Positions 1 to 64,000 of a stretch of 64,000 bases of DNA are shown in pieces. Source of the DNA: Mumia sp. ZJ1417 (lineage in GTDB: Bacteria > Actinomycetota > Actinomycetes > Propionibacteriales > Nocardioidaceae). The notes beneath the pieces are model-generated. The model ran no database searches and was not told the origin of the DNA. It saw only the letters and a list, made by a program, of their open reading frames with translations. Position 1 is the first letter of the stretch, and the number at the start of each line of letters is the position of its first letter. The stretch is from NCBI RefSeq assembly GCF_014127285.1, contig NZ_CP059901.1, positions 3,906,001-3,970,000 of the forward strand. Direction: 5' to 3'. A program made the translations under genes and the position numbers.

Positions 1-1
1 C

Positions 2-676
2 GGCAACCCGCTGACGGCGCTGCGGTTGCGCGTCGAGACCCTCAGCGCCGACGCCGAGCCCGAGGATGCGGCACAGCTCGACCTCGTCCTCGCCGAGACC
101 GACCGCCTCACGCGGATCGTGGACTCGCTGCTCGACCTGGGTCAGATCGGCGCCGAGCCACCACCGGTGACGGAGGTGGACGTCGCCGCCGCCGTCCGCG
201 CCCGCTGCCGGATCTGGGAGCAGGCGGTGCCCGGCCTGACGGTCGGCGCGCCGGACCGGATCCTCGCCCTCGCGACCGTCGAGGTCGTCGATGTCGTCCT
301 CGACGCGACACTCGACAACGCGACGAAGTTCGCGTTGGGCTCGCCCGTCGAGGTGACGGTCGGGGAGGTCACGATCAGGGCTGCCGACGCCACGGAGACT
401 GCAGCCGTCGAGATCCGCGTCCGCGACAACGGCTCCGGAGTGCGCGACGAGGACCTTGCGAAGGTCGGAGCCCGGTTCTTCCGGGGCGCGCAGCACCAGA
501 ACGTGCACGGGACCGGCCTCGGGCTCGCCATCGTCCGTGCCCACGTGGTCCAGCTCGGGGGGACCTTCGCGGTCGGACGTCCGCCCGGCGGCGGCTTCGA
601 GGTGAGGGTGACCCTCAGGAGCCCCGCTCCCGGTAGTAGCGCAGCGCGCCGGGGTGCAGCTCCAGCGGCGCGGTGA
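2..676 (+). CDS. Sensor histidine kinase, C-terminal part (5' end outside window)
   Basis: The reading frame is open from base 2, so the gene starts upstream of the window. The first visible residues, GNPLTALRLRVE, are the end of the dimerisation H-box. The phospho-accepting His would lie just outside. The ATPase domain follows with an N-box (DNATKF), a G1 box (DNGSGV), an F-box (FFRGAQ) and a G2 box (GTGLGLAIV). The kinase would phosphorylate a response regulator, probably encoded upstream. The 3' end overlaps the convergent TAXI-type gene by 62 bases. That neighbour may supply the ligand-binding partner; this is inference from position. The kinase identity is secure. Confidence 0.93.
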   Translation, partial: GNPLTALRLRVETLSADAEPEDAAQLDLVLAETDRLTRIVDSLLDLGQIGAEPPPVTEVDVAAAVRARCRIWEQAVPGLTVGAPDRILALATVEVVDVVLDATLDNATKFALGSPVEVTVGEVTIRAADATETAAVEIRVRDNGSGVRDEDLAKVGARFFRGAQHQNVHGTGLGLAIVRAHVVQLGGTFAVGRPPGGGFEVRVTLRSPAPGSSAARRGAAPAAR

Positions 677-1586
677 AGATCGCCGCACCGAGCGTCGGCT
701 GCCCGACTCCTGGCTCGAGCCGCTCGATCTCGTCCTGCCGCTCGAACACGATCCGTGTCACCGCGTACGCCAAGGGCTCGGGCAAGGCCGGGTTCGCGAC
801 GAGGTAGTTCTTCACGCTGAGCGTGCTCACCGCCTCGCGCAGGCCGTACGCCGACGGCGGGATCGGCGCCCGTACGTACTGGGGGCCGAACGCGGCCACC
901 ATCGGCTCGACGACGTCACCGAGGTCGAGGAGCCGGACGGGCGTCTCGCGGGCGAGCGCGGCGATCGCCTGGTTGGGCAGCCCGCTCACGAAGAAGAAGG
1001 CGTCGATCCGGCCGGCCCTCAGCGCGTCGGCCGAGGTTTCGAGCGCGGCGTCGACGAACCTCGCCCCGGGACTGCGGACGTCGTGGACCTCGAGGACGCG
1101 GGACGCGATCACCTGCGTTCCGGAACCGTGGGCGCCGATGCCGATCCGGGCGCGCGCGAGGTCCGAGACCTGGCGGTACGGCGAGTTCTCGCGGACGACG
1201 AGGTGGACGAAGCTGTCGTACATCCGGGCCAGTGCGACGAGGTCGTACGACCGGGCTGCACCGCCGGGCGCGGCGGGGGCGACCGCGTGGGCCGCTGCAT
1301 CACCGAGGGAGAACCCGGCGTCGCACGCGCCCTCGGCGACGAGGCGAAGGTTCTCCAGCGAGGCGTTGGTGGTCCGGGTGCGAGCTCGCACTCCGTCGAG
1401 GTCACGCGCGATCACCGTCGTCAGCGCACGGCCGTAGCGGACGAAGACGCCACCGGGGTTGCCCGTCGCGATCGTCAGCGCGGTCTCGTCCAGCGCGTCC
1501 CATCCGCGCGGGACGCAGCCGAAAAGCCCGGCGAGCACGGGCAGGCCGAGCGCGGCGAGGACGCGGCGTCGACTGAGCTCCTGCAC
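615..1586 (-). CDS. TAXI-family (TRAP) solute-binding lipoprotein
   Basis: A 323-residue exported protein starting at GTG. The N-terminus has an RRR twin-arginine-like stretch and a lipobox LFGC with Cys24 as the likely lipidation site, so it should be anchored outside the membrane. The mature part begins with the TAXI signature ATGNPGGVFVRYGRAL and continues with an ENLRLVAEGACDAGFSLGD segment typical of the family. TAXI proteins bind glutamate or other small organic acids for TRAP transporters. No TRAP membrane subunits are visible here. The gene converges on and overlaps the end of the sensor kinase gene, so a sensory role is possible. Confidence 0.85.
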   Translation of the reverse strand: MQELSRRRVLAALGLPVLAGLFGCVPRGWDALDETALTIATGNPGGVFVRYGRALTTVIARDLDGVRARTRTTNASLENLRLVAEGACDAGFSLGDAAAHAVAPAAPGGAARSYDLVALARMYDSFVHLVVRENSPYRQVSDLARARIGIGAHGSGTQVIASRVLEVHDVRSPGARFVDAALETSADALRAGRIDAFFFVSGLPNQAIAALARETPVRLLDLGDVVEPMVAAFGPQYVRAPIPPSAYGLREAVSTLSVKNYLVANPALPEPLAYAVTRIVFERQDEIERLEPGVGQPTLGAAIFTAPLELHPGALRYYRERGS

Positions 1587-1663
1587 AGACGGATCGTAGC
1601 CTCTTGACTATCGTACGTGTGTTCTAATAATCTGCTCTCAGGCGTGGCAGCCTGACCCCGGGC

Positions 1664-1711
1664 ACACCCGTGGGCACGACCGGACGGGGGACCGGTCGTG
1701 CCCACGGGTGT
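1664..1711. terminator. Strong hairpin, 20-bp perfect stem
   Basis: Bases 1664-1683 (ACACCCGTGGGCACGACCGG) pair perfectly with 1692-1711 around an 8-base loop. It sits 9 bases past the stop of the enoyl-CoA hydratase gene, the last gene of the long minus-strand operon, and before the TAXI gene. It has no long T-run, as is usual for actinobacterial terminators. The rest of the 1587-1719 interval shows nothing else clear. Confidence 0.85.
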
Positions 1712-1719
1712 CGTGGCAT

Positions 1720-2469
1720 TCAGCTCTTCTTGCGGTTGAGGAACGCCAGCATCGCCGTGCGTGCCTCGTCTGACCCGAAGAGGCGGCCCGACTGCTCGGC
1801 GACCTCGTCCCCCAGCCGGTCGATCCGCGCGACGAGGTCGGCGTTGAGGAGCGCCTTCGTCTCGCGCAGACCCTGCGGGTACGCCTTGCGGAGCCCGTCG
1901 AGGATCTCGCCGAGCGCCGCGTCGAGCGCATCGGGGGCGACCGCCTCCGTGACGAGTCCGTACTCCACAGCCTGGGCCGCAGAGAACTTCGCCCCCGTCA
2001 GGAAGGTCCGCGCCGCCGCACGGGGCGTCATGCGCTCGAGCGTCGTCAGCGAGATCACGGCAGGCGCGAGCGCCAGGCGTACCTCGGTGAACGCGAACGT
2101 CACGTCGTCGGCGCAGACGACGACGTCGGCCGCACCCACGATCCCCAGCCCGCCGGCGCGGACCGGACCGTGCAGGCGTACGACGACGGGCTTCGGCAGG
2201 GTGACGATGAGGCGCTGCAGGGCAACCAGGCCCTTCGCCCCCTCGACCATGCCGCCACCTGCCGCCTCGGACAGGTCGGCGCCGGAGCAGAACACCGGCC
2301 CGGCCGCCGCGATCACGACGACGAGCGCGTCGGGATCCGCGGCCGCGGTCTCGAGGTGCCCGACGAGCTCCGTGACGAGCTGCGCCGACAGGGCGTTGCG
2401 GTTGTGCTGGCTGTCCAGGGTGATCGTGGCGACCTGGTCGGCGACCTCGAGGCGGACGAGCTCGGTCAT
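1720..2469 (-). CDS. Enoyl-CoA hydratase / isomerase family protein (EchA7/AtuE-like)
   Basis: A 249-residue crotonase-fold protein. The start at MTELVRLEV is chosen because AAGGAG lies just upstream and the family begins there; the frame continues upstream without similarity. The first oxyanion-hole loop is HNRNALSAQ and the second lies around GLGIVGAADVVVCADD. It hydrates or isomerises an enoyl-CoA in the cytoplasm. It is the last gene of the operon, 46 bases after the acyl-CoA dehydrogenase. In the Atu pathway the equivalent enzyme hydrates isohexenyl-glutaconyl-CoA; in the mycobacterial locus it corresponds to EchA7. The exact substrate cannot be read from sequence. Confidence 0.88.
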   Translation of the reverse strand: MTELVRLEVADQVATITLDSQHNRNALSAQLVTELVGHLETAAADPDALVVVIAAAGPVFCSGADLSEAAGGGMVEGAKGLVALQRLIVTLPKPVVVRLHGPVRAGGLGIVGAADVVVCADDVTFAFTEVRLALAPAVISLTTLERMTPRAAARTFLTGAKFSAAQAVEYGLVTEAVAPDALDAALGEILDGLRKAYPQGLRETKALLNADLVARIDRLGDEVAEQSGRLFGSDEARTAMLAFLNRKKS

Positions 2470-2515
2470 GCGGTGACTCCTTCGACGTGGGGGCCGGACG
2501 GGACGGACGTGGGCA

Positions 2516-3685
2516 TCAGTACGACTTCGGCAGGCCGAGCGAGAACTGCGCGATGAAGTTGAGCACCATCTCACGGCTCACGGGCGCGATCCGCGACAGG
2601 CGCGACCCCGCCAGCATCTGCACGAGCCCGTACTCCTCGGCGAGCCCGTTGCCACCGTGGGTCTGGATGGCCCGGTCCACCGCCGCGCACACGACCTCGC
2701 CGGCGGCGTATTTCGCCATGTTCGCCGCCTCGCCCGCGCCCATGTGGTCACCGACCGCATAGAGCGCGGCCGCCTTCTGCGTCATGAGGCGTGCCAGCTC
2801 GATCTCGATGTGGGTCTGCGCGAGCGGGTGAGCGACCGCCTGGTGCGCACCGATCGGCGCCTTCCACACCTGGCGGGTCTTTGCGTACTCGGTCGCGAGC
2901 TCGAGCGCGAGCCGCGCCGTGCCCGTGGCGAAGGACGCCGCCATGATCCGCTCGGGGTTGAGCCCGGCGAAGAGCTGCTCGATCCCGGCGTCCTCGCTGC
3001 CGATGAGGGCGTCCTGCGGCAGGACGACGTCGTCGAAGAACAGCGTGAACTGCTTCTCCGGGCTGACGATCCCCATCGGGATCTCCTGCCACGTGAAGCC
3101 CGGCGTGTCCGTCGGCACGAGGAACAGCGCCGGCTTGAGGTTGCCGGTCTTGTGGTCCTCCGTACGGGCGACGACCAGGACGTGGCTCGCCTCGTCGACT
3201 CCGGAGATGAAGGTCTTGCCACCGGTCAGGCGCCAGCCACCGTCTTCCTGCCGGTACGCGGTCGTGGTGATCTTGTGCGAGTTCGACCCGGCATCCGGCT
3301 CGGTGATCGAGAACGCGAACGTGCTCGTCCCGTCCGCAAGCCCGGGCAGCCAGCGCTGCTTCTGGTCGTCCGTCCCGTACTGGGCGATGATCGTGCCGAC
3401 GATCGCCGGCGAGACGACCATGAGCAGCAGCGGGCAGCCGGCCGCGGCCAGCTCCTCGCACACGGCGGCGAGGTCACCGATCTCGCCGCCACCGCCCCCG
3501 TACTCCTCCGGGACGGCGACACCGAGGTAGCCGAGCTTGCCGGCCTCCTCCCAGAGCTCCGTGGTCTTGCGACCCTCCCGGTAGGCGGTGTTGAAGTAGT
3601 CGCGCCCATACTTGCGGCCCAGGTCGGAGACGGCCTTGCGGAGCGCCTGGCGCTCCTCGGACTCGGCGAATGCGGTGGTGGTCAT
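2516..3685 (-). CDS. Acyl-CoA dehydrogenase (FadE12/AtuD-like)
   Basis: A 389-residue flavoprotein of normal family length. The FAD/substrate signature AFSITEPDAGSNSHKI is near residues 128-143, the beta-domain has FISGVDEASHVLV, and the C-terminal helical domain ends in IQTHGGNGLAEEYGLVQ. The usual EG catalytic-base site near the C-terminus reads RLSRIAPVSREMV, so the base must lie elsewhere, as in isovaleryl-CoA-type enzymes. It would introduce the double bond before the carboxylase acts. AAGGAG precedes the ATG. The gene overlaps the carboxylase alpha gene by four bases, so the two are probably co-translated. Confidence 0.92.
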   Translation of the reverse strand: MTTTAFAESEERQALRKAVSDLGRKYGRDYFNTAYREGRKTTELWEEAGKLGYLGVAVPEEYGGGGGEIGDLAAVCEELAAAGCPLLLMVVSPAIVGTIIAQYGTDDQKQRWLPGLADGTSTFAFSITEPDAGSNSHKITTTAYRQEDGGWRLTGGKTFISGVDEASHVLVVARTEDHKTGNLKPALFLVPTDTPGFTWQEIPMGIVSPEKQFTLFFDDVVLPQDALIGSEDAGIEQLFAGLNPERIMAASFATGTARLALELATEYAKTRQVWKAPIGAHQAVAHPLAQTHIEIELARLMTQKAAALYAVGDHMGAGEAANMAKYAAGEVVCAAVDRAIQTHGGNGLAEEYGLVQMLAGSRLSRIAPVSREMVLNFIAQFSLGLPKSY

Positions 3686-5703
3686 GCGGGTTCTCCTTCG
3701 ACGTTCTCCTGGGCGGCCGCGTCGTCGATCACCGCGAGGACGGCGCCGGACTCGACCTGGCTCCCCGCGGTGACCGCGAGCTCGACGACGACGCCGTCGG
3801 TCGGTGCGGTGATGGTGTGCTGCATCTTCATGGCCTCGAGCACGAGGACGACGTCGCCCTTCGCGACCGGCTGCCCCTGCTCCACGGCGACCGACACGAC
3901 GGACCCGGGCATCGGCGCGAGCAGCGACCCTTCGGCCACCTGGTCGGCGGGGTCGGTGAAGCGCGGCACGACCACGAGGTCGAGCGGGCCCTGCGGACCG
4001 TCCACGTCGACGACGCCCCCGCCGAGCCGGATCTCGTACGTCTCCTCGACGCCGTCATAGACCAGCACCACGCGGTCCGTGCCGACGTGCACCGCAGTCG
4101 TCGCCTCGTCCACGCCGACCGGGACGAGCCGCCCGCGCCGCGACGCGTACGCGACGGCGAGCTCCTCGCCGGCGACGGCGTACGTCGCGGTGATCGGCTG
4201 CGACGGCACGTTGCGGAACCCGGCGGGGATGCGCGAGAGCACCGGCGCCGCCTTCGCTGCCGCGGTGGCCGACGCGAGCGCGGCAGCGACCGCGTACCGG
4301 CGCTTGGCGGCGTCGTCGCCGCGGGCCTGCGACCAGGCGTCGAGCTCCTCCTCGAGCAGCAAGGTGCTCAGCGCCGCCGCGTCGGCGAACTCGGGGGCGC
4401 CAAGGATGCCGCGCAGCAGATCGAGGTTGGTGGCGACCCCGTGCACGGTCGTACGGTCGAGGGCGCCGCGCAGCATGCGGGTCACCGACGCGCGGTCGGG
4501 CCCGTACGCGACGAGCTTGGCGAGCATCGCGTCGTAGTGGATGCCGACGTCGCTGCCGCTCTCGACGCCGGAGTCGAGACGCAGGCCCGAACCGGTGAGC
4601 GCGCCGAAGCGGACGGTGGCCCCGGGGACGTCGAAGGCTCGTACGGTGCCGGTCTGCGGCGCGAAGCCGTCGGCCGGGTCCTCTGCGTACACGCGGACCT
4701 CGATCGCATGGCCTCGGGACGTCGGCGGCTCGGTGAGTCCGGTGGCCTCGTGCAGCGCGCGCCCTTCGGCGACGGCGATCTGGAGCGCCACGAGGTCGAG
4801 GCCCGTGACGGCCTCGGTGACGGGGTGCTCGACCTGCAGGCGGGTGTTCATCTCCAGGAAGGAGACGAGCGCGGGCTGGTCGGCGCCGCGCTCGGCGACC
4901 AGGAACTCGACCGTGCCGGCACCGGTGTAGCCGACCTGCTTGACCAGCGCGCGTGCCGCGTCGTGCAGCGTCGCGCGGGTCGCCTGCGAGAGACCGGGCG
5001 CCGGCGCCTCCTCGACGACCTTCTGGTGGCGCCGCTGCAGCGAGCAGTCGCGGTCGCCGAGCACCCAGCAGGTGCCGTGCACGTCGGCCATCACCTGGAC
5101 CTCGACGTGGCGCGCGTGCTCGAGGTAGTGCTCGACGAACACGGTGGCGTCACCGAACGCGGAGCCCGCCTCGGCCGCCGCCTGCTCGAGGGCCGCCGGC
5201 AGCGCGTCGAGGTCGCGGACGACACGCATGCCGCGGCCGCCGCCACCCGAGGACGCCTTGACCACGAGCGGCAGGTCGGAGGTCGTCATCGCCTCGGGCT
5301 CCAGCAGCCCGGCGACCGGACCGCCCGCCTCGGCCATCAGCTCCTTGGAGCGGACCTTCGAGCCCATCGCGGCGATCGCGTCCGGGTCCGGGCCGATCCA
5401 CGTCAGACCCGCGTCGCGGACCGCTGCCGCAAACTCCGCGTTCTCCGACAAGAACCCATACCCGGGGTGGATCGCGTCCGCACCGGTCGCGCGTGCGGCG
5501 GCGATGACGAGGTCACCGCGCAGGTACGTCTCGCTGGGCGCGTTGCCGGGCAACCGGACCGCCGTGTCTGCGTCCTTCACGAACGGCGCGTCCGCATCGG
5601 CGTCCGAGTGCACCGCGACCGTCGCGATGCCGAGCGCACGGCAGGTCGCGAAGACCCGGCGCGCGATCTCGCCGCGGTTGGCGACGAGCACCTTCTGAAT
5701 CAT
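3682..5703 (-). CDS. Biotin-dependent acyl-CoA carboxylase, alpha subunit (biotin carboxylase + BCCP)
   Basis: A 673-residue protein starting at MIQKVLVANRGEIARRV behind GGAGGAG. Order: biotin carboxylase domain (about residues 1-445) with ATP-grasp loop KASSGGGGRGMRVV and EMNTRLQVEHPVTEAVTG, a linker domain, then a biotinyl carrier domain with EAMKMQH, biotinylated Lys at 626. It carboxylates its own biotin with ATP and bicarbonate; the beta subunit transfers the carboxyl to an acyl-CoA. With flanking AtuA-like, dehydrogenase and hydratase genes, a 3-methylcrotonyl- or geranyl-CoA type substrate is more likely than propionyl-CoA. This is the counterpart of mycobacterial AccA2 and AtuF. Confidence 0.95.
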   Translation of the reverse strand: MIQKVLVANRGEIARRVFATCRALGIATVAVHSDADADAPFVKDADTAVRLPGNAPSETYLRGDLVIAAARATGADAIHPGYGFLSENAEFAAAVRDAGLTWIGPDPDAIAAMGSKVRSKELMAEAGGPVAGLLEPEAMTTSDLPLVVKASSGGGGRGMRVVRDLDALPAALEQAAAEAGSAFGDATVFVEHYLEHARHVEVQVMADVHGTCWVLGDRDCSLQRRHQKVVEEAPAPGLSQATRATLHDAARALVKQVGYTGAGTVEFLVAERGADQPALVSFLEMNTRLQVEHPVTEAVTGLDLVALQIAVAEGRALHEATGLTEPPTSRGHAIEVRVYAEDPADGFAPQTGTVRAFDVPGATVRFGALTGSGLRLDSGVESGSDVGIHYDAMLAKLVAYGPDRASVTRMLRGALDRTTVHGVATNLDLLRGILGAPEFADAAALSTLLLEEELDAWSQARGDDAAKRRYAVAAALASATAAAKAAPVLSRIPAGFRNVPSQPITATYAVAGEELAVAYASRRGRLVPVGVDEATTAVHVGTDRVVLVYDGVEETYEIRLGGGVVDVDGPQGPLDLVVVPRFTDPADQVAEGSLLAPMPGSVVSVAVEQGQPVAKGDVVLVLEAMKMQHTITAPTDGVVVELAVTAGSQVESGAVLAVIDDAAAQENVEGEPA

Positions 5704-5803
5704 CTTTCTCCTCCGTCTCGTCCCCGATTTGGGCGGTTCCCCACTGTTTTCGCCGCTCGATTTCGTGCCGAATTGCCCGAATCGCGGACGGGGCGTGCGC
5801 CGG

Positions 5804-7411
5804 TCACAGCCGGAACACCCCGTAGCCACGGGCCCCTTCGATCGGCGCGGTCGCGATCGCGCTCAGGCAGATGCCGAGCACGGTGCGGGTGTCGCGCGGG
5901 TCGATCACGCCGTCGTCATAGAGGAGCCCGGAGGTGAAGTACGCCAGCGACTGCTCCTCGATCTGCTTCTCGACGAAGGCGCGCATCTGCTTGTCGCCGT
6001 CCTCGTCGTACGGCATGCCCTTCGCCTCGGCGGCACCGCGCGCGACGATCGAGATCACGCCGGCGAGCTGCGCCGGGCCCATCACCGCCGACTTCGCGTT
6101 GGGCCAGCTGAACATGAAGCGCGGGTCGTACGCGCGCCCGCTCATGCCGTAGTGGCCGGCCCCGTACGAGGCGCCCATGACGACGGAGATGTGCGGCACC
6201 GTCGAGTTGGAGACGGCGTTGATCATCTGCGCGCCGTGCTTGATGATGCCGCCCTGCTCGTACTCGGCGCCGACCATGTAGCCGGTCGTGTTGTGCAGGA
6301 ACAGCAGTGGCGTGTCGATCTGGTTGGCGAGCTGGATGAACTGCGTCGCCTTCTGCGCCTCCTCGCTGAACAGCACGCCCTGGGCGTTGGCGAGGATGCC
6401 GATCGGGTAGCCGTGGATCTGCGCGAACCCGGTCACGAGCGACGTGCCGTAGAGCGGCTTGAACTCGTCGAACCCCGTTCCGCCGTCCACACTGGGCCCA
6501 TCAACGATGCGGGCGATCACCTCGCGCGGGTCGAACGGGACCTTGAGGTCGCTCGGGACGATGCCGAGCAGCTCCTCGGGGTTGAAGGCCGGCTCCGCGT
6601 ACGAGGCCTTCGGTGCCGGGCCCTGCTTGCGCCAGTTCAGGCGGCGGACGATCTGACGGCCGAGGCGGATCGCGTCGTACTCGTCGACCGCGAGATAGTC
6701 AGCGAGACCCGAGACGCGGGCGTGCATCTCGGCACCGCCGAGCGACTCGTCGTCGGACTCCTCGCCGGTCGCCATCTTGACCAGCGGCGGCCCGCCGAGG
6801 AAGACCTTCGCGCCCTCCTTGACCATCACGACGTAGTCGCTCATGCCCGGGACGTACGCACCACCGGCGGTCGAGTTGCCGAACACCAGCGCGACCGTCG
6901 GGACGCGCGCGGCGCTCGACCTGGTGATGTTGCGGAACGTCGCGCCGCCGGGGATGAAGATGTCCTTCTGGGTCGGCAGGTCGGCGCCGCCGGACTCGAC
7001 GAGGTTGATCGTCGGGAGCCGGTTCTCGGCCGCGATCTGCGCGGCGCGCAGGCCCTTCTTGACCGTGAGCGGATTGCTGGAGCCGCCCTTCACGGTCGGG
7101 TCGTTCGCGATGATCATGCACTCGACGCCCTCGACGACGCCGATGCCGGCGACGAGCGAGCCGCCCACGGGGAAGTCGGTCCCCCACGCCGCGAGCGTCG
7201 ACAGCTCGAGGAACGGTGCGCCTTCGTCGATCAGCAGCTCGATTCGCTCGCGCGCGAGGAGCTTGCCACGCTTGTGGTGGCGGGCGACGTACTTCTCACC
7301 GCCGCCCGCGAGCGCCTTCGCATGCTGCTCGGCGAGGTCGTCGATCTTCTCGAGCAACGCCTCGCGGTTGTCGGTGTACGTGGGTGACGCGGTGTCCACC
7401 GTCGTCGTCAT
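5804..7411 (-). CDS. Acyl-CoA carboxylase, beta subunit (carboxyltransferase; AccD2/AtuC-like)
   Basis: A 535-residue carboxyltransferase starting at MTTTVDTASP; earlier in-frame codons lie inside the upstream gene. Both oxyanion-hole regions are present: NSTAGGAYVPGMSDYVV in the N half and ASYGAGHYGMSGRAYDPRF in the C half, plus GYMVGAEYEQGGIIKHGAQ, typical of methylcrotonyl/geranyl-CoA carboxylase beta chains. It transfers carboxyl from biotin to a branched enoyl-CoA. It overlaps the AlkZ-like gene by four bases and is separated from the alpha gene by 100 bases with no clear feature. Substrate assignment is inference from neighbours. Confidence 0.93.
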   Translation of the reverse strand: MTTTVDTASPTYTDNREALLEKIDDLAEQHAKALAGGGEKYVARHHKRGKLLARERIELLIDEGAPFLELSTLAAWGTDFPVGGSLVAGIGVVEGVECMIIANDPTVKGGSSNPLTVKKGLRAAQIAAENRLPTINLVESGGADLPTQKDIFIPGGATFRNITRSSAARVPTVALVFGNSTAGGAYVPGMSDYVVMVKEGAKVFLGGPPLVKMATGEESDDESLGGAEMHARVSGLADYLAVDEYDAIRLGRQIVRRLNWRKQGPAPKASYAEPAFNPEELLGIVPSDLKVPFDPREVIARIVDGPSVDGGTGFDEFKPLYGTSLVTGFAQIHGYPIGILANAQGVLFSEEAQKATQFIQLANQIDTPLLFLHNTTGYMVGAEYEQGGIIKHGAQMINAVSNSTVPHISVVMGASYGAGHYGMSGRAYDPRFMFSWPNAKSAVMGPAQLAGVISIVARGAAEAKGMPYDEDGDKQMRAFVEKQIEEQSLAYFTSGLLYDDGVIDPRDTRTVLGICLSAIATAPIEGARGYGVFRL

Positions 7412-8556
7412 CGTGGTGCCTCCATGGTCAGCTCGACGGGGATGTCGAGGTATCGGGAGAAGCGATCGGCCTGCACCGCGAACCTGTCGCGGACGGCCGA
7501 GGTCGTGGGGGTGAGGAGCGTGAGGGTGAGCCGCACCGGGTCGTCCTTGCGCGTGGGGCGGGACCACTTCCAGCCGCCGACGACGCGCCCCTCGTCGAGG
7601 GCGAGGCCCCAGAAGAAGAGGCCTTCGATCGGCTCGCGGACGTAGTCCTCGCTGGCGTCGACGGCCTGGCGGTTCTTGTACGAGATGAGGTACTCGTCGT
7701 ACGGAGGAAGCAGATGGCTGATGCCCTCCCCGCCGGTCGAGGACGTCTCGAGACCCGGCAGCTCGTAGTACGTCAGCCCCTCGGCCTCGTACGACGCCGC
7801 GCCCGCCGCCTCGTACCCGCGACGCGCGTCGGTGACCGTGATGCCGCCCCACCACGACAGGTCGTGCGGCGTCGCCGGCCCGTGGCTGCGCAGGTAGCGC
7901 TCCGCCAGACGGGCCACCGCCTCGTCGTGCTCCAGCGGGTCCGACGCCGGCACCCGGTCGTCGAACGCCGCGAACGTCTGCTGCTTGCCCTGCGGTGCCC
8001 CGCTGATCGCGACCCGCTCCAGCTCCGCGGCGAGCGTGATGAAGCTGATCCGTTTGGTCGTGTCGACGCCACTCGCCTCGAGCCGCTCGGCGAGCTGCTT
8101 GCGGGTGAGGTGCTCGCCGTCACCGAGGACCTCTGCGACGGCATCGAGCACCCTCGCACGCTCATCCGGCTCGTCGAGGCCGGTCGCGCGCCATGCCGAT
8201 GCCATCGTGCGGACCACCCGCGGACCCGTGAGCTCCAGCATCCAGCGGGCATCGGCCGGCCGGACGAAGTGCCACGTCGGACGCAGCACGTGCGTCCGCA
8301 GGATCTCGCCGGACGCGACCAGCGCCTCGACCTCGCCCGCGGTGGGAGCATCCTCGCTGCGCTGCGACAGCGCCCAGCCGGCGTCGACGTACTCCTGCGC
8401 CTGCACCGCGCCCAGCCACTCGACCACGTCGACCGGCGAGGCGAACGGCTCGCCCACGAGCCGCTGTCGGCTCATGCGGGCGCTGCGCAACGGCGACCAG
8501 TCACCGTCGGCAGGATGCCCCCTTCCCGGCGGTCGAGCGTGTCGAGACCTCTCCAT
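7408..8556 (-). CDS. Winged-helix AlkZ-like DNA glycosylase family protein (HTH_42)
   Basis: A 382-residue protein of the AlkZ/YcaQ superfamily, which excises bulky or crosslinked alkyl bases. The segment WLGAVQAQEYVDAGWALSQR carries the Q-x-Q motif of AlkZ-type enzymes. The central and C-terminal winged-helix regions include the family's WHFVRP and GRVVGGWKW segments. The start at 8556 shares a base with the previous stop (TGATG), which supports it. However, residues 2-11 are encoded by a dispersed repeat, so MSRQRLVGEPF (8475) may be the ancestral start. It is embedded and translationally coupled inside an acyl-CoA catabolic operon, an odd place for a repair enzyme. Confidence 0.8.
   Translation of the reverse strand: MERSRHARPPGRGHPADGDWSPLRSARMSRQRLVGEPFASPVDVVEWLGAVQAQEYVDAGWALSQRSEDAPTAGEVEALVASGEILRTHVLRPTWHFVRPADARWMLELTGPRVVRTMASAWRATGLDEPDERARVLDAVAEVLGDGEHLTRKQLAERLEASGVDTTKRISFITLAAELERVAISGAPQGKQQTFAAFDDRVPASDPLEHDEAVARLAERYLRSHGPATPHDLSWWGGITVTDARRGYEAAGAASYEAEGLTYYELPGLETSSTGGEGISHLLPPYDEYLISYKNRQAVDASEDYVREPIEGLFFWGLALDEGRVVGGWKWSRPTRKDDPVRLTLTLLTPTTSAVRDRFAVQADRFSRYLDIPVELTMEAPR
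8528..8551 (-). repeat. Dispersed repeat (GGTCTCGACA.GCTCGACC family)
   Basis: CGGCGGTCGAGCGTGTCGAG plus ACCTC matches the family also seen at 11523-11593, 17804-17858, 51232-51258 and 60378-60404. Here it encodes the first residues of the AlkZ-like protein if the 8556 start is used. Confidence 0.6.
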
Positions 8557-9755
8557 CAGAACCCCAGGATCTTGGCGACCAGGTCGTTCATGACCTCGGT
8601 CGCGCCGCCCCCGATGCCGAGGATGCGCGCGTCGCGGTAGTGGCGATCGATCTCGGACTCGCGCATGTATCCCATGCCACCGTGAATCTGCACTGCCTCG
8701 TCCACCACGAACGCGCAGGCCGCGACGGCGTCGTTCTTGGCGATCGCGGCGTCGGCGGCCAGGCGCATCGGGTCGACGTCCGCGCCCGCGGACGCGGCGG
8801 CGGCACGCTCGACGACCTGGCGCGTGTACGCCCGTGCCGTCGTCGTCGCGCGGTGCATCTCGACCAGCTTGTGGCGGATCACCTGGCGGCTCGCGAGCGG
8901 ACGACCAAACGTCTCGCGCTCCTTCGCGTACGCGACCGCGAGGTCGAGTGCGCGCTGCGCGGTCGCGTACGACTGCACCGCCAAGCTGAGGCGCTCATTG
9001 ACGAACTGCTGCATGACGAGGACGAAGCCGCCGTTCTCCTCACCGACAAGGTTCTCGGCAGGGACACGGGCATCGTCGAACGCCAGCTCGGCGGTGTCAG
9101 AGCAGTGCCAGCCCATCTTGCGCAGCGGGCGCTGCACTGTGAAGCCGGGAGTGCCCTTGTCGACGACGAGCAGCGAGATGCCGCCGAACCCGTCGCCACC
9201 GGTCCGGACGGCCGTCGTCACGAAGTCGGCGCGAACACCGGAGGTGATGAAGGTCTTGGCGCCGTTGACGACGTACCCGTCGCCTTCACGCGCGGCGCGT
9301 GTGCGCAGGTTCGCGACGTCGGAGCCACCGCTCGGCTCGGTCACGCCGAGCGCGCCGATCATCTCCCCTGCGAGCGTCGGGCGGACGTAGCGGTCGACGA
9401 GCGCCGCGCTGCGCTCGGACGGCGCTGAGAGGTGCGCGGACACGATGTGAGGCAGTGCGATGCCGTGGGTGAACAGCGCGGCCATCAGGCCCGACGATCC
9501 TCCCGACTCGATGACCGCCTCGGTGAGCACGGAGATGTCGACGACGTCACCGCCCTGTCCACCGACGTCCTCGGGGAAGCCGATGCCGAGGAACCCGGCG
9601 GCCGCCGCCTTCTTGTGCAGCTCGCGCGGGATCTCGCCGTCGTCCTCCCACCCGGCCAGGTTCGGGACGATCTCGTGGGTCGTGAAGCGCGTGACCGCGT
9701 CGCGCAGCGCCGTGCGCTCGGGCGTCGACCAGGCGTCGTACGGGGCAGCGGTCAT
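8556..9755 (-). CDS. Acyl-CoA dehydrogenase (FadE13/AtuD-like)
   Basis: A 399-residue flavoenzyme. ALGVTEPSGGSDVANLRTRA is the FAD-proximal signature, GAKTFITSGVRADFV lies in the beta-domain, and the C-terminus has QIHGGMGYMRESEIDRHYRD then ILGIGGGATEV. The usual catalytic EG is GG here, as in citronellyl-CoA-type dehydrogenases, so the base must be at an alternative position. It corresponds to mycobacterial FadE13. It overlaps the AtuA-like gene by four bases. Two different dehydrogenases in one operon suggest two oxidation steps or two chain lengths. Confidence 0.92.
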   Translation of the reverse strand: MTAAPYDAWSTPERTALRDAVTRFTTHEIVPNLAGWEDDGEIPRELHKKAAAAGFLGIGFPEDVGGQGGDVVDISVLTEAVIESGGSSGLMAALFTHGIALPHIVSAHLSAPSERSAALVDRYVRPTLAGEMIGALGVTEPSGGSDVANLRTRAAREGDGYVVNGAKTFITSGVRADFVTTAVRTGGDGFGGISLLVVDKGTPGFTVQRPLRKMGWHCSDTAELAFDDARVPAENLVGEENGGFVLVMQQFVNERLSLAVQSYATAQRALDLAVAYAKERETFGRPLASRQVIRHKLVEMHRATTTARAYTRQVVERAAAASAGADVDPMRLAADAAIAKNDAVAACAFVVDEAVQIHGGMGYMRESEIDRHYRDARILGIGGGATEVMNDLVAKILGF

Positions 9756-11509
9756 CGCAGGAGCTCCTCAGGAACGTCGACCACACGGGCGCGAAGCCAC
9801 TCGCCGAGCGCCTTGGCCTGCGGGTCGAACCGGGTGGAGGCGGCCACGCCGTCGCCGAGGAAGCCGTGGGCGACGACGTTGACCGCGCGGAGGTTGGGCA
9901 GCGAGTGGATCTCGAGGTCGAGACCCGCAGCCTCGGGGATCAGCGTCACGAACGTGTCAGCGTCGAGCAGGTCGACAAGCCACGCGTACGCGGCGTCGGG
10001 GTCGGCGACGTCGCTGCGGACCCAGACGCCGACGTTGGCGTCGCCCCCCTTGTCGCCGCTGCGCGCATGCACGACCCGGCCGAGGGCGACGGCTTGGGTG
10101 GTCTCGCTACGGGCTCCGTTGGTCGAGTAGTCCGAGCCGCTAGGCAAGGACGTATCGACACCCGGCGACGACGTCTCGAGGCCCGCCGGTGGTGGCACGT
10201 CGATTCGCGTGCCGTCGGCGAGCACGACGGTGTGCGGCACGAGCTCCTGCGGCACGTACGCTGGGGTGTAGACCCCGTACGGGGTCCCGGCTGCGGGCGG
10301 TCGCGTCACGGTGAACCCCGGGTACGAGGCCAGTGCGAGCTCGACGGCCGCGGACGAGAACGCGCGTCCGACCGGGTCGGGGGACATCGCCTTCACGTGG
10401 CAGCGCAGCAGCGCCGTCGCCTGCCCCTGGGTCCGGGGGTCTGCGACGTCCGTGCGGTCGAGGTCCCAGACGACCTCGTCCGGCATCCCGGCCGGCGACT
10501 GCGCGAGCGCGTCCTCGACCTGGAGGCGCACCAGCGCGGCCTTCTCCTCGATGTCGAGGCCGGTCAGCACGAGCTCGACGGTGTTGCGGAACCCGCCGAA
10601 GGAGTTGAGCGCGACCTTCGTGGTCGCCGGCGGAGCGGACCCGCGTACACCGGAGACGGCCACCCTGTCCTCGCCGTCCTGCGTGAGGACGATCGAGTCC
10701 AGATGGGTGACGACGTCTGGTCCGGCGTACGCGGGCCCGCCGATCTCGTACACGAGCTGGGCCGTGACGGTGTCGACGGTGACCACGCCCCCGGTCCCCT
10801 CGTGCTTGGTGATGACGCTGCTGCCGTCCGACGCGACCTCCGCGATCGGGAAGCCGGGGTGCAGCAGGACCTTGGGGTCGAGCGTCGCGAACCCGGAGAA
10901 GTTGCCGCCCGTCGCCTGCGCCCCGCACTCGACGACGTGCCCGGCGACCACGGCGCCGGCGAGCGCGTCGTAGTCCTCACGCCCCCACCCGTACGCGTGG
11001 ATGGCAGGCCCGACGACAACCGACGCGTCGGTGACACGACCGGTCACGACGACGTCCGCGCCGGCCTCGAGCGCCGCGGCGATGCCGAACGCGCCGAGAT
11101 AGGCGTTGGCGGTGATCGGCGGCTGTCCGCCGTGTCCGACGAGGCCGAGCTCGTCGGCGCGCGGACGCAGGTCGTCGCCCTCGACATGGGCGACGACGAT
11201 CTCGAGCCCCTGCTCGGCAGCGATCTCGCGCAGCTTGTCGGCGAGCCCTGCGGGGTTGAGACCGCCGGCGTTGGTGACGATGCGGACACCGCGCTCCTTG
11301 GCCAGGCCCATGCACTCGGTCATCTGGCGGACGAACGTCTTGGCGTAGCCGAGCGAAGGGTCCTTGAGGCGGTCGCGGCCGAGGATGAGCATCGTGAGCT
11401 CGGCGAGGTAGTCGCCCGTGAGGTAGTCGAGGTCACCCTCGGTGAGCATCTCGCGCATCGCCGCGAGACGGTCGCCGTAGAAGCCCGAGCAGTTGCCGAT
11501 GCGGATCAT
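9752..11509 (-). CDS. atuA: Acyclic terpene utilisation AtuA-like protein
   Basis: A 585-residue protein starting at MIRIGNCSGFYGDRLAAMREM; the frame extends upstream only through repeat sequence. The N-terminal AtuA domain (about residues 1-445) has DYLTGDYLAELTM, IVTNAGGLNP and GRVTDASVVVGPAIHAYGWG. A C-terminal AtuA-like ferredoxin-fold domain (about residues 480-585) has RSGDKGGDANVGVWVRS. AtuA is required for citronellol/geraniol growth in Pseudomonas, but its reaction is unknown. A 43-bp dispersed repeat (10120-10162) encodes the linker DTSLPSGSDYST between the domains. Its place beside the carboxylase genes is the strongest link of this operon to branched isoprenoid acids. Confidence 0.88.
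   Translation of the reverse strand: MIRIGNCSGFYGDRLAAMREMLTEGDLDYLTGDYLAELTMLILGRDRLKDPSLGYAKTFVRQMTECMGLAKERGVRIVTNAGGLNPAGLADKLREIAAEQGLEIVVAHVEGDDLRPRADELGLVGHGGQPPITANAYLGAFGIAAALEAGADVVVTGRVTDASVVVGPAIHAYGWGREDYDALAGAVVAGHVVECGAQATGGNFSGFATLDPKVLLHPGFPIAEVASDGSSVITKHEGTGGVVTVDTVTAQLVYEIGGPAYAGPDVVTHLDSIVLTQDGEDRVAVSGVRGSAPPATTKVALNSFGGFRNTVELVLTGLDIEEKAALVRLQVEDALAQSPAGMPDEVVWDLDRTDVADPRTQGQATALLRCHVKAMSPDPVGRAFSSAAVELALASYPGFTVTRPPAAGTPYGVYTPAYVPQELVPHTVVLADGTRIDVPPPAGLETSSPGVDTSLPSGSDYSTNGARSETTQAVALGRVVHARSGDKGGDANVGVWVRSDVADPDAAYAWLVDLLDADTFVTLIPEAAGLDLEIHSLPNLRAVNVVAHGFLGDGVAASTRFDPQAKALGEWLRARVVDVPEELLR
10120..10162 (-). repeat. 43-bp dispersed repeat, copy A, in frame in atuA-like gene
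   Basis: On the minus strand it matches 31630-31672 (plus strand) at 41 of 43 bases. Both copies run in the coding sense and in the same frame, giving VDTSLPSGSDYST here and LDTSSPSGSDYST there. It lies in the linker between the two protein domains. Confidence 0.85.
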
Positions 11510-12417
11510 GCCGACCCCTCCGCCGGTCGAGCCTGTCGAGACCCCTCCGCCGGTCGAGCCGCACCTTCCGCCGGTCGAGCCTGTCGAGACCCCACCGGCA
11601 CCGGGTCGGGACCCGGGAGCCCCGCGAAGGCCTGCACGATGTCGAGCCACTCGTCGGCGGCGGCACCGTGGGCGACCACGTCGACGTCGTCGCGGGTACG
11701 ACGGCGCGTCGCGAGCAGCGCGAAGTCGTAGCCGTCGCCGGTGACGCGGTCCTCGGCGTCCTCCGGCCCCCACGCCCACGTCTCGCCGTCGGTGCCGACG
11801 AGCTCGACACGGACCGGTGTCGAGGGGATGTCGCGACCGCGGACGAGATAGGCGAAGGCGCGGGTACGGAAACCGAGGTTCGCGACGTGCTTCGCGCGGG
11901 CGGTGCGCGGCAGCTCGATGCCGAAGGCCTCCGCGACGTCACGTCCGTGCGCCCAGGTCTCCATCAGCCGTGCGGTCGCCATTGAGGCCGGGCTCATCGG
12001 CGGGCCGAACCAGGCGATCTTCTCGCCCGCGGGCACCGCCCGGAGAGCGTCGGCCAGCTGTCGGCGCCCGTCGCGCCATGTGGCGAGCAGCTCCTGCGGC
12101 GCGAGCGCGGCGAGCCGGTCGGCCTCGGCGTCGACGTAGCCGGTCGGGTTCTCGACCGCGTTCTTGATCAGTGTCGCGAACGCCTCGCCGCCCTCGATCG
12201 CCGCGAGCGAGGCGCTGTCGGTCCAGTGCAGGTGTGCGATCTGGTGCGCGACGTCCCAGCCCGGCGCGGGCGTCGCGGTGGCCCATCCGGCGTCGTCCAG
12301 GTCGGCGACGATCGCGTCGAGCTGCTGGCTCTCCGCGTGGAGGTCGGCGAGGACGGCCTCGAGGACCGCGTGGCGGGCCGCGTCGGGCGTCGGGTCGGGC
12401 GAGGTGTCGGTGCTCAT
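11506..12417 (-). CDS. TIGR03084 family metal-binding (DinB-like) protein
   Basis: A 303-residue protein starting at MSTDTSPDPTPD. It has an N-terminal four-helix DinB/maleylpyruvate-isomerase fold: HAESQQLDAIVADL, then AHQIAHLHWTD with likely metal-binding histidines, and METWAHGRDVAEAFG. Such proteins are mycothiol-linked or general metal-binding transferases; this subfamily has no known reaction. It shares a base with the TetR stop and overlaps the atuA-like start by four bases. The last residues (GSRQARPAEGAARPAEG...) are encoded by tandem dispersed repeats rather than family sequence, so the natural C-terminus has probably been replaced. Confidence 0.82.
   Translation of the reverse strand: MSTDTSPDPTPDAARHAVLEAVLADLHAESQQLDAIVADLDDAGWATATPAPGWDVAHQIAHLHWTDSASLAAIEGGEAFATLIKNAVENPTGYVDAEADRLAALAPQELLATWRDGRRQLADALRAVPAGEKIAWFGPPMSPASMATARLMETWAHGRDVAEAFGIELPRTARAKHVANLGFRTRAFAYLVRGRDIPSTPVRVELVGTDGETWAWGPEDAEDRVTGDGYDFALLATRRRTRDDVDVVAHGAAADEWLDIVQAFAGLPGPDPVPVGSRQARPAEGAARPAEGSRQARPAEGSA
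11523..11593 (-). repeat. Three tandem units of dispersed repeat
   Basis: Full units CCGGTCGAGCCTGTCGAGAC(CCC) lie at 11523-11545 and 11571-11593, with a truncated unit CCGGTCGAGCC at 11550-11560. They encode the C-terminal SRQARPAEG repeats of the TIGR03084 protein. Confidence 0.85.
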
Positions 12418-13016
12418 CAGCGTTCCAGCTCCGTGTCGAGGGTGATCGCCCACGCGTCGAGGATCGACGTGCGGCGTGCGGTGTCATCCGAGAGAGAGGC
12501 GGCGAGCCCGAGCCCGCGCATGAGGTCGAGGGTGGCTTGGACGAGCTGCCGGTTGCGGCCCCGGTTGTCGTCGATGCCGAGCAGGTCGACCGCGTAGGCG
12601 TGGGTCTCGCGGCCGACGCGGCGCTCCAACGGGCCGACTGCGGCCCGCAGCTCGTCGTCGGTGCGGGCGGCGACCCACAGCTCGAGCGCCGCGAAGAAGA
12701 CCGGCGAGACGAACTGTGCGGCGAGCACGTCGAGCACCGCCCGCGTACGACCTTGGGCCGGCAGCCCTCGCACGGCTGCGGCGAGGTCGTCGCGGCGCCG
12801 CTCGGTCAGGTGGTCGACGGCAGCGATGACGAGGGCCTGCTTGCTCGGGAAGTGGTGCAGCTGCGCTCCGCGCGAGACGCCGGCGCGCTGCGAGACGACG
12901 GTCGTGCTGGTGCCCGACCAGCCGAGCTCGACGAGCGAGTCGACGGTCGCCTCCAGCAGCCGCTGGCGCATGAGGCGGCTGCGCTCGCCCTGCGTCGTGC
13001 GTGTGGTCGCGGTCAC
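12417..13016 (-). CDS. TetR-family transcriptional regulator of the carboxylase operon
   Basis: A 199-residue regulator taken from GTG at 13016 (VTATTRTTQGERSRLMRQRL); a TTG at 13037 is an alternative. The N-terminal HTH is ATVDSLVELGWSGTSTTVVSQRAGVSRGAQLHHFPSKQ split over residues 24-61, with the diagnostic AGVSRGAQLHHFPSK second half. The C-terminal ligand domain is helical. As first gene of the nine-gene operon it is likely an acyl-CoA-responsive autoregulator. The 13017-13131 spacer to the divergent MOSC gene contains TTGACT on the minus strand and an ACAG-N6-CTGT palindrome that could be its operator. Confidence 0.88.
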   Translation of the reverse strand: MTATTRTTQGERSRLMRQRLLEATVDSLVELGWSGTSTTVVSQRAGVSRGAQLHHFPSKQALVIAAVDHLTERRRDDLAAAVRGLPAQGRTRAVLDVLAAQFVSPVFFAALELWVAARTDDELRAAVGPLERRVGRETHAYAVDLLGIDDNRGRNRQLVQATLDLMRGLGLAASLSDDTARRTSILDAWAITLDTELER

Positions 13017-13131
13017 GCCCTCATCATCGCTCCGCAACTAACAAACAGTCAACCCTGTCTTTTTCTGCGAAAGGCCCACCCGCCCAGGAATGCGGTCGAG
13101 GCGCAGCCCGCTGCGCCCCTACGCTGACCCC

Positions 13132-13956
13132 GTGCGCATCGCGTCCCTGCACCTCTATCCCGTCAAGTCCACCGCCCCTCACGACGTGGACCGCGCGACG
13201 GTCGAACCGTGGGGTCTAGCCGGCGACCGGCGGTGGCTCGTGATCGGACCGGACGGCCGCAAGGTCGACGCCCTCGCCCACCCCCGGATCCTCGCCGTGC
13301 ACGCCACCCCGACGGTCGACGGTCTCCTCCTGCGTTCCGGCGGCCTCCCCGACCTCCTCGCGCCTCGACCGGTGCACGGTGTCGACATCCCCGTCGGCAT
13401 CTCCCGCCAGGACGCCCTGCGGTACGCGGGCGAGGATGCCGAGACGTGGATCTCCAAGGCGATCGGCACCGCGGCTCGGCTCGTGTGGCAGGAGGACCCC
13501 ACCCTCCGCCCGATGTCGGCGACCCACGGAGGGACGAGCGGCGAGCCGTTGACGCTCGCCGACACCGCACCGATCCTCCTCACCACCACGTCCTCGCTCG
13601 ACCAGCTCAACGCGTGGGTCGCCGAGACCCCGGACCCGAATCCGCTCTCCATGCGCCGGTTTCGCCCCAACGTCGTCGTGGAGGCCGACCCCGACGAGCT
13701 CGCCCCGTTCGAGGAGGACGGCTGGCGTACGGTCACGCTCGGCGACGTCCCGTTCCGCTTCGCCGAGCTCTGCGACCGCTGCGCGATCACGCTGATCGAC
13801 CCGCGGACGCTCGTACGCGGCAAGGAACCGATCCGGACGCTGTCGCGCACGCGAAAGTGGGACGGGGTCACGTGGTTCGGTGTCCGCATGGTCCCGACCA
13901 CGATCGGGACGCTTCAGGTCGGCGATCCGGTGAGCGTGACCCGCGCACTACCGTGA
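13132..13956 (+). CDS. MOSC domain protein with N-terminal beta-barrel
   Basis: A 274-residue protein starting at GTG (VRIASLHLYPVKS). The N-terminal MOSC_N barrel has GLAGDRRWLVIGPDGRKVDA. The C-terminal MOSC domain has RRFRPNVVVEADP, then FAELCDRCAITLIDP with the conserved Cys pair, and GVRMVPTTIGTLQVGDPV. The family binds molybdenum cofactor in sulfur form, as in mitochondrial amidoxime reducing component (mARC) and YcbX, which reduce N-hydroxylated compounds. It ends five bases before the DUF2804 gene. Confidence 0.88.
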   Translation: MRIASLHLYPVKSTAPHDVDRATVEPWGLAGDRRWLVIGPDGRKVDALAHPRILAVHATPTVDGLLLRSGGLPDLLAPRPVHGVDIPVGISRQDALRYAGEDAETWISKAIGTAARLVWQEDPTLRPMSATHGGTSGEPLTLADTAPILLTTTSSLDQLNAWVAETPDPNPLSMRRFRPNVVVEADPDELAPFEEDGWRTVTLGDVPFRFAELCDRCAITLIDPRTLVRGKEPIRTLSRTRKWDGVTWFGVRMVPTTIGTLQVGDPVSVTRALP

Positions 13957-13960
13957 CGCC

Positions 13961-14947
13961 ATGCCCGAGCGTGAGATCACCAGCCCCGTCGACCTCTGCG
14001 GCCCCGACGGCCGCCTGAACCCCGACGCCGTCGGCTGGACGCGACGGCCCTTGCACCGCGCGAACCTCCGCGGCTGGGGGCGTACGAAGCGCTGGGAGTA
14101 CTGGGGGGTGGTCTCCCCCACCCACGTGATCGGCATCCAGGTGTCGTCGCTCGACTACGCCGCCGTGCACGGCCTGTACGTCCTGGACCGCCGCAGCGGC
14201 CAGGAGTGGCGTCACGACGTCACCGTCCCGCTCGGGCGCGGCGTCGCCCTGCCCGACCGGGCCGGCAGCGGACGCGTCGCGGTGGTCGCGAAGGACCTGA
14301 CGGTCGACATCGACCAGCCCACCGCCGGCACGACGGGTCCGACGACGATCCGTGCCACCTCGCCGCAGATCACGCTCACACTCACGGTCGAGCAGCCGGA
14401 GGGTCACGAGTCGATGGGCGTGGTCGTGCCGTGGAGCACGCGCCGGTTCCAGTACACGGTCAAAGACCTCGCCCGCCCCGTACGCGGCACGCTCGGGATC
14501 GACGGTGTCGCTCACCCGCTCACCGACGCGTACGCCGTGCTCGACCACGGGCGCGGCGTCTGGCCGTACCGGATGACCTGGAACTGGGGCGCCGGATCCG
14601 GTCCCGGCGGCAATGCCGTCCAGCTCGGCGGCCGGTGGACCGACGGCACCGGGTCGACCGAGAACGCGATCGTCGTCGACGGCATCGTCCACAAGATCGG
14701 AGCCACGCTCACCTGGTCGTACGACCGCGACGACTGGCGTGCACCGTGGCGGGTCACCGGCGACGGCGTGGACGCGACCTTTGTCCCCGAGCACGTCCGC
14801 GAGGCGCGCACCGAGCTCGTGGTCCTCGGCAACTCCACCCACCAGGCGTTCGGGACGTGGGCGGGCACGGCGCGCGCCGACGACGGCACCACCCTGGCGC
14901 TCGACGGGCTCGTGGGATGGGCCGAGGAGGCCAGCAACCGCTGGTGA
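13961..14947 (+). CDS. DUF2804 domain-containing protein
   Basis: A 328-residue protein starting at MPEREITSPVDLCGPDG, the usual beginning of DUF2804. Recognisable segments are NLRGWGRTKRWEYWGVVSP, HGLYVLDRRSG and DHGRGVWPYRMTWNWGAGSG. The fold is probably a hydratase-like beta-sandwich, but the reaction is not known and no signal peptide is seen. Its short spacing to the MOSC gene suggests one transcript. It is followed 73 bases later by the GH3 gene. Confidence 0.85.
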   Translation: MPEREITSPVDLCGPDGRLNPDAVGWTRRPLHRANLRGWGRTKRWEYWGVVSPTHVIGIQVSSLDYAAVHGLYVLDRRSGQEWRHDVTVPLGRGVALPDRAGSGRVAVVAKDLTVDIDQPTAGTTGPTTIRATSPQITLTLTVEQPEGHESMGVVVPWSTRRFQYTVKDLARPVRGTLGIDGVAHPLTDAYAVLDHGRGVWPYRMTWNWGAGSGPGGNAVQLGGRWTDGTGSTENAIVVDGIVHKIGATLTWSYDRDDWRAPWRVTGDGVDATFVPEHVREARTELVVLGNSTHQAFGTWAGTARADDGTTLALDGLVGWAEEASNRW

Positions 14948-15020
14948 GACCGGGTGATCTGCGCGAACCCCGTCGCGTGGTTACAGTCACCGACAGGTTC
15001 ACACGTCGATCGGGGGGACG

Positions 15021-17315
15021 ATGTCGGGGGACGATTCCGTGCGCACAGGAGACCCTGTCGCGCGACTGACCCTGGAGCAGAAGGCCTCGCTCACCTCGGG
15101 GAGCGACTTCTGGCACACGCAGCCGGTCGAGGAGGCCGGCGTCGCGGCGATCATGCTGGCCGACGGGCCGACCGGGCTCCGCAAGCAGGCGGGCGAGAGC
15201 GGACTCTCGCTCGGGATGGGCCAGAGCGTGCCCGCCACCTGCTTCCCGACGGCGACGACGCTGGGGTCCTCCTGGGACCCCGACCTCGTCGAGCGCGTCG
15301 CGGCCGCGATCGCCCGCGAGGCGCGTGCCGAAGGCGTCTCGGTCGTCCTCGCGCCCGGCGTGAACATCAAGCGCTCACCGCTGTGCGGACGCAACTTCGA
15401 GTACCTCTCGGAGGATCCGTACCTGTCCGGCGAGCTCGGCCTCGCGTTCGTCCGCGGCCTGCAGACCCAGGGCGTCGGCGCCTCGGTGAAGCACTTCGCG
15501 GCCAACAACGCCGAGACCGACCGCATGCGGCTGTCGGCCGACGTGGACGAGAGGACGCTGCACGAGATCTACCTGGCCGCGTTCGAGCGCGTCGTCACCG
15601 CCGGCGACCCGTGGACGGTGATGGCCTCGTACAACAAGATCAACGGCACGTACGCCACCGAGAACGCGTGGCTGCTGCGCGACGTGCTGCGCGACACCTG
15701 GGGCTTCGACGGCGTCGTGGTCTCCGACTGGGGCGCCGTGCACGACCGGGCGGCGGCGCTGCGGGGCGGCACCGACCTGGCGATGCCGCCGTTCGGGGAC
15801 GATGACACGGTCGTGGACGCCGTCCACGCCGGGACGCTCTCGGAGTCCGTGGTCGACGAGGCCGTACGCCGGGTGCTGGCGCTGGTCGCGCGCGCGGGGG
15901 CGGCAGCCGGGGACGACGATCCCGACGAAAAGAACACCTTCTCCGAGGAGGCCCGCCTCTCCCATCACGAGCTCGCTCGCGAGGCCGCAGTCGCAGGGTC
16001 GGTGCTGCTCAAGAACGACCCCGTCGGTGGTGCTCCCCTGCTGCCGCTGAGCGAGTCGGCCGACGTGCTCGTCGTCGGCGAGCTCGCCCGCACCCCGCGC
16101 TTCCAAGGCTCGGGATCCTCACGGGTCAATCCGACGCAGGTCGACGTCCCGCTGGACGCGCTGCGCGCGACGTGGGGCGCCGACCTCCCCTTCGAGCCGG
16201 GCTACACCCTCGACGGCACGCCCGAGGAGGACCGGACGCTGCGGGCGGCCGCCGTCGAGGCCGCACGCGCCGACCGTACGGTCGTGTGTCTGCTGGGGCT
16301 GCCCGAGTCGTACGAGTCGGAGGGGTACGACCGCACGCACCTGGATCTGCCGCCCGCCCAGGTCGAGCTGGTCCAGGAGCTCGTCGCCGCCAACCCGCGG
16401 GTCGTGGTGGTGCTCGCCAACGGAGGCATCATCACCCCCGTCGCGTGGTCGCGCGAGGTGCCTGCCCTGCTCGAGGCATGGCTCGCCGGTCAGGCCGTCG
16501 GCTCCGCGATCGCCGACCTGCTCTCCGGCCGTGCCGAGCCCACCGGACGGCTGGCCGAGACGATCCCGTTCCGCCTCGAGGACACCCCGGCCTACCTCGA
16601 CTTCCCCGGTCACCTCGGCCACTCCCGCTACGGCGAAGGTGTCTTCGTCGGCTACCGGTACTACGACGTGAAGCACATCCCGCCGGCGTACCCGTTCGGC
16701 CACGGCCTCGGCTACACGACGTTCGCCCAGGGCGACCTGGCCGTCGACGTCGCGGGCGAGGGCGACGAGGTGCGGGCGACGGTGTCGGTGACCGTCACGA
16801 ACACAGGCTCGCGTACGGGTACGGAGGTCGTGCAGGTCTACGTCAGCGACCTCGAGTCGCCCGTCGCGCGGCCCGAGCGTGAGCTCAAGGGGTTCGCCCG
16901 GGTCACGCTCGACCCCGGCGCGTCGCAGCGGGTCGTGCTGGAGCTCGGCCCGCGCGCGTTCGCGTACTGGCACCCCGTCCTGCGCCGGTGGGTGGTCGAG
17001 CCCGGCACGTTCACCGTGTCGATCGGCGCCTCGTCGGCAGACCTGCGGCGCAGCATCACGGTCACGGTGGAGGGGACGCGGGTCCGGACCCCGCTGAGTG
17101 CCGAGTCGACGGTCGCCGAGTGGAGTGCCGACCCGGTCGGCGGCCCGCTCCTCGCGAGGGCGTTCGGAGGGGGCGCGGCGCTCACGGACAACCCGATGGC
17201 CGCCGAGGTGCCGCTCGGCGTCCTCGCCGGTCTCGCCGGGTTCCCCCGCGCGAATGTCGACGTGCTCGTCGACGCTGCGAACCCCGACGACGAGGGCGAC
17301 GGCGCTACTCGCTGA
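15021..17315 (+). CDS. Glycoside hydrolase family 3 beta-glucosidase
   Basis: A 764-residue protein. The GH3 N-terminal barrel (residues about 10-290) has PVEEAGVAAIMLADGPTGLR, SVKHFAANN and the nucleophile Asp236 in VVSDWGAVHD. The GH3 C-terminal domain (about 320-560) has GYDRTHLDLPPAQ and YRYYDVKHIPPAYPFGHGLGYT. A fibronectin-III-like domain (about 580-680) has VTNTGSRTGTEVVQVYV. There is no signal peptide, so it should act inside the cell on imported disaccharides or glucosides. Its 3' end overlaps the convergent YbaK gene by 11 bases. It may complement the GH1 enzyme at 24.3 kb, but no CebR operator is seen here. Confidence 0.93.
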   Translation: MSGDDSVRTGDPVARLTLEQKASLTSGSDFWHTQPVEEAGVAAIMLADGPTGLRKQAGESGLSLGMGQSVPATCFPTATTLGSSWDPDLVERVAAAIAREARAEGVSVVLAPGVNIKRSPLCGRNFEYLSEDPYLSGELGLAFVRGLQTQGVGASVKHFAANNAETDRMRLSADVDERTLHEIYLAAFERVVTAGDPWTVMASYNKINGTYATENAWLLRDVLRDTWGFDGVVVSDWGAVHDRAAALRGGTDLAMPPFGDDDTVVDAVHAGTLSESVVDEAVRRVLALVARAGAAAGDDDPDEKNTFSEEARLSHHELAREAAVAGSVLLKNDPVGGAPLLPLSESADVLVVGELARTPRFQGSGSSRVNPTQVDVPLDALRATWGADLPFEPGYTLDGTPEEDRTLRAAAVEAARADRTVVCLLGLPESYESEGYDRTHLDLPPAQVELVQELVAANPRVVVVLANGGIITPVAWSREVPALLEAWLAGQAVGSAIADLLSGRAEPTGRLAETIPFRLEDTPAYLDFPGHLGHSRYGEGVFVGYRYYDVKHIPPAYPFGHGLGYTTFAQGDLAVDVAGEGDEVRATVSVTVTNTGSRTGTEVVQVYVSDLESPVARPERELKGFARVTLDPGASQRVVLELGPRAFAYWHPVLRRWVVEPGTFTVSIGASSADLRRSITVTVEGTRVRTPLSAESTVAEWSADPVGGPLLARAFGGGAALTDNPMAAEVPLGVLAGLAGFPRANVDVLVDAANPDDEGDGATR

Positions 17316-17784
17316 TGTCGGCGCGCTGCGCGCCGAGGACGTCGGCCAGCGCGTCGGCGTCCACGGTGAGGCCTACCCCGTGGCCGCCACCGCCGACCGA
17401 GATCTCACCCGCGATCCCTGCATCCATCACCACCGGCCACGCCGTCGTGCTCCCGAGTGGCGTGATCGTGCCCCGCTCGTATCCGGTGACCGCCTGCGCC
17501 GTGTCCGCGTCGGGCATCGAGACGCGGTTGACGCCCAGCAACGCACGCAGCTTGGGCCACGAGAACTCGCGGTCGCCCGGCACCATGACGAAGCGGTAGT
17601 CGCCCTCGCGCACGCGGACCACCAGCGTCTTGACCAGGGCGCGCGGGGCGATCCCTCGTGCGGCCGCGGCCTCCTCCAGCGAGCGCACGCGTCCGTGCCG
17701 CGTGACGGTGTGCGCGAGGCCGAGCGCCTCGGCGGCGGCGATCGCGCGGGCCGAGTTGTCGGAGGGGTCCGGGGTGTCGGTCAT
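17305..17784 (-). CDS. YbaK/EbsC-type aminoacyl-tRNA deacylase
   Basis: A 159-residue protein starting at MTDTPDPSDNSARAI. The YbaK domain has RALVKTLVVRVREGDYRFVMVPGD and GVNRVSMPDADTAQAVTGYERGTITPLG, with the conserved Lys and G-x-x-P parts of the fold. Members hydrolyse mischarged Cys- or Ala-tRNA(Pro). The end, GISV-type GGGGHGVGLTVDADAL, is typical of the subfamily. It lies between the convergent GH3 gene and two identical copies of a dispersed repeat. Confidence 0.85.
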   Translation of the reverse strand: MTDTPDPSDNSARAIAAAEALGLAHTVTRHGRVRSLEEAAAARGIAPRALVKTLVVRVREGDYRFVMVPGDREFSWPKLRALLGVNRVSMPDADTAQAVTGYERGTITPLGSTTAWPVVMDAGIAGEISVGGGGHGVGLTVDADALADVLGAQRADISE

Positions 17785-17803
17785 GGGTCCATCGAAGCAT
17801 GGC

Positions 17804-17858
17804 GGTTTCGACAGGCTCAACCAACGGCAGGCGCGGTTTCGACAGGCTCAACCAACGG
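17804..17858. repeat. Two identical 24-bp dispersed repeats
   Basis: GGTTTCGACAGGCTCAACC(AACGG) occurs at 17804-17827 and 17835-17858 in direct orientation, 31 bases apart. The second copy supplies the stop codon and last residues of the flavodoxin-like gene. Confidence 0.88.
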
Positions 17859-18453
17859 TGACGGGCATCGGCCGGTCGGCCAGCGCCTTCGCGACCGAGA
17901 CGAGGTTCGAGGCCATCGTCCGACCGGTCGCGTATGACCAGGCGTGGCCTTCCGAGATCTCGCTGAAGGACGGGCCCGGCCCGGGGCCACGGTTCCAGTA
18001 CGTCCAGGCCTGGCCGGGGATGGTGAACCCGATGTCGACGAGCGCGCCTGCGATCTCGGAGATCACGTGGTGCGCGCCGTCCTCGTTGCCGGTGACGACG
18101 ACGCCCGCCACCCGGTCGTACGCGATCGGGCGGCCGTCCTCGTCGGTCTCGGCGATCATCGCGTCCATCCGCTCGATCGCCTGCTGGGCGAGCGAGCTCG
18201 GATGCCCGACCCACGTCGGCGTCGCGACGATCAGGATCTGGCTCGTCGTGATCGCGGCGTGCACTCTCGGCCAGTCGTCGCCCGCACCGAGGTCGGTCGC
18301 GACCCCGTGCGCGAGCCGCAGGTCCACGAGGCGGTACGACGTCGTCTCGACGCCCCACCCCTTCATCGCCGCGACGACGGACTCGGCGAGCATCTGGGTG
18401 TGCGACGGTTCGGGCGATCTCTTCAGCGAGCAGTTGAGCAGCGTGGCACGCAC
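17848..18453 (-). CDS. Flavodoxin-like NAD(P)H-dependent FMN oxidoreductase
   Basis: A 201-residue protein with GTG start at 18453 behind GGGGGAGA. The N-terminus RATLLNCSLKRSPEPSHTQML is the FMN phosphate-binding loop, followed by ATPTWVGHPSSLAQQAIERMD and VVVTGNEDGAHHV, as in flavodoxin-fold quinone or FMN reductases. It is soluble and cytoplasmic. The stop lies within a dispersed repeat, so the C-terminal residues (MPVTVG) may be repeat-derived. Confidence 0.85.
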   Translation of the reverse strand: MRATLLNCSLKRSPEPSHTQMLAESVVAAMKGWGVETTSYRLVDLRLAHGVATDLGAGDDWPRVHAAITTSQILIVATPTWVGHPSSLAQQAIERMDAMIAETDEDGRPIAYDRVAGVVVTGNEDGAHHVISEIAGALVDIGFTIPGQAWTYWNRGPGPGPSFSEISEGHAWSYATGRTMASNLVSVAKALADRPMPVTVG

Positions 18454-18497
18454 GGTCTCCCCCTCGGTCGATTCACCCGAGGCGTACCCACCCTGGC

Positions 18498-19256
18498 TCA
18501 GACCATGCGGCGGACGATCCCGAGAGGCAGGTGGCGGATCAGGAACGCGACCGGACGCCATGGCCACGCCGGCACGATGCGTTCGGGTTTCTCGCTGTCG
18601 ATCGCGGCGACGAGGGCACGCGAGCCGGTCTCCGTGTCGACCATGCCCTTCGGCTTCTGCTCGACCTTGTCGTTCATCTCCGACGCGATATAGCCGGGGA
18701 ACACGGTCGTGACGGCGATGTCGTGGCCCTTGCGGTTCACCAGGTCCGAGCGGATGCCCTCGGCGAGGAGCGCGATGCCGGCCTTCGTCGCGGCGTACGT
18801 CGTCATCGAGCTCGGCATCCCGCGCATCGCCGACACCGAGGAAACCACCACGAGGTGGCCGGAGCGCCGCTCGTAGAAGTGCTCCATCGCCGCCTCGCAC
18901 TGCGCCAGCGCAGCGACGAAGTTGGTCTCGGCGGTCTCGCGGTTGGCCTCGAACTTCCCGGTCCCGATCCGGGCGCCCTTGCCGAGCCCGGCGTTGACGA
19001 CGACGCGGTCGAGCCCGCCGAGGTCATCGGCGGCGCGCTTGACGACGGCGAAGACCTGCTCGTGGTCGGTGACGTCGAGCGCATGGACGACGACCCGGAT
19101 CGTCGGGTGTGCGGCCTCGAGCTCGGCCTTGAGCGCTTCCAGACGGTCGAGGCGGCGTGCGGTGAGGGCGAGGTCGTGGCCCTTGGCGGCCCAGACGCGG
19201 GCCATGCCGGCTCCGAGTCCAGAGCTGGCGCCTGTGATGAGGATCGTCTTGCGCAT
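18498..19256 (-). CDS. Short-chain dehydrogenase/reductase
   Basis: A 252-residue Rossmann protein. The cofactor motif is TGASSGLGAGMA, the NAG motif is VVNAGLGKG, and the catalytic set is SSVSAM then YAATKAG (Tyr-x-x-x-Lys). Arg residues after the first strand (TARRLDRLEAL) suggest NADP. The C-terminal PERIVPAWPWRPVAFLIRHLP is hydrophobic and could peripherally associate with membrane. It is 10 bases before the histidine phosphatase stop on the same strand, so it belongs to a three-gene run with the next two entries. Substrate is not predictable. Confidence 0.88.
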   Translation of the reverse strand: MRKTILITGASSGLGAGMARVWAAKGHDLALTARRLDRLEALKAELEAAHPTIRVVVHALDVTDHEQVFAVVKRAADDLGGLDRVVVNAGLGKGARIGTGKFEANRETAETNFVAALAQCEAAMEHFYERRSGHLVVVSSVSAMRGMPSSMTTYAATKAGIALLAEGIRSDLVNRKGHDIAVTTVFPGYIASEMNDKVEQKPKGMVDTETGSRALVAAIDSEKPERIVPAWPWRPVAFLIRHLPLGIVRRMV

Positions 19257-19266
19257 GTCGCTCCAG

Positions 19267-19938
19267 TCAGCGGTAGGTGACGAGGTCGGGAGGTAGGTGG
19301 GTGTGCTCGTTGAACGACAGCAGCGTGCGACCCGACGATCCGGTGACGACGGTCGTCACGCCCGCGTTGATCGTGACCGTGTTGAGCCGCGGCCAGAGGG
19401 CATGCGCCTGCGGGGTCCACTCCGGCGCGTCACCGGCGAGCAGGTGCGCGGCGACGACGGCGAGCGGTCCACCGGAGGTGAACACGACGGCGCTCTCGCC
19501 GCTGCCGAGGGAGTCGGCGAGACGGTCGAAGGCGCCGAGGACCCGGGCCGTGAAGTGGGCGTACGGCTCGAGGTACTCGTCGTCGTGCTCGCCCCCCGCC
19601 CAGCGCCCGACCGCCGAGACGAAGATCCTCTGGAACTCCTTGGGGTCCTCGCTCACGAACCCCGGGGCGTACGCCTCCACGACCGACTCGTGCGGGAACT
19701 CGTCCCAGCCTCCGTCCACGTCGTAGCCGTCGGACGGACCCGCGGCGTCGAGCGCGGCGATCGCCGTCTGCGCGTGCCTCTTCATAGAGCCTGCGACCGC
19801 GTGCGCGGGAAGGAAGGCCGAGGCTTCCCAGGACTGACCGAGTGCCGTCGCCTGCGCGTAGCCACGCTCGGACAGCTGGTCGTAGTCGTCGGCGCCGAAC
19901 GACGCCTGCCCGTGCCGGACCAGGTAGATCGCGCTCAC
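19267..19938 (-). CDS. Histidine phosphatase superfamily (phosphoglycerate-mutase-like) protein
   Basis: A 223-residue protein starting at GTG (VSAIYLVRHGQASFGADDYDQLSERG). The phospho-accepting His is in LVRHGQ, and ERG and MKRHAQTA follow. The second catalytic site reads VVFTSGGPLAVV, with Ser where most members have His. This replacement is visible and may mark a subfamily rather than a dead enzyme. The start overlaps the SDR stop by GTGA, so the genes are coupled. Confidence 0.85.
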   Translation of the reverse strand: MSAIYLVRHGQASFGADDYDQLSERGYAQATALGQSWEASAFLPAHAVAGSMKRHAQTAIAALDAAGPSDGYDVDGGWDEFPHESVVEAYAPGFVSEDPKEFQRIFVSAVGRWAGGEHDDEYLEPYAHFTARVLGAFDRLADSLGSGESAVVFTSGGPLAVVAAHLLAGDAPEWTPQAHALWPRLNTVTINAGVTTVVTGSSGRTLLSFNEHTHLPPDLVTYR

Positions 19939-20783
19939 CGAACCACCTGCGCGCCCGTGGTGCGGGCACCGCCGGCGGCTGCCTCGTCCGCAGCGGCCTT
20001 GCGCGCGGCGCGACGCATCGCGGCGGCGTACAGCCACGGTGCGAACCGCTTCACCGCATACGCCGCGCGGGCCTCACGGTCGGGCAGGATCAGGTGCTTG
20101 CCTGCGTCGAGCTGCTTCAGCACCTCGCGTGCCACGGTGTCGGCGCTGCGCTTCGAGCCGTCGATGAGCGTGCGGGCGGACGCCTCGGCGGTCGGGTCGG
20201 CGCTGCGGATCGAGTCGGCGAGGTTGGTCTTGAAGAACGTCGGGCAGATCACCGAGACCGCGACCCCGTACGGCTCGAGCTCCCACCGCAGCGTCTCGCT
20301 CAGCGCGACCACCCCCGCCTTCACCGCGTTGTACTCGCTCATGCGCGGCGGATGGACCAGCCCTGCCGCCGAGGCGGTGTTCACGAGGTGTCCGGTGCGC
20401 TGCGCCTTGAGCATTGGCGCGAAGGTCCGGCAGCCGCGGGCGACGCCGAGCAGGTTGATCTGAGTGATCCAGTCCCACTCGTCGGTGGTCGTGAGCTCGA
20501 TCCTCCCGCCCGACGCGACGCCGGCGTTGTTGACGACGAGGTCGATGCCCTTCCAGGTGTCCTCGACCCACGCGCGGGCGGCATCCCAGTCGGCGTCGCT
20601 GCGGACGTCGAGGGGCCGGTACGTGACGCGGTCGCCGAGGGCGGAGACGGCGTCGGGAGTCTCGGGGTGGACGTCGGTGGCGAGGACGCGGCAGCCCCGC
20701 TCGGCGAGCCTGGTCGCGAGCGCGAGGCCGAGCCCGGAGGCGGCACCGGTGACAAGGACGCGATCGCCCGTACGTACGGTCAT
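19935..20783 (-). CDS. Short-chain dehydrogenase/reductase
   Basis: A 282-residue SDR starting at MTVRTGDRVLVTGAASGLG. The cofactor loop is TGAASGLGLALA, DVHPE after strand 2 suggests NAD preference, VNNAGVASGG is the NAG motif, and STASAAG-like VNTASAAG with YNAVKAG carries Ser and Tyr-x-x-x-Lys. The C-terminal region (PWLYAAAMRRAARKAAADEAA) is basic and Ala-rich, as in acyl-CoA-linked or membrane-associated SDRs. It is the first gene of the run ending at 18498. Confidence 0.87.
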   Translation of the reverse strand: MTVRTGDRVLVTGAASGLGLALATRLAERGCRVLATDVHPETPDAVSALGDRVTYRPLDVRSDADWDAARAWVEDTWKGIDLVVNNAGVASGGRIELTTTDEWDWITQINLLGVARGCRTFAPMLKAQRTGHLVNTASAAGLVHPPRMSEYNAVKAGVVALSETLRWELEPYGVAVSVICPTFFKTNLADSIRSADPTAEASARTLIDGSKRSADTVAREVLKQLDAGKHLILPDREARAAYAVKRFAPWLYAAAMRRAARKAAADEAAAGGARTTGAQVVR

Positions 20784-20840
20784 GCGGCCGAGCGTACCGA
20801 GCGAGCGCTTACCTCCCGCCCCGACCGCCCCGCGCCCCTC

Positions 20841-20928
20841 CACTTTCCGTTGGGGCCAACGAAGCGCGCGTGCCCCACCGGACGGTTCCGGTGGGGCAGG
20901 CACTTTCCGTTGGGGCCAACGGAAAGTG
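20841..20928. repeat. Direct repeats and hairpins upstream of the cellobiose operon
   Basis: CACTTTCCGTTGGGGCCAAC(G) occurs at 20841-20861 and 20901-20921. The second copy extends to a palindrome with 13-bp perfect arms (20901-20913 with 20916-20928). Between them a hairpin with 11-bp perfect arms (GCCCCACCGGA, 20872-20882 with 20887-20897) is seen. It lies between divergent genes and could isolate transcripts; it may also be a dispersed repeat family. Confidence 0.8.
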
Positions 20929-20967
20929 TGAGGACGGCGGGAGTGATCACGGTTGCGTAACGACGCA

Positions 20968-20981
20968 TGGGAGCGCTCCCA
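20968..20981. promoter_or_regulatory. CebR-type operator 1
   Basis: TGGGAGCGCTCCCA, a perfect 14-bp palindrome matching the CebR operator of streptomycetes. It is upstream of a TTGACC -35-like hexamer (20988-20993). Confidence 0.9.
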
Positions 20982-20987
20982 ACGCTC

Positions 20988-21017
20988 TTGACCCTAAGGT
21001 GTGAGCCAGGCCACAGT
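20988..21017 (+). promoter_or_regulatory. Likely cebE promoter
   Basis: TTGACC at 20988-20993 with CACAGT-like -10 around 21012-21017. It is bracketed by the two CebR-type operators, an arrangement that would let the repressor block initiation. The -10 match is weak. Confidence 0.45.
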
Positions 21018-21020
21018 GCA

Positions 21021-21034
21021 TGGGAGCGCTCCCA
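21021..21034. promoter_or_regulatory. CebR-type operator 2
   Basis: A second identical TGGGAGCGCTCCCA, 53 bases centre to centre from the first and 31 bases before the binding-protein start. Two sites with near-integral helical spacing allow looping. Confidence 0.9.
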
Positions 21035-21064
21035 CCGGCGGGAGCGGCGAAGGAGAGGGTCACC

Positions 21065-22363
21065 GTGTCACACACACGCCGTTCGCGCTGGCTGGCTGGG
21101 GCAGCCGCGCTCGCCAGCTTGTCCATGCTCGCCACCGCATGTGGCGGCTCGGACTCGGACAACGAGTCCGGAGAAGACGTCACGCTTCGCGTGAACCTGT
21201 TCGGGAAGTTCGGGTACACCGAGCTCTACAAGCAGTTCGAGAAGGAGCACCCGGGCGTCAAGATCGTCGAGACCGCCGAGGGCGACCTCGGGAAGTACAA
21301 CACCGCACTCACCCAGCGCATCGCTGCGGGGACCGGCGCGGGCGACGTGGTGGCCATCGAGGAGGGTCAGGCGGTCAACTTCCTCGCGAGCGCCGACAAG
21401 TTCGTCAACCTGCAGGACCACGGCGCGAACGACCTCACCGACCAGTACCTGCCCTGGAAGTTCGAGGGCGCCACCACGGCCGACGGCGAGACCACCATCG
21501 GTCTCGGGACGGACGTCGGCGGGCTTGCGATGTGCTACCGCCGCGACCTGTTCGAGAAGGCCGGACTGCCCACCGACCGCGAGGCGGTGGCTGCGCTCTG
21601 GCCGACCTGGGACGCGTTCATCGCGACCGGCGAGAAGTTCCAGGACGGGATCGGCGACGCCAAGGCGAAGTTCATCGACAGCGCCACCAACACGTACAAC
21701 TCGATCCTCATGCAGGGCGCCGACCACACCTACTTCGACCGCGATGGCGAGCTCGTGATCGAGAGCAACCCCGCCGTCAAGGCCGCGTGGGACAAGGCTC
21801 TCGAGATGGACGAGAAGGGCATCTCCGCCGAGCTCAAGTCGTTCTCGCCGGAGTGGAACGCCGGGTTCAAGAACGGCGACTTCGCCACGATCGCCTGCCC
21901 CGCCTGGATGACGGGCTACATCAAGGACCAGGCCGGCGAGGAGAACGCTGGCAAGTGGGACATCGCCACCGTGCCGGGCGGCAGCGGCAACTGGGGCGGA
22001 TCGTGGCTCGCCGTGCCCGAGGCCAGCGAGAACCAGGACGTCGCGATCGAGCTCGTGAAGTTCCTCAGCAGCGCCGACGGCCAGCTCGCCGCGTTCAAGG
22101 AGGTCGGCAACCTGCCGTCCAACCCGAACCTGTACGAGGATCCTGCGCTCCAGGAGGCCACGAACCCGTACTTCAGCGACGCACCGGTCGGACAGCTGTT
22201 CGTCGCCGGCGCCGCCAACCTCGAGCCGGTCTTCCTCGGCGCGAAGAACCAGCCCGTCCGCGATGCGGTCGAGAACGCGATGCGGTCGGTCGAGAACGGC
22301 CAGCGCAGCTCGTCTGAGGCCTGGTCGACGGCGGTCAGCGATGCCGAGAAGGCCGCAGGCTAG
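21065..22363 (+). CDS. cebE: Cellobiose/oligosaccharide ABC transporter, binding lipoprotein
   Basis: A 432-residue family 1 extracellular solute-binding protein. It starts at GTG (VSHTRRSRWLAGAAALASLSM) behind GAAGGAGAGG. The signal peptide ends at lipobox ATAC with Cys26 as lipidation site. Segments such as LFGKFGYTELYKQFEKEHPG, AFIATGEKFQDG and YDVGGLAMCYRRDL-like GTDVGGLAMCYRRDLFEKAG are typical of CebE-type proteins. It would present cellobiose to the CebFG permeases. Sugar identity is inferred from the operators and GH1 partner. Confidence 0.92.
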   Translation: MSHTRRSRWLAGAAALASLSMLATACGGSDSDNESGEDVTLRVNLFGKFGYTELYKQFEKEHPGVKIVETAEGDLGKYNTALTQRIAAGTGAGDVVAIEEGQAVNFLASADKFVNLQDHGANDLTDQYLPWKFEGATTADGETTIGLGTDVGGLAMCYRRDLFEKAGLPTDREAVAALWPTWDAFIATGEKFQDGIGDAKAKFIDSATNTYNSILMQGADHTYFDRDGELVIESNPAVKAAWDKALEMDEKGISAELKSFSPEWNAGFKNGDFATIACPAWMTGYIKDQAGEENAGKWDIATVPGGSGNWGGSWLAVPEASENQDVAIELVKFLSSADGQLAAFKEVGNLPSNPNLYEDPALQEATNPYFSDAPVGQLFVAGAANLEPVFLGAKNQPVRDAVENAMRSVENGQRSSSEAWSTAVSDAEKAAG

Positions 22364-22479
22364 GTCGTACGACCTGGTCTCGAGACCTCCGAGCCCGTGG
22401 TGCCCGCGCCGCGACCCCTACCGCGACGCGGGCGCCACGACGCCACCTCTGTCCGCCCCCTCGACCTCAGGAGCACTCC

Positions 22480-23391
22480 ATGCACCTGCGCGACCGGCTC
22501 GCTCGGTTCGACATCAACGGCGCGCCCTACGTATTCATCGCCCCGTTCTTCGTGCTCTTCGGCATCTTCGGGCTCTTCCCGCTCGGATACACGCTCTGGG
22601 TGTCGCTGCACGACTGGAGCCTGCTGGGCGGCAACGAGGGGTGGGTCGGGTTCGCCAACTACACCGAGCTGGTCGGTGACGAGTACTTCTGGAACAGCCT
22701 GCTCAACACCTTCGCGATCTTCGTGATCGCGACCGTCCCGCAGATCCTCGCGGCGCTCGCGCTCGCGCAGGTGCTCAACACCAGCCTGCGCGCGCTCACC
22801 TTCTGGCGGATCGGCGTGATCATCCCGACGGCAACCTCGATCGCCGCGGTCGGGATCATCTTCACGATGATGTTCTCCCGCGACTTCGGGATCATCAACT
22901 GGCTCATCGGGCTCGTCGGCGTCGAGCCGATCGCCTGGAACCAGGAGCGTCTGCCCTCGTGGCTGGCGATCGCCACGATGGTCGACTGGCGGTGGACAGG
23001 CTACAACGCCCTCATCCTGCTGGCCGCCCTCCAGGCCGTCCCCAAGGAGCTGTACGAGTCCGCACGGCTCGACGGCGCGTCGGCCCTGCGGCAGTTCCGC
23101 TCGATCACCATCCCGATGCTGCGCCCGACACTGATGTTCGTCGTGACGGTCGCGACCATCGGTGGCATCCAGCTCTTCACCGAGCCGCTGCTGTTCAACC
23201 CCGGCGCCAACGCGATCACCGGGGGCGACACCCGCCAGTTCCAGACGAGCGCGATGTACGTCGTGGAGCAGGCGTTCACGGGTCAACGGTTCGGGTACGC
23301 CGCCACGGTCGCCTGGATCCTGTTCGCGATCATCGTCGTCGTCTCGCTCGTGAACTCCCTGCTCGTACGCCGCATCCGCTCGGTCGACTGA
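22480..23391 (+). CDS. cebF: Sugar ABC transporter permease (MalF/CebF type)
   Basis: A 303-residue inner-membrane protein with about six membrane segments; the first is YVFIAPFFVLFGIFGLFPLG. The ATPase-contact EAA loop is ELYESARLDGASALRQFRSITIP. It forms the pore with CebG. The 116-base gap after cebE holds short palindromes (GTCGTACGAC, GGTCTCGAGACC) that could attenuate downstream transcription or be repeat debris. No ATPase gene is in the operon, so a shared MsiK-type ATPase is expected elsewhere. Confidence 0.93.
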   Translation: MHLRDRLARFDINGAPYVFIAPFFVLFGIFGLFPLGYTLWVSLHDWSLLGGNEGWVGFANYTELVGDEYFWNSLLNTFAIFVIATVPQILAALALAQVLNTSLRALTFWRIGVIIPTATSIAAVGIIFTMMFSRDFGIINWLIGLVGVEPIAWNQERLPSWLAIATMVDWRWTGYNALILLAALQAVPKELYESARLDGASALRQFRSITIPMLRPTLMFVVTVATIGGIQLFTEPLLFNPGANAITGGDTRQFQTSAMYVVEQAFTGQRFGYAATVAWILFAIIVVVSLVNSLLVRRIRSVD

Positions 23392-23401
23392 GGAGCCTCG
23401 T

Positions 23402-24307
23402 ATGACCACACCCCTCATCCCGGTGGACAGGATCCTCCCGGTCCTGGACGAACCGGAGCCCGTCCGACGACGCCGTCGCCGCGCCCTCGGCAAGGCGTCG
23501 CCGCTGACCTACCTGGTCCTGACGTTCGTCATCCTCGCCTCCGTGGCACCGCTCTACTACATGGTCGTGATGGCGTCGCGGCCCAACAGCGACATCACCT
23601 CCACCCCGCCACCGCTCACGCCCGGCGACCAGCTCGGCGAGAACGCCACCCGCGTCTTCGCGAACCCCGACGTGATGTTCGCGCAGTCGCTGCTCAACTC
23701 GCTGATGGTCTCGCTCGTCGCGACGATCACCGTGGTGACGCTCTCCTCGCTCGCGGGGTTCGCGTTCGCCAAGCTCCGCTTCCGCGGCAAGAACGTCTTC
23801 CTGCTCGCGGTGATCGGCACGATGATGGTCCCGGTCCAGCTCGGCCTGGTCCCCCTCTACATGCTGATGGGCTGGCTCGGCCTCGCCGGCAGCCTGTGGT
23901 CGGCGGTCCTGCCCTTCCTCGTCACCGGCTTCGGCGTGTTCTTCATGCGCCAGTACGTCAGCCAGGCGATCCCAGACGAGCTGATCGAGGCCGCGCGCGT
24001 CGACGGCGCCTCGACCCTGCGGATCTTCGCGCAGGTCGTCTTCCCTGCGATGCGCCCTGCCGTCGCGGTCCTGGGGCTGCTCACGTTCATGGAGCGCTGG
24101 AACGACTTCATGTGGCCCTACCTCACGCTCTCCCCCGAGAACCCGACCGTCCAGGTGGCGCTGTCGCGGCTGTCGGGCGGCTACTACACCGATCAGGCGC
24201 TGGTGATGGCGGGCACGCTGCTCGCGACCGTCCCGCTGGTCCTGGTCTTCATCCTCTTCGGTCGCCGCATCGTCGGCGGAATCATGGAAGGTGGGCTCAA
24301 GGGATGA
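23402..24307 (+). CDS. cebG: Sugar ABC transporter permease (MalG/CebG type)
   Basis: A 301-residue permease with an Arg-rich N-terminus (EPVRRRRRRALGK) and about six membrane segments. The EAA loop is DELIEAARVDGASTLRIFAQVVFP. It follows cebF after ten bases and overlaps the GH1 gene by four bases, so the three are translated together. Its partner is CebF. Confidence 0.93.
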   Translation: MTTPLIPVDRILPVLDEPEPVRRRRRRALGKASPLTYLVLTFVILASVAPLYYMVVMASRPNSDITSTPPPLTPGDQLGENATRVFANPDVMFAQSLLNSLMVSLVATITVVTLSSLAGFAFAKLRFRGKNVFLLAVIGTMMVPVQLGLVPLYMLMGWLGLAGSLWSAVLPFLVTGFGVFFMRQYVSQAIPDELIEAARVDGASTLRIFAQVVFPAMRPAVAVLGLLTFMERWNDFMWPYLTLSPENPTVQVALSRLSGGYYTDQALVMAGTLLATVPLVLVFILFGRRIVGGIMEGGLKG

Positions 24308-25710
24308 CCGACGTCGTCACCGATCCCCTCACCACGCTCGCAGCGTCGTTCCCGTCCGGCTTCACCTTCGGCGCCGCCACCGCGGCCTACCAGATCGAAG
24401 GTGCCGTCGCGGAGGACGGCCGTACCCCGTCGATCTGGGACGCGTTCTCCGCGCAGCCCGGCCGCGTCGCGAACGGCGACACGGGCGAGGTCGCCGTCGA
24501 CCACTACCACCGGATGCCCACCGACGTGGACCTGATGAGCGACCTCGGCCTCGGGGCGTACCGGTTCTCCGTCTCGTGGCCGCGCGTTCAGCCCGGCGGC
24601 GCCGGACCGGTCAACCCGAAGGGGATCGACTTCTACGACCGGCTGGTCGACACCCTGCTGGACCGGGGCGTCGCACCGTGGGCGACCCTCTACCACTGGG
24701 ACCTGCCGCTCGCGCTCGAGCAGGCGGGCGGTTGGCCGGCACGCGACACGGCGGCGCGGTTCGCCGAGTACGCCGGAGTCGTCGCCGACGCCCTCGGCGA
24801 CCGCCTCCACGGCCTGATCACGCTGAACGAACCATGGTGCTCAGCGTTCCTCGGCTACGGCAACGGCGTGCACGCGCCGGGTCGTGCCGACGGGGCGACC
24901 GCGCTCGCCGCGTCGCACCACCTGCTGCTCGGGCACGGCCTGGCCGCACAGGCGATCCGCGCGATCGCGCCCGAGACGCCGCTCGGCCTCACGGTCAACC
25001 TCTATCCGACCTCGCCTGCGCTCCCCGAGGGCTATGACGGCCCTGACCGCGCGGCGTACGACGATGCCGTGCGACGCGTCGACGGACTGTGCAACCGGTG
25101 GTTCCTCGACCCGGTGTTCGGCCGCGGATACCCGGCCGACGTCGTCGAGGACGTCCGGCCGATGTCGGCGCTGGAGTTCGTCCGGGGCGGAGACACCGAC
25201 GTGATCGCGGCGCCGCTGGACTTCCTCGGCGTCAACTACTACACGCGTCACGTGGTCGCTCCGGGCGCGCACCCGGGCGCGGCGACGGTGGAGTTCCGCA
25301 AGCGCGGACTGCCGACGACAGCCATGGGCTGGGAGGTCGACCCGGACGGCCTGTACGACGTGGTCCGCCGCGTGCACGACGACTACCCGGCGATCCCGAT
25401 CTATCTGACCGAGAACGGCTCCGCGTACGAGGACGTCGTCTCCGCCGACGGCCAGGTCCACGACCCGGAGCGGCTCGCGTACCTCCGGGAGCATCTCGAG
25501 GCGATGGCACGCCTGTCCGCCGACGGTGTCGCGGTCGCGGGCTACTTCGCGTGGTCGCTGGTGGACAACTTCGAGTGGGCCGAGGGCTACGCGAAGCGGT
25601 TCGGGTTGGTGCACGTCGACTACGACACGCAGGTGCGGACCCCCAAGGACAGCGCGCGCTGGTATGCCGCACTCCTTGCGGCCCACCGGGACGGGATACT
25701 GGGCGCATGA
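24304..25710 (+). CDS. bglC: Glycoside hydrolase family 1 beta-glucosidase
   Basis: A 468-residue (beta/alpha)8 enzyme starting at ATG 24304, four bases inside cebG. FTFGAATAAYQIEGA is the family N-terminal signature, the acid/base Glu176 is in TLNEPW, and the nucleophile Glu370 is in YLTENGSAY. YFAWSLVDNFEWAEGYAKRFGLVHVD closes the barrel. It lacks a signal peptide and would hydrolyse imported cellobiose to glucose in the cytoplasm. In streptomycetes the same enzyme sits behind CebEFG. Confidence 0.95.
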   Translation: MTDVVTDPLTTLAASFPSGFTFGAATAAYQIEGAVAEDGRTPSIWDAFSAQPGRVANGDTGEVAVDHYHRMPTDVDLMSDLGLGAYRFSVSWPRVQPGGAGPVNPKGIDFYDRLVDTLLDRGVAPWATLYHWDLPLALEQAGGWPARDTAARFAEYAGVVADALGDRLHGLITLNEPWCSAFLGYGNGVHAPGRADGATALAASHHLLLGHGLAAQAIRAIAPETPLGLTVNLYPTSPALPEGYDGPDRAAYDDAVRRVDGLCNRWFLDPVFGRGYPADVVEDVRPMSALEFVRGGDTDVIAAPLDFLGVNYYTRHVVAPGAHPGAATVEFRKRGLPTTAMGWEVDPDGLYDVVRRVHDDYPAIPIYLTENGSAYEDVVSADGQVHDPERLAYLREHLEAMARLSADGVAVAGYFAWSLVDNFEWAEGYAKRFGLVHVDYDTQVRTPKDSARWYAALLAAHRDGILGA

Positions 25711-26741
25711 CGGGTGGGCCGGAGGCTGGCAAGCGCCCGACGCTCGAGCAGGTCGCCGCGCTCGCCGGCGTCGGGCGTGGCACCGCGTCCCGCGTCATCA
25801 ACGGCTCCCCCTCGGTCGCGCCACAGACCCGCGACGCGGTGATGAAGGCGGTCGCCGAGCTCGGCTACGTCCCCAACCAGGCCGCGCGCTCGCTGGTCAC
25901 CCGCCGTACGGGCGCGATCGCCCTGGTGATCTCCGAGCCCGAGGAGCGCCTGTTCAGCGAGCCGTTCTTCGCCGGTGTCGTCCGCGGGATCTCACAAGTG
26001 ATGGACGAGCGCGACCGCCAGCTCGTGCTCGTGCTCGTGCACGGACCGGCCGAGCGACGCGACGAACCCGCCGCCTACCTGAGCCCGCAGCACGTCGACG
26101 GTGCGCTGCTGCTCTCGCAGCACGAGGGCGACGACCTTCCGCAGCAGCTGCGCGACCGCGGGCTGATGCTCGTGCACGGCGGCCGGCCGCCGGGCGTCGA
26201 GGGCGCCAGCTATGTGGACGTCGACAACGTCGGCGGCGCACGCGCGGCCCTGCGTCATCTGCTCGAGCGCGGGCGGCACCGGGTGGCGACGATCGCAGGA
26301 CCGCCCGACATGCAGGCCGGACGCGACCGCTTGCGCGGCTACCGCGAGGCGCTCGAGGCCGGCGGGATCGCATACGACCCGAGCCTGATCGAACAGGGTG
26401 ACTTCACCGAGCCCGGCGGGTGGCAGGCGATGCGTCGCCTGCTCGCGCGCCACCCGGACGTCGACGCGGTGTTCGCCGCATCCGACCCGATGGCGCTCGG
26501 CGCCCTGCGCGCACTGCGCGAGGCGGGGAGCGCGGTGCCTGCCGACGTCGCCGTGGTCGGCTTCGACGACTCGCCGATGGCGGCGATGAGCGACCCGCCG
26601 CTGACGACCATCAACCAGCCGGCCGACGTCCTCGGCCGCGAGATGGCCGAGATGCTCCTGGCGGCTCTGGCCGACCCGGAGAACGACGAGGCGCGCAGCC
26701 TCGTCCTGCCGACGAGCCTCGTCGTCCGCGGGACGACCTGA
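25707..26741 (+). CDS. cebR: LacI-family regulator, CebR-like repressor
   Basis: A 344-residue regulator starting at ATG 25707 with ATGA overlap of the GH1 stop. The HTH is PTLEQVAALAGVGRGTASRVINGSP, with the hinge VPNQAARSLVTRRTGAIALV. The effector domain has DGALLLS, GHRVATIAGP-like RHRVATIAGPPDMQAGRDRLRGY and FDDSPMA. The presence of two CebR-type operators before cebE, and its place as last gene of that operon, support a cellobiose-released autorepressor role. Confidence 0.92.
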   Translation: MTGGPEAGKRPTLEQVAALAGVGRGTASRVINGSPSVAPQTRDAVMKAVAELGYVPNQAARSLVTRRTGAIALVISEPEERLFSEPFFAGVVRGISQVMDERDRQLVLVLVHGPAERRDEPAAYLSPQHVDGALLLSQHEGDDLPQQLRDRGLMLVHGGRPPGVEGASYVDVDNVGGARAALRHLLERGRHRVATIAGPPDMQAGRDRLRGYREALEAGGIAYDPSLIEQGDFTEPGGWQAMRRLLARHPDVDAVFAASDPMALGALRALREAGSAVPADVAVVGFDDSPMAAMSDPPLTTINQPADVLGREMAEMLLAALADPENDEARSLVLPTSLVVRGTT

Positions 26742-26771
26742 GTCACGGCGTCTCCGGAGGGGCCGGGCTGA

Positions 26772-27425
26772 TCAGGTCGTGAACGCCTCGCCGGTCTCCC
26801 CCGGCTCGGCCGGCGTCGAAAGGATGCCCGTGCACGCCGCGGCCGCGGCTTCAGGATCACCTCGGACGACGGCGACCGCGAGATCGTCGAGCAGCGATCG
26901 GAGCATCGGCGTCTCCTCGGGGTCAGGACACTGGACGGCGAGCATGTCCTCCAGCTCGCCGAGGAGGCTGTTGCCCGCCAGACGGCGTACGCACCGCCAG
27001 ACCTCGTCGAACGTCGGGACGGTGCCGTCGTCGCCGAGCATCGCGATCCGCATCGCCTTCTGCGGGTGGCTCGCCGCCGCACGAGCGACCCCGCCCATGA
27101 CCGCCTCGCGGGCGGCCGCCACCTCCGAGCGAGGGTGGGCAGCAATCCGGCCGGGGAGATCCTCGGCGACCGGTGCCTTCCGGACGAGGGCGCCCACGCC
27201 GTGCCGGACCTCGACCCGTCCCTGGGTCTCGAGGGCGGCGAGCGCCTGCGCGAGCGTGGCGCGGCTGACCCCGAGGTCGCGCGCCAGCTGACGCTCCGAG
27301 GGGAGCCGGTCACCTGGCACCAGGCCCTGCGCGTCGATGAAGTCCGCGATGTGCTGCGCGAGGTGCTCGTACAGCCTCGGACGCTGCACGGGACGGGGCC
27401 CGCGCTGATCGTCGCCCTGGCTCAT
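26772..27425 (-). CDS. GntR-family regulator (MatR-like by position)
   Basis: A 217-residue regulator starting at MSQGDDQRGP. The winged HTH is YEHLAQHIADFI...GDRLPSERQLARDLGVSRATLAQALAALETQGRV, followed by a helical C-terminal domain like FCD but with poorly conserved metal ligands. It is divergent from the MatC-like carrier gene. In Rhizobium a GntR protein, MatR, controls matABC, so the same role for this operon is plausible but inferred. Confidence 0.85.
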   Translation of the reverse strand: MSQGDDQRGPRPVQRPRLYEHLAQHIADFIDAQGLVPGDRLPSERQLARDLGVSRATLAQALAALETQGRVEVRHGVGALVRKAPVAEDLPGRIAAHPRSEVAAAREAVMGGVARAAASHPQKAMRIAMLGDDGTVPTFDEVWRCVRRLAGNSLLGELEDMLAVQCPDPEETPMLRSLLDDLAVAVVRGDPEAAAAACTGILSTPAEPGETGEAFTT

Positions 27426-27438
27426 GAGGGGAGCGTAC

Positions 27439-27496
27439 TTGACATTTGCGCCAGTGGACCAGAGGCTAGGCCACTGAACCTGTGGTCTGCACCACA
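27439..27496. promoter_or_regulatory. Divergent promoter region with two palindromes
   Basis: TTGACA (27439-27444) with GAGGCT 17 bases later forms a plausible plus-strand promoter. CAGTGG (27452-27457) pairs with CCACTG (27471-27476) around it. TGTGGTCTGCACCACA (27481-27496) is a palindrome with 6-bp perfect arms resembling the TGGT-N-ACCA sites of GntR/FadR proteins. Both are candidate operators for the divergent regulator. Confidence 0.6.
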
Positions 27497-27526
27497 TGAC
27501 GTAGCACACACCTGGAAGGGGACCCC

Positions 27527-28885
27527 GTGTCCACCGAAATCGTCGCGCTGGCCGCGCTCGCGCTGGTCTTCCTGATCGCGACCGTCCGCAGCATCAACAT
27601 GGGTGCGCTCGCGCTCGTGGCCGCCTTCATCGTGGGCCTCAGCGTCTTCGGCGACGACACGGACGCGATCATCGCCGGATTCCCGGGCGAGTTGTTCGTC
27701 ATCCTGGTCGGCGTCACCTACCTGTTTGCGCTCGCCAAGAACAACGGCACCGTCGACTGGATCGTCCACGGCGCCGTCCGCGCCGTCCGCGGACGGGTCG
27801 CGCTCGTTCCGTGGGCGATGTTCTTCGTCTGCGCGGTCGTCACCGGCATCGGCGCCGTCAGCCCCGCCGCGGTCGCGATCGTCGCACCGGTGGCGATGGG
27901 CTTCGCGCACCGCTACCGCATCCACCCGGTGATGATGGGCATGATGGTGGTCCAGGGCGCGACCGGCGGCAGCTTCTCGCCGATCGGCATCTTCGGCAGC
28001 ATCACCAACGGCGTCGTCGACTCCAACGACCTCGAGGGCAGCCCGACCTTCCTCTTCCTGGCCGCGATGACTGCCGCCACGCTCGTCGCCGCGATCACCT
28101 ACGTGGTCTTCGGCGGTCGTGAGCTGATCCGCCGTGGCAAGGACGAGCGCGCGCTCGTCGACGTCGGCGCGACCGCCGAGGCCGCGAGCAGCGCGGCGAC
28201 CCGTGGCGCGGTTACGGGGACGCCCGGCTCCGCCATCGAGCAGGGCCTCGGTCGCACCGACGACCTCGACGACCTCGACGACGACACCCGCCTCAACCTC
28301 GAGCGTTCGAGCACCCTCCTCGGTCTGGTCGCACTCATCGTGGGCGCGCTCGCGTTCGACCTCGATGTCGGCTTCACGGCGCTCACCGTCGCGGTGGTCC
28401 TCACCCTGCTCTTCCCGCCGTCGGCACGTGGCGCGGTCGAGAAGATCAGCTGGGGCACGATCCTCCTGGTCGGCGGCATCGTCACCTATGTCAACCTCCT
28501 GCAGAACCACGGCGTCGTGACCTGGCTGGGCGACCGCGTCGCCGAGGTCGGCGCACCCCTCATCGCAGCACTGCTGATCTGCTTCATCGGTGCAGTCGTC
28601 TCGGCGTTCGCCTCGACCACGGGCATCATCGGCGCCCTGATCCCGCTGGCGGTCCCCTTCCTGCTCACCGACCAGGTCAGCGCGATCGGACTCATCGCCG
28701 CGCTCGCGATCTCGAGCTCGGTCGTCGACTGCAGCCCCTTCTCGACCAACGGCGCCCTGATCGTCGCGAACTCCGACGAGAGCCAGCGCGAGATGGTGTT
28801 CAAGCGCCTCATGCAGTGGGGCATGTCCATCGTCGTGATCGCTCCCCTGCTGACCTGGGCAATCCTCGTGCTCCCGACGACGTGA
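27527..28885 (+). CDS. matC: MatC-like dicarboxylate (malonate) carrier, SLC13/ArsB-type permease
   Basis: A 452-residue membrane protein with 10-12 hydrophobic segments. It starts at GTG behind GGAAGGGG. The N-terminal half matches the MatC N-terminal domain: FGDDTDAIIAGFPGELFVILVGVTYLFALAKNNGT and TGGSFSPIGIFGSITNGVV. A hydrophilic loop (about residues 200-255) separates the halves, and SSSVVDCSPFSTNGALIVAN marks the second. MatC family proteins import malonate or related dicarboxylates. The stop overlaps the methyltransferase start (GTGA). Malonate as substrate is an inference. Confidence 0.82.
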   Translation: MSTEIVALAALALVFLIATVRSINMGALALVAAFIVGLSVFGDDTDAIIAGFPGELFVILVGVTYLFALAKNNGTVDWIVHGAVRAVRGRVALVPWAMFFVCAVVTGIGAVSPAAVAIVAPVAMGFAHRYRIHPVMMGMMVVQGATGGSFSPIGIFGSITNGVVDSNDLEGSPTFLFLAAMTAATLVAAITYVVFGGRELIRRGKDERALVDVGATAEAASSAATRGAVTGTPGSAIEQGLGRTDDLDDLDDDTRLNLERSSTLLGLVALIVGALAFDLDVGFTALTVAVVLTLLFPPSARGAVEKISWGTILLVGGIVTYVNLLQNHGVVTWLGDRVAEVGAPLIAALLICFIGAVVSAFASTTGIIGALIPLAVPFLLTDQVSAIGLIAALAISSSVVDCSPFSTNGALIVANSDESQREMVFKRLMQWGMSIVVIAPLLTWAILVLPTT

Positions 28886-29694
28886 GCAAAACGGTGTCCG
28901 GAGACGAGCCCGAGGCGGGCGGCGACCACGCCGCCCGCCTCCGGGCGTCCTTCACCGCCCAGGCCGACACGTTCGAGGAGCCCACGCTCAACGCGGCGTT
29001 CACCTCTGCGCTCGACTGGGTCGTCGAGGCGGCTCAGCCCCATGCGGGCGACCAGTGCCTCGACCTCGCGTCGGGCACCGGGCTCGTCGGGCGGGCACTC
29101 GCGCCGCAGATCGCCCACGTCACCTGCGTGGACAGCACCCCGGCCATGCTCGCGCGCGGACGCGCGGCGGCCGCCGCCGAAGGCCTCACGAACATCACCT
29201 TCGTCCTCGGCGACGCGACCATCCCGGTCGTCCCCGCAGGGAGCGTCGATCTCGGCGTGACCCGGTTCTCCCTCCACCACGTCCCCGATCCGCTGGCCGT
29301 CCTGCGCACGATGGTCGAGGCCTGCCGGCCGGGCGGTCGTGTCGTCGTGCACGACCTCGCGTCGTCGACCGACCCGACGCTCGCCGCCCGTCAGGACGCG
29401 ATCGAGACCTGGCGCGACGACTCCCATCTGCGCACCCCCGTGCTCGGTGAGGTCGCGGCCTGGCTGCGCGACCTCGGCGCCGTGGTCGACCGCACCGACC
29501 AGCGGACGTACGAGCGACCGCTCGAGCCGTGGCTGGCGCAGTCCCTTACACCGCCCGACCGTGCCGTCCACGTGCGGCAGGCGTTCGCCGACGAGCTCGC
29601 CGGCGGCGAGCCCACCGGATTCGCGCCGACGCAGCGCGACGACGACGTCTGGTTCACCCAGACCTGGGAGCTCACCGTCGCCCACCGCCCCTGA
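28882..29694 (+). CDS. Class I SAM-dependent methyltransferase
   Basis: A 270-residue protein from GTG 28882 (VSKTVSGDEPEAGG), overlapping the carrier stop. Motif I is CLDLASGTGLVGRALA, motif II TCVDSTPAMLARGRA, and LGVTRFSLHHVPDPLAVLRTM gives the post-I region of the UbiE/COQ5-type group. It is cytoplasmic. Its job beside a carrier and CoA-transferase is unclear: it could methylate a dicarboxylate or act on an unrelated small molecule. Confidence 0.87.
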   Translation: MSKTVSGDEPEAGGDHAARLRASFTAQADTFEEPTLNAAFTSALDWVVEAAQPHAGDQCLDLASGTGLVGRALAPQIAHVTCVDSTPAMLARGRAAAAAEGLTNITFVLGDATIPVVPAGSVDLGVTRFSLHHVPDPLAVLRTMVEACRPGGRVVVHDLASSTDPTLAARQDAIETWRDDSHLRTPVLGEVAAWLRDLGAVVDRTDQRTYERPLEPWLAQSLTPPDRAVHVRQAFADELAGGEPTGFAPTQRDDDVWFTQTWELTVAHRP

Positions 29695-29749
29695 CCGACG
29701 ACCTGCACCACCGCCGTACCCGCCACGCCCGCACGACCAGGAGCACCGC

Positions 29750-30943
29750 ATGCTGACCGACATCGTCGTCCTCGACCTCACCCGCGCCCTCGCCGGCCCG
29801 CACGCCGCGATGATGCTCGGCGACCTCGGCGCCCGGGTCGTCAAGGTCGAGTCGCCGACCGGAGACGACACCCGTGGCTGGGGACCGCCGTTCGTGGGTG
29901 AGCCCGGCGACGAGGAGTCGACGTACTTCCTGTCGTGCAACCGCAACAAGGAGTCGGTGACCGCCGACCTCAAGAGCGACGCCGGCAAGGAGCTGCTGAC
30001 GCGGCTCGTACGACAGGCCGACGTGCTGCTGGAGAACTTCCGACCCGGTGTCCTCGCACGCCTCGGCTTCTCCGAGGAGCGTCTCCACGAGCTCAACCCC
30101 CGACTGGTGATCTGCTCGATCACCGGGTTCGGGCACGACGGGCCGGAGGGTGGGCGTGCCGGGTACGACCAGATCGCGCAGGGCGAGGCCGGGCTGATGA
30201 GCATCACCGGCCCGTCGCCCGAGGAGCCGACCAAGGTCGGGGTCCCGATCGGCGACCTGCTCGCCGGGATGAACGCCGCGTACGGGGTGGTCGCCGCGCT
30301 GCACGAGCGCCACGCCACCGGCCGGGGGCGGGTCGTGCGGACGAGCCTGCTCGCGAGCATCGTCGGCGTTCACGCCTTCCAGGGCACCCGGTGGACGGTC
30401 GCCGGCGAGGTGCCGCGCGGGATGGGCAACCACCACCCGTCGATCGCTCCGTACGGGCTGTTCCGTACGGCCGACTCGCCCGTGCAGATCGCAGTCGGCA
30501 GCGAAGGGCTGTGGACGCGGTTCGCACCGTTGATCGGGCTCGACCCCGCCGCCGCGCCGTACGCGACCAACCCCGACCGGGTCGGCGGGCGTGAGGGACT
30601 GACCGCGCTGATCGAGGAGCGTTTCGCCGACGAGGGTGCCGAGGTGTGGCTGGCTCGGCTGGCCAACGCGGGCGTCCCCGCCGGCAAGGTGCGCACGCTC
30701 GACGACGTCTATGCGTGGGACCAGACCCGCTCGCAGGGGCTGCTCATCGACGTCGAGCACGAGAGCCTCGGCTCCGTCTCGCTGCCGGGCCCTGCACTGC
30801 GGCTCGACGACAACCCGTATGCCGGCGCGCGTGAGACGCACCTGGCTCCCCCGCGACTTGGACAGCACAACGCATCGATCGCCGCGTGGCTCGACGCCTG
30901 CGAGACGGACGACGCGCGCGGTGGGTCGGAGGCGACGGCGTGA
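29750..30943 (+). CDS. Class III (CaiB/BaiF) CoA-transferase
   Basis: A 397-residue CoA-transferase starting at MLTDIVVLDLTRALAGPHAAMMLGDLGARVVKVE. The catalytic Asp lies in VGVPIGDLLAGMNAAYG, and the C-terminal part has NAGVPAGKVRTLDDV. Class III enzymes move CoA between carboxylic acids. Between a dicarboxylate carrier and a carboxyltransferase-fold protein, it is well placed to make malonyl-CoA (or a related thioester) from the imported acid. GAGCACC is a weak ribosome site; the 55-base gap before it holds nothing else visible. Confidence 0.92.
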   Translation: MLTDIVVLDLTRALAGPHAAMMLGDLGARVVKVESPTGDDTRGWGPPFVGEPGDEESTYFLSCNRNKESVTADLKSDAGKELLTRLVRQADVLLENFRPGVLARLGFSEERLHELNPRLVICSITGFGHDGPEGGRAGYDQIAQGEAGLMSITGPSPEEPTKVGVPIGDLLAGMNAAYGVVAALHERHATGRGRVVRTSLLASIVGVHAFQGTRWTVAGEVPRGMGNHHPSIAPYGLFRTADSPVQIAVGSEGLWTRFAPLIGLDPAAAPYATNPDRVGGREGLTALIEERFADEGAEVWLARLANAGVPAGKVRTLDDVYAWDQTRSQGLLIDVEHESLGSVSLPGPALRLDDNPYAGARETHLAPPRLGQHNASIAAWLDACETDDARGGSEATA

Positions 30944-32454
30944 GCACCCGGTTGAGCGCGCAGGCGCTGATCGACCTCGTGCTCGACGACGGGTCCTTCG
31001 GGTCCTGGGACACGCCGGTCGTCCGAGGCGAGGTGGCGCCCGACTACGCCGCGGACCTCGCCCGTGCACAGGAGCGCTCCGGCACCGACGAGTCCGTCGT
31101 GACCGGCGAGGGCACGATCCACGGGCGCCGGGTGGCGGTGCTCGTCGGCGAGTTCGGGTTCCTCGCCGGGTCGATCGGCGTCGATGCGGCCGAACGGCTC
31201 ACGGTCGCCGTGGAGCGGGCGACCACCGAGGGACTCCCCCTGCTCGCCGCGCCGGTCTCGGGCGGGACGCGGATGCAGGAGGGCACCCCGGCGTTCGTCC
31301 GGATGGTCCAGATCACCGCGGCGATCTGCGCGCACAAGGACGCTGGCCTCCCGTACCTGGTGTATCTGCGCAACCCCACCACCGGCGGCGTCATGGCGTC
31401 GTGGGGATCGCTGGGCCACATCACGGTCGCGGAGCCGGGTGCGCTGCTGGGGTTCCTCGGGCCGCGCGTATACGAGGCGCTGTACGGGGAGCCGTTCCCC
31501 GAGGGCGTGCAGACGTCGGAGAACCTGTACGCGCACGGCATCGTCGACGCGGTGCTCCCGCCGGAGGAGCTGGCCGGGATCGTGGACCGGACGCTGCGCA
31601 TCCTGCAGTCGCCACGGCCGACTGCTCCGGGTCTCGATACGTCCTCGCCTAGCGGCTCGGACTACTCGACCAGTGGGGTCGGCTCGGATCCGTGGGAGTC
31701 CGTCCTCGCTTCGCGCAGCGACGATCGCCCGGGGGTCCGCGCCCTCCTGCGCCACGGCGCGAGCGACGTCGTCCCGCTCAACGGCACCGGCCAGGGCGAG
31801 GCGGGCCACGGGCTGGTGCTCGCGCTCGCCCGCTTCGGGGCGTCGCCCGCCGTGCTCCTCGGTCAGGACCGGCGCGCGCAGACCGCCGACCGGCCGCTCG
31901 GCCCGGACGCCCTGCGTGAGGCGCGCCGCGGCATGCGGCTGGCCGCCGAGCTCGGGCTCCCGCTCGTCAGCGTGATCGACACCCCCGGCGCTGCGCTGTC
32001 CGTCGACGCCGAGCAGGGTGGGCTCGCCGGCGAGATCGCGCGCAGCCTCGCGGACATGGTGACACTCCCCGTCCCGACTCTGACCGTTCTGCTCGGCCAG
32101 GGCACCGGCGGCGGCGCGCTCGCGCTGCTGCCCGCCGACCGCGTCGTGGCCGCGCAGCACGCGTGGCTGTCACCGCTGCCGCCGGAGGGTGCGAGCGCGA
32201 TCGTGCACCGCGTCCCCGACCGGGCAGCGGAGATGGCACGCGCCCAGCGCGTCGGCGCCGCCGCACTCGTCGAGGACGGGACCGTCGACCGCGTCATCGC
32301 CGAGTCGCCCGATGCCGCGCAGGAGCCGGAGGCGTTCTGCCGCCGGGTCAGCGAGGTCGTCGAGGACGAGCTCACGCAGCTGTGGGCGGCCGACGACGTG
32401 GCACGCCGCGCCGCGCGACGAGCGCGCTTCCGCCGCGGACTCGCCGGCGCCTGA
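30940..32454 (+). CDS. AccD-AccA-type carboxyltransferase fusion (candidate malonyl-CoA decarboxylase)
   Basis: A 504-residue fusion starting at GTG 30940 on the CoA-transferase stop. The N-terminal half (about 1-225) is AccD-like: ESVVTGEGTIHGRRVAVLV, VSGGTRMQEGTPAF, TTGGVMASWGSLGHITVAEP, GFLGPRVYEALYG. It lacks the N-terminal zinc ribbon of AccD. The C-terminal half (about 265-500) is AccA-like: LPLVSVIDTPGAALSVDAEQGG, LGQGTGGGALALLPADRVV, SPLPPEGASAIVHR. A 43-bp dispersed repeat encodes the linker. No biotin carboxylase or carrier gene is nearby, so it may work as a biotin-independent decarboxylase, as MdcD-MdcE do; this is inference. Confidence 0.85.
   Translation: MSTRLSAQALIDLVLDDGSFGSWDTPVVRGEVAPDYAADLARAQERSGTDESVVTGEGTIHGRRVAVLVGEFGFLAGSIGVDAAERLTVAVERATTEGLPLLAAPVSGGTRMQEGTPAFVRMVQITAAICAHKDAGLPYLVYLRNPTTGGVMASWGSLGHITVAEPGALLGFLGPRVYEALYGEPFPEGVQTSENLYAHGIVDAVLPPEELAGIVDRTLRILQSPRPTAPGLDTSSPSGSDYSTSGVGSDPWESVLASRSDDRPGVRALLRHGASDVVPLNGTGQGEAGHGLVLALARFGASPAVLLGQDRRAQTADRPLGPDALREARRGMRLAAELGLPLVSVIDTPGAALSVDAEQGGLAGEIARSLADMVTLPVPTLTVLLGQGTGGGALALLPADRVVAAQHAWLSPLPPEGASAIVHRVPDRAAEMARAQRVGAAALVEDGTVDRVIAESPDAAQEPEAFCRRVSEVVEDELTQLWAADDVARRAARRARFRRGLAGA
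31630..31672 (+). repeat. 43-bp dispersed repeat, copy B, in frame in AccD-AccA fusion
   Basis: 41/43 identical to 10120-10162 and in the same coding sense and frame. It encodes LDTSSPSGSDYST in the linker between the AccD-like and AccA-like halves. Confidence 0.85.
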
Positions 32455-32457
32455 CGG

Positions 32458-32640
32458 TCACGCGCGGGCGAAGGTCAGGACGTCGTCGCGATCGGCGAGA
32501 GTCTTGCCGCGCAGACTGGGCGGCACCGTCATCGACAACCAGGGCGCGAGCTCGTACGCGATCCCTTCGACGGTCGTGGCACGTGCCCACACCTGTGCGG
32601 CCGGCGCCGGGAGGACGACGCGGCGGTCGATGACGGGCAC
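32458..32640 (-). pseudogene. SRPBCC-family N-terminal fragment
   Basis: A 60-residue frame from GTG 32640 behind GGAGGTAGGA. The residues RRVVLPAPAAQVWARATTVEG and AYELAPWLSMTVPPSLRGKTL match the beginning of SRPBCC (START-like) proteins, which are normally about 150 residues. The frame then closes with ADRDDVLTFARA and a stop four bases beyond the end of the convergent fusion gene. It looks truncated at its 3' end, but could be expressed because its ribosome site is good and it follows the stress-protein gene closely. Confidence 0.6.
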
Positions 32641-32642
32641 TC

Positions 32643-33527
32643 CTACCTCCGGGGAAGCGTGAGGACGGGCACGGGCACGTGACCCATGATGCGCGGTGCG
32701 TTCGATCCGAGGAAGATCCGGCGGACCGGACCTTCGCGGCTCGACGTCATCACCAGCATGTCCCCCTCGCGCCAGTGCACCTTGTTCACGGCGCCGCGCC
32801 ACGAGTCGGCGACCGCGACGATCCTGTCGGTGACCGGCACTCCGGTCTCCTCCACGAGCGACGCGGCACGCGCCTGGAAGGCGTCGATCTGCTCGCGCCA
32901 CGCCTCGTACACCGCGTCGTCCGCCCGGCGCCCTCCTCCGTCCGGCAGCGCCGGCAGGCGTCGTACGCCGAAGGTCACGAGCCCGAGACCGACGCCTGCG
33001 CGCCGCGCCAGCAGCGTCGTCGCGTCGAGGGCGGAGTCCACGGCGGCGTCGGAGTCGACGGCGAGGACGAGGCGTTCGAGCCGGTCGGTCGGCTCTGACC
33101 AGAACGAGCGCGGGGAGAGCGCGACGGGAAGCGATGCCCGGTGGAGCAGCCAGGTGCTGACGTTGCCGAGCGCGACGTGGCCCATGAGCGCGTCGCCCGC
33201 CGATCCGACGACGAGAATCGACGCGTCTGCGCGTTCGGACGCGGTCACCAGCTCGCGAGGCACCGACCGCGCGGTACGGACGACGGCGTCGACCCGCACC
33301 TCAGGCGGCGGGATCGTCCGCGCCTCGGCCATCGCCTCGGTTGCCATCCCCTCCAGGTGGCGCCGCCAGTCGGCATCCGCACCGGACGCCGCACTCCCCC
33401 GGCCCCACGCGTCGGAGACCACGCAGCACAGCAGCAGGTCCTCCTCGGTGGACGCCGCGATCCGGCCGGCCAGGTGGACGGCGTGCATGCCTCGCCCGTC
33501 GGGGCCGATCCCCGCCACGACGGTCAC
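32643..33527 (-). CDS. Universal stress protein, two UspA domains
   Basis: A 294-residue protein from GTG 33527 (VTVVAGIGPDGRGMHAV), overlapping the permease stop by GTGA. Two tandem UspA domains are seen: residues about 1-140 end in VVGSAGDALMGHVALGNVSTWLLHRASLPV-type ATP loop (split over residues 115-143), and residues about 160-294 end in MTSSREGPVRRIFLGSNAPRIM. It is cytoplasmic and probably nucleotide-binding. Coupling to an amino-acid permease suggests stress-related control of transport, as in other Usp-transporter pairs. Confidence 0.87.
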   Translation of the reverse strand: MTVVAGIGPDGRGMHAVHLAGRIAASTEEDLLLCCVVSDAWGRGSAASGADADWRRHLEGMATEAMAEARTIPPPEVRVDAVVRTARSVPRELVTASERADASILVVGSAGDALMGHVALGNVSTWLLHRASLPVALSPRSFWSEPTDRLERLVLAVDSDAAVDSALDATTLLARRAGVGLGLVTFGVRRLPALPDGGGRRADDAVYEAWREQIDAFQARAASLVEETGVPVTDRIVAVADSWRGAVNKVHWREGDMLVMTSSREGPVRRIFLGSNAPRIMGHVPVPVLTLPRR

Positions 33528-34954
33528 GACGTCGCCTCCTCGTCGCCGGCTCCGGTGCGCAGCGTCGAGCGCCGGAACCCGTACGAGAAGTAGAACGCGA
33601 GCGCGACCGCCACCCAGATGAGGAACACCACCCACGTCACGAGTGCGAGCCCCGTGAGCACGTAGATGCACGCGGCGATCGACAGCAGCGGCAGCACGGG
33701 ATACAGCGGCACCTTGAACGTGCGCTCGAGGTCGGGTGCGCGCCGGCGCAAGATGATGACACCGAGCGAGACCACCATGAAGGCGACGAGCGTCCCGATG
33801 CTCACCGTGTCGAGCAACCAGTTGAGCGGGATGAAGCCCGCGATGAGCGCGACGACGGTGGCGACGATGATCGTGTTGGGGATCGGGGTGAGCGTCCGGG
33901 GGTTCACCCGGGCGAAGATCGGAGGCAGCATCCGGTCACGGCCCATCGTGAAGAGGATGCGCGTCTGCCCGTACATGACGACGAGGGTGATGCTGAAGAT
34001 CGAGATGACCGCGCCCGCGGCAAGCACCGTGCTCGGCCAGGTCGAGCCGGTGACATTCTCCAGGATCTGCGCCAGCCCTGCCTGCTGCCCCTCGAAGTCC
34101 TGCCACGGCTGTGCGGCGACGGCGGTGAGCGCCACGGCGACGTACAGGGTGGACACGATGATCAGCGAGATGATGATCGCCTTCGGCATCGTGCGTGCCG
34201 GGTCCTTCACCTCGTCCCCGGCCGTCGACACGGCGTCGAGTCCGATGTAGGAGAAGAAGATGGTCGCCGACGCCGCCTGGATCCCTGCGACACCGAACGG
34301 GGCGAAGTCGGCGAGGTTGTCGCTGTTCCAGCCCGTCGCCGCGATCGCGATGAACAGGAGGAGCACGGCCACCTTGATGCCGACCATGATCGTGTTGACG
34401 GTCGCGGACTCGCTCGCGCCACGGATCAGCAGCAGCGCGCACAGGACGACGAGGACCATCGCGGGCAGGTTGACGACGCCGCCGGCCTCGGGCGCGTACG
34501 ACAGGTCGTGCGGGATCTGGACGCCGAAGAGGTTGTCGAGGAGCTGGTTGAGGTACTCCGACCAGCCGACCGCCACCGCGGACGCAGACACGCCGTACTC
34601 GAGCAGCAGGCACGCCGCGACGACCATCGCGACGACCTCGCCGAGGGTGGCGTACGCGTAGGAGTACGACGATCCCGACACGGGGACGCTGCCAGCGAGC
34701 TCGGCATAGCAGAGCGCAGTGAGTCCCGCCGTGACCGCGGCGATCACGAACGACACGACGACACCTGGCCCGGCATTCGGAACGGCCTCGGTCAGGACGA
34801 AGAAGATGCCCGTACCGACCGTCGCGCCGACGCCGAACCCGACCAGCTGGACGAGCCCGATGGTGCGCTTGAGGCCCTCCTCGGTGTGCGGACGTCGACC
34901 CACCGGCATGCGTCGGAAGATCTGCGCGGCGAACGACGACTGCTGCGCCCCCAT
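33524..34954 (-). CDS. APC-family amino-acid permease (N-terminus altered)
   Basis: A 476-residue permease with about 12 membrane segments. It has GLVQLVGFGVGATVGTGIFF and a FFSYIGLDAVSTAGDEVKDP loop typical of cationic amino-acid permeases (CAT/YfnA type). Family-like sequence begins at IFRRMPVGRRPHTEEGLKRT. The preceding MGAQQSS and the ATG at 34954 are encoded by one copy of the 82-bp inverted repeat at the island edge, and no good ribosome site precedes it. The original 5' end was probably replaced by recombination, so expression may differ from the ancestral gene. Confidence 0.85.
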   Translation of the reverse strand: MGAQQSSFAAQIFRRMPVGRRPHTEEGLKRTIGLVQLVGFGVGATVGTGIFFVLTEAVPNAGPGVVVSFVIAAVTAGLTALCYAELAGSVPVSGSSYSYAYATLGEVVAMVVAACLLLEYGVSASAVAVGWSEYLNQLLDNLFGVQIPHDLSYAPEAGGVVNLPAMVLVVLCALLLIRGASESATVNTIMVGIKVAVLLLFIAIAATGWNSDNLADFAPFGVAGIQAASATIFFSYIGLDAVSTAGDEVKDPARTMPKAIIISLIIVSTLYVAVALTAVAAQPWQDFEGQQAGLAQILENVTGSTWPSTVLAAGAVISIFSITLVVMYGQTRILFTMGRDRMLPPIFARVNPRTLTPIPNTIIVATVVALIAGFIPLNWLLDTVSIGTLVAFMVVSLGVIILRRRAPDLERTFKVPLYPVLPLLSIAACIYVLTGLALVTWVVFLIWVAVALAFYFSYGFRRSTLRTGAGDEEATS

Positions 34955-35015
34955 GTCCGATGAAACGCACGCCGATGCCGAGGCCGCAAGTCGGACGCTA
35001 GCGGTTTGAACCGCC
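34934..35015 (+). repeat. 82-bp inverted repeat, arm 1
   Basis: It matches the reverse complement of 35313-35394 with two mismatches. It forms the junction between the permease 5' end and the island. On this strand it reads DDCCAPMSDETHADAEAAS and stops, the same peptide read from arm 2, so the element may carry the 3' end of another gene. Confidence 0.9.
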
Positions 35016-35057
35016 TGTAAGTCTTGGTGACGGTCGGCCTGGGGCTGGCTGGCAGGG

Positions 35058-35470
35058 TTAGCGCCGGTCACCCGTGCGCGTTGTGACCGCGGCGACGACA
35101 GCGCCTAGGGTCACGACAACCGCGGCGCTAACGGTGCGCGCGGCCGGTCGGCGGCGTTCGGTCAACGGCCCGACGAGTGCTAGGACGATGGGGAGTGCGC
35201 CGACCACGGTGCCGATCATTGCGGGGCTCGCGTGCCGGGTGGCTTCGACCAGGAAGATGTTGAAGCCCGCCAGGCCGGTGGCGGCCAGCGCTAGAAGGAG
35301 CAGAACGTCACGGGCGGTTCAGACCGCTAGCGTCCGACTTGCGGCCTCGGCATCGGCGTGCGTTTCATCGGACATGGGGGCGCAGCAATCGTCGCAGAGA
35401 CGGCCGTCGAGGAGCCAACGAGCAGCATCGCGGCGGCGGCACCCGCAGCGGGAGCGTTGGAAGAATTCAT
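35058..35470 (-). pseudogene. EamA/DMT-family exporter remnant
   Basis: Starting at ATG 35470, which overlaps the SDR stop (ATGA), the frame gives MNSSNAPAAGAAAAMLLVGS and SSTAVSATIAA, the first membrane segment of an EamA transporter. It is interrupted by the 82-bp element. Beyond it (35312 down to 35058) another frame gives RDVLLLLALAATGLAGFNIF then VGALPIVLALVGPLTERRRP and AARTVSAAVVVTLGAVVAA and a stop, the end of the first EamA domain. The second EamA domain and about 30 residues of the first are gone. The exporter paired with the upstream SDR is therefore broken. Confidence 0.75.
35313..35394 (-). repeat. 82-bp inverted repeat, arm 2, inside EamA remnant
   Basis: The second arm, 297 bases from arm 1, replaces part of the first EamA domain. 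The inner end holds a small imperfect palindrome GCGGTTCAGACCGC. Confidence 0.9.
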
Positions 35471-36288
35471 GCCGCGTACTCCTTCGGGTGCGGGGCGGTG
35501 CCCGCCGCGGGGCTGAGTACTTGACGGGTAACGCGCTCGGCCATGGCGGCAACCAGGGTGCGCGGCCGGCGCGGCAGCAGATGCGCGGACAGAGCATTGC
35601 CGAGTCCGGGAGTGACGTATCCCCGGTCCCGGTCGAGCGCGCGTAGAGCGGCGCGTACAACCGGTTCGGGCGTGGTCATCGAGCCGTTGACGGCCGCCTT
35701 GCGGGTGCCGATGGCCTCGAAGAAGGGGGTGTCGACCGGGCCGGGGCACAGAGTAAGTACGCGAATGCCGCGACCGCGGTACTCCTGGCGCAGGGCCAGC
35801 CCGAAGTTCAGCACGAAGCCCTTGGCCGCCCCGTAGACGGCGAAGTAGGGGGAGGGCTGAAACCCCGCGGTGGAAGCGACGTTCAAGACTGCTCCCGTGC
35901 CGCGCTCCAGCATGTCGGGGAGCAGCGCGTGGGTGAGGTCTACGAGCGCGACGACGTTGACCATCAGCTGATCGTGGTCACGCTCTGCGGCGATCTCCTC
36001 AAAGCGACCGCAAGTGCCGAAGCCGGCGTTGTTGACCAGCAGGTCGACGCGGAGGTCACGGGCGGAAAGCTGACCAGCGATCTGCCGGGCCGCATCGGGG
36101 TCGGAGAGGTCCTGGACTAGGACGTGGGCCCGGATGTCGTGCTCCGCGGCGAGGCGCTCTGCGAGAGCGGTGAGCCTGCCCTCGGAACGCGCCACCAGGA
36201 TCAGGTCGTGTCCGCGGGCGGCGAGTTGTGCGGCGAACTCTGCCCCGAGTCCGGATGAAGCCCCGGTGATGAGCGCTGTACTGTGCAT
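35467..36288 (-). CDS. Short-chain dehydrogenase/reductase (DltE-like)
   Basis: A 273-residue SDR starting at MHSTALITGASSGLGAEFA behind AAGGAGAAA. ARSEGRLTALAERL suggests NADP use, VNNAGFGTCGRF is the NAG motif, and VASTAGFQP with YGAAKGFVLNF gives Ser and Tyr-x-x-x-Lys. Its stop overlaps the start of the EamA remnant, so both formed one operon. It is divergent from a TetR gene that probably controls it. G+C and codon choice are lower than in the flanking core genes, in line with island origin. Confidence 0.88.
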   Translation of the reverse strand: MHSTALITGASSGLGAEFAAQLAARGHDLILVARSEGRLTALAERLAAEHDIRAHVLVQDLSDPDAARQIAGQLSARDLRVDLLVNNAGFGTCGRFEEIAAERDHDQLMVNVVALVDLTHALLPDMLERGTGAVLNVASTAGFQPSPYFAVYGAAKGFVLNFGLALRQEYRGRGIRVLTLCPGPVDTPFFEAIGTRKAAVNGSMTTPEPVVRAALRALDRDRGYVTPGLGNALSAHLLPRRPRTLVAAMAERVTRQVLSPAAGTAPHPKEYAA

Positions 36289-36428
36289 GGATTTCTCCTT
36301 GAGTGGCAGTAAACTAAGACACAAGCGTTGCTCATAATGACCGTAAATGCAACACTGACGATGCAGTTAATTCGGGAGCAGCGCAGTTCCGTGTCGTTTT
36401 GGGGCTGAGCAGATAGGTGGGAGGCGCC
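36289..36428. promoter_or_regulatory. Divergent SDR/TetR control region
   Basis: This 140-base spacer is A+T-richer than its surroundings. GTTGC (36327-36331) and GCAAC (36349-36353) form an interrupted inverted repeat around CATAATGACCGTAAA, a plausible TetR site overlapping a CATAAT -10-like hexamer. Promoters are not precisely placed. Confidence 0.4.
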
Positions 36429-37010
36429 ATGGGTGAGACAGCGGCACGGCCGTTGCGGGCGGACGCGGAGCGCAGTGTGCGCGCAATTTTGGAGGCAGCC
36501 GAACGCGTGCTCTCCACGGATCCCGGCGCGTCGATGGAGCAGATCGCGACTGCGGCGGGGGTGGCCAGGACAACGATCCACCGGCGGTTCGCCCATCGGC
36601 AGGCACTGATCGATGCCTTGGCATCTTCGGCCGCCCGCCAGCTCGTCCAAGCCGTGGAGGACGGCCGGCCCGACACCGCCCCTCCCCTGGTGGCATTGCA
36701 CCGGATCACGGCCAATGTGCTCGAGGTGAAAGGCGCCTGGGCGTTCGCGCTGGGACTACCTGCCCATCCCGACAGCGAAGCGGCGGCCCTTCACGAGGAC
36801 ATCGGCCAGCGTTGCATCACAGTGCTGGAACGAGCCCGGGCGGACAAGCTCATCGACGAGACGGCTGACCTCGACTGGGTGCGGCGGGTCTACTACGCGC
36901 TCCTCGGGGAATCCCTGCGCGGAAGCCCGGACGATACCGACATCGACACTGACACCCTCGCCGCCCGCATCATCGATGCCCTACTGCATGGCGCAGGTCC
37001 GCGCACCTAA
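36429..37010 (+). CDS. TetR-family transcriptional regulator
   Basis: A 193-residue regulator. ATG 36429 is preferred because GGGAGGCGCC precedes it; an ATG four codons earlier is possible. The HTH is ILEAAERVLSTDPGASMEQ plus IATAAGVARTTIHRRFAHRQ. The C-terminal helical domain ends in DTLAARIIDALLHGAGPRT. It is divergent from the SDR-EamA pair and probably represses it in response to a toxic small molecule. Effector unknown. Confidence 0.87.
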   Translation: MGETAARPLRADAERSVRAILEAAERVLSTDPGASMEQIATAAGVARTTIHRRFAHRQALIDALASSAARQLVQAVEDGRPDTAPPLVALHRITANVLEVKGAWAFALGLPAHPDSEAAALHEDIGQRCITVLERARADKLIDETADLDWVRRVYYALLGESLRGSPDDTDIDTDTLAARIIDALLHGAGPRT

Positions 37011-37282
37011 GCTCGGCCGAGCCGTCGGCTACCGCGGCGTCGGCCGACGTCCCGTCTGGTGCTCAACCCGATGCCGAAACGACGCCGCCTTGCAGCGGCT
37101 CGGCGCCCGCAAGGGCGCCCTCGAGGTCCGGCTCGTCGAGGTCCCCCGCCACCGACCGAGAGCCCAAGCGGATACCCCCCAACCCGCCGTCCTCGGCCCC
37201 GACCCAGCAGCCGCTAGGGCCCGAAAAGACGCAGGCAGACGGACGCTCTCCCCAGTCGAGCGGGAGAGTGGCCGCTCCGGTA
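37011..37282. other. Non-coding or decayed stretch
   Basis: No convincing intact gene is seen. The plus strand contains a short zinc-ribbon-like piece, RGVGRRPVWCSTRCRNDAA followed by LQRLGARKGALEVRLVEVPR, resembling small Cys-pair proteins of mobile elements, without a proper start and with a disordered tail. It may be a gene remnant. Confidence 0.4.
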
Positions 37283-37399
37283 TCAGCCCTTACCGAGGGT
37301 GCTACCGGCCTTCGATTTTGCGCCCTTGGACGATCCGTCGGACGCGAGGGTCTTGCCCGCCTTCGACAGCGCGGCCTTGCTCGGCTTGCTGCTGGCCAT
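37283..37399 (-). CDS. Very small Lys/Ser-rich protein (38 aa)
   Basis: Start ATG 37399 has GAGGAGGTGGCGAC upstream, a strong ribosome site. The product MASSKPSKAALSKAGKTLAS then DGSSKGAKSKAGSTLGKG is basic, without Cys or aromatic residues, and carries repeats of S-K-A-G. Similar tiny 'KAGKTLAS...GSTLSQ' proteins occur widely in actinobacteria with no known role; nucleic-acid association is plausible from the charge. It is too short for usual gene finders. Confidence 0.65.
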   Translation of the reverse strand: MASSKPSKAALSKAGKTLASDGSSKGAKSKAGSTLGKG

Positions 37400-37909
37400 G
37401 TCGCCACCTCCTCTCATCACCAGCATGAGTGGAGCCACCGACATTTTGGTTGGCAGCAAGGGTTCGCGGGTGTGCTCCGGGCCACCGACCGGGACACGGT
37501 GTGATCTCTGACCGCTGAGTGAGTCGCCCGCGGACTGGTGTCCGGTCGATGCGGTGGTCCTGTTCGGGAACTTGGAGTCCGTGACCCCACAGGGTCGCGA
37601 GACTTCTGCTTAGAGAATGTCTGGACCGTGGCCGTGCCGCTCAGTCATTTCTGATCCGAACCAATGACTGACGGGAGCACGAGAGATGACGATGACCTTG
37701 GGTATCGACGTGGCGTGCCGTGCCGGGCCGACCAACAGGCCAACCTTTGCGGTGGACGGACGGCCCGTGTGGCGGTAGAGAGTTCCGATCCCAGGCTGGG
37801 CCAGCTACTTCCACCACTCCTGGGGACTCACCCTATGCCGGAATGACGGAGTTCTTCGCCACCGCATCTTGACCGGTCTGCAGTGCCTCGCGTCAGACCA
37901 AGGAAGGGT
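37400..37909. other. Decayed mobile-element region
   Basis: This 510-base stretch holds no intact gene. A hairpin with 9-bp perfect arms TCAGTCATT (37641-37649) and AATGACTGA (37663-37671) lies just before an IS110-like transposase start (next entry). Downstream, GWASYFHHSWGLTL-like fragments in another frame could continue the same decayed element. Confidence 0.5.
37685..37777 (+). pseudogene. IS110-family transposase N-terminal remnant
   Basis: ATG 37685 gives MTMTLGIDVACRAGPTNRPT then FAVDGRPVWR and a stop. MTxTLGIDVACRA and AVDGRPVW are the start of IS110 transposases, whose first catalytic Asp is in GID. The frame breaks after 30 residues. It is not contiguous with the C-terminal IS110 piece at 40.9 kb. 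Confidence 0.55.
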
Positions 37910-38968
37910 TCACTCGGCAGGGGGCAGACCCGTCTGCAGGCTGAGAGGGTCTAGCGTACGCTCTATCGCCGTCCGCCCGGCTTCGAACGCGGCTTTGAGG
38001 ATCTTCGCGTCGCGAGTGAGGCGCCCGACTCGCGGCGAGTCCGGTCCGGGACGCACGGACAGCACTGCGGATTTGGCCTTGGTCCGCCGGTCGACGGATG
38101 TTGGCCCCCCCGGCAGCACGGCTTGGTCGTATTGCGCGAGCAACGCTTCGTCTTCCAGAAGGCGGCGGTCCCGTGCTAGGAAGCTGTGCCGCACGGGGTC
38201 GGGATAGATCCGCAGCGCGGTCGCGGAGGTTAGGCGCGCCCTGTATGACGGGCGCGTGCGTGGGCCGGGGTCAGATTTACCGGCGGCGAGTGGCGGCGCT
38301 GGCCGGGACCGCAGAACCAGAACGTGACTGGCGCCCTGGGCGAGGGCGGTGCGGTAGGGGATGGACTCGGAGAGGCCGGCATCAGAGAAGCGCCGGCCTG
38401 CTAGCTCAATCGGTGGACCGGCGAGGAAGGGCAGTGCAGCGCTGGCGCGCAGGGCCAGTCGCAGTTCGGCCGGACTGGTCAGATGAGGGCGTAGATCAGT
38501 GGCTTGGCCAGTGTGGAAGTCGGTCGCCAGTGGGTGGTACTCGACGGGGTTGGCCAGGATGGCGTTGAAGTCCATTCGGGCCACCTCGCAATAGAGGTAC
38601 TCGACGAGGTTCTGCACATCGACCATCGGCCGGCCGCGCCAAACGTTGGACGGACGGATCATCGCTGTCACATACGCCGGTTCAGCCCATCCGGTCAGGT
38701 TCTCAGGGGCTCCGCTCAGCAGCCACGCTCCAGTGATCGCGCCCGCAGAGGCGCCGTAGACGGCGTCGAAGGCGTGCGCCGCCCCCATCTCGTGCAGGGC
38801 TAGGGCCATCCCGGCGGAGATTGTGCCGCGCATGCCGCCGCCCTCGATGGCCAGCGCTACCCGTTGGCCGTCCTGGCGTTCGCCGGGACGGCTTCCGTGG
38901 CGCACGCGGTCGGCTAGGACGCGCAGGACTTCGTGGCAGCCGTCCCCGGTCATCAATTCTTCTTGCAT
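37910..38968 (-). CDS. Patatin-like phospholipase
   Basis: A 352-residue lipid hydrolase. The oxyanion motif is IEGGGMRGTISAGMALAL, the nucleophile Ser is in YGASAGAITG (G-x-S-x-G), and the dyad Asp is in FSDAGLSESIPY. An acidic or basic lid region follows, and the C-terminus is Arg-rich. It hydrolyses acyl esters of lipids, probably at the inner membrane face. An in-frame ATG five codons in (38953) is an alternative start. Neighbours in the island do not reveal its role. Confidence 0.9.
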   Translation of the reverse strand: MQEELMTGDGCHEVLRVLADRVRHGSRPGERQDGQRVALAIEGGGMRGTISAGMALALHEMGAAHAFDAVYGASAGAITGAWLLSGAPENLTGWAEPAYVTAMIRPSNVWRGRPMVDVQNLVEYLYCEVARMDFNAILANPVEYHPLATDFHTGQATDLRPHLTSPAELRLALRASAALPFLAGPPIELAGRRFSDAGLSESIPYRTALAQGASHVLVLRSRPAPPLAAGKSDPGPRTRPSYRARLTSATALRIYPDPVRHSFLARDRRLLEDEALLAQYDQAVLPGGPTSVDRRTKAKSAVLSVRPGPDSPRVGRLTRDAKILKAAFEAGRTAIERTLDPLSLQTGLPPAE

Positions 38969-39058
38969 GTGCTCTCTCGTCTCGTATCGCTGATCCCGCC
39001 GCAGCTATGACGGTTCTGTCTCAGATGGCGGGTAGTTGACATGCTGGACCCGACCGCC

Positions 39059-39478
39059 CTACTGGCCGTGGCTTGCTGTGCCGGGTTCGCCGCCGGCCAG
39101 GTATGACCGCGCCTGGACCCAGATAGCGGGGTCAGGCTGGGTGCCGGCCCAGGTGGCAGACCTGACCTTTCCCCGTCCGCGATAGCGGCGCATGATCGTG
39201 ACGTGGTCAGGCCAGGCCACGAACCGGTGCAGGGCCTCCTCGTCCTGCCAGATCGACACCGAGCCGCACCTGGCCTGCAGGGGGGCTGTCCATAGCCACA
39301 TGCCGACCGCGCCCGCATGGAGGGGCCAGGATCGGCGCAGCGTGAAGCCGGCCTGGTAGATGCCAGGCAAGTCGAGGTGGCGACTGGCCTGGAAGTCGGT
39401 GACGCTGATCAGCACTGGGCCTGTGGTGCTGGCGGCTGGGCCGGGCGTCCACCGGGTTCTCAAAATGGTCGAGTCCAC
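39059..39478 (-). CDS. Spheroidene-monooxygenase-like / DUF3291-type protein
   Basis: A 139-residue protein; GTG 39478 is the likely start and lies 19 bases inside the upstream DinB-like gene. Segments VLISVTDFQASRHLDLPGIY, MWLWTAPLQARCGSVSIWQD and FVAWPDHVTIMRRYRGRGKVRS match small dimeric alpha-beta-barrel proteins related to spheroidene monooxygenase and antibiotic monooxygenases. Function is unassigned; start choice is uncertain. Confidence 0.65.
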   Translation of the reverse strand: MDSTILRTRWTPGPAASTTGPVLISVTDFQASRHLDLPGIYQAGFTLRRSWPLHAGAVGMWLWTAPLQARCGSVSIWQDEEALHRFVAWPDHVTIMRRYRGRGKVRSATWAGTQPDPAIWVQARSYLAGGEPGTASHGQ

Positions 39479-40065
39479 AGTGGGGAGCGGCCCAGGAGCC
39501 CAAGCAGTCGCTCGAAGTCGGCGGCATCGGTGGACACCGGGACCTGAGGGCTGAACGCGGCACCGGGACCGCGGGAGCTCGGTGTATCCGGCCACTGGCG
39601 CGCGATCGTCAGCGCAGCGGCGGTCAACTCCGGGTCGGGATGGTAGGGCGCACCGATGGTCGCGGCGACATCCCATCCGTGAACGAGGACGTCCACGAAG
39701 TGCATGCTCAGAGCGACCCGGCCCCGGAAGATGCCGAACTCGCGCACTTCGACCTGACGGTCGTAGGCGTCCGGGGCGGCGAACGCCTCCGTGACCGCGT
39801 CCGCAGAGTCCTGGAAGGCGCGATACGCGTCGGTGCGGAGGTCGCCGCTGTCCCATATGGATCGGTCTACCGGTGCACTCATGGCGTTGGCGGCGAAGCC
39901 GCGATTCTCGCCAACAATGTGTCGTAGTAGTTCAGCCAGGTTCCAGGAAGCGCAGGGTGTGGGTCGCACAAGATCTGCGCCCTGGACCTGCGCGATCACT
40001 CCACTGGCCAGCGCCAACGCCTGGCGGTCCAGGTCGCGGACGTCCGCGGTTCTTTGCCTCGTCAC
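39460..40065 (-). CDS. TIGR03086-family DinB-like metal-binding protein
   Basis: A 201-residue protein from GTG 40065, with GGAAAGG eight bases upstream. The four-helix fold carries the metal site: NLAELLRHIVGENRGFA and MHFVDVLVHGWDVAATIG, with His of LLRH and the HxxxxVHGWD pair, as in mycothiol-dependent isomerases. VTRQRTADVRDLDRQALALA starts the first helix. Thiol-transfer or detoxification is likely. It is divergent from a TetR gene, and both palindromic operators lie in the shared spacer, so it is probably the regulated target. Confidence 0.85.
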   Translation of the reverse strand: MTRQRTADVRDLDRQALALASGVIAQVQGADLVRPTPCASWNLAELLRHIVGENRGFAANAMSAPVDRSIWDSGDLRTDAYRAFQDSADAVTEAFAAPDAYDRQVEVREFGIFRGRVALSMHFVDVLVHGWDVAATIGAPYHPDPELTAAALTIARQWPDTPSSRGPGAAFSPQVPVSTDAADFERLLGLLGRSPLWTRPF

Positions 40066-40082
40066 AATGATCCTTTCCAAGC

Positions 40083-40155
40083 ACGAACGTTCGTACTAGA
40101 AACGCACGCTAACACAGACAGGAGAGGCGTCGGGTATCATTTACCGAACGTTCGT
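40083..40155. promoter_or_regulatory. Two TetR operators, ACGAACGTTCGT type
   Basis: A perfect 12-bp palindrome ACGAACGTTCGT at 40083-40094 and a second CGAACGTTCG at 40146-40155, extended on the right by TG. They flank the divergent starts of the DinB-like and TetR genes, one near each start, as expected for an autoregulated switch. Confidence 0.85.
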
Positions 40156-40174
40156 GCGCAAGGAGGTGGAGAAG

Positions 40175-40789
40175 GTGGGGCGACCGCGAAATGACCAAGC
40201 GCGGACTGCGATCCTGCGCAGGGCGGCAGACCTCGCCTCCCAAGACGGGTTGGACGGGCTGTCGATCGGCCGGCTCGCCACGGACCTCGGCGTGAGCAAG
40301 AGCGGACTGTTCGGCTACTTCGGCTCAAAGGAGGAACTGCAGCTCGCCACGATCCGCGCCGCGGCAGGCGTGTACCTCGAGGAGGTTATCCAGCCCGCAT
40401 TGGCCGTGCCGCCGGGCGTGGGGCGGGTGCGCCGACTGTGCGAGAACTGGCTGAGCTATTCAGAACGACGGACATTCCCTGGCGGGTGCTTCTTCTTCGC
40501 CGTTGCTGCCGAGTACGACGCTCGATCTGGCCGGGTACGCGACACCGTGGCCGCTGCCAGTCTGGACTGGAGCAACCTGGTCACACGCACCATCCACGAC
40601 GCCCGCCAGCTCGGCGAACTCCCTGACGACACGGACGCCGACCAACTCGCGTTCGAGCTGATCGCCTTTCTGGAGACTGCCAATGCCGCATCTCTCCTGC
40701 ACAACGATCCGGAGCCTTACGCGCGAGCCAGGACTGCGGTGCGCAAATGTCTCGAGCCCGCTACCGCAGAGCCTGCGAACACAGACTGA
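40175..40789 (+). CDS. TetR-family transcriptional regulator
   Basis: A 204-residue regulator from GTG 40175 (VGRPRNDQARTAILRRA) behind AAGGAGG. The HTH is LASQDGLDGLSIGRLATDL then GVSKSGLFGYFGSKEELQ, and a TetR_C-type region contains RTFPGGCFFFAVAAEYDARSG, typical of the YxaF/TetR_C_6 group. It should bind the two CGAACGTTCG palindromes and repress the DinB-like and monooxygenase-like genes. Its 3' end is 64 bases before the IS110 remnant. Confidence 0.9.
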   Translation: MGRPRNDQARTAILRRAADLASQDGLDGLSIGRLATDLGVSKSGLFGYFGSKEELQLATIRAAAGVYLEEVIQPALAVPPGVGRVRRLCENWLSYSERRTFPGGCFFFAVAAEYDARSGRVRDTVAAASLDWSNLVTRTIHDARQLGELPDDTDADQLAFELIAFLETANAASLLHNDPEPYARARTAVRKCLEPATAEPANTD

Positions 40790-40853
40790 GCTCCACCTCT
40801 CGCGCTGACTGTCCCGTACGCCGTTTACGCGATTGAATCGGTCCTCCCTCGTC

Positions 40854-41572
40854 ATGCCGTTGACGATGCTGCGTGACCGCCGCGCCGGCGAGGCACACAT
40901 GGCGCTGCGCGTGCTGACCGTCGCGCGCGACCACATCAACGTCGAGCGGGTCCGGTGCATCAACGCGCGACCGCGCTCGTGCGCAGCCACGACCTTGGCA
41001 TCGACGCCCGCAAGTCCCTGACCTCGCAACAGATCGCCACGATCGCGGGCTGGCGACGCCGCGAGGAGCCCTTCGGTGTCGCGACCGCACGAGCTGAGGC
41101 CGTCCGTCTGGCCAAGCGAGTCGTGAGCCTCGACGAGGAACTGGCCGAGAACCGCGCCACCATCACGAACCTCGTAGCTGTCGAAGCACCCGAACTTCTC
41201 GAGCAGCACGGAGTCGGAGCGATCACCGCTGCGGTCGTGCTGACGGTCTGGTCCCACCCCGGCCGGATCCGCAGCGAGGCGGCCTTCGCGCAGATCGCGG
41301 GCGCCGCGCCGATCCCAGCGTCGTCAGGGAACACAGTCCGCCATCGCCTCAACCGCGGCGGCGATCGCCAACTCAACCGAGCGTTGAACACCATCGTTCT
41401 GACCCGGATGCGGACCGACCCCAACACGCGGGCCTACATCGAGCGGCGCTTGGCCGAGGGCAAGAGGACCAAGGAGATCAGGCGCTGCCTCAAGCGCTAC
41501 GTCGGGCGGCAGATCTTCCGGACCCTGGCCGCCGCTCACCCGGTGCCGGAGGTCCTCGCGTCAGCGGCTTGA
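40854..41572 (+). pseudogene. IS110-family transposase, 5'-truncated and frameshifted
   Basis: The first part (LTMLRDRRAGEAHMALRVLT then VARDHINVERVRCINA) and the second part (RATALVRSHDLGIDARKSLT onward) are in different frames, meeting near 40960. The second part carries the transposase_20 domain: LLEQHGVGAITAAVVL, HPGRIRSEAAFAQIAGAAPI and RLNRGGDRQLNRALNTIVL. The DEDD catalytic N-terminal domain is missing. It is inactive debris at the right edge of the island and overlaps the end of the convergent GntR gene by 37 bases. Confidence 0.85.
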
Positions 41573-42222
41573 CACGACATAGAAGCATCCTGGGTGGTCA
41601 CGGCGTGCATAACGGCGCCGCGCGCGTGCGCCACGACGAGGGCGACCGCACCCTCGACGTCGGCCGCGACCAGCGCGTCGTACAGGGCCGCGTGCTCGGC
41701 GTGGATGGGCGCCGGATCGGTGTGCTGGCGCATGAGCCAGCGCCGCCGTTCACCAATCGTCACCAGCACCTCGCCCACGATGGTCCCGCGGCCGAGCTCC
41801 TCGAGAACCTCGTGGAAGCGTGCATTGGCAACGACGGCCGCAGGCACGTCGCCCGCGGCGATGGAAGCTGCTGCCTCGGCGAGCACTTCGCGAAGCGGCT
41901 CGAGATCCGACGGCCGTGCGTAGGTCGCGAGCCTGCGCACGAGCACCGCCTCGAGCGCCCCGCCGACCTGCGCCAGATCGGCGATCTGCGCGGCGTCGTA
42001 GCTGCGCACGGCGATGCCTCGGGTCAGGCGGTCCTCGGCGAAGCCCTCGAGCACGAGCGCGTGGAGCGCCTCACGGACCGGCACGCGCGAGACGCCGAGC
42101 TCGCTGGCGATGGTGCGTTCGACGAGGCGGAAGCCGGGAGCGTACGCGCCGCTGGTGATGCGCGAGCGGAGCTCGTCGCGGACCTCCTCACGCAGGGGGC
42201 GAGACTGGGTGAGATCAGACAT
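41536..42222 (-). CDS. GntR-family regulator, FCD type (3' end altered)
   Basis: A 228-residue regulator starting at MSDLTQSRPLREEVRDELRS. The wHTH has GFRLVERTIASELGVSRVPVREALHAL, and the FCD domain has NARFHEVLEELG and HAEHAALYDALVAADVEGAV with metal-ligand His. The last 12 residues (CQAADARTSGTG) are antisense to the IS110 transposase end, so the original C-terminus was replaced when the element inserted. The FCD core is complete, so function may persist. Confidence 0.85.
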   Translation of the reverse strand: MSDLTQSRPLREEVRDELRSRITSGAYAPGFRLVERTIASELGVSRVPVREALHALVLEGFAEDRLTRGIAVRSYDAAQIADLAQVGGALEAVLVRRLATYARPSDLEPLREVLAEAAASIAAGDVPAAVVANARFHEVLEELGRGTIVGEVLVTIGERRRWLMRQHTDPAPIHAEHAALYDALVAADVEGAVALVVAHARGAVMHAVTTQDASMSCQAADARTSGTG

Positions 42223-42277
42223 GCCGCTGAGGGTATACCGGCCTGAGGACACGGGCTCGCCGGTCGACGTGGTTGGT

Positions 42278-42640
42278 TCAGCGCGCGTGCGGGTCGTCGC
42301 CGACGAGGCGGTGGAGGAGGTCATGGATGACCGGGTCGGCGAGCGAGTAGTAGATGCTGCGCCCGTCGCGTTCGGTCGAGACGGCCTCGGCAGCGCGCAG
42401 GACCCGCAGCGCCTGAGAGACGGTGCCCTCGCGGATGCCGGTCTGGTCGGCGAGGTCGGAGACTCTGATCGGGCCGGCGAAGTGGATGCGCAGCAGCAGG
42501 CGCAGACGCGTCGGGTCCGACATCAGGTCGAAGACCTTCGCCCATGCCTCGATGCTCGTCGTGGAGGTCGCCGACGACGACCGCGGGTCGACGACGGACT
42601 CGTCCTCGGGAGCGGGGTCGTGATCTGACACGTCCCGCAT
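42278..42640 (-). CDS. ArsR-family regulator
   Basis: A 120-residue protein; ATG 42640 chosen, GTG 42631 possible. The wHTH is VFDLMSDPTRLRLLLRIHFA then VSDLADQTGIREGTVSQALRVL. DGRSIYYSLADPVIHDLLHRLV ends in His and Asp residues like the alpha-5 metal site of NmtR/CzrA-type sensors. No Cys pair is seen in the DNA-binding helix. It is divergent from the DUF2243-CtaG pair, separated by a perfect 28-bp palindrome, and may control it in response to a metal. Confidence 0.85.
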   Translation of the reverse strand: MRDVSDHDPAPEDESVVDPRSSSATSTTSIEAWAKVFDLMSDPTRLRLLLRIHFAGPIRVSDLADQTGIREGTVSQALRVLRAAEAVSTERDGRSIYYSLADPVIHDLLHRLVGDDPHAR

Positions 42641-42660
42641 CCTTCCACAACGACGCACGG

Positions 42661-42688
42661 AGCCCCGGGACCGTACGGTCCCGGGGCT
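42661..42688. terminator. Perfect 28-bp palindrome, copy 1
   Basis: AGCCCCGGGACCGT and its exact complement. It lies between divergent genes, and a near-identical palindrome ends the DUF2243-CtaG pair at 44171-44198. It could be a bidirectional terminator or a dispersed element. Confidence 0.75.
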
Positions 42689-42767
42689 CTGTGGAGTGGT
42701 CGCCGGGCATGGCCGCACCTCGCCCGGGTACCAGATCGGGTGCCGCCGACGGAGGAGAGAGTTCTCG

Positions 42768-43331
42768 ATGACCACGTCCACCAGCTCGCGCGACGCGCGA
42801 CAGATCCCGGCAGACCGTCCTCCGTCGCTCGTCCTGCCGGGGATGGTCCTCGGGGCCGGGCTCGGAGGGTTCGTCGACGGGATCCTCCTGCACCAGATCT
42901 TGCAGTGGCACCACATGCTCACGTCGACGGGCACCGCGAACATCGACCTCCCTCCGTACCCGGCCGACACGGTGCACGGACTGGAGATCAACACCCTCTG
43001 GGACGGCATCTTCCATGCCACCACCTGGCTGCTGGTCCTGACCGGCCTCGCCCTCCTCTACTCGCGGGTCCAGCACTCGCGGGGGCGCGTGTGGGCCTCG
43101 CGTGCGCTGTGGGGCTGGGTGCTCGTCGGGTTCGGCGTCTTCAACCTCGTCGAGGGGACCGTGAACCACCACCTCCTCGGGATCCACCACGTGCGGAGCG
43201 GACCCCACGAGCTCGAGTGGGACCTCGGATTCCTCGCCCTGGGCGCGATTCTGGTGCTCGTCGGGTGGCTGCTCCAGCGCGGCGCCACGTTCTCTGACAC
43301 CGGCGCTCGAGGCGCGGCCGACCGGACATGA
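42768..43331 (+). CDS. DUF2243 family membrane protein
   Basis: A 187-residue protein with four membrane helices, starting at ATG 42768 behind GGAGGAGA. Conserved His/aromatic motifs line the helices: FVDGILLHQILQWHHML, LWDGIFHATTW and VEGTVNHHLLGIHHVR. DUF2243 proteins are of unknown function but often sit beside caa3/CtaG genes, and the His pairs suggest haem or copper binding. The stop overlaps the ctaG start (ATGA). Confidence 0.88.
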   Translation: MTTSTSSRDARQIPADRPPSLVLPGMVLGAGLGGFVDGILLHQILQWHHMLTSTGTANIDLPPYPADTVHGLEINTLWDGIFHATTWLLVLTGLALLYSRVQHSRGRVWASRALWGWVLVGFGVFNLVEGTVNHHLLGIHHVRSGPHELEWDLGFLALGAILVLVGWLLQRGATFSDTGARGAADRT

Positions 43332-44215
43332 TGCAGGTGAGCGGGATGCCGTGGACCGGGACGCTGGGGGCGAGCGTGCGTGCGCACGACCCCTCGGACG
43401 AGGAGGGGGCCGGTCGTCAGGTCCTCCAGGCGGTCACGACGTTCGGTCCGCTCGCGGTCGTGACGGTCCTCGCCCTCGCCTACGTCGTGGCTGCCGTCGC
43501 CGAGGGAGGCCGCCGCGGGTGGGCGAGCATGCGGACCGTCTCGTTCGTCGCAGGGTCGGCGGTCCTCCTGGTCGCCCTGTCGCCGGGGTTCGACCGCTAT
43601 GCCGACGCGAGCTTCGCCGGCCATGCCGCCCAGCACCTTCTCATCGCCATGCTCGCCCCGCTGCTTCTCGTCCTCGCCGCTCCGGTCACCCTTCTCCTCA
43701 GGGCCCTGCCCCATCGCGGCGCTGTGCGGGTGGGGCGGATGCTCCGCTCCCGGCCGGTCGGTCTCCTCACCTGTCCCGTCGTCGCCCTCGCCCTTAGCAG
43801 CGGCGGGCTCGTCCTGCTCTACTTCACCCCGTTGTACGACCTGAGCACCCGCAACGGGCTCGTGCACGGTCTCGTGCACCTCCACATGGTGCTGGCGGGC
43901 CTGCTCTTCGCCTGGGTCATCGCGGGCCTCGACCCGGCACCGCGGCGGGCGTCCGTGCCCGTACGGCTCGTGGTTCTCGGGCTGGCGATCCTCGTCCACG
44001 CCTTGGTCGCGCAGCTGCTTTACGCCGGTCTTCTGGTGCAGGTCCGCGAGCCGGTCGCGGAGATGCGGGCGGCGGGCAACCTCATGTACTTCGGCGGCGA
44101 CCTCATCGAGCTGCTGCTCGCCCTTGCTCTGCTCCTCACCTGGCGTACCAAGCACGGACGGGCGCACGAAGGCCCCGGGACCGTGCGGTCCCGGGGCCCT
44201 GTGGCGGTCAGCTGA
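43328..44215 (+). CDS. ctaG: Cytochrome c oxidase assembly protein, caa3-CtaG family
   Basis: A 295-residue membrane protein with about seven helices. AGHAAQHLLIAMLAPLLLVL has the conserved HxxQHLL-like segment, LVHGLVHLHMVLAGLLF and ILVHALVAQLLY carry further His residues, and GGDLIELLLALALL follows. It is proposed to assist copper insertion into cytochrome oxidase. The last residues (GPGTVRSRGPVAVS) are encoded by a 28-bp palindrome, so transcription may end within the gene's final codons. Confidence 0.88.
   Translation: MMQVSGMPWTGTLGASVRAHDPSDEEGAGRQVLQAVTTFGPLAVVTVLALAYVVAAVAEGGRRGWASMRTVSFVAGSAVLLVALSPGFDRYADASFAGHAAQHLLIAMLAPLLLVLAAPVTLLLRALPHRGAVRVGRMLRSRPVGLLTCPVVALALSSGGLVLLYFTPLYDLSTRNGLVHGLVHLHMVLAGLLFAWVIAGLDPAPRRASVPVRLVVLGLAILVHALVAQLLYAGLLVQVREPVAEMRAAGNLMYFGGDLIELLLALALLLTWRTKHGRAHEGPGTVRSRGPVAVS
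44171..44198. terminator. 28-bp palindrome, copy 2, in ctaG 3' end
   Basis: GGCCCCGGGACCGT then GCGGTCCCGGGGCC; arms are perfect except the centre. Nearly identical to 42661-42688. It lies 18 bases before the convergent fadB stop and probably ends transcription of both. Confidence 0.75.
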
Positions 44216-46417
44216 TCAGGCGAACTTCTCGCCCTTCGACGCCTTCTCGAGCAGCAGCGCCGGCGGGCTGAAGCGCTCGCCGTACGACGCAGCGAGCTCC
44301 TGCGCACGCTCGGTGAACGCCTCGACGCCGATCCGGCCGTCAGCAGCCTCGTACCCGTTGATGTACTGCAGCGCGCCGCCGTACAGCGGGGGGAAGCCGA
44401 TGCCGAAGATCGAGCCGATGTTGGCGTCGGCGACCGTACGGAGCACGCCCTCCTCGAGGCAGCGGACCGTCTCGATGGCCATGATGAACGTGTAGCGCTC
44501 CTGCATGTCCTCCCACGGGATCTCGGCGCCGTCCTTGCGGAACTGCGACAGACCCGACCAGAGGTGCTTCTTGGCGTCGGCCGGGTACTCGTAGAACCCG
44601 GCGCCGGCGGCCTTGCCCTTGCGATCCTGCGAGACCAGCGCGTTGATGACGTCCATCGCGGGGCTGTCCGGGAACGCCTTGCCCTCGCCCTCGGCGGCAG
44701 CCTTGGCCTCCGCGTTGATCTTCTGCGGGAGGGTGAGCGTGACCTCGTCGATCATCGCCAGCGGCGGGGCCGGGAAGCCCTTGGTCGTCGCGGCGCGCTC
44801 GATCGCGACCGGGTCGAGGCCCTCGGCGAGCATCTCGGCGCCCTCCATCGTGAGGGTGCCGAAGACGCGGCTGGTGAAGAACCCGCGGCTGTCGTTGACG
44901 ACGATCGGGGTCTTCTTGATCTGCTTGACGTAGTCGAGCGAGCGCGCGATGGCCTCGTCCGAAGTCTTCTCGCCCACGATGATCTCGACCAGCGGCATCT
45001 TGTCGACCGGCGAGAAGAAGTGGATCCCGATGAAGTCCTCGGGACGCTTCACGCCGTCGGCGAGGATCGTGATCGGCAGCGTCGACGTGTTGGAGCCGAG
45101 CAGCGCGTCCGACTTCACGACGGGCTCGAGATCGCCGAAGACCTGCTTCTTGAGGTCGACCGACTCGAAGACGGCCTCGATGACGAAGTCGCAGCCCTCG
45201 AGGTCGGCGTAGTCGGCGGTCGGGTGGATGCGCGCGAGGATCTCGTCACGCTTCTCCGCGGTCAGGCGGCCCTTCTCGACCTGCTTGTCGAGAAGATTGG
45301 TGCTGTAAGCCTTGCCCTTCTCGGCGGCCTCGATCGTGACGTCCTTGAGCACGACCTCGATGCCCGCGCGAGCGGACACGTATGCCACGCCGGCGCCCAT
45401 CATGCCCGCGCCGAGGATGGCGAGCTTGGTGGCCTTCGTCTTGTCGATGCCCGCCGGACGTGAGCCGCCGGCGTTGATGGCGTTGAGGTCGAAGAAGAAC
45501 GCCTGCGTCATGTTCTTGAACTGCTGGCCGGTGACCAGGTCCACGAAGTAGCGCGACTCGATCCGCGATGCGGTGTCGAAGTCGACCTGCGCACCCTCGA
45601 CGGCGGCCGCCATGATGTTGCGCGGCGCCTTCATCGGCGCGCCCTTGGTCTGCTTGCGCAGGTTCGACGGGAACGCGGGGAGGAACTGCGCGAGCTTCGG
45701 CGAGGACGGCGTGCCGCCCGGCATCCGGTAGCCCTTCTTGTCCCACGCCTGCGTGAACGCGTCGGCGTCGTCCTTGTGCGCGAGGATCCACGCCTTGGCG
45801 GCGGGGATCAGCTCGTCCTGCGTCGCGACGAGCGCGTCGACCAGGCCGGTCTCCATGGCACGGGCCGGCTTCATGCGCGGGCCCTGGAGGAGCACCTCCA
45901 TGAGCGCCTTCTGGAGGCCGAACATGCGCACCGTACGAGTCACGCCGCCACCGGCGGGCAGCAGGCCGAGGGTGACCTCGGGCAAGCCGATCTCGTAGCG
46001 GCCGTCGACCGCGACGCGGTGGTGCGTGGCCAGCGCGATCTCGAGACCGCCACCGAGGGCGGCGCCGTTGATCGCGGCGACGACGGGCTTGCCGAGCGTC
46101 TCGAGCGTGCGCAGCGTCGCCTTCATCGACTCGACCTCGGTGAAGACGGCCTCGGCGTCGGCCGGGGTCATCTGCGTCATGAGCTTGAGGTCGCCGCCGG
46201 CGAAGAAGGTGCTCTTGGCGCTGGCGACGATGACGCCGACGACGTCGTCCTTCTCGGCGACGAGCCGCTCGACGGCCTTGGCCATCGAGGACTGGTATGC
46301 CGCGTTCATCGTGTTGGCGCTCTGGTTCGGGTCGTCGAGGACCAGGGTGACGATGCCGTCCTCGCCACGCTCGTAACGGACGGCCTCGGCCGCCGACGGC
46401 ACAGTGTTGTCAGTCAT
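44216..46417 (-). CDS. fadB: Fatty-acid oxidation multifunctional enzyme (enoyl-CoA hydratase / 3-hydroxyacyl-CoA dehydrogenase)
   Basis: A 733-residue fusion starting at MTDNTVPSAAEAVRYERGED. The crotonase half (about 1-300) has LDDPNQSANTMNAAY and GAALGGGLEIALATHH. The dehydrogenase half has NAD-binding LAILGAGMMGAGVAYVSARA, catalytic HFFSPVDKMPLVEIIVG, and a C-terminal domain with GIGFPPLYGGALQYING. It hydrates enoyl-CoA and oxidises 3-hydroxyacyl-CoA in the beta-oxidation cycle. It follows fadA by 38 bases, and both are read from the promoter with TGACA-N7-TGTCA. Confidence 0.95.
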   Translation of the reverse strand: MTDNTVPSAAEAVRYERGEDGIVTLVLDDPNQSANTMNAAYQSSMAKAVERLVAEKDDVVGVIVASAKSTFFAGGDLKLMTQMTPADAEAVFTEVESMKATLRTLETLGKPVVAAINGAALGGGLEIALATHHRVAVDGRYEIGLPEVTLGLLPAGGGVTRTVRMFGLQKALMEVLLQGPRMKPARAMETGLVDALVATQDELIPAAKAWILAHKDDADAFTQAWDKKGYRMPGGTPSSPKLAQFLPAFPSNLRKQTKGAPMKAPRNIMAAAVEGAQVDFDTASRIESRYFVDLVTGQQFKNMTQAFFFDLNAINAGGSRPAGIDKTKATKLAILGAGMMGAGVAYVSARAGIEVVLKDVTIEAAEKGKAYSTNLLDKQVEKGRLTAEKRDEILARIHPTADYADLEGCDFVIEAVFESVDLKKQVFGDLEPVVKSDALLGSNTSTLPITILADGVKRPEDFIGIHFFSPVDKMPLVEIIVGEKTSDEAIARSLDYVKQIKKTPIVVNDSRGFFTSRVFGTLTMEGAEMLAEGLDPVAIERAATTKGFPAPPLAMIDEVTLTLPQKINAEAKAAAEGEGKAFPDSPAMDVINALVSQDRKGKAAGAGFYEYPADAKKHLWSGLSQFRKDGAEIPWEDMQERYTFIMAIETVRCLEEGVLRTVADANIGSIFGIGFPPLYGGALQYINGYEAADGRIGVEAFTERAQELAASYGERFSPPALLLEKASKGEKFA

Positions 46418-46455
46418 GTGAATCTGCTCCGTGTGTGAGTCGGTGGGCGAGGGGG

Positions 46456-47667
46456 TCAGAGACGCTCGACGACAGTGGCGATGCCCATGCCGCCACCGAC
46501 GCACAGGGTCGCGACGCCGTAGCGCTGGTCGCGACGCTCGAGCTCGTCGACGAGAGTGCCGATAATCATTGCGCCGGTCGCGCCGAGCGGGTGACCGAGA
46601 GCGATCGCGCCGCCGTTGACGTTGACGATGTCGTGCGGGACCGACATGTCCTTCATGAAGCGCAGGACAACCGCGGCGAACGCCTCGTTCATCTCGAACA
46701 GGTCGATGTCGCTCGCCTCGAGGCCGGCCTTGGCCAGCGCCTTGCGGGTCGCCGGCGCGGGGCCGGTGAGCATGATCGTCGGCTCGGAGCCGGAGACGGC
46801 GGTCGCCAGGATGCGCGCACGCGGGGTCAGGCCGTTGCGCTTGCCTGCCTCCTCGTTGCCGATGACGACGATCGCCGCGCCGTCCACGATGCCCGAGCTG
46901 TTGCCGGCGTGGTGGACGTGGTTGATCTTCTCGACCTCGTGGTACTTCTCGAGCGCGACGGCGTCGAACCCGCCGAAGTTGCCGATCGCCTCGAACGACG
47001 GCGCCAGGCTGGCCAGCGACTCGGCGGTCGTGCCGGGGCGGACGAACTCGTCGTGGTCGAGGATCGTGAGGCCGTTGATGTCCGTCACCGGGACGACGGA
47101 CTTGGCGAAGTAGCCGTTGGCGATCGCCTTGGCGGCACGCGCCTGCGACTCGGCCGCGTACGTGTCGACGTCGGTACGAGTGAAGCCCTCGATCGTCGCG
47201 ATGAGGTCGGCGCCGATGCCCTGCGGCACGAAGTCGGTGTCGAACGCGGTCTGCGGATCCATTGCCCAGGCGCCGCCGTCGGAGGCCATCGGCACGCGGC
47301 TCATGGACTCGACACCGCCGGCGAGGATCAGGTCTTCCCAGCCGGAGCGCACACGCTGCGCGGCCTGGTTGACGGCCTCGAGACCCGAGGCGCAGAAGCG
47401 GTTGAGCTGGACACCGGCGACGGTGTCGGGGAGGCCGGCAGCGAGCGCGGCGGTCTTCGCGATGTCGGCGCCCTGGTCACCGACGGGCGTGACACAGCCG
47501 AGGACGACGTCCTCGACCTGTCCGGCGTCCAGCGTCGGATTGCGCTTCTGGACCTCCTCGAGGAGGCCGGTCACGAGGCTGATGGGCTTCACCTCGTGCA
47601 GGGATCCGGTCTTCTTGCCGCGCCCGCGCGGGGTGCGGATCGCGTCGTAGATGAATGCCTCAGTCAT
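46456..47667 (-). CDS. fadA: Acetyl-CoA acyltransferase (3-ketoacyl-CoA thiolase)
   Basis: A 403-residue thiolase. The nucleophilic Cys is in [13 protein letters not shown], the His is in [15 protein letters not shown], and the second Cys is in [31 protein letters not shown] is a typical N-terminus. It cleaves 3-ketoacyl-CoA to acetyl-CoA in beta-oxidation and works with FadB. It leads the operon; the upstream spacer carries two palindromes described separately. Confidence 0.95.
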
Positions 47668-47716
47668 GGCGGTCCTTCGTTCGTTGACGACCCGGCAAAG
47701 TAGGTGTCCAAAGAAA

Positions 47717-47777
47717 GTTACTTGCGAGTAACGAGTAAGTCAATGATACCCACACCACTATGACAGCACGACTGTCA
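47717..47777. promoter_or_regulatory. fadA upstream palindromes
   Basis: GTTACTTGCGAGTAAC (47717-47732) has 6-bp perfect arms, a TetR-like site 50 bases before the fadA start. TGACAGCACGACTGTCA (47761-47777) has 6-bp perfect arms and shares TGACA-N7-TGTCA with two palindromes at 52.5 kb. The spacer 47668-47802 thus carries two independent candidate operators. Confidence 0.65.
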
Positions 47778-47802
47778 CGGTGCCAAGACGCCGGGAGGCC
47801 AC

Positions 47803-48681
47803 TCAGGGACGGGCCGGACGGCTCCACTCGCCGATGAGGCTCTGGAGCGCCGTGATCAGCGCGACCGGCTGGTCGAGCATGATGTGGTGCCCCGCATCTG
47901 GGACCACCGTGACCGGAACATGCCCGCCCAGACGCTCGGCGACGGTCGACGTGATGTCCGTGGTCGCGAGCCCCCGCTCACCCCGGATCAGCGCGGTTGG
48001 GCACACGGTCTTCGCCAGGTCCTCGGGCTCCATCTGGGCGCCGAAGAACACGTTCGGATCGAACTTCCAGGTCCAGCCGCCCTCGACCTCGCGGACGGAG
48101 GCCGGCGCCAGGTGGTCGCGAACGTACGGTAGCGCCGGGCCGTCCTCGGGAAGGGGGCGGAAGCGGGCGACGACGGCCTCGCGCGACGGATAGACCTTGT
48201 TGCCGGGGGCGTGCCTGCCGGACGCCCGCCAGGCACGTGCCTCGGGAGACATCTGCTGGACCGGTGAGTCGATCGCACAGACTCCCGCGAGACGCACGCC
48301 GTGCTCGCGCGCGGCGGTCAGCACGACGAACCCGCCCATGCTGTGACCGATCACGGCGGGCTTCTCGCCCGAGCGCGCCGCCTCTGCGTCGGCGACCGCG
48401 AGCACCTCGGCGGCGTACGTCTCCAGGTCGTACGAGGCTCGCCGGTCGGACTCGCCGTGCCCCGACAGGTCGAGCGCGACCACGCGGTGGGCGGCGGTCA
48501 GGAACGGGGCGACGTGGTCCCACCAGCCGGCGTGCGCTGCACCGCCGTGCACGAGGACGACGACCGGCGCCCCGGCCCTCCCCCATGCCCGGTACGTGAT
48601 CCGAGCTCCCTCGACCTTGACCTCACGCTCGTCGTACGGCGTCGCGACCGCCTCGGCGAACCAGCGGGGCACCCCGGACAT
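47803..48681 (-). CDS. Alpha/beta hydrolase
   Basis: A 292-residue hydrolase. VVVLVHGGAAHAGWWDHVAP is the oxyanion strand, the nucleophile Ser is in VIGHSMGGFVV, and the His is in PDAGHHIMLDQP. The lid region (about 140-200) is typical of esterases and epoxide-hydrolase relatives. It is 49 bases downstream of a MerR gene on the same strand, likely co-transcribed with it. Substrate unknown; an ester or thioester in lipid catabolism is plausible. Confidence 0.88.
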   Translation of the reverse strand: MSGVPRWFAEAVATPYDEREVKVEGARITYRAWGRAGAPVVVLVHGGAAHAGWWDHVAPFLTAAHRVVALDLSGHGESDRRASYDLETYAAEVLAVADAEAARSGEKPAVIGHSMGGFVVLTAAREHGVRLAGVCAIDSPVQQMSPEARAWRASGRHAPGNKVYPSREAVVARFRPLPEDGPALPYVRDHLAPASVREVEGGWTWKFDPNVFFGAQMEPEDLAKTVCPTALIRGERGLATTDITSTVAERLGGHVPVTVVPDAGHHIMLDQPVALITALQSLIGEWSRPARP

Positions 48682-48730
48682 GACGCCTCCTCAACGACGA
48701 ACGACCCATGCAGATGGTTGCGCCGACACA

Positions 48731-49447
48731 CTACGTGCGGCGACGCACCGTCTCGCGCTTGGTCTCGTTGACCGCACTCTCGTACGCGGTGACCAACGCC
48801 TGCACGGTCAGCGGCTTGAAGCGCTCGACCATCGCGGTGATCGCCTCGGCGGACTCGCCGCTCGCGCGATAGTGCGGCAGAACCTTCTGGCGGAAGATGT
48901 CGGTCAGCTCCTGGGCGATGTCACGGGCGTGGGACTCGAAGAGACGCTCGGCCTCGACCGCCGCGTCGAGCGGGAGCCCGAGGTCGATCATCGCCACCCC
49001 GACCGACAGGTGCGCAGGTGAGACCCGGAAGACGTCCTCGTCCGGGGTGGGCTCGACGACGCGCAGCGCGACGAGCAGCTCGACGTCGTCGTCGCTGAGC
49101 GGGCGACCGGCGCGGGCCTCGAGGACCTCGCGCGCAACGGTCTCGGGGAGGTCCGACAACCACGGGGCGAGCATCGTCCGCTGGAGGGCGACGTCGGCGG
49201 GCGAGGCCGTCGCAGGGAGCCGCTCCAGGTAGCCCTCGATCGCCGAGAGCGTGAAGCCGTGCGCCTGGAGCTCGCGCACCAGTTCGAGGCGGGCCAGGTG
49301 GTCGGGCCCATAGAAACCGTTGCGGCCCTCTCGTACGGGCGGAGGGATGAGCCCACGGCCCGCGTAGAAGCGGATCGTACGGACAGTCATGCCGACCCGG
49401 TCGGCGAGCTGCTCGACCGTCATCCGCTCAGACGTTGACTGGGACAT
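48731..49447 (-). CDS. MerR-family transcriptional regulator
   Basis: A 238-residue regulator. The wHTH is MTVEQLADRVGMTVRTIRFY then YAGRGLIPPPVREGRNGFYG, with RLELVRELQAHGFTLSAIEGYL continuing. The long C-terminal half (about 90-238) is helical and lacks the metal Cys residues, so it probably senses an organic ligand such as an acyl-CoA. A GGACATGTCC palindrome overlaps its start codon. It is a candidate regulator for the fatty-acid genes around it. Confidence 0.9.
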   Translation of the reverse strand: MSQSTSERMTVEQLADRVGMTVRTIRFYAGRGLIPPPVREGRNGFYGPDHLARLELVRELQAHGFTLSAIEGYLERLPATASPADVALQRTMLAPWLSDLPETVAREVLEARAGRPLSDDDVELLVALRVVEPTPDEDVFRVSPAHLSVGVAMIDLGLPLDAAVEAERLFESHARDIAQELTDIFRQKVLPHYRASGESAEAITAMVERFKPLTVQALVTAYESAVNETKRETVRRRT

Positions 49448-49519
49448 GTCCGCACCTTAGACCGCGCGACTCAGACCGGCGCCCACCGGAACTCGGCGTC
49501 CCCCAGCCCTCGCCGCTAG

Positions 49520-49559
49520 GTCATACGGATCGGGGGTTCCAGCCCTCGATCCGTATGAC
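49520..49559. terminator. Hairpin with 17-bp stem
   Basis: GTCATACGGATCGGGGG pairs with CCCTCGATCCGTATGAC with one mismatch and a short loop. It lies downstream of the stress-protein stop and upstream of the MerR gene, so it probably ends the stress-protein transcript. Confidence 0.85.
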
Positions 49560-49585
49560 GTCCCGGCCGCGCTTCCCGCGATCCG

Positions 49586-50005
49586 TCAGGCAGCACCCAT
49601 GGGCAGGATCACGACGGGGCACGGCGCGGTACGGGCGAGCACGTCGCTGACCGAGCCGAGCGCGTTGTGCCGGATCGAGGACGTGCCGTGGCTCCCGATG
49701 ACGAGCATCTGCGCGCCGGCCGCCTCCGAGAGCAGCACGTCGACCGGCATGCCCTTGTGCACCCCGACGGTCACCTCGGCGTCGCCGTCGTGGAGCGCGG
49801 CCACCTCGGCCGTCTCGGCGGCGATCCGCTCACCGTCGGCGATCGTCTCGACCGAGGAGCGCGTGGAGTCGACGGTGACCACGACCCGTACGGCCGCGCC
49901 GCGCAGATCCGCCTCGGTCATCGCCCAGTGGAGCGCGCGCCGAGCGCCTGCGGAGCCGTCGCTGCCGACGAGGATCGTGCCGGTCTTCTGAGGAGATTCG
50001 CTCAT
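49586..50005 (-). CDS. Universal stress protein (single UspA domain)
   Basis: A 139-residue protein starting at MSESPQKTGTILVGSDGSAG. The UspA ATP-binding loop is VIGSHGTSSIRHNALGSVS, and ALHWAMTEADLRGA is the first helix. It is cytoplasmic and follows the acyl-CoA dehydrogenase gene by 66 bases on the same strand. It ends before a strong hairpin. Specific stress unknown. Confidence 0.92.
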   Translation of the reverse strand: MSESPQKTGTILVGSDGSAGARRALHWAMTEADLRGAAVRVVVTVDSTRSSVETIADGERIAAETAEVAALHDGDAEVTVGVHKGMPVDVLLSEAAGAQMLVIGSHGTSSIRHNALGSVSDVLARTAPCPVVILPMGAA

Positions 50006-50071
50006 GGCGCCATCCTGTCGGGTCCGCGAGCCGCAAGCGACCCCGAAAGCCGCACCATCCGTACGGCCGCG

Positions 50072-51214
50072 TCAGATCCCCATCGTGCGGCCGATGATCT
50101 CCTTCATGATCTCGGTCGTGCCGCCGTAGATCGTCTGGATGCGCGTGTCCGCGTACGCCTTGGAGATCGGGTACTCCGACATGAACCCGTACCCGCCGAA
50201 CAGCTGCAGGCACTTGTCGACCGTCTTCTTCTGCAGCTCAGTCGTCCACCACTTGCCCATCGCCGCGTCGGAGACCGAGAGCGTGCCAGCGTTGAGCTCC
50301 ATGATCGAGCGGTCGACGAAGACCTGGGCGATCTGCGCCTCGGTCTCGAGCTCGGCGAGCACGAAGCGGCTGTTCTGGAAGGAGCCGATCGGACGTCCGA
50401 ACGCCTTGCGCTCTTTGACGTACTCGAGCGTCATGTCGATCACCGCACGGCACGCGGCGGCGGCGGTGACCGAGAGCGTGAGGCGCTCCTGCGGCAGCTT
50501 CTCCATCAGATAGATGAAGCCTTTGCCCTCCTCGCCGAGCAGGTTCTCCTTGGGCACCTTGACGTTCGTGAAGAACAGCTCGGCGGTGTCCTGTGCTTTC
50601 AGGCCGAGCTTCTCGAGGTTGCGTCCGCGCTCGAAGCCCTCCATGCCGCGCTCGAGCACGATCAGCGACAAGCCCCGAGCGCCGGCGCTCGGGTCGGTCT
50701 TGACCGCGACGATCACGAGGTCGGCGAGGATGCCGTTGGAGATGAACGTCTTCTGGCCGTTGACCAGGTAGTGGTCGCCCTGGTCGATTGCCGTGGTCGC
50801 GATCGACTGCAGGTCGGAGCCGGTGCCGGGCTCGGTCATCGCGATGGCGGTGATCGTCTCGCCCGTGCAGAACTTCGGGAGCCAGCGCGCCTTCTGCTCG
50901 TCGGTCGCGTACGACAGGAGGTAGCCCGACACGAGATCGTTGTGCAGCGCGAAGCCGACGCCCGTCGCGCTCGCGTGCGCCAGCTCCTCCTCGACGATGG
51001 CGTTGTAGCGGAAGTCGGTGACACCGCCGCCCCCGTACTCCTCCGGCATCATGAAGCCGAGGAAACCCTGCTTGCCCGCGGCGAGCCACATGTCGCGCGA
51101 GACGATGCCGTCCTTCTCCCACTGGTCGTGGTGCGGGCGGATCTCCTTGTCGACGAACGTCCGGAACGCGTCACGGAACGCGTCGTGGTCAGCGGTGAAG
51201 ATGTTGCGCTGCAT
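50072..51214 (-). CDS. Acyl-CoA dehydrogenase (long-chain type)
   Basis: A 380-residue flavoenzyme starting at MQRNIFTADHDAFRDAFRTF. AIAMTEPGTGSDLQSIATTA is the FAD signature, VNGQKTFISNGILAD the beta-domain loop, and LQLFGGYGFMSEYPISKAYADTRI then IQTIYGGTTEIMKEII the C-terminal part. The usual catalytic Glu near the end is Gly (YGGT), as in long-chain and isovaleryl types with the base elsewhere. It lies downstream of the racemase gene and may oxidise the (S)-2-methylacyl-CoA that racemase makes. Confidence 0.93.
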   Translation of the reverse strand: MQRNIFTADHDAFRDAFRTFVDKEIRPHHDQWEKDGIVSRDMWLAAGKQGFLGFMMPEEYGGGGVTDFRYNAIVEEELAHASATGVGFALHNDLVSGYLLSYATDEQKARWLPKFCTGETITAIAMTEPGTGSDLQSIATTAIDQGDHYLVNGQKTFISNGILADLVIVAVKTDPSAGARGLSLIVLERGMEGFERGRNLEKLGLKAQDTAELFFTNVKVPKENLLGEEGKGFIYLMEKLPQERLTLSVTAAAACRAVIDMTLEYVKERKAFGRPIGSFQNSRFVLAELETEAQIAQVFVDRSIMELNAGTLSVSDAAMGKWWTTELQKKTVDKCLQLFGGYGFMSEYPISKAYADTRIQTIYGGTTEIMKEIIGRTMGI

Positions 51215-51231
51215 GGTGCTCCTCGAAGTGC

Positions 51232-51258
51232 GGGGTCTCGACAGGGCTCGACCGGCGG
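51232..51258. repeat. Dispersed repeat, intergenic copy
   Basis: GGGGTCTCGACAGGGCTCGA then CCGGCGG, the same family as 8528, 11523 and 17804, between the dehydrogenase start and the racemase stop. Confidence 0.75.
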
Positions 51259-51267
51259 GGATGACGT

Positions 51268-52461
51268 CTACTTGTCCTCGCGCTGGACGACGGCGCCGGA
51301 GGCGATGAGGGCGTCGACGTCGTCGATCCCCCAGGCCGCGAGCGCCTCACGCGTGTCGGCGCCGGACTTGGAAGGGGTACGGCCCAGCGTCGCGGGCGTG
51401 CGCGAGAAGCGGGGCGCGGGCGCCGCCTGGACGACGCCCTCGTGCTCGACGTAGGTCCCGCGGGCGACGAGGTGAGGGTGCTGCGGGGCGTCGCGCATCG
51501 GCACGACCGGAGCGACGCAGGCGTCCGTCCCGGCGAACAGCTCGGCCCACTCGGCCTGCGTCCGCTCGGCGAAGCGCGCCGCGAGTCGCTCGCGCAGCTG
51601 CGGCCAGGCCGCGAGGTCGTAGCGATCGGGCAGCGGTTGGCCAGGCACCGTGTCGAGCTCGAGCAGCTTGACCATCTCGTCGTAGAACTGCGGCTCCAGG
51701 GCGCCGACCGACATCCACAGCCCGTCGGCCGTCTCGTACACGTCGTAGAACGGGGAGCCGCTGTCGAGCAGGTTGGTGCCGCGGGCGTCGCTCCAGGCAC
51801 CGACTTGCTGGAGGTTCGTGATCATCGAGAGCAGGTGGGCGGTGCCGTCGACGATCGCGGCGTCGACGACCTGGCCGTGGCCCGAGTCGCGGGCCTCGAC
51901 GAGCGCGGCGAGCACGCCGACGACGAGGTACATCGAGCCGCCGGCGAAGTCGCCGAGGAGGTTCATCGGGATCTGCGGCGGACCGCCCGCGCGGCCGATC
52001 GGGTCGAGCGCGCCCGCGACGGAGATGTAGTTGACGTCGTGCCCGGCACTGGTGGCGAGCGGGCCGTCCTGCCCCCAGCCGGTCATCCGTCCGTAGACGA
52101 GACGCGGGTTGCGGGCGAGGCACGCGTCGGGCCCGAAGCCGAGACGCTCCGCGACACCGGGGCGGAAGCCCTCGATCAGCACGTCAGCTCGCTCCACGAG
52201 GTCGAGCAGGACGGCGACGCCCTCGGGACGCTTGAGGTCGACCGCGACCGAGCGACGGCCCCGCGCGAGGACGTCCTTGTCCTGCGGAACGACGGCGAGG
52301 CCTCCCGGGGTCACCCGGTCGACGCGCAGCACGTCGGCGCCGAGGTCGGCGAGCAGCATCGCCGCGAACGGGCCGGGGCCGATGCCCGCGATCTCGACGA
52401 CGCGAAGGCCGGCGAGCGGACCGCGGGCCGGGGTGTCCGGGAACGACGTGGTGTGGGTCAC
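51268..52461 (-). CDS. mcr: Alpha-methylacyl-CoA racemase
   Basis: A 397-residue CaiB-fold protein starting at MTHTTSFPDTPARGPLAGLRVVE-type N-terminus. Residues equivalent to the catalytic set of the mycobacterial enzyme are visible: His in TSAGHDVNYISVAGALD, Asp in MNLLGDFAGGSMY and Glu in VGALEPQFYDEM. It epimerises 2-methylacyl-CoA to the S form, allowing beta-oxidation of branched chains such as sterol side chains or pristanate. A TGACA-N7-TGTCA palindrome lies 11 bases upstream. Confidence 0.92.
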   Translation of the reverse strand: MTHTTSFPDTPARGPLAGLRVVEIAGIGPGPFAAMLLADLGADVLRVDRVTPGGLAVVPQDKDVLARGRRSVAVDLKRPEGVAVLLDLVERADVLIEGFRPGVAERLGFGPDACLARNPRLVYGRMTGWGQDGPLATSAGHDVNYISVAGALDPIGRAGGPPQIPMNLLGDFAGGSMYLVVGVLAALVEARDSGHGQVVDAAIVDGTAHLLSMITNLQQVGAWSDARGTNLLDSGSPFYDVYETADGLWMSVGALEPQFYDEMVKLLELDTVPGQPLPDRYDLAAWPQLRERLAARFAERTQAEWAELFAGTDACVAPVVPMRDAPQHPHLVARGTYVEHEGVVQAAPAPRFSRTPATLGRTPSKSGADTREALAAWGIDDVDALIASGAVVQREDK

Positions 52462-52471
52462 GCTCCGATTG

Positions 52472-52559
52472 TGACAGTAGCACTGTCAGGGTTGTCAACC
52501 CTTCTCCGAGCGCGGCGAGGTGGGCTACGATCCGGCGAGACATGACATGCTGCATGTCA
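52472..52559. promoter_or_regulatory. Two TGACA-N7-TGTCA palindromes between mcr and the divergent hydrolase
   Basis: TGACAGTAGCACTGTCA (52472-52488) is close to the mcr start, and TGACATGCTGCATGTCA (52543-52559), a perfect 8+1+8 palindrome, lies 25 bases before the hydrolase start. Both share ends and 17-bp length with the site before fadA. Each promoter of the divergent pair therefore has its own copy. Confidence 0.75.
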
Positions 52560-52583
52560 CATCAGGAGTGACGGGAGAGAGCG

Positions 52584-53366
52584 ATGGGCGAGATCGTCTA
52601 CAGCCGGAAGGGGACGGGCGATCCCCTCGTGCTCATCCACGGCATCGGCCACCGCAAAGAGGCGTGGAACCCCGTGTCCGACCGGCTCGCCGCGCACCAC
52701 GACGTCATCGTCCTCGACCTCCCGGGCTTCGGCGCCTCAGGCCAGCTACCCCGGCACGGACGCGACCGCATGGACCACCTTGCCGACGCGCTCGAGACGT
52801 TCTTCGCCGAGCTCGGGATCGACCGACCGCACGTCGTCGGCAACTCGCTCGGCGGCGCGATCGCGCTGGAGCTGGCGGCGCGAGGCTCGGTCCGCAGCGC
52901 GACAGCCCTCTCCCCCGCGGGCTTCTGGACCGAGGGAGGGCGGCTGTGGGCGTTCGCGGTGCTCATGTCGATCCGCCTCTCGGCGTTCATGCCGTCCGCC
53001 GTGGCGCAGCAGATCGCGCGACGGCGCTGGGCGCGGGGTCTCGCGATGGCGAGCCTGCACACGCACGGGCGGCGCCTCGCCCCGGACGCGTTCCTCGCCG
53101 ACCTTCGCGCGCTGCGAGAGTGCACCGCGTTCAACCGCGTGCTGAGGGCCGGCGCCCGCTACGCGTACCGCACGCACCCGACGGTGCCCGCGACGATCGC
53201 GTGGGGCACCAAGGACCGCATCCTCCTCCCGTCGCAGGCCACGCGTGCCCGCACGCTGCTGCCGAACGTCACCCACGTCCCGCTCCCCGGCGCGGGTCAC
53301 GTGCCGATGATCGACGAGCCGGAGCTGGTGACGCGGGTGATCCTCGAGCAGGTCCGCAGCGCCTAG
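52584..53366 (+). CDS. Alpha/beta fold hydrolase
   Basis: A 260-residue hydrolase starting at MGEIVYSRKGTGDPLVLIHG. Nucleophile Ser in VVGNSLGGAIALELA, acid Asp near TKDRILL, and His in LPGAGHVPMIDEP. GASGQLPRH gives the family turn after strand 4. It is divergent from mcr with shared palindromes, so it probably belongs to the same lipid regulon, perhaps as a thioesterase or ester hydrolase; substrate not predictable. Confidence 0.88.
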   Translation: MGEIVYSRKGTGDPLVLIHGIGHRKEAWNPVSDRLAAHHDVIVLDLPGFGASGQLPRHGRDRMDHLADALETFFAELGIDRPHVVGNSLGGAIALELAARGSVRSATALSPAGFWTEGGRLWAFAVLMSIRLSAFMPSAVAQQIARRRWARGLAMASLHTHGRRLAPDAFLADLRALRECTAFNRVLRAGARYAYRTHPTVPATIAWGTKDRILLPSQATRARTLLPNVTHVPLPGAGHVPMIDEPELVTRVILEQVRSA

Positions 53367-53441
53367 CCCTCGCGGGTCGCCTTTCGGCGGTGCGGATGAC
53401 GCTGGCCCACCGACGGCACGGGGCCGCGCCGCCTACGAGCG

Positions 53442-54671
53442 TCAGGTGGCCTTGCGGCGTCCGCCTGGGCGCTCGCGCAGCCCGAACAACGTGTAGAGGA
53501 ACACCAGCGCGGCCGTGACGCAGAGCAGCAGGAGACCGGTCGTGTAGGTCCGGTCGTCCTCGTTGTACGTCGCGCCCATGACCAGCGGCGGGAAGAATCC
53601 GCCGAGCCCACCGGCTGCTCCGACGATGCCCGTCACCGAGCCCGTCTTGTCCGCCGGCGCCCGCAGCGCGACCCACGTGAACACTGAGCCCGCACCGAGG
53701 CCGAGGAACATCGCCATCAGGACGAACGAGATCCCTGCCGGCCACTCGGGCTCCGGTCGCAGCGCCAGCACGACCGCCATCACGGCTGTGCCCCCGAGCG
53801 AGACCAGAGTGATCAGGCGAGGTCCGAACTTGTCCGACAGCGTGCCGCCGATCGGGCGCGCAACCACGGCGGCGATCGCGAAGCCCGCCGTACGCTCACC
53901 GGCTGCCGTGAGGTCGTACCCGTAGGTCACCACGTCTCCGAGGTACGTCGGCAGGTAGGTCGAGAACGCGACGAAGCCGCCGAACGCGATCGCGTACAGA
54001 AGCGACATCTGCCAGGTCACGGGCTCCTTCAGCGCCGCGACCAGCTTCGGTGTCGCCGCCTGCGTCGACGGCGTCCAGCGCGGCGAGTCCCGCATCACGA
54101 CCCAGCACAGCACCGCCGTGACCAGCAGCGCGGCCGCGATGATCACGTGCGTCACCATGTAGCCGAACCAGTCGACGAAGCGGGGCGTGAAGAACGACGA
54201 CAGCGCGGTGCCGCCCATGCCCGCACCGAACAGGCCGGTCGCGAACCCCTGCCTCGGCTTCTCGTACCAGGCCTTCACCATCGGGATGCCGACCGCGAAC
54301 GTCGTGCCGGCGATGCCGAGGAAGAAGCCGAAGATCACGAGCAGCAGGTACGAGTCGGCGTTGCCGGCCACCGCGACGAGCACGACGAAGGGTGCCGAGA
54401 GGACGAGCAGCACCGTGAACATCAACCGGCCACCGTATTTGTCCGTCAGCGTGCCGACGGCGATGCGGCCGAGCGCGCCGACGATCACCGGGACCGCGAC
54501 CAGGAAGGACTTCTGCGTCGCACTGAGGTCCATCTGCGTCGCGTAGCGGGCCGCGAGCGGGCCGATGAGGTTCCACGCCCAGAAGCTGATCGCGAACGCC
54601 CACGTGGCGAGGATCAGGTTGCGAGTCTGGTCGGCCTTCGGAAGCGCCGGTAGTTCGGTAGCGGTGCTCAT
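53442..54671 (-). CDS. narK: Nitrate/nitrite MFS transporter
   Basis: A 409-residue membrane protein with about 12 segments. FWAWNLIGPLAARYATQMDL starts the first segment, and GRIAVGTLTDKYGGR is the MFS loop with Arg. GAAGGLGGFFPPLVMGATYN corresponds to the second nitrate-signature motif of NarK1/NarK2-type proteins, the first being the GIAGTTFAVGIPMVKAWY region. It exchanges nitrate and nitrite for the respiratory reductase. It is 18 bases after narI, last in the operon. Confidence 0.93.
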   Translation of the reverse strand: MSTATELPALPKADQTRNLILATWAFAISFWAWNLIGPLAARYATQMDLSATQKSFLVAVPVIVGALGRIAVGTLTDKYGGRLMFTVLLVLSAPFVVLVAVAGNADSYLLLVIFGFFLGIAGTTFAVGIPMVKAWYEKPRQGFATGLFGAGMGGTALSSFFTPRFVDWFGYMVTHVIIAAALLVTAVLCWVVMRDSPRWTPSTQAATPKLVAALKEPVTWQMSLLYAIAFGGFVAFSTYLPTYLGDVVTYGYDLTAAGERTAGFAIAAVVARPIGGTLSDKFGPRLITLVSLGGTAVMAVVLALRPEPEWPAGISFVLMAMFLGLGAGSVFTWVALRAPADKTGSVTGIVGAAGGLGGFFPPLVMGATYNEDDRTYTTGLLLLCVTAALVFLYTLFGLRERPGGRRKAT

Positions 54672-54689
54672 CGCAATCCTCTTCCGGGG

Positions 54690-55427
54690 TCAACGCTCAC
54701 GGTCACGGGTCCCGACGGGTGCCCACCCAGGGCGCGGGGCACGCGAGCCCGACACGTTTTCGCGGCTGCGGTAGACGATGTAGGGACGGAAGAGATAGTG
54801 CAGTGGCGCGGTGAACGCGTGCACGAGTCGCGTGAACGGCCAGATCGCGAACAGCGCCAGGCCGACCAGCGCGTGCACCTGGAACGACGTGGACGCTGCC
54901 GCCATCGCGTCGACGTCGGGCTGGAGAGTGAACAGCGAGCGGAACCACGGCGACACGGTGTGCCGGTAGTCGGTGACGTTCTTGTCGAAGACGCTCACGA
55001 CGGTGGTCGCGAGCCCGGCGACGATCGCGGCGAGCAGCACGACGTACATGGTCTTGTCGTTCTTGGTGGTCGCCATGAACACGGGCCCGGTCTTGCGGCG
55101 GCGGTAGATCAGCATCCCGACACCAACGAGCGTGGCGAAGCCCGCGATCGCGCCCATCGACAGCGCCATCACGTGGTACATGGTCTCGCTGACGCCGATC
55201 GCATCGGTCCAGGACTCCGGGATCAGTAGCCCCACGACGTGCCCGATCACCACGACCAGGATGCCGAAGTGGAACAGCGGGGACGCGACGCGCAGGAGCT
55301 TCGACTCGTACAGCTGCGACGAGCGGGTCGTCCAGCCGAACTGGTCGTACTGGTAGCGCCAGATCAGCCCACCCACGAAGACGACCAGGACCAGATAGGG
55401 AATGACGCCCCACAGCATCGTGCTCAT
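54690..55427 (-). CDS. narI: Respiratory nitrate reductase, gamma (cytochrome b) subunit
   Basis: A 245-residue membrane protein with five helices, starting at MSTMLWGVIPYLVLVVFVGG and overlapping narJ by ATGA. The haem b ligands are visible as the His pair in PLFHFGILVVVIGHVVGLL and the pair in SFQVHALVGLALF and TRLVHAFTAPL. It oxidises menaquinol at the outer face and passes electrons to NarH. The C-terminal RSRENVSGSRAPRPGW tail is hydrophilic. Confidence 0.95.
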   Translation of the reverse strand: MSTMLWGVIPYLVLVVFVGGLIWRYQYDQFGWTTRSSQLYESKLLRVASPLFHFGILVVVIGHVVGLLIPESWTDAIGVSETMYHVMALSMGAIAGFATLVGVGMLIYRRRKTGPVFMATTKNDKTMYVVLLAAIVAGLATTVVSVFDKNVTDYRHTVSPWFRSLFTLQPDVDAMAAASTSFQVHALVGLALFAIWPFTRLVHAFTAPLHYLFRPYIVYRSRENVSGSRAPRPGWAPVGTRDRER

Positions 55428-56095
55428 GACGATTCTCCTGACAGGGGCAGCAGGCGCGGATCGTAGGCGTCGAGGCCGACCGTCTCCGTCGGTGGACCCG
55501 CCATCGCCATCGCCGCCGCGCGGTCGATCGGTCCTGCTCCTTCGTACGTGGCGCACACGCCGCGCAGCACGTGGAACCAGGGCGCGGGCGACTTCTTGTC
55601 GGAATCCTCGAGCGCAAGGCGGAGCAGCTCGACGCTCGGCCGGTACTTGTCCAGCAGCTCAGTGCCCCGTACGGGGTCGTGGGCTGCGAGCTCGAGCACC
55701 ATCGGCAGGTAGTCCGGCAGCTCGCCGTGCGTGTCCGCGACGAGCCCCGAGTCGCGGTAGGTCTGCTTGAAGCCCGCGAGCACCTCACCACGTCGACGCG
55801 TGTCGCCGTCGGTGAAGTACGAGAGATAGAGCGGGTGCTTGCGGTCCAGGTCGAAGACCTCGACGTAGCGCCGCGCGAGGGCGTCGACCTCGGTGGCCTC
55901 AGCGACGTCCACGAAGGCGAGGAGGTCGAGAGGCGCGCTCGTTCCTCGTGCTCCTCGACCAGCGGTCGCTTCCTCGAGGGCGGCGCGGACCAGCGGGAGG
56001 CGCTCGTACATCTGGTCGGTCGGGTACGCGAGGAGGATTGCCGCGGCCCGATGGACGACCCGGGCGCCGCTCCTCTCGGTGGTCGAGGGCTTCAT
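55424..56095 (-). CDS. narJ: Nitrate reductase molybdenum cofactor assembly chaperone
   Basis: A 223-residue soluble chaperone. AAILLAYPTDQMYERLPLVR begins the TorD-type helical fold, and EVFDLDRKHPLYLSYFTDGD with RRGEVLAGFKQTYRDSG is the NarJ signature. ELPDYLPMVLELAAHDPVRG follows. It binds the NarG N-terminus to control cofactor insertion and membrane docking; it is not part of the mature complex. Overlaps both neighbours by four bases. Confidence 0.94.
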   Translation of the reverse strand: MKPSTTERSGARVVHRAAAILLAYPTDQMYERLPLVRAALEEATAGRGARGTSAPLDLLAFVDVAEATEVDALARRYVEVFDLDRKHPLYLSYFTDGDTRRRGEVLAGFKQTYRDSGLVADTHGELPDYLPMVLELAAHDPVRGTELLDKYRPSVELLRLALEDSDKKSPAPWFHVLRGVCATYEGAGPIDRAAAMAMAGPPTETVGLDAYDPRLLPLSGESS

Positions 56096-57759
56096 TGCCG
56101 CTCCTCTCCCGTCGGGAACAACCCCTCGGTGCTGCCAGCGCCGTCCCAGTTGAGCAGGTTCACCTGACCGCTGTGCTGAGGATCCGGGGCGGCCATCGTG
56201 TCGGCCTCCTGACGCTGCTTGAGCGCGTGGAACGTCTCGACCGCAACCGGGACGGACCGTCCGCTCGCCTCGCCGACCGGGCCCGACTCGTACATACCTG
56301 GTCCCTCGTCGAAGTCGAGCGAGCAGCCCAGCTCCTCGAGGTCGTGCGCCTGCTCAGTGTGCGCCGTCGGGATCACGTAGCGCTCTTCATACTTAGCGAT
56401 CGCCATCAGGCGGTACATCGCGTACATCGCCTCCTCGGTCATCCCCACCGACGCCGGGATCGATGCGTCGGACTGCCTGCCGAGGTTGATGCCGCGCATG
56501 TACGAGCGCATCGCCGCAAGCTTGCGGAGCACGTCGGTGACGACTTCGGTGTCACCGGCGGTGAAGAGCTCGGCGAGGTACTCGACAGGGATGCGCAACG
56601 CCTCGATGGCTCCGAACAGCGTGCCTGCCTCCTCCGCGTCGTGACCCTGCTCAGCGAGCAGGTCGACGATCGGGGACAGCGGCGGGACGTACCAGACCAT
56701 CGGCATCGTGCGGTACTCCGGATGCAGCGGCAGCGCGACGCGATACTTCTTGGCCAGCGCGTACACCGGCGAGCGCTGCGCGCCGGTGATCCAGTCTTCG
56801 GGGATCCCCTGCGCCCGTGCCTCCGCGATCACCCGCGGGTCCTCCGCGTCGAGCATCAGGTCGAGCTGCGCCTCGTACAGGTCCTGCTCGTTCTCGACCG
56901 ACGCCGCCTCGGTGACACGGTCAGCGTCGTACAGGAACACGCCGATGTAGCGGAGCCGCCCGACGCACGTCTCGGCACACACCGTCGGGATGCCGACCTC
57001 CACGCGCGGGTAGCAGAACGTGCACTTCTCGGCCTTGCCGGACTTGTGGTTGAAGTAGATCTTCTTGTACGGGCACCCGGTGATGCACTGCCGCCAGCCG
57101 CGGCACTTGTCCTGGTCGACGAGCACGATGCCGTCCTCGGACCGCTTGTAGATCGCGCCGCTGGGGCACGACGCCATGCACGACGGGTTGAGGCAGTGCT
57201 CGCAGATCCGCGGCAGGTAGAACATGAACGTCCGCTCGAGGTCGAACCTGATCTTGTCCTCCGACTCGCGGCGGACCTTCTCGACGATCGGGTCCTGCAG
57301 CACGGACGAGGGACCGCCGCCGAGGTTGTCGTCCCAGTTCGCCGACCACGTGATCGCCATGTCGTCGCCGGTGATCAGCGACTTCGGGCGCGCGACCGGG
57401 AAGTCGTCCCCGAGGGGCGCGCGCGTCAGGTTCTCGTAGTCGTACGTCCACGGCTCGTAGTAGTCCGACAGCTCCGGCTGCACCGGGCTCGCGAAGATGC
57501 TCATCAGACGCCGGCCACGGCTGCCGGTGCGCAGCGAGATCCGGCCGCGCCGGTTGCGCACCCACCCGCCTCGCCAGCGGTCCTGGTCCTCGTACCGGCG
57601 TGGGTAACCCTGGCCAGGACGGGTCTCGACGTTGTTGAACCACACATACTCGACCCCGGCACGGTTGGTCCATGCCTGCTTGCACGTCACCGAGCAGGTG
57701 TGACACCCGATGCACTTGTCGAGGTTCATCACCATCGCGACCTGCGCCATGACCTTCAT
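56092..57759 (-). CDS. narH: Respiratory nitrate reductase, beta (iron-sulfur) subunit
   Basis: A 555-residue protein with four Cys clusters: CIGCHTCSVTCKQAW near the N-terminus, CEHCLNPSCMASCPSGAI, CRGWRQCITGCPYKK (Trp in place of one Cys, giving a [3Fe-4S] centre) and CTFCYPRVEVGIPTVCAETC. It wires NarI haem to NarG. It is cytoplasmic on the membrane surface. It precedes narJ with a four-base overlap and follows narG by 25 bases. Confidence 0.96.
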   Translation of the reverse strand: MKVMAQVAMVMNLDKCIGCHTCSVTCKQAWTNRAGVEYVWFNNVETRPGQGYPRRYEDQDRWRGGWVRNRRGRISLRTGSRGRRLMSIFASPVQPELSDYYEPWTYDYENLTRAPLGDDFPVARPKSLITGDDMAITWSANWDDNLGGGPSSVLQDPIVEKVRRESEDKIRFDLERTFMFYLPRICEHCLNPSCMASCPSGAIYKRSEDGIVLVDQDKCRGWRQCITGCPYKKIYFNHKSGKAEKCTFCYPRVEVGIPTVCAETCVGRLRYIGVFLYDADRVTEAASVENEQDLYEAQLDLMLDAEDPRVIAEARAQGIPEDWITGAQRSPVYALAKKYRVALPLHPEYRTMPMVWYVPPLSPIVDLLAEQGHDAEEAGTLFGAIEALRIPVEYLAELFTAGDTEVVTDVLRKLAAMRSYMRGINLGRQSDASIPASVGMTEEAMYAMYRLMAIAKYEERYVIPTAHTEQAHDLEELGCSLDFDEGPGMYESGPVGEASGRSVPVAVETFHALKQRQEADTMAAPDPQHSGQVNLLNWDGAGSTEGLFPTGEERQ

Positions 57760-57784
57760 GTCTGCTCCTCCCGCGAAGCCTGCC

Positions 57785-60700
57785 TCAATAGCGCACCGGC
57801 GCGGTCCGCTTGCGCACCGTGCAGACGATGTCGCGCTGGTTGCCGGTCGGGCCGAGGTAGTTGAATGTGTACGACAGCTGGGCGTACCCGCCGATCATGT
57901 GCGTCGGCTTGACCAGCAACCGCGTCACGGAGTTGTGGATCCCGCCACGGCGCCCGGTCTTCTGCGACTTCGGGACGTCGATCGTGCGCTCCTGCGCGTG
58001 GTGGACGTAGACGACACCCGTCGGCATCCGGTGGCTCACGATCGCCCGCCCGACGAAGACGCCGTTGGCGTTGTCGCACTCCACCCAATCGTTGTCGGCA
58101 ACGCTGATCGCCTCTGCGTCGTCGACGCTCATCCACACCGTCGGACCGCCACGCGACAGCGAGAGCATGAGCAGGTTGTCCTGGTACTCCGAGTGGATCG
58201 ACCACTTGCTGTGCGGGGTCAGATAACGCACAGCGATCTGGAGCGCGCCGTCGCTGGTCCTCCCGGGGTCCTCGCCCAGCCGTGCGTCACCGTACATGAG
58301 GTGCATGTCCAGCGGCGGCCGGTACGTCGGGAGCTGCTCGCCGTAGTCGCGGATCCAGTCGTGGTCGAGGAAGAAGTGCATCCGGCCGGTGAGGGTGTGG
58401 AACGGCTTGAGGCGCTCGATGTTGATCGTGAATGGCGCGTACCGTCTCCCCCCGGTCTCCGAACCGGACCACTCCGGCGACGTGATGACCTGCTGCGGCG
58501 AGTCCTGCGTCATGGCGAAGGTGATCTTCTTGTCGTGCGCGCCCTCCGCCAGGTCGGCGAGCCGCTGCCCCGTGCGGCGCTCGAGGTCACGGAAGCCCTG
58601 GACTGCCAGTGCCCCGTTCGTGGTGCCCGAGAACAACAGGATCGCCTCCGCGAGCCGCGCGTCGGTGTCGATCGCCGGACGCCCCGCGCCCGCGCCCGAA
58701 GACATCACGCCGTACTTGGCCCCCAACCTGGCCACGGCGTCGTTCATGTCGTACGTGACGTTCTTGACGGTGAACCCGAGCTGCTCCGCCTTCGGCCCGA
58801 CGGTGACGAGCTTGTCGGCGATCGCGGTGTAGTCGCGCTCGACGAGCGTCACGGCAGGCATCGTCTTGCCTGCAACCGGGTCCACCTCACCCGCGCGCCA
58901 GTCCAGGTCGCGTCCGCCTGGCTGCGCGATCTGACCCGGGGTGTCGTGCTGCAGCGGGACGGTGACGAGGTCCTTGCGGGTGCCGAGGTGGGTCTTGGCC
59001 AGCTCGGACAGCTTGCGCGCCAGCGCGACGAACGTGTCGTAGTCGCTGCGCGCCTCCCACGGCGGGTTGATCGCCGGCGTGAACGCATGGACGTACGGGT
59101 GCATGTCGGTTGAGCTCAGGTCGTACTTCTCGTACCACGTGGCGGCTGGGAAGACGATGTCCGACAGCAGCGTCGTCGACGTCATGCGGAAGTCGGCGGA
59201 CACCAGCAGGTCGAGCTTGCCCTGCGGCGCTTCGGGTCGCATACGGATCGTCTTCGGCGGCTCGGCGGCATCGGGTGCGTCGACGTTGGACTGCGTGCCG
59301 AGAAGGTACTGGAGGAAGTACTCGTTGCCCTTCGCTGAGCTGCCGAACAGGTTCGAGCGCCACAGCACCAGCGTGCGCGGCCAGTTCTCCGGGGCGTCGA
59401 CGTCGTCGATGGCGGCGTTGAGGCTGCCGTCCTGGAGCCTGTCGGCGATCCACGCGCCCGCGTCGGTCGCACTCCCGTCCGCGGTCGCAGCACTCGCCTC
59501 GTCGGCGAGGTCGAGCGGGTTGCGGTCGAACTGCGGGTAGAACGGCATCCAGCCGAGCCGCGCCGACTTCGCGATCACGTCCGCCGTGTGGAGCCCTGCG
59601 AGGTGCCCTTCGGCGAGCGGCGAAGTGAGCACGTCCTGGTGCGAGCCGTCGGAGCGCCACTGGTCCGTGTGCATGTACCAGTACGAGGTTCCCGTCATCG
59701 TGCGCGGTGGCCGCGACCAGTCGAGCGCGTTCGCGAGCGAGATCCAGCCGGTGATAGGGCGGGTCTTCTCCTGGCCGACGTAGTGTGCCCATCCGCCGCC
59801 GTTGCGCCCCATCGCGCCGGTCGCCATGAGCAGCGTGAGGATCGCCCGGTACGTCGCGTCACCGTGGAACCACTGGCAGACGCCGGCGCCGAGGATGATC
59901 ATCGACCGTCCGCCGGACTCCTCGGAGTTGCGCGCGAGCTCGCGCGCGATCCGGATGCACTGCGCGGCCGGGACGGAGGTGATCTCCTCCTGCCACGCCG
60001 GCGTGTACGGCGAGGACACGTCGTCGTACCCGCTGGGCCACTCGCCGGGGAGGCCGTCACGCCCCACGGCGTACTGGGCGAGCATCAGGTCGAGGACGGT
60101 CGTGACCATGTGCCCGCCGACCTCGCGCACGGGGATTCCGCGACGGACCACGCTGCCCGAGCCGTCTGGCGAGTCGAACGCCGCCATCAACACCTCGCCC
60201 GGCTGAGCGTCGGGACCGATCACCGACAGCACGGGATCGACCTCCCCGAGGTCGAGGTTCCACTTTCCTTCGCCTGTCTCGCCGTACCGGAAGCCCATCG
60301 ACCCGTTGGGGACGACCGACTCGTTCGTGCGGGAGTCGAGGACGACCGTCTTCCAGGCCGCGTTCTCGGACGCCTCCCCGGTGGTTGAGCCTGTCGAAAC
60401 CAGGTCCGCCTCCGTCAGGAACTTCTCCGGCACCCACGCGCCGTCGTCGCTCTGCTTCAGCCGGACGAGGAACGGCAGGTCCGTGTACTGCTTCACGTAG
60501 TCGGTGAAGAAGGGCACCTGGCGCTCGAGGTAGAACTCCTTGAAGATCACGTGGCCCATCGCCATCGCGAGCGCGGCGTCCGTACCGGCCTGCGCGGGCA
60601 TCCACTCGTCGGCGAACTTCGTGTTGTCGGAGTAGTCCGGCGACACCGAGACGACCTTGGTGCCGCGGTAGCGCGCCTCCGCCATCCAGTGGGCGTCGGG

Positions 60701-61558
60701 CGTACGGGTGACCGGGACGTTGGAGCCCCACATCATCAGGTACGAGGCGTCCCACCAGTCGCCGGACTCCGGGACGTCGGTCTGGTCGCCGAAGACCTGC
60801 GGGCTCGCGACCGGGAGGTCGGCGTACCAGTCGTAGAACGAGGTCATCACACCGCCGATGAGCTGGATGAACCGCGTGCCGATGCAGTGCGACACTATCG
60901 ACATCGCCGGGATCGGCGAGAATCCCGCGCAGCGGTCCGGGCCGTACGTCTTGATGGTGTTGACGTGCGCGGCGGCCGCAATCTCGATCGCCTCGTCCCA
61001 CGAGATCCGGACGAGACCGCCCTTGCCGCGCGCAGACTGGTAGCGGCGGCGCTTCTCCGGGTCGGCGGCGATCTCGGCGAACGCGAGCACCGGGTCGCCG
61101 AGGCGCTTCTTGGCCTCGCGGTACATCTCGATCAGCACACCGCGCCCGTACGGGTAGCGGACGCGAGTCGGCGAGTACGTGTACCAGGAGAACGCGGCAC
61201 CGCGCGGGCAGCCGCGCGGCTCATACTCCGGCCGGTCGGGACCCGTGCTCGGGTAGTCGGTCTGCTGCGCCTCCCACGTGATGATGCCGTCCTTGACGTA
61301 CACCTTCCACGAGCACGACCCCGTGCAGTTCACGCCATGTGTCGACCGGACGACCTTGTCGTGGCTCCACCGATCCCGATAAAACACGTCGCCGCGGCGG
61401 CCGCCTTCTCGATAGACCGCCCGCCGGTCGGGACTCTCGTCCCAGCGGGTAAAGAAGTCACCGAGCGCAAGCAGCGCCTCGGATGCGGGGCCGTCGGTGC
61501 CTGACGACGCTCCACGGCGTCGCGATCGTGCGCGTCCCTCATGGGTCGTCTCGGTCAT
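57785..61558 (-). CDS. narG: Respiratory nitrate reductase, alpha (molybdenum) subunit
   Basis: A 1257-residue Mo-bisMGD enzyme. Start MTETTHEGRARSRRRGASSG lies behind GGAGGTCTGAA. The N-terminal [4Fe-4S] site is HGVNCTGSCSW plus PRGCPRGAAFSW (His and three Cys). GDQTDVPESGDWWDASYL contains the Mo-ligand Asp region, followed by MMWGSNVPVTRTPDAHW. The C-terminal region, with ECDNANGVFVGRAIVSHR, completes the cofactor pocket. It reduces nitrate to nitrite in anaerobic respiration. Residues 385-394 (LVSTGSTTGE) are encoded by a dispersed repeat absent from the family core. Confidence 0.96.
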   Translation of the reverse strand: MTETTHEGRARSRRRGASSGTDGPASEALLALGDFFTRWDESPDRRAVYREGGRRGDVFYRDRWSHDKVVRSTHGVNCTGSCSWKVYVKDGIITWEAQQTDYPSTGPDRPEYEPRGCPRGAAFSWYTYSPTRVRYPYGRGVLIEMYREAKKRLGDPVLAFAEIAADPEKRRRYQSARGKGGLVRISWDEAIEIAAAAHVNTIKTYGPDRCAGFSPIPAMSIVSHCIGTRFIQLIGGVMTSFYDWYADLPVASPQVFGDQTDVPESGDWWDASYLMMWGSNVPVTRTPDAHWMAEARYRGTKVVSVSPDYSDNTKFADEWMPAQAGTDAALAMAMGHVIFKEFYLERQVPFFTDYVKQYTDLPFLVRLKQSDDGAWVPEKFLTEADLVSTGSTTGEASENAAWKTVVLDSRTNESVVPNGSMGFRYGETGEGKWNLDLGEVDPVLSVIGPDAQPGEVLMAAFDSPDGSGSVVRRGIPVREVGGHMVTTVLDLMLAQYAVGRDGLPGEWPSGYDDVSSPYTPAWQEEITSVPAAQCIRIARELARNSEESGGRSMIILGAGVCQWFHGDATYRAILTLLMATGAMGRNGGGWAHYVGQEKTRPITGWISLANALDWSRPPRTMTGTSYWYMHTDQWRSDGSHQDVLTSPLAEGHLAGLHTADVIAKSARLGWMPFYPQFDRNPLDLADEASAATADGSATDAGAWIADRLQDGSLNAAIDDVDAPENWPRTLVLWRSNLFGSSAKGNEYFLQYLLGTQSNVDAPDAAEPPKTIRMRPEAPQGKLDLLVSADFRMTSTTLLSDIVFPAATWYEKYDLSSTDMHPYVHAFTPAINPPWEARSDYDTFVALARKLSELAKTHLGTRKDLVTVPLQHDTPGQIAQPGGRDLDWRAGEVDPVAGKTMPAVTLVERDYTAIADKLVTVGPKAEQLGFTVKNVTYDMNDAVARLGAKYGVMSSGAGAGRPAIDTDARLAEAILLFSGTTNGALAVQGFRDLERRTGQRLADLAEGAHDKKITFAMTQDSPQQVITSPEWSGSETGGRRYAPFTINIERLKPFHTLTGRMHFFLDHDWIRDYGEQLPTYRPPLDMHLMYGDARLGEDPGRTSDGALQIAVRYLTPHSKWSIHSEYQDNLLMLSLSRGGPTVWMSVDDAEAISVADNDWVECDNANGVFVGRAIVSHRMPTGVVYVHHAQERTIDVPKSQKTGRRGGIHNSVTRLLVKPTHMIGGYAQLSYTFNYLGPTGNQRDIVCTVRKRTAPVRY
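60378..60404 (-). repeat. Dispersed repeat in frame inside narG
   Basis: CCGGTGGTTGAGCCTGTCGA then AACCAGG, the same family as 17804-17858 in opposite orientation. It encodes LVSTGSTTGE in a surface-loop region between LTEAD and ASENAAW. Confidence 0.85.
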
Positions 61559-61679
61559 TTCAGACCTCCTCGCGCCCAACCTAGAACCGCGACAGGCGGC
61601 TCGCACCCGGAAGCCGCAGCGGTCGACACGCGCTACGCTCGCGGGACCGTTAAGTCCTCGCCGGAGAGGGAGAAGCGCG

Positions 61680-62000
61680 ATGCGCGACGTCGCCGCACTG
61701 ACCGAGGAGTACCTCGAGGCGGCCAGGGCCGCACCGCACGGACGCGGCGCCGAGCTCGTCCTCCAGGACGGCCCGCTGCGTCAGAGCGTGCTCGGCCTCG
61801 CCGAGGGCGCCGTGCTTGCCGAGCACGACGCGCCGCCGGCAGGGAGCGTGCTCGTGCTCAGGGGCGCCATCGAGATCGTGAGCCGGTCTGGGACGATCGC
61901 GCTCGAGACCGGGATGCTGGCAGAGATCCCGCGCGAGAGACACTCCGTACGGGCGTTGGTGGACTCCGCGTTCCTGCTGACCGCGGTCACTGACATCTGA
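61680..62000 (+). CDS. Small cupin-fold protein
   Basis: A 106-residue single-domain protein starting at MRDVAALTEEYLEAARAAPH behind GGAGAGGGAGAAG. AEHDAPPAGSVLVLRGAIEIV and EIPRERHSVRALVDSAFLLT give a cupin barrel with few metal His residues. It is divergent from narG with a 121-base spacer, which holds no clear FNR-like site. Such cupins beside nar genes are of unknown function; a role in redox or nitrate-linked regulation is possible. Confidence 0.8.
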   Translation: MRDVAALTEEYLEAARAAPHGRGAELVLQDGPLRQSVLGLAEGAVLAEHDAPPAGSVLVLRGAIEIVSRSGTIALETGMLAEIPRERHSVRALVDSAFLLTAVTDI

Positions 62001-62082
62001 GGGTGTCCGGTGGAACCCACGCGACCGGGTCGCTCCTTCTGCTGACGTAGGATCTTCCGGACTGTGATCGAAGGGTGTACCG

Positions 62083-62925
62083 ATGGCCGAAATGCCGAGC
62101 GAGGTGGCGAGCTCGCCCACCCCGGCTCATGGCGCTCGGAGGCACCAGCGGACACCGCCTCAGGTTCCGCCCGCACGCCGCGTTCCGGCCGAGCCGGCCG
62201 ACCTCGCGAGCATGCATGGACGGGTCGTCGACCACCTCGGCGTCCGGATCGCCTCGGGTGAGCTGAACGGGACCATCGACCCCGACCAGATTGGTGACGA
62301 GCTCGGTGTCTCCCGTTCGCTGGTACGCGAGTGCCTGCGCACCCTGGCTGCGAAAGGCATGGTTCGAGCGCGCCAGCGTACTGGCACCACCGTCACCGAT
62401 CCCAGCAGCTGGGCGCTACTGGACGAGCAGGTCATCCGGTGGCGGGCCTCCGGGCCGTGGCGCTTCACCCAGCTGGAGGAGTCGCTCCAGCTCCGGGAGA
62501 GGCTGGAACCCCTCGCGGCCAGCCTCATCGCCGCACGCCGGCCCGACCACATCCTGGCCGAGCTGTCGGATGCCACGGCCCGGATCGCTCACGCGACGGC
62601 TGCCCGCGACCCGCAACTGATGATCGAGGCGGACACGGTCTTCCACAAGCTGCTCTACGTCGGCTCCGGGAACGACATGCTCGCGCGCCTGGCCGGCACC
62701 GTCCAGGCCTGCCTGCGCGTCCCCGACTTCCAGCACTACCGACATTTCACCACCGACACCGCCAACCGGCACCGGAGCCTGCTCGACCTGATCCGGGCGG
62801 GTGACCGCGACGGCGCCGAACGCGTGTGCGGAGAGCTGATGGACCAGACCAGCCAGCTCTTCCTCGGTGCCCAGGACACGATCCTGGGCACCGAGGGTGT
62901 CAGCCCCGACGAGCGGGCCGGGTGA
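62083..62925 (+). CDS. FadR/GntR-family regulator, FCD type
   Basis: A 280-residue regulator. The first 40 residues are Pro/Ala-rich and may be partly non-native; the fold begins near MHGRVVDHLGVRIASGELNG. The HTH has IGDELGVSRSLVRECLRTLA, and the FCD domain has EADTVFHKLLYVGSGNDML and NRHRSLLDLIRAGDRDGAER with likely metal-binding residues. It converges on the nitrilase-fold gene (stops one base apart), so it could regulate it only from another promoter. Sugar-acid-type effectors are common in this subgroup. Confidence 0.88.
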   Translation: MAEMPSEVASSPTPAHGARRHQRTPPQVPPARRVPAEPADLASMHGRVVDHLGVRIASGELNGTIDPDQIGDELGVSRSLVRECLRTLAAKGMVRARQRTGTTVTDPSSWALLDEQVIRWRASGPWRFTQLEESLQLRERLEPLAASLIAARRPDHILAELSDATARIAHATAARDPQLMIEADTVFHKLLYVGSGNDMLARLAGTVQACLRVPDFQHYRHFTTDTANRHRSLLDLIRAGDRDGAERVCGELMDQTSQLFLGAQDTILGTEGVSPDERAG

Positions 62926-63939
62926 TCAGCTCCACCTGCTCCGACCGGAGACGTAGTCTGCCGTGTCGCCCAGCGTCGCCGGGCGCTCGTCGGCGAACAT
63001 GTTCGGCGGGAACCTGCTGACGTAGCCGTCGAACACGTCGCGGTAGAGGTCCCAGTGGATGTCCGGCGGCAGGTGACGGCTCCGGAAGCTCGCGATCGGG
63101 ATGCGGGCCTGCAGCAGCGTCTCGTGCTTGCCCTCCGCCCGGACGATCGCGCGACCGTCCGGTCCGAAGATCGCGGACCCTCCCGCGCCGGTGTCCTCGA
63201 AGTACGGCCCCTTGCGCAGGAGGAGGGCGTTGTTGGCGATCGCGACATAGACGCGGTTGTGCAGCGCCGTCGAGGCCACGTCGACCTCGGTGAAGCTGCC
63301 GCTCGCCGTGCGAAGGATCACCTCCGCCCCCTTGATCGCCAACGCGCGCATCAGCTCGGGCTCCAGCTGGGTGGAGGAGAGGCTGATGTTCCCCAGTGAG
63401 GTACGGGCGACCGGCAGGACCGCGTCGGCCCCGTAGCGCGCCACGTACTCGTCGAGGACGTCGTAGATCGTGGTGGTGAACAGCTCGAAGCCCGGGAACA
63501 GCCCGCGGACGTTGCGTGCCTTCCAGTGGCTCGCGATCAGCTCGCCGTCCGGTCCGATCAGGTTGGTCAGGCTCAGGACGTGCCCGGGCCAGTCGGGATC
63601 GGACACGTACGCACCGAACGCGATGTGGGCGCCGTACTGCCGCGCTTTCTGCGCGATCGCCGCCACCTCCGGACCGTCCAGGCTGATGCAGCGCTCGAGG
63701 GCCTCCTCACGGGTCCAGGTGTCCCACCCGCTGATCGGGAACTCGTGGAAGAGCAGCAGGTCGGGCCCGGCACCGTAGTGATAGGCGTTGTCGATCAGAT
63801 GGAGCATGTGCGCCAGGTTGTCGTCCATCTCCGCACGGTCACGCGCGGGATGGATCCTGGACTGCACGACACCGAGCGTCCAGTCGTCCTTCGCCAGCGG
63901 AGCAGTGGGATAGCGGCCGGGAGACGTGTCCTCACCCAT
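62926..63939 (-). CDS. Nitrilase-superfamily protein without the catalytic Cys
   Basis: A 337-residue carbon-nitrogen hydrolase-fold protein. The Glu of the Glu-Lys-Cys triad is in LLLFHEFPISGW and the Lys in ASHWKARNVRGLFPG. The Cys region reads TSLGNISLSSTQLEPELMRA, with Ser/Leu where family members have Cys, and the only Cys (ALERCISLDG) is elsewhere. The fold is complete (ALHNRVYVAIANNALL, GGSAIFGPDGR, LLQARIPI). It may be a pseudoenzyme or use another nucleophile. It precedes the end of another minus-strand gene by seven bases' gap. Confidence 0.88.
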   Translation of the reverse strand: MGEDTSPGRYPTAPLAKDDWTLGVVQSRIHPARDRAEMDDNLAHMLHLIDNAYHYGAGPDLLLFHEFPISGWDTWTREEALERCISLDGPEVAAIAQKARQYGAHIAFGAYVSDPDWPGHVLSLTNLIGPDGELIASHWKARNVRGLFPGFELFTTTIYDVLDEYVARYGADAVLPVARTSLGNISLSSTQLEPELMRALAIKGAEVILRTASGSFTEVDVASTALHNRVYVAIANNALLLRKGPYFEDTGAGGSAIFGPDGRAIVRAEGKHETLLQARIPIASFRSRHLPPDIHWDLYRDVFDGYVSRFPPNMFADERPATLGDTADYVSGRSRWS

Positions 63940-63946
63940 GGTGACC

Positions 63947-64000
63947 TCAGGCCTTCTTGTACTCGCGGATGACCGTGCGGCGCACCAGACGGTCCTCCTC
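63947..64000 (-). CDS. C-terminal end of an unidentified gene (partial)
   Basis: The minus-strand frame reads EEDRLVRRTVIREYKKA and stops at 63947-63949. It is the 3' end of a gene beginning beyond the window, seven bases before the nitrilase-fold start, so probably in the same operon. Too short to identify. Confidence 0.6.
   Translation of the reverse strand, partial: EEDRLVRRTVIREYKKA

Follow-up and report, generated by a model that had tools for sequence, protein, structure and literature searches.

A putative malonate-catabolic operon of Mumia sp. ZJ1417 that pairs a class III CoA-transferase with a zinc-ribbon-less AccD-AccA fusion

The rhizobial MatR-MatA-MatB-MatC system combines a GntR-type regulator and a MatC carrier with a malonyl-CoA intermediate and decarboxylation to acetyl-CoA, and a Mumia operon described here shares, or is inferred to share, all of these, although a class III CoA-transferase (CoAT) is present instead of the MatB ligase and an AccD-AccA fusion (FUS) instead of MatA, of the malonyl-CoA decarboxylase (MCD) family PF05292. 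In the MdcA-E system, malonate replaces acetate on a thiol carrier, an exchange that follows the logic of CoA transfer, but the carrier is a special acyl carrier, whereas free CoA would be used in Mumia; the MdcDE component, a decarboxylase with a crotonase fold and a relationship to carboxyltransferases, needs no biotin and can use malonyl-CoA in vitro (PMC5534430). A Streptomyces MatC-MatB-carboxyltransferase (CT) operon likewise has a zinc-ribbon-less carboxyltransferase-fold protein beside MatC and a malonate activator, although the activator is the MatB ligase and the CT is ∼35% identical to FUS. Related actinobacterial CT proteins were already named MatA-type decarboxylases in a 2019 paper (PMC6491548), and the CoAT-FUS system is a variant on this theme and not wholly new. 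In the oxidative pyrimidine pathway (barbiturase, ureidomalonase), whose product is malonate, CoAT-FUS genes adjoin barbiturase in other actinobacteria and would consume that product, whereas the Mumia barbiturase cluster is elsewhere in the genome (G000:C1, L198), outside the window. Literature searches on malonate and CoA-transferases in actinobacteria, on barbiturase and ureidomalonase, and on SUGCT and malonate found nothing direct.

The window is a 64,000-nucleotide stretch of the genome of Mumia sp. ZJ1417, a soil bacterium, within which the locus is organized as follows.

26772..27425, (-) strand: GntR-family regulator (PF00392, 62 bits), divergent from the operon
27460..27476, no strand assigned: probable GntR operator CAGAGGCTAGGCCACTG with core GGCTAGGCCA (conserved site, no binding data)
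27481..27496, no strand assigned: the first-noted palindrome TGTGGTCTGCACCACA (second site or chance)
27527..28885, (+) strand: MatC-type dicarboxylate (malonate) carrier (MatC_N PF07158, 190 bits, cut-off 23; CitMHS, 132 bits)
28882..29694, (+) strand: class I SAM methyltransferase (Methyltransf_25/11)
29750..30943, (+) strand: class III CoA-transferase, CoAT, a predicted malonate CoA-transferase (CoA_transf_3, 392 bits)
30940..32454, (+) strand: AccD-AccA fusion, FUS, a predicted biotin-independent malonyl-CoA decarboxylase of the AccD3 family (Carboxyl_trans and ACCA domains)

Coordinates and family matches confirm the five genes in the order and on the strands given in a preliminary description of the locus, which had also reported overlapping genes; the MatC and methyltransferase genes and the CoAT and FUS genes do overlap, by 4 bases each (GTGA), but a 55-base gap separates the methyltransferase from CoAT. 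The methyltransferase is found within the operon solely in Mumia, with distant copies in other genomes standing in other contexts, and is a Mumia-specific insertion, a local addition outside the conserved core module, so that a proposed co-occurrence of all five families holds for four of them. Other families also have GntR and MatC genes in divergent pairs. The reported lack of MatA, MatB, and an acyl carrier also stands: the operon codes for neither a ligase nor an acyl carrier, and the Mumia genome contains neither MCD (PF05292; in 2 of the 247 genomes of the class) nor MdcA (TIGR01110; above cut-off in 2 of 247). There is also no match in the Mumia genome above the NF005702 cut-off for MatB, although this cut-off would miss true Streptomyces MatB as well.

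The CoA_transf_3 domain spans the full length of CoAT, whose nearest solved relatives are CaiB/BaiF 4ed9 and succinate-HMG CoA-transferase 9br7, and the Asp of its GDLLAG motif aligns with an Asp in both; we take this to be the catalytic active-site Asp of class III CoA-transferases. Of 247 actinobacterial genomes, 35, from 12 families, have CoAT no more than 3.5 kb from FUS, and the genes are seen in three contexts: GntR-MatC-CoAT-FUS; HyuAB-CoAT-FUS-carbamate kinase (CK)-barbiturase (ring hydrolase); and, in Streptomyces, GntR-MatC-MatB-FUS-like, where MatB is nearly the solved malonyl-CoA ligase 3nyq (981 bits). MatC-CoAT-FUS-CK-ring hydrolase are together at a single locus, L111. The ring hydrolase scores 655 bits to PDB 5hwe ('Barbiturase') versus 337 for cyanuric acid hydrolase, and has Asn where cyanuric acid hydrolases carry the family Arg (Arg188 position); assignment as a cyanuric acid hydrolase, for which the NCBIfam equivalog passes (475, cut-off 360), was rejected on these two grounds. 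CoAT and barbiturase occur together in 57 genomes (of 62 and 60, respectively; p 4e-46, which overstates independence, since the genomes are phylogenetically related), and of the five CoAT genomes that lack barbiturase, four have MatC. Read from gene neighborhoods, convergence of the three contexts on malonate is supported. A lone Streptomyces FUS gene at L175 has no informative context, and other Streptomyces loci are informative.

FUS is evidently dispensable in some cases, since 18 of the 62 genomes with CoAT lack a close FUS. In Nocardioides, many FUS genes occur with neither CoAT nor MatC, and the idea that they form one operon with 2-oxoacid dehydrogenase neighbors was discarded, the neighbors being on the opposite strand. 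CoAT genomes without a close FUS, and FUS or accD3 genes without CoAT or MatC, were counted against the malonate-decarboxylase reading.

FUS scores 160 bits to AccD and 163 bits to AccA, and 37.9 and 22.9 bits to MdcD and MdcE, far below their cut-offs of 278 and 237 bits; membership of the MdcDE family was rejected on these scores, and the comparison with MdcDE and AccDA suggested in the preliminary description comes out in favor of descent from AccDA. The AF2 model (pLDDT 92.6, pTM 0.92) is predicted to have a carboxyltransferase fold, with Z of 36.6 to AccA and 34.2 to AccD6; MdcDE is not among the matches listed, which excludes nothing. That fold and family scores are nearer to true carboxyltransferases than to MdcD/MdcE was counted against a malonate decarboxylase.

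On the AccA side, the motifs HQKG...RNFGM and YPG are lost throughout the FUS clade but conserved in nine fusions linked to biotin carboxylase (BC), and the RNFGM region is present in aligned solved AccA chains. The AccD zinc ribbon is absent from FUS, the window clade having no Cys motif, and present in 9/9 BC-linked fusions. Thr110 of FUS corresponds to Ala in the BC-linked fusions, and the two clades read as biotin free have Thr or Ser there. In the tree the FUS clade is separate from BC/BCCP-linked fusions, and the zinc-ribbon fusions, which adjoin a biotin carboxylase in nine of nine cases and usually a recognizable BCCP, form its sister clade. Domain and motif searches found no biotin carboxylase or BCCP among the five window operon genes or beside CoAT-linked relatives. 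A linked biotin carboxylase or carrier in homologous loci would, by the preliminary description, have refuted its proposal, and is met only in the sister clade that retains the zinc ribbon. As judged from its sequence, FUS is an AccDA derivative that has lost carboxybiotin-side motifs. Retention of invariant columns differs mildly between the FUS halves (39/65 versus 34/70), and GGSGG and YFSVIAPE are kept in the Streptomyces MatB-linked CT branch; both observations were counted against the decarboxylase reading.

Mycobacterial AccD3 (Rv0904c, MSMEG_5642), whose gene was identified through the adjacent echA6 (360 bits to 5dtp), falls in the FUS clade with ∼60% identity, although accD3, unlike Mumia FUS, stands by itself, with neither CoAT nor MatC. 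No carboxylase partner was recovered by pull-down with AccD3 (PMC4347857), and M. smegmatis does not require the protein for its fatty and mycolic acids (PMC5311964).

We consider it likely that the operon is a malonate-catabolic unit, with import by MatC, activation by CoAT, and biotin-free decarboxylation by FUS, the catalysis being inferred; this route, as outlined in the preliminary description, is supported because three contexts meet on malonate, the genes co-occur across genomes, MCD and MdcA are nearly absent, and the fusion has lost motifs. MatC would bring malonate, the inferred substrate, into the cell, and CoAT would move CoA onto it from an inferred donor, acetyl-CoA or succinyl-CoA; with acetyl-CoA the cycle would be ATP free, converting malonate to acetate and CO2. 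The AccD half of FUS may still bind the CoA thioester, with an AccA half lacking the carboxybiotin site, and the inferred reaction is direct conversion of malonyl-CoA to acetyl-CoA and CO2, presumably independent of biotin. In other actinobacteria, CoAT-FUS would complete the oxidative uracil pathway, with its product malonate. The wider proposal, on balance favored but held less firmly, is that zinc-ribbon-less AccD-AccA fusions, M. tuberculosis AccD3 among them, are malonyl-CoA decarboxylases that work without biotin, arose from acetyl-CoA carboxylase through loss of the carboxybiotin site, and close that pathway in actinobacteria together with a malonate CoA-transferase. If true, actinobacteria, nearly all without MCD and Mdc, would have a malonate route, the last steps of oxidative pyrimidine degradation would be supplied, AccD3 would gain a function that papers have left open, and loss of the biotin side would have made a decarboxylase out of a carboxylase. 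The question also bears on how malonyl-CoA is provided for polyketides and for mycobacterial lipids.

The module could instead use a different dicarboxylate or a wider range of them; one example is methylmalonate, formed from thymine by way of 5-methylbarbiturate, in which case FUS would decarboxylate methylmalonyl-CoA to propionyl-CoA. MatC and class III CoA-transferases can accept several dicarboxylates, and thymine goes through the same oxidative pathway, but MatC_N is a malonate-carrier model and the Streptomyces FUS-like protein is paired with a malonyl-CoA ligase, leaving this unlikely though worth keeping in mind. Less probable again is biotin-dependent carboxyltransferase activity of FUS, served by a shared biotin carboxylase and carrier encoded elsewhere (compare AccA3, shared in mycobacteria), with FUS making malonyl-CoA or acting as a reverse transcarboxylase. 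Sharing of a carrier in trans is common among actinobacterial AccD proteins, and the fold and scores of FUS are those of carboxyltransferases; however, synthesis of malonyl-CoA from acetyl-CoA would be pointless beside a malonate importer and a CoA-transferase or MatB, the clade-wide motif loss contrasts with retention in BC-linked fusions and aligned AccA chains, and AccD3 bound no partner (PMC4347857). We give little credence to an operon that supplies malonyl-CoA for biosynthesis, with FUS in another role, for example control of malonyl-CoA pool size: the route may stop at malonyl-CoA in the CoAT genomes without close FUS, but tight, overlapping CoAT-FUS pairs are found in 12 families, and in Streptomyces a FUS-like protein stands beside MatB-MatC in the position of MatA.

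For the preferred malonate-catabolic reading, GntR probably represses the operon and would be released by malonate or malonyl-CoA, a direction of regulation that is inferred. The TGGT-N4-ACCA palindrome put forward in the preliminary description exists in the promoter but is weak against shuffles, 25 of 100 of which contain a match at ≤3 mismatches, and has a counterpart in Mumia only (L031, TGTGGCCTACACCACA), without conservation outside the genus. The conserved operator is instead probably GGCTAGGCCA, within a conserved site (GGCTAGGCCACTG, 27464-27476) just upstream of the palindrome; this core matches once in the window versus 0.09 expected; in 3.3 Mb of fetched loci, where some loci are represented twice, it gives 31 matches, nearly always upstream of MatC, CoAT, or FUS. 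Among these are matches at two loci of a single genome, one with MatC-FUS (L144) and a separate one with CoAT (L151).

All five genes of the preliminary description (a GntR regulator divergent from a MatC-like carrier, a methyltransferase, a class III CoA-transferase, and an AccD-AccA fusion without a zinc ribbon) are present as placed, within window positions 26772-32454. The malonate route proposed for them, with import by MatC, formation of malonyl-CoA by the CoA-transferase, and biotin-free decarboxylation to acetyl-CoA and CO2 by the fusion, remains the best explanation and is in our judgment probably correct; the lack of a biotin requirement and the identity of the CoA donor are still inferences. 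The overlaps described earlier hold for MatC/methyltransferase and CoA-transferase/fusion, which share GTGA, but 55 bases separate the methyltransferase from the CoA-transferase. Gene order is unchanged in Mumia xiangluensis, the closest named record (fusion 86% identical), and the window genome has second copies of the CoA-transferase (78%; locus L129) and the fusion (60%; L130). The methyltransferase is inside the operon only in Mumia, distant copies elsewhere sitting in other contexts, and one Mumia locus (L219) retains MatC-methyltransferase-CoA-transferase with no fusion adjoining. Directly upstream (window 22480-26741) are sugar ABC transporter permease, beta-glucosidase-like, and LacI-type genes resembling an ordinary sugar operon.

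At E <= 1e-20, 135 of the 247 genomes in the class have relatives of the fusion, about 76 of them close ones, and CoA-transferase relatives are found in 62 genomes of 17 families; in 35 genomes (12 families) the two genes are no more than 3.5 kb apart. A GntR < MatC > CoA-transferase > fusion arrangement is found in Nocardioidaceae, Geodermatophilaceae, and other families. One further family includes three genomes where MatC adjoins the fusion, with the CoA-transferase beside them or at another locus. A second context is HyuA-HyuB-CoA-transferase-fusion-carbamate kinase-ring hydrolase, and locus L111 (MatC-CoA-transferase-fusion-carbamate kinase-ring hydrolase) unites the two. The third is a GntR-MatC-ligase-carboxyltransferase operon in five Streptomyces-type genomes (family f20), the ligase of which (L193) matches malonyl-CoA ligase 3nyq with 981 bits; the carboxyltransferase-type protein, a separate long branch (L175 in the tree; about 35% identical), therefore occupies the place of MatA. 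A TauE/SafE-like membrane protein adjoins the GntR gene in Nocardioidaceae operons (L112, L113, L115-L119).

The ring hydrolase is closer to barbiturase (PDB 5hwe; 655 bits) than to cyanuric acid hydrolases (337). Arg188 is conserved in every family subgroup except Bacillus (Lys) and barbiturase (Gln) (PMC4051656), and by alignment the ring hydrolase has Asn there, as in the solved barbiturase. One such protein (L167:11412-12521) passes the cut-off of NCBIfam NF052395, a cyanuric acid amidohydrolase equivalog, though it scores about twice as close to the solved barbiturase; this model is a likely source of misannotation. In the oxidative pyrimidine pathway barbiturase converts barbiturate to ureidomalonate, which yields malonate. 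CoA-transferase and barbiturase occur together in 57 genomes (singly in 62 and 60; Fisher p 4e-46, uncorrected for kinship), and four of the five CoA-transferase genomes without barbiturase have MatC; the CoA-transferase is therefore nearly confined to genomes encoding a malonate source. The Mumia barbiturase cluster lies outside the window (HyuA-HyuB-SDR-LysE-carbamate kinase-barbiturase, L198:4139-12452, G000:C1); there HyuAB may perform the ureidomalonate-cleaving step, and carbamate kinase may then use what it releases. In one family a carbonic anhydrase-like gene is divergent from the CoA-transferase near barbiturase clusters (L159-L169). A uridine kinase-like P-loop protein just upstream of the CoA-transferase on the opposite strand (L133, L134, L137, L139, L162, L165) hints further at pyrimidine metabolism.

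The AlphaFold2 model of the fusion is confident (pLDDT 92.6, pTM 0.92) and has a carboxyltransferase fold (Z 36.6 against Chloroflexus AccA for the C half, 34.2 against AccD6 over the whole length), a fold that alone does not distinguish carboxylase from decarboxylase. Bearing on this question are the clade split and the loss of AccA-side motifs. Distant fusions (35-38% identity) have the AccD zinc ribbon in 9/9 cases with biotin carboxylase adjoining, and usually a biotin carrier nearby (simple motif search); these nine form one clade (support 98), split from the 123 window-side rows by a branch with support 100. The window clade retains SGG-RMQEG and PTTGG on the AccD side, but on the AccA side has lost HQKG...RNFGM and YPG, with GGSGG and YSVISPEG altered. 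The Streptomyces branch has likewise lost the HQKG...RNFGM segment and YPG, and the HQKG/QQRG...RNFGM region is present in the solved AccA of E. coli, S. aureus, and Chloroflexus. Overall retention of invariant columns differs only mildly between the halves (AccD 39/65, AccA 34/70). Position 110 (window-protein numbering) is Thr or Ser in both biotin-free branches and Ala in the biotin carboxylase-linked fusions. The Val121 amide of Pseudomonas MdcD contributes to the oxyanion hole (PMC5534430), and in an MdcDE-like protein (L206) the corresponding motif reads GGVRLQE, from which we infer that Thr110 may be at the reaction center.

That L206 protein (8480-10129; 549 aa) is a natural MdcD-MdcE-like fusion beside MdcA in a mycobacterium-like genome that also carries a MatC-CoA-transferase-fusion operon elsewhere. 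The classical enzymes are rare in the 247 genomes (MCD in 2, MdcA over the cut-off in 2), and searches of the Mumia genome found neither. Some actinobacterial carboxyltransferase-type proteins have been called malonyl-CoA decarboxylases, orthologous to the 'MatA' of S. coelicolor, in a phylogeny citing Rhizobium work (PMC6491548). The literature searched, which mostly excluded subscription papers, yielded no enzymology of an AccDA-type decarboxylase and no mention of the CoA-transferase form, the barbiturase link, or an AccD3 link.

Mycobacterial accD3 (L182, L183), recognized by its divergent neighbor echA6, which matches 5dtp with 360 bits, falls inside the window clade. Malonyl-CoA decarboxylase activity was reportedly purified from M. 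tuberculosis decades ago with no gene assigned; AccD3 would fit. One genome of the same family (G049) has both a lone accD3 (L182) and a GntR-MatC-CoA-transferase-fusion operon (L141). Pull-downs gave no AccD3 partner, and its role as a carboxylase subunit is doubted (PMC4347857); in M. smegmatis, which has a second homologue (MSMEG_2169), AccD3 is not needed for fatty and mycolic acids and its role 'awaits further study' (PMC5311964).

The TGGT-N4-ACCA promoter palindrome described earlier has a similar counterpart in Mumia only. Across 3.3 Mb of retrieved loci, with some regions included twice, the motif GGCTAGGCCA was counted 31 times, nearly always just upstream of MatC, the CoA-transferase, or the fusion, in several families. 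In genome G207 it precedes both a MatC-fusion locus (L144) and a separate CoA-transferase (L151), tying the two parts into one regulon, and a similar dyad, TTGGCTCAGCCACT, is present in Streptomyces intergenic regions.
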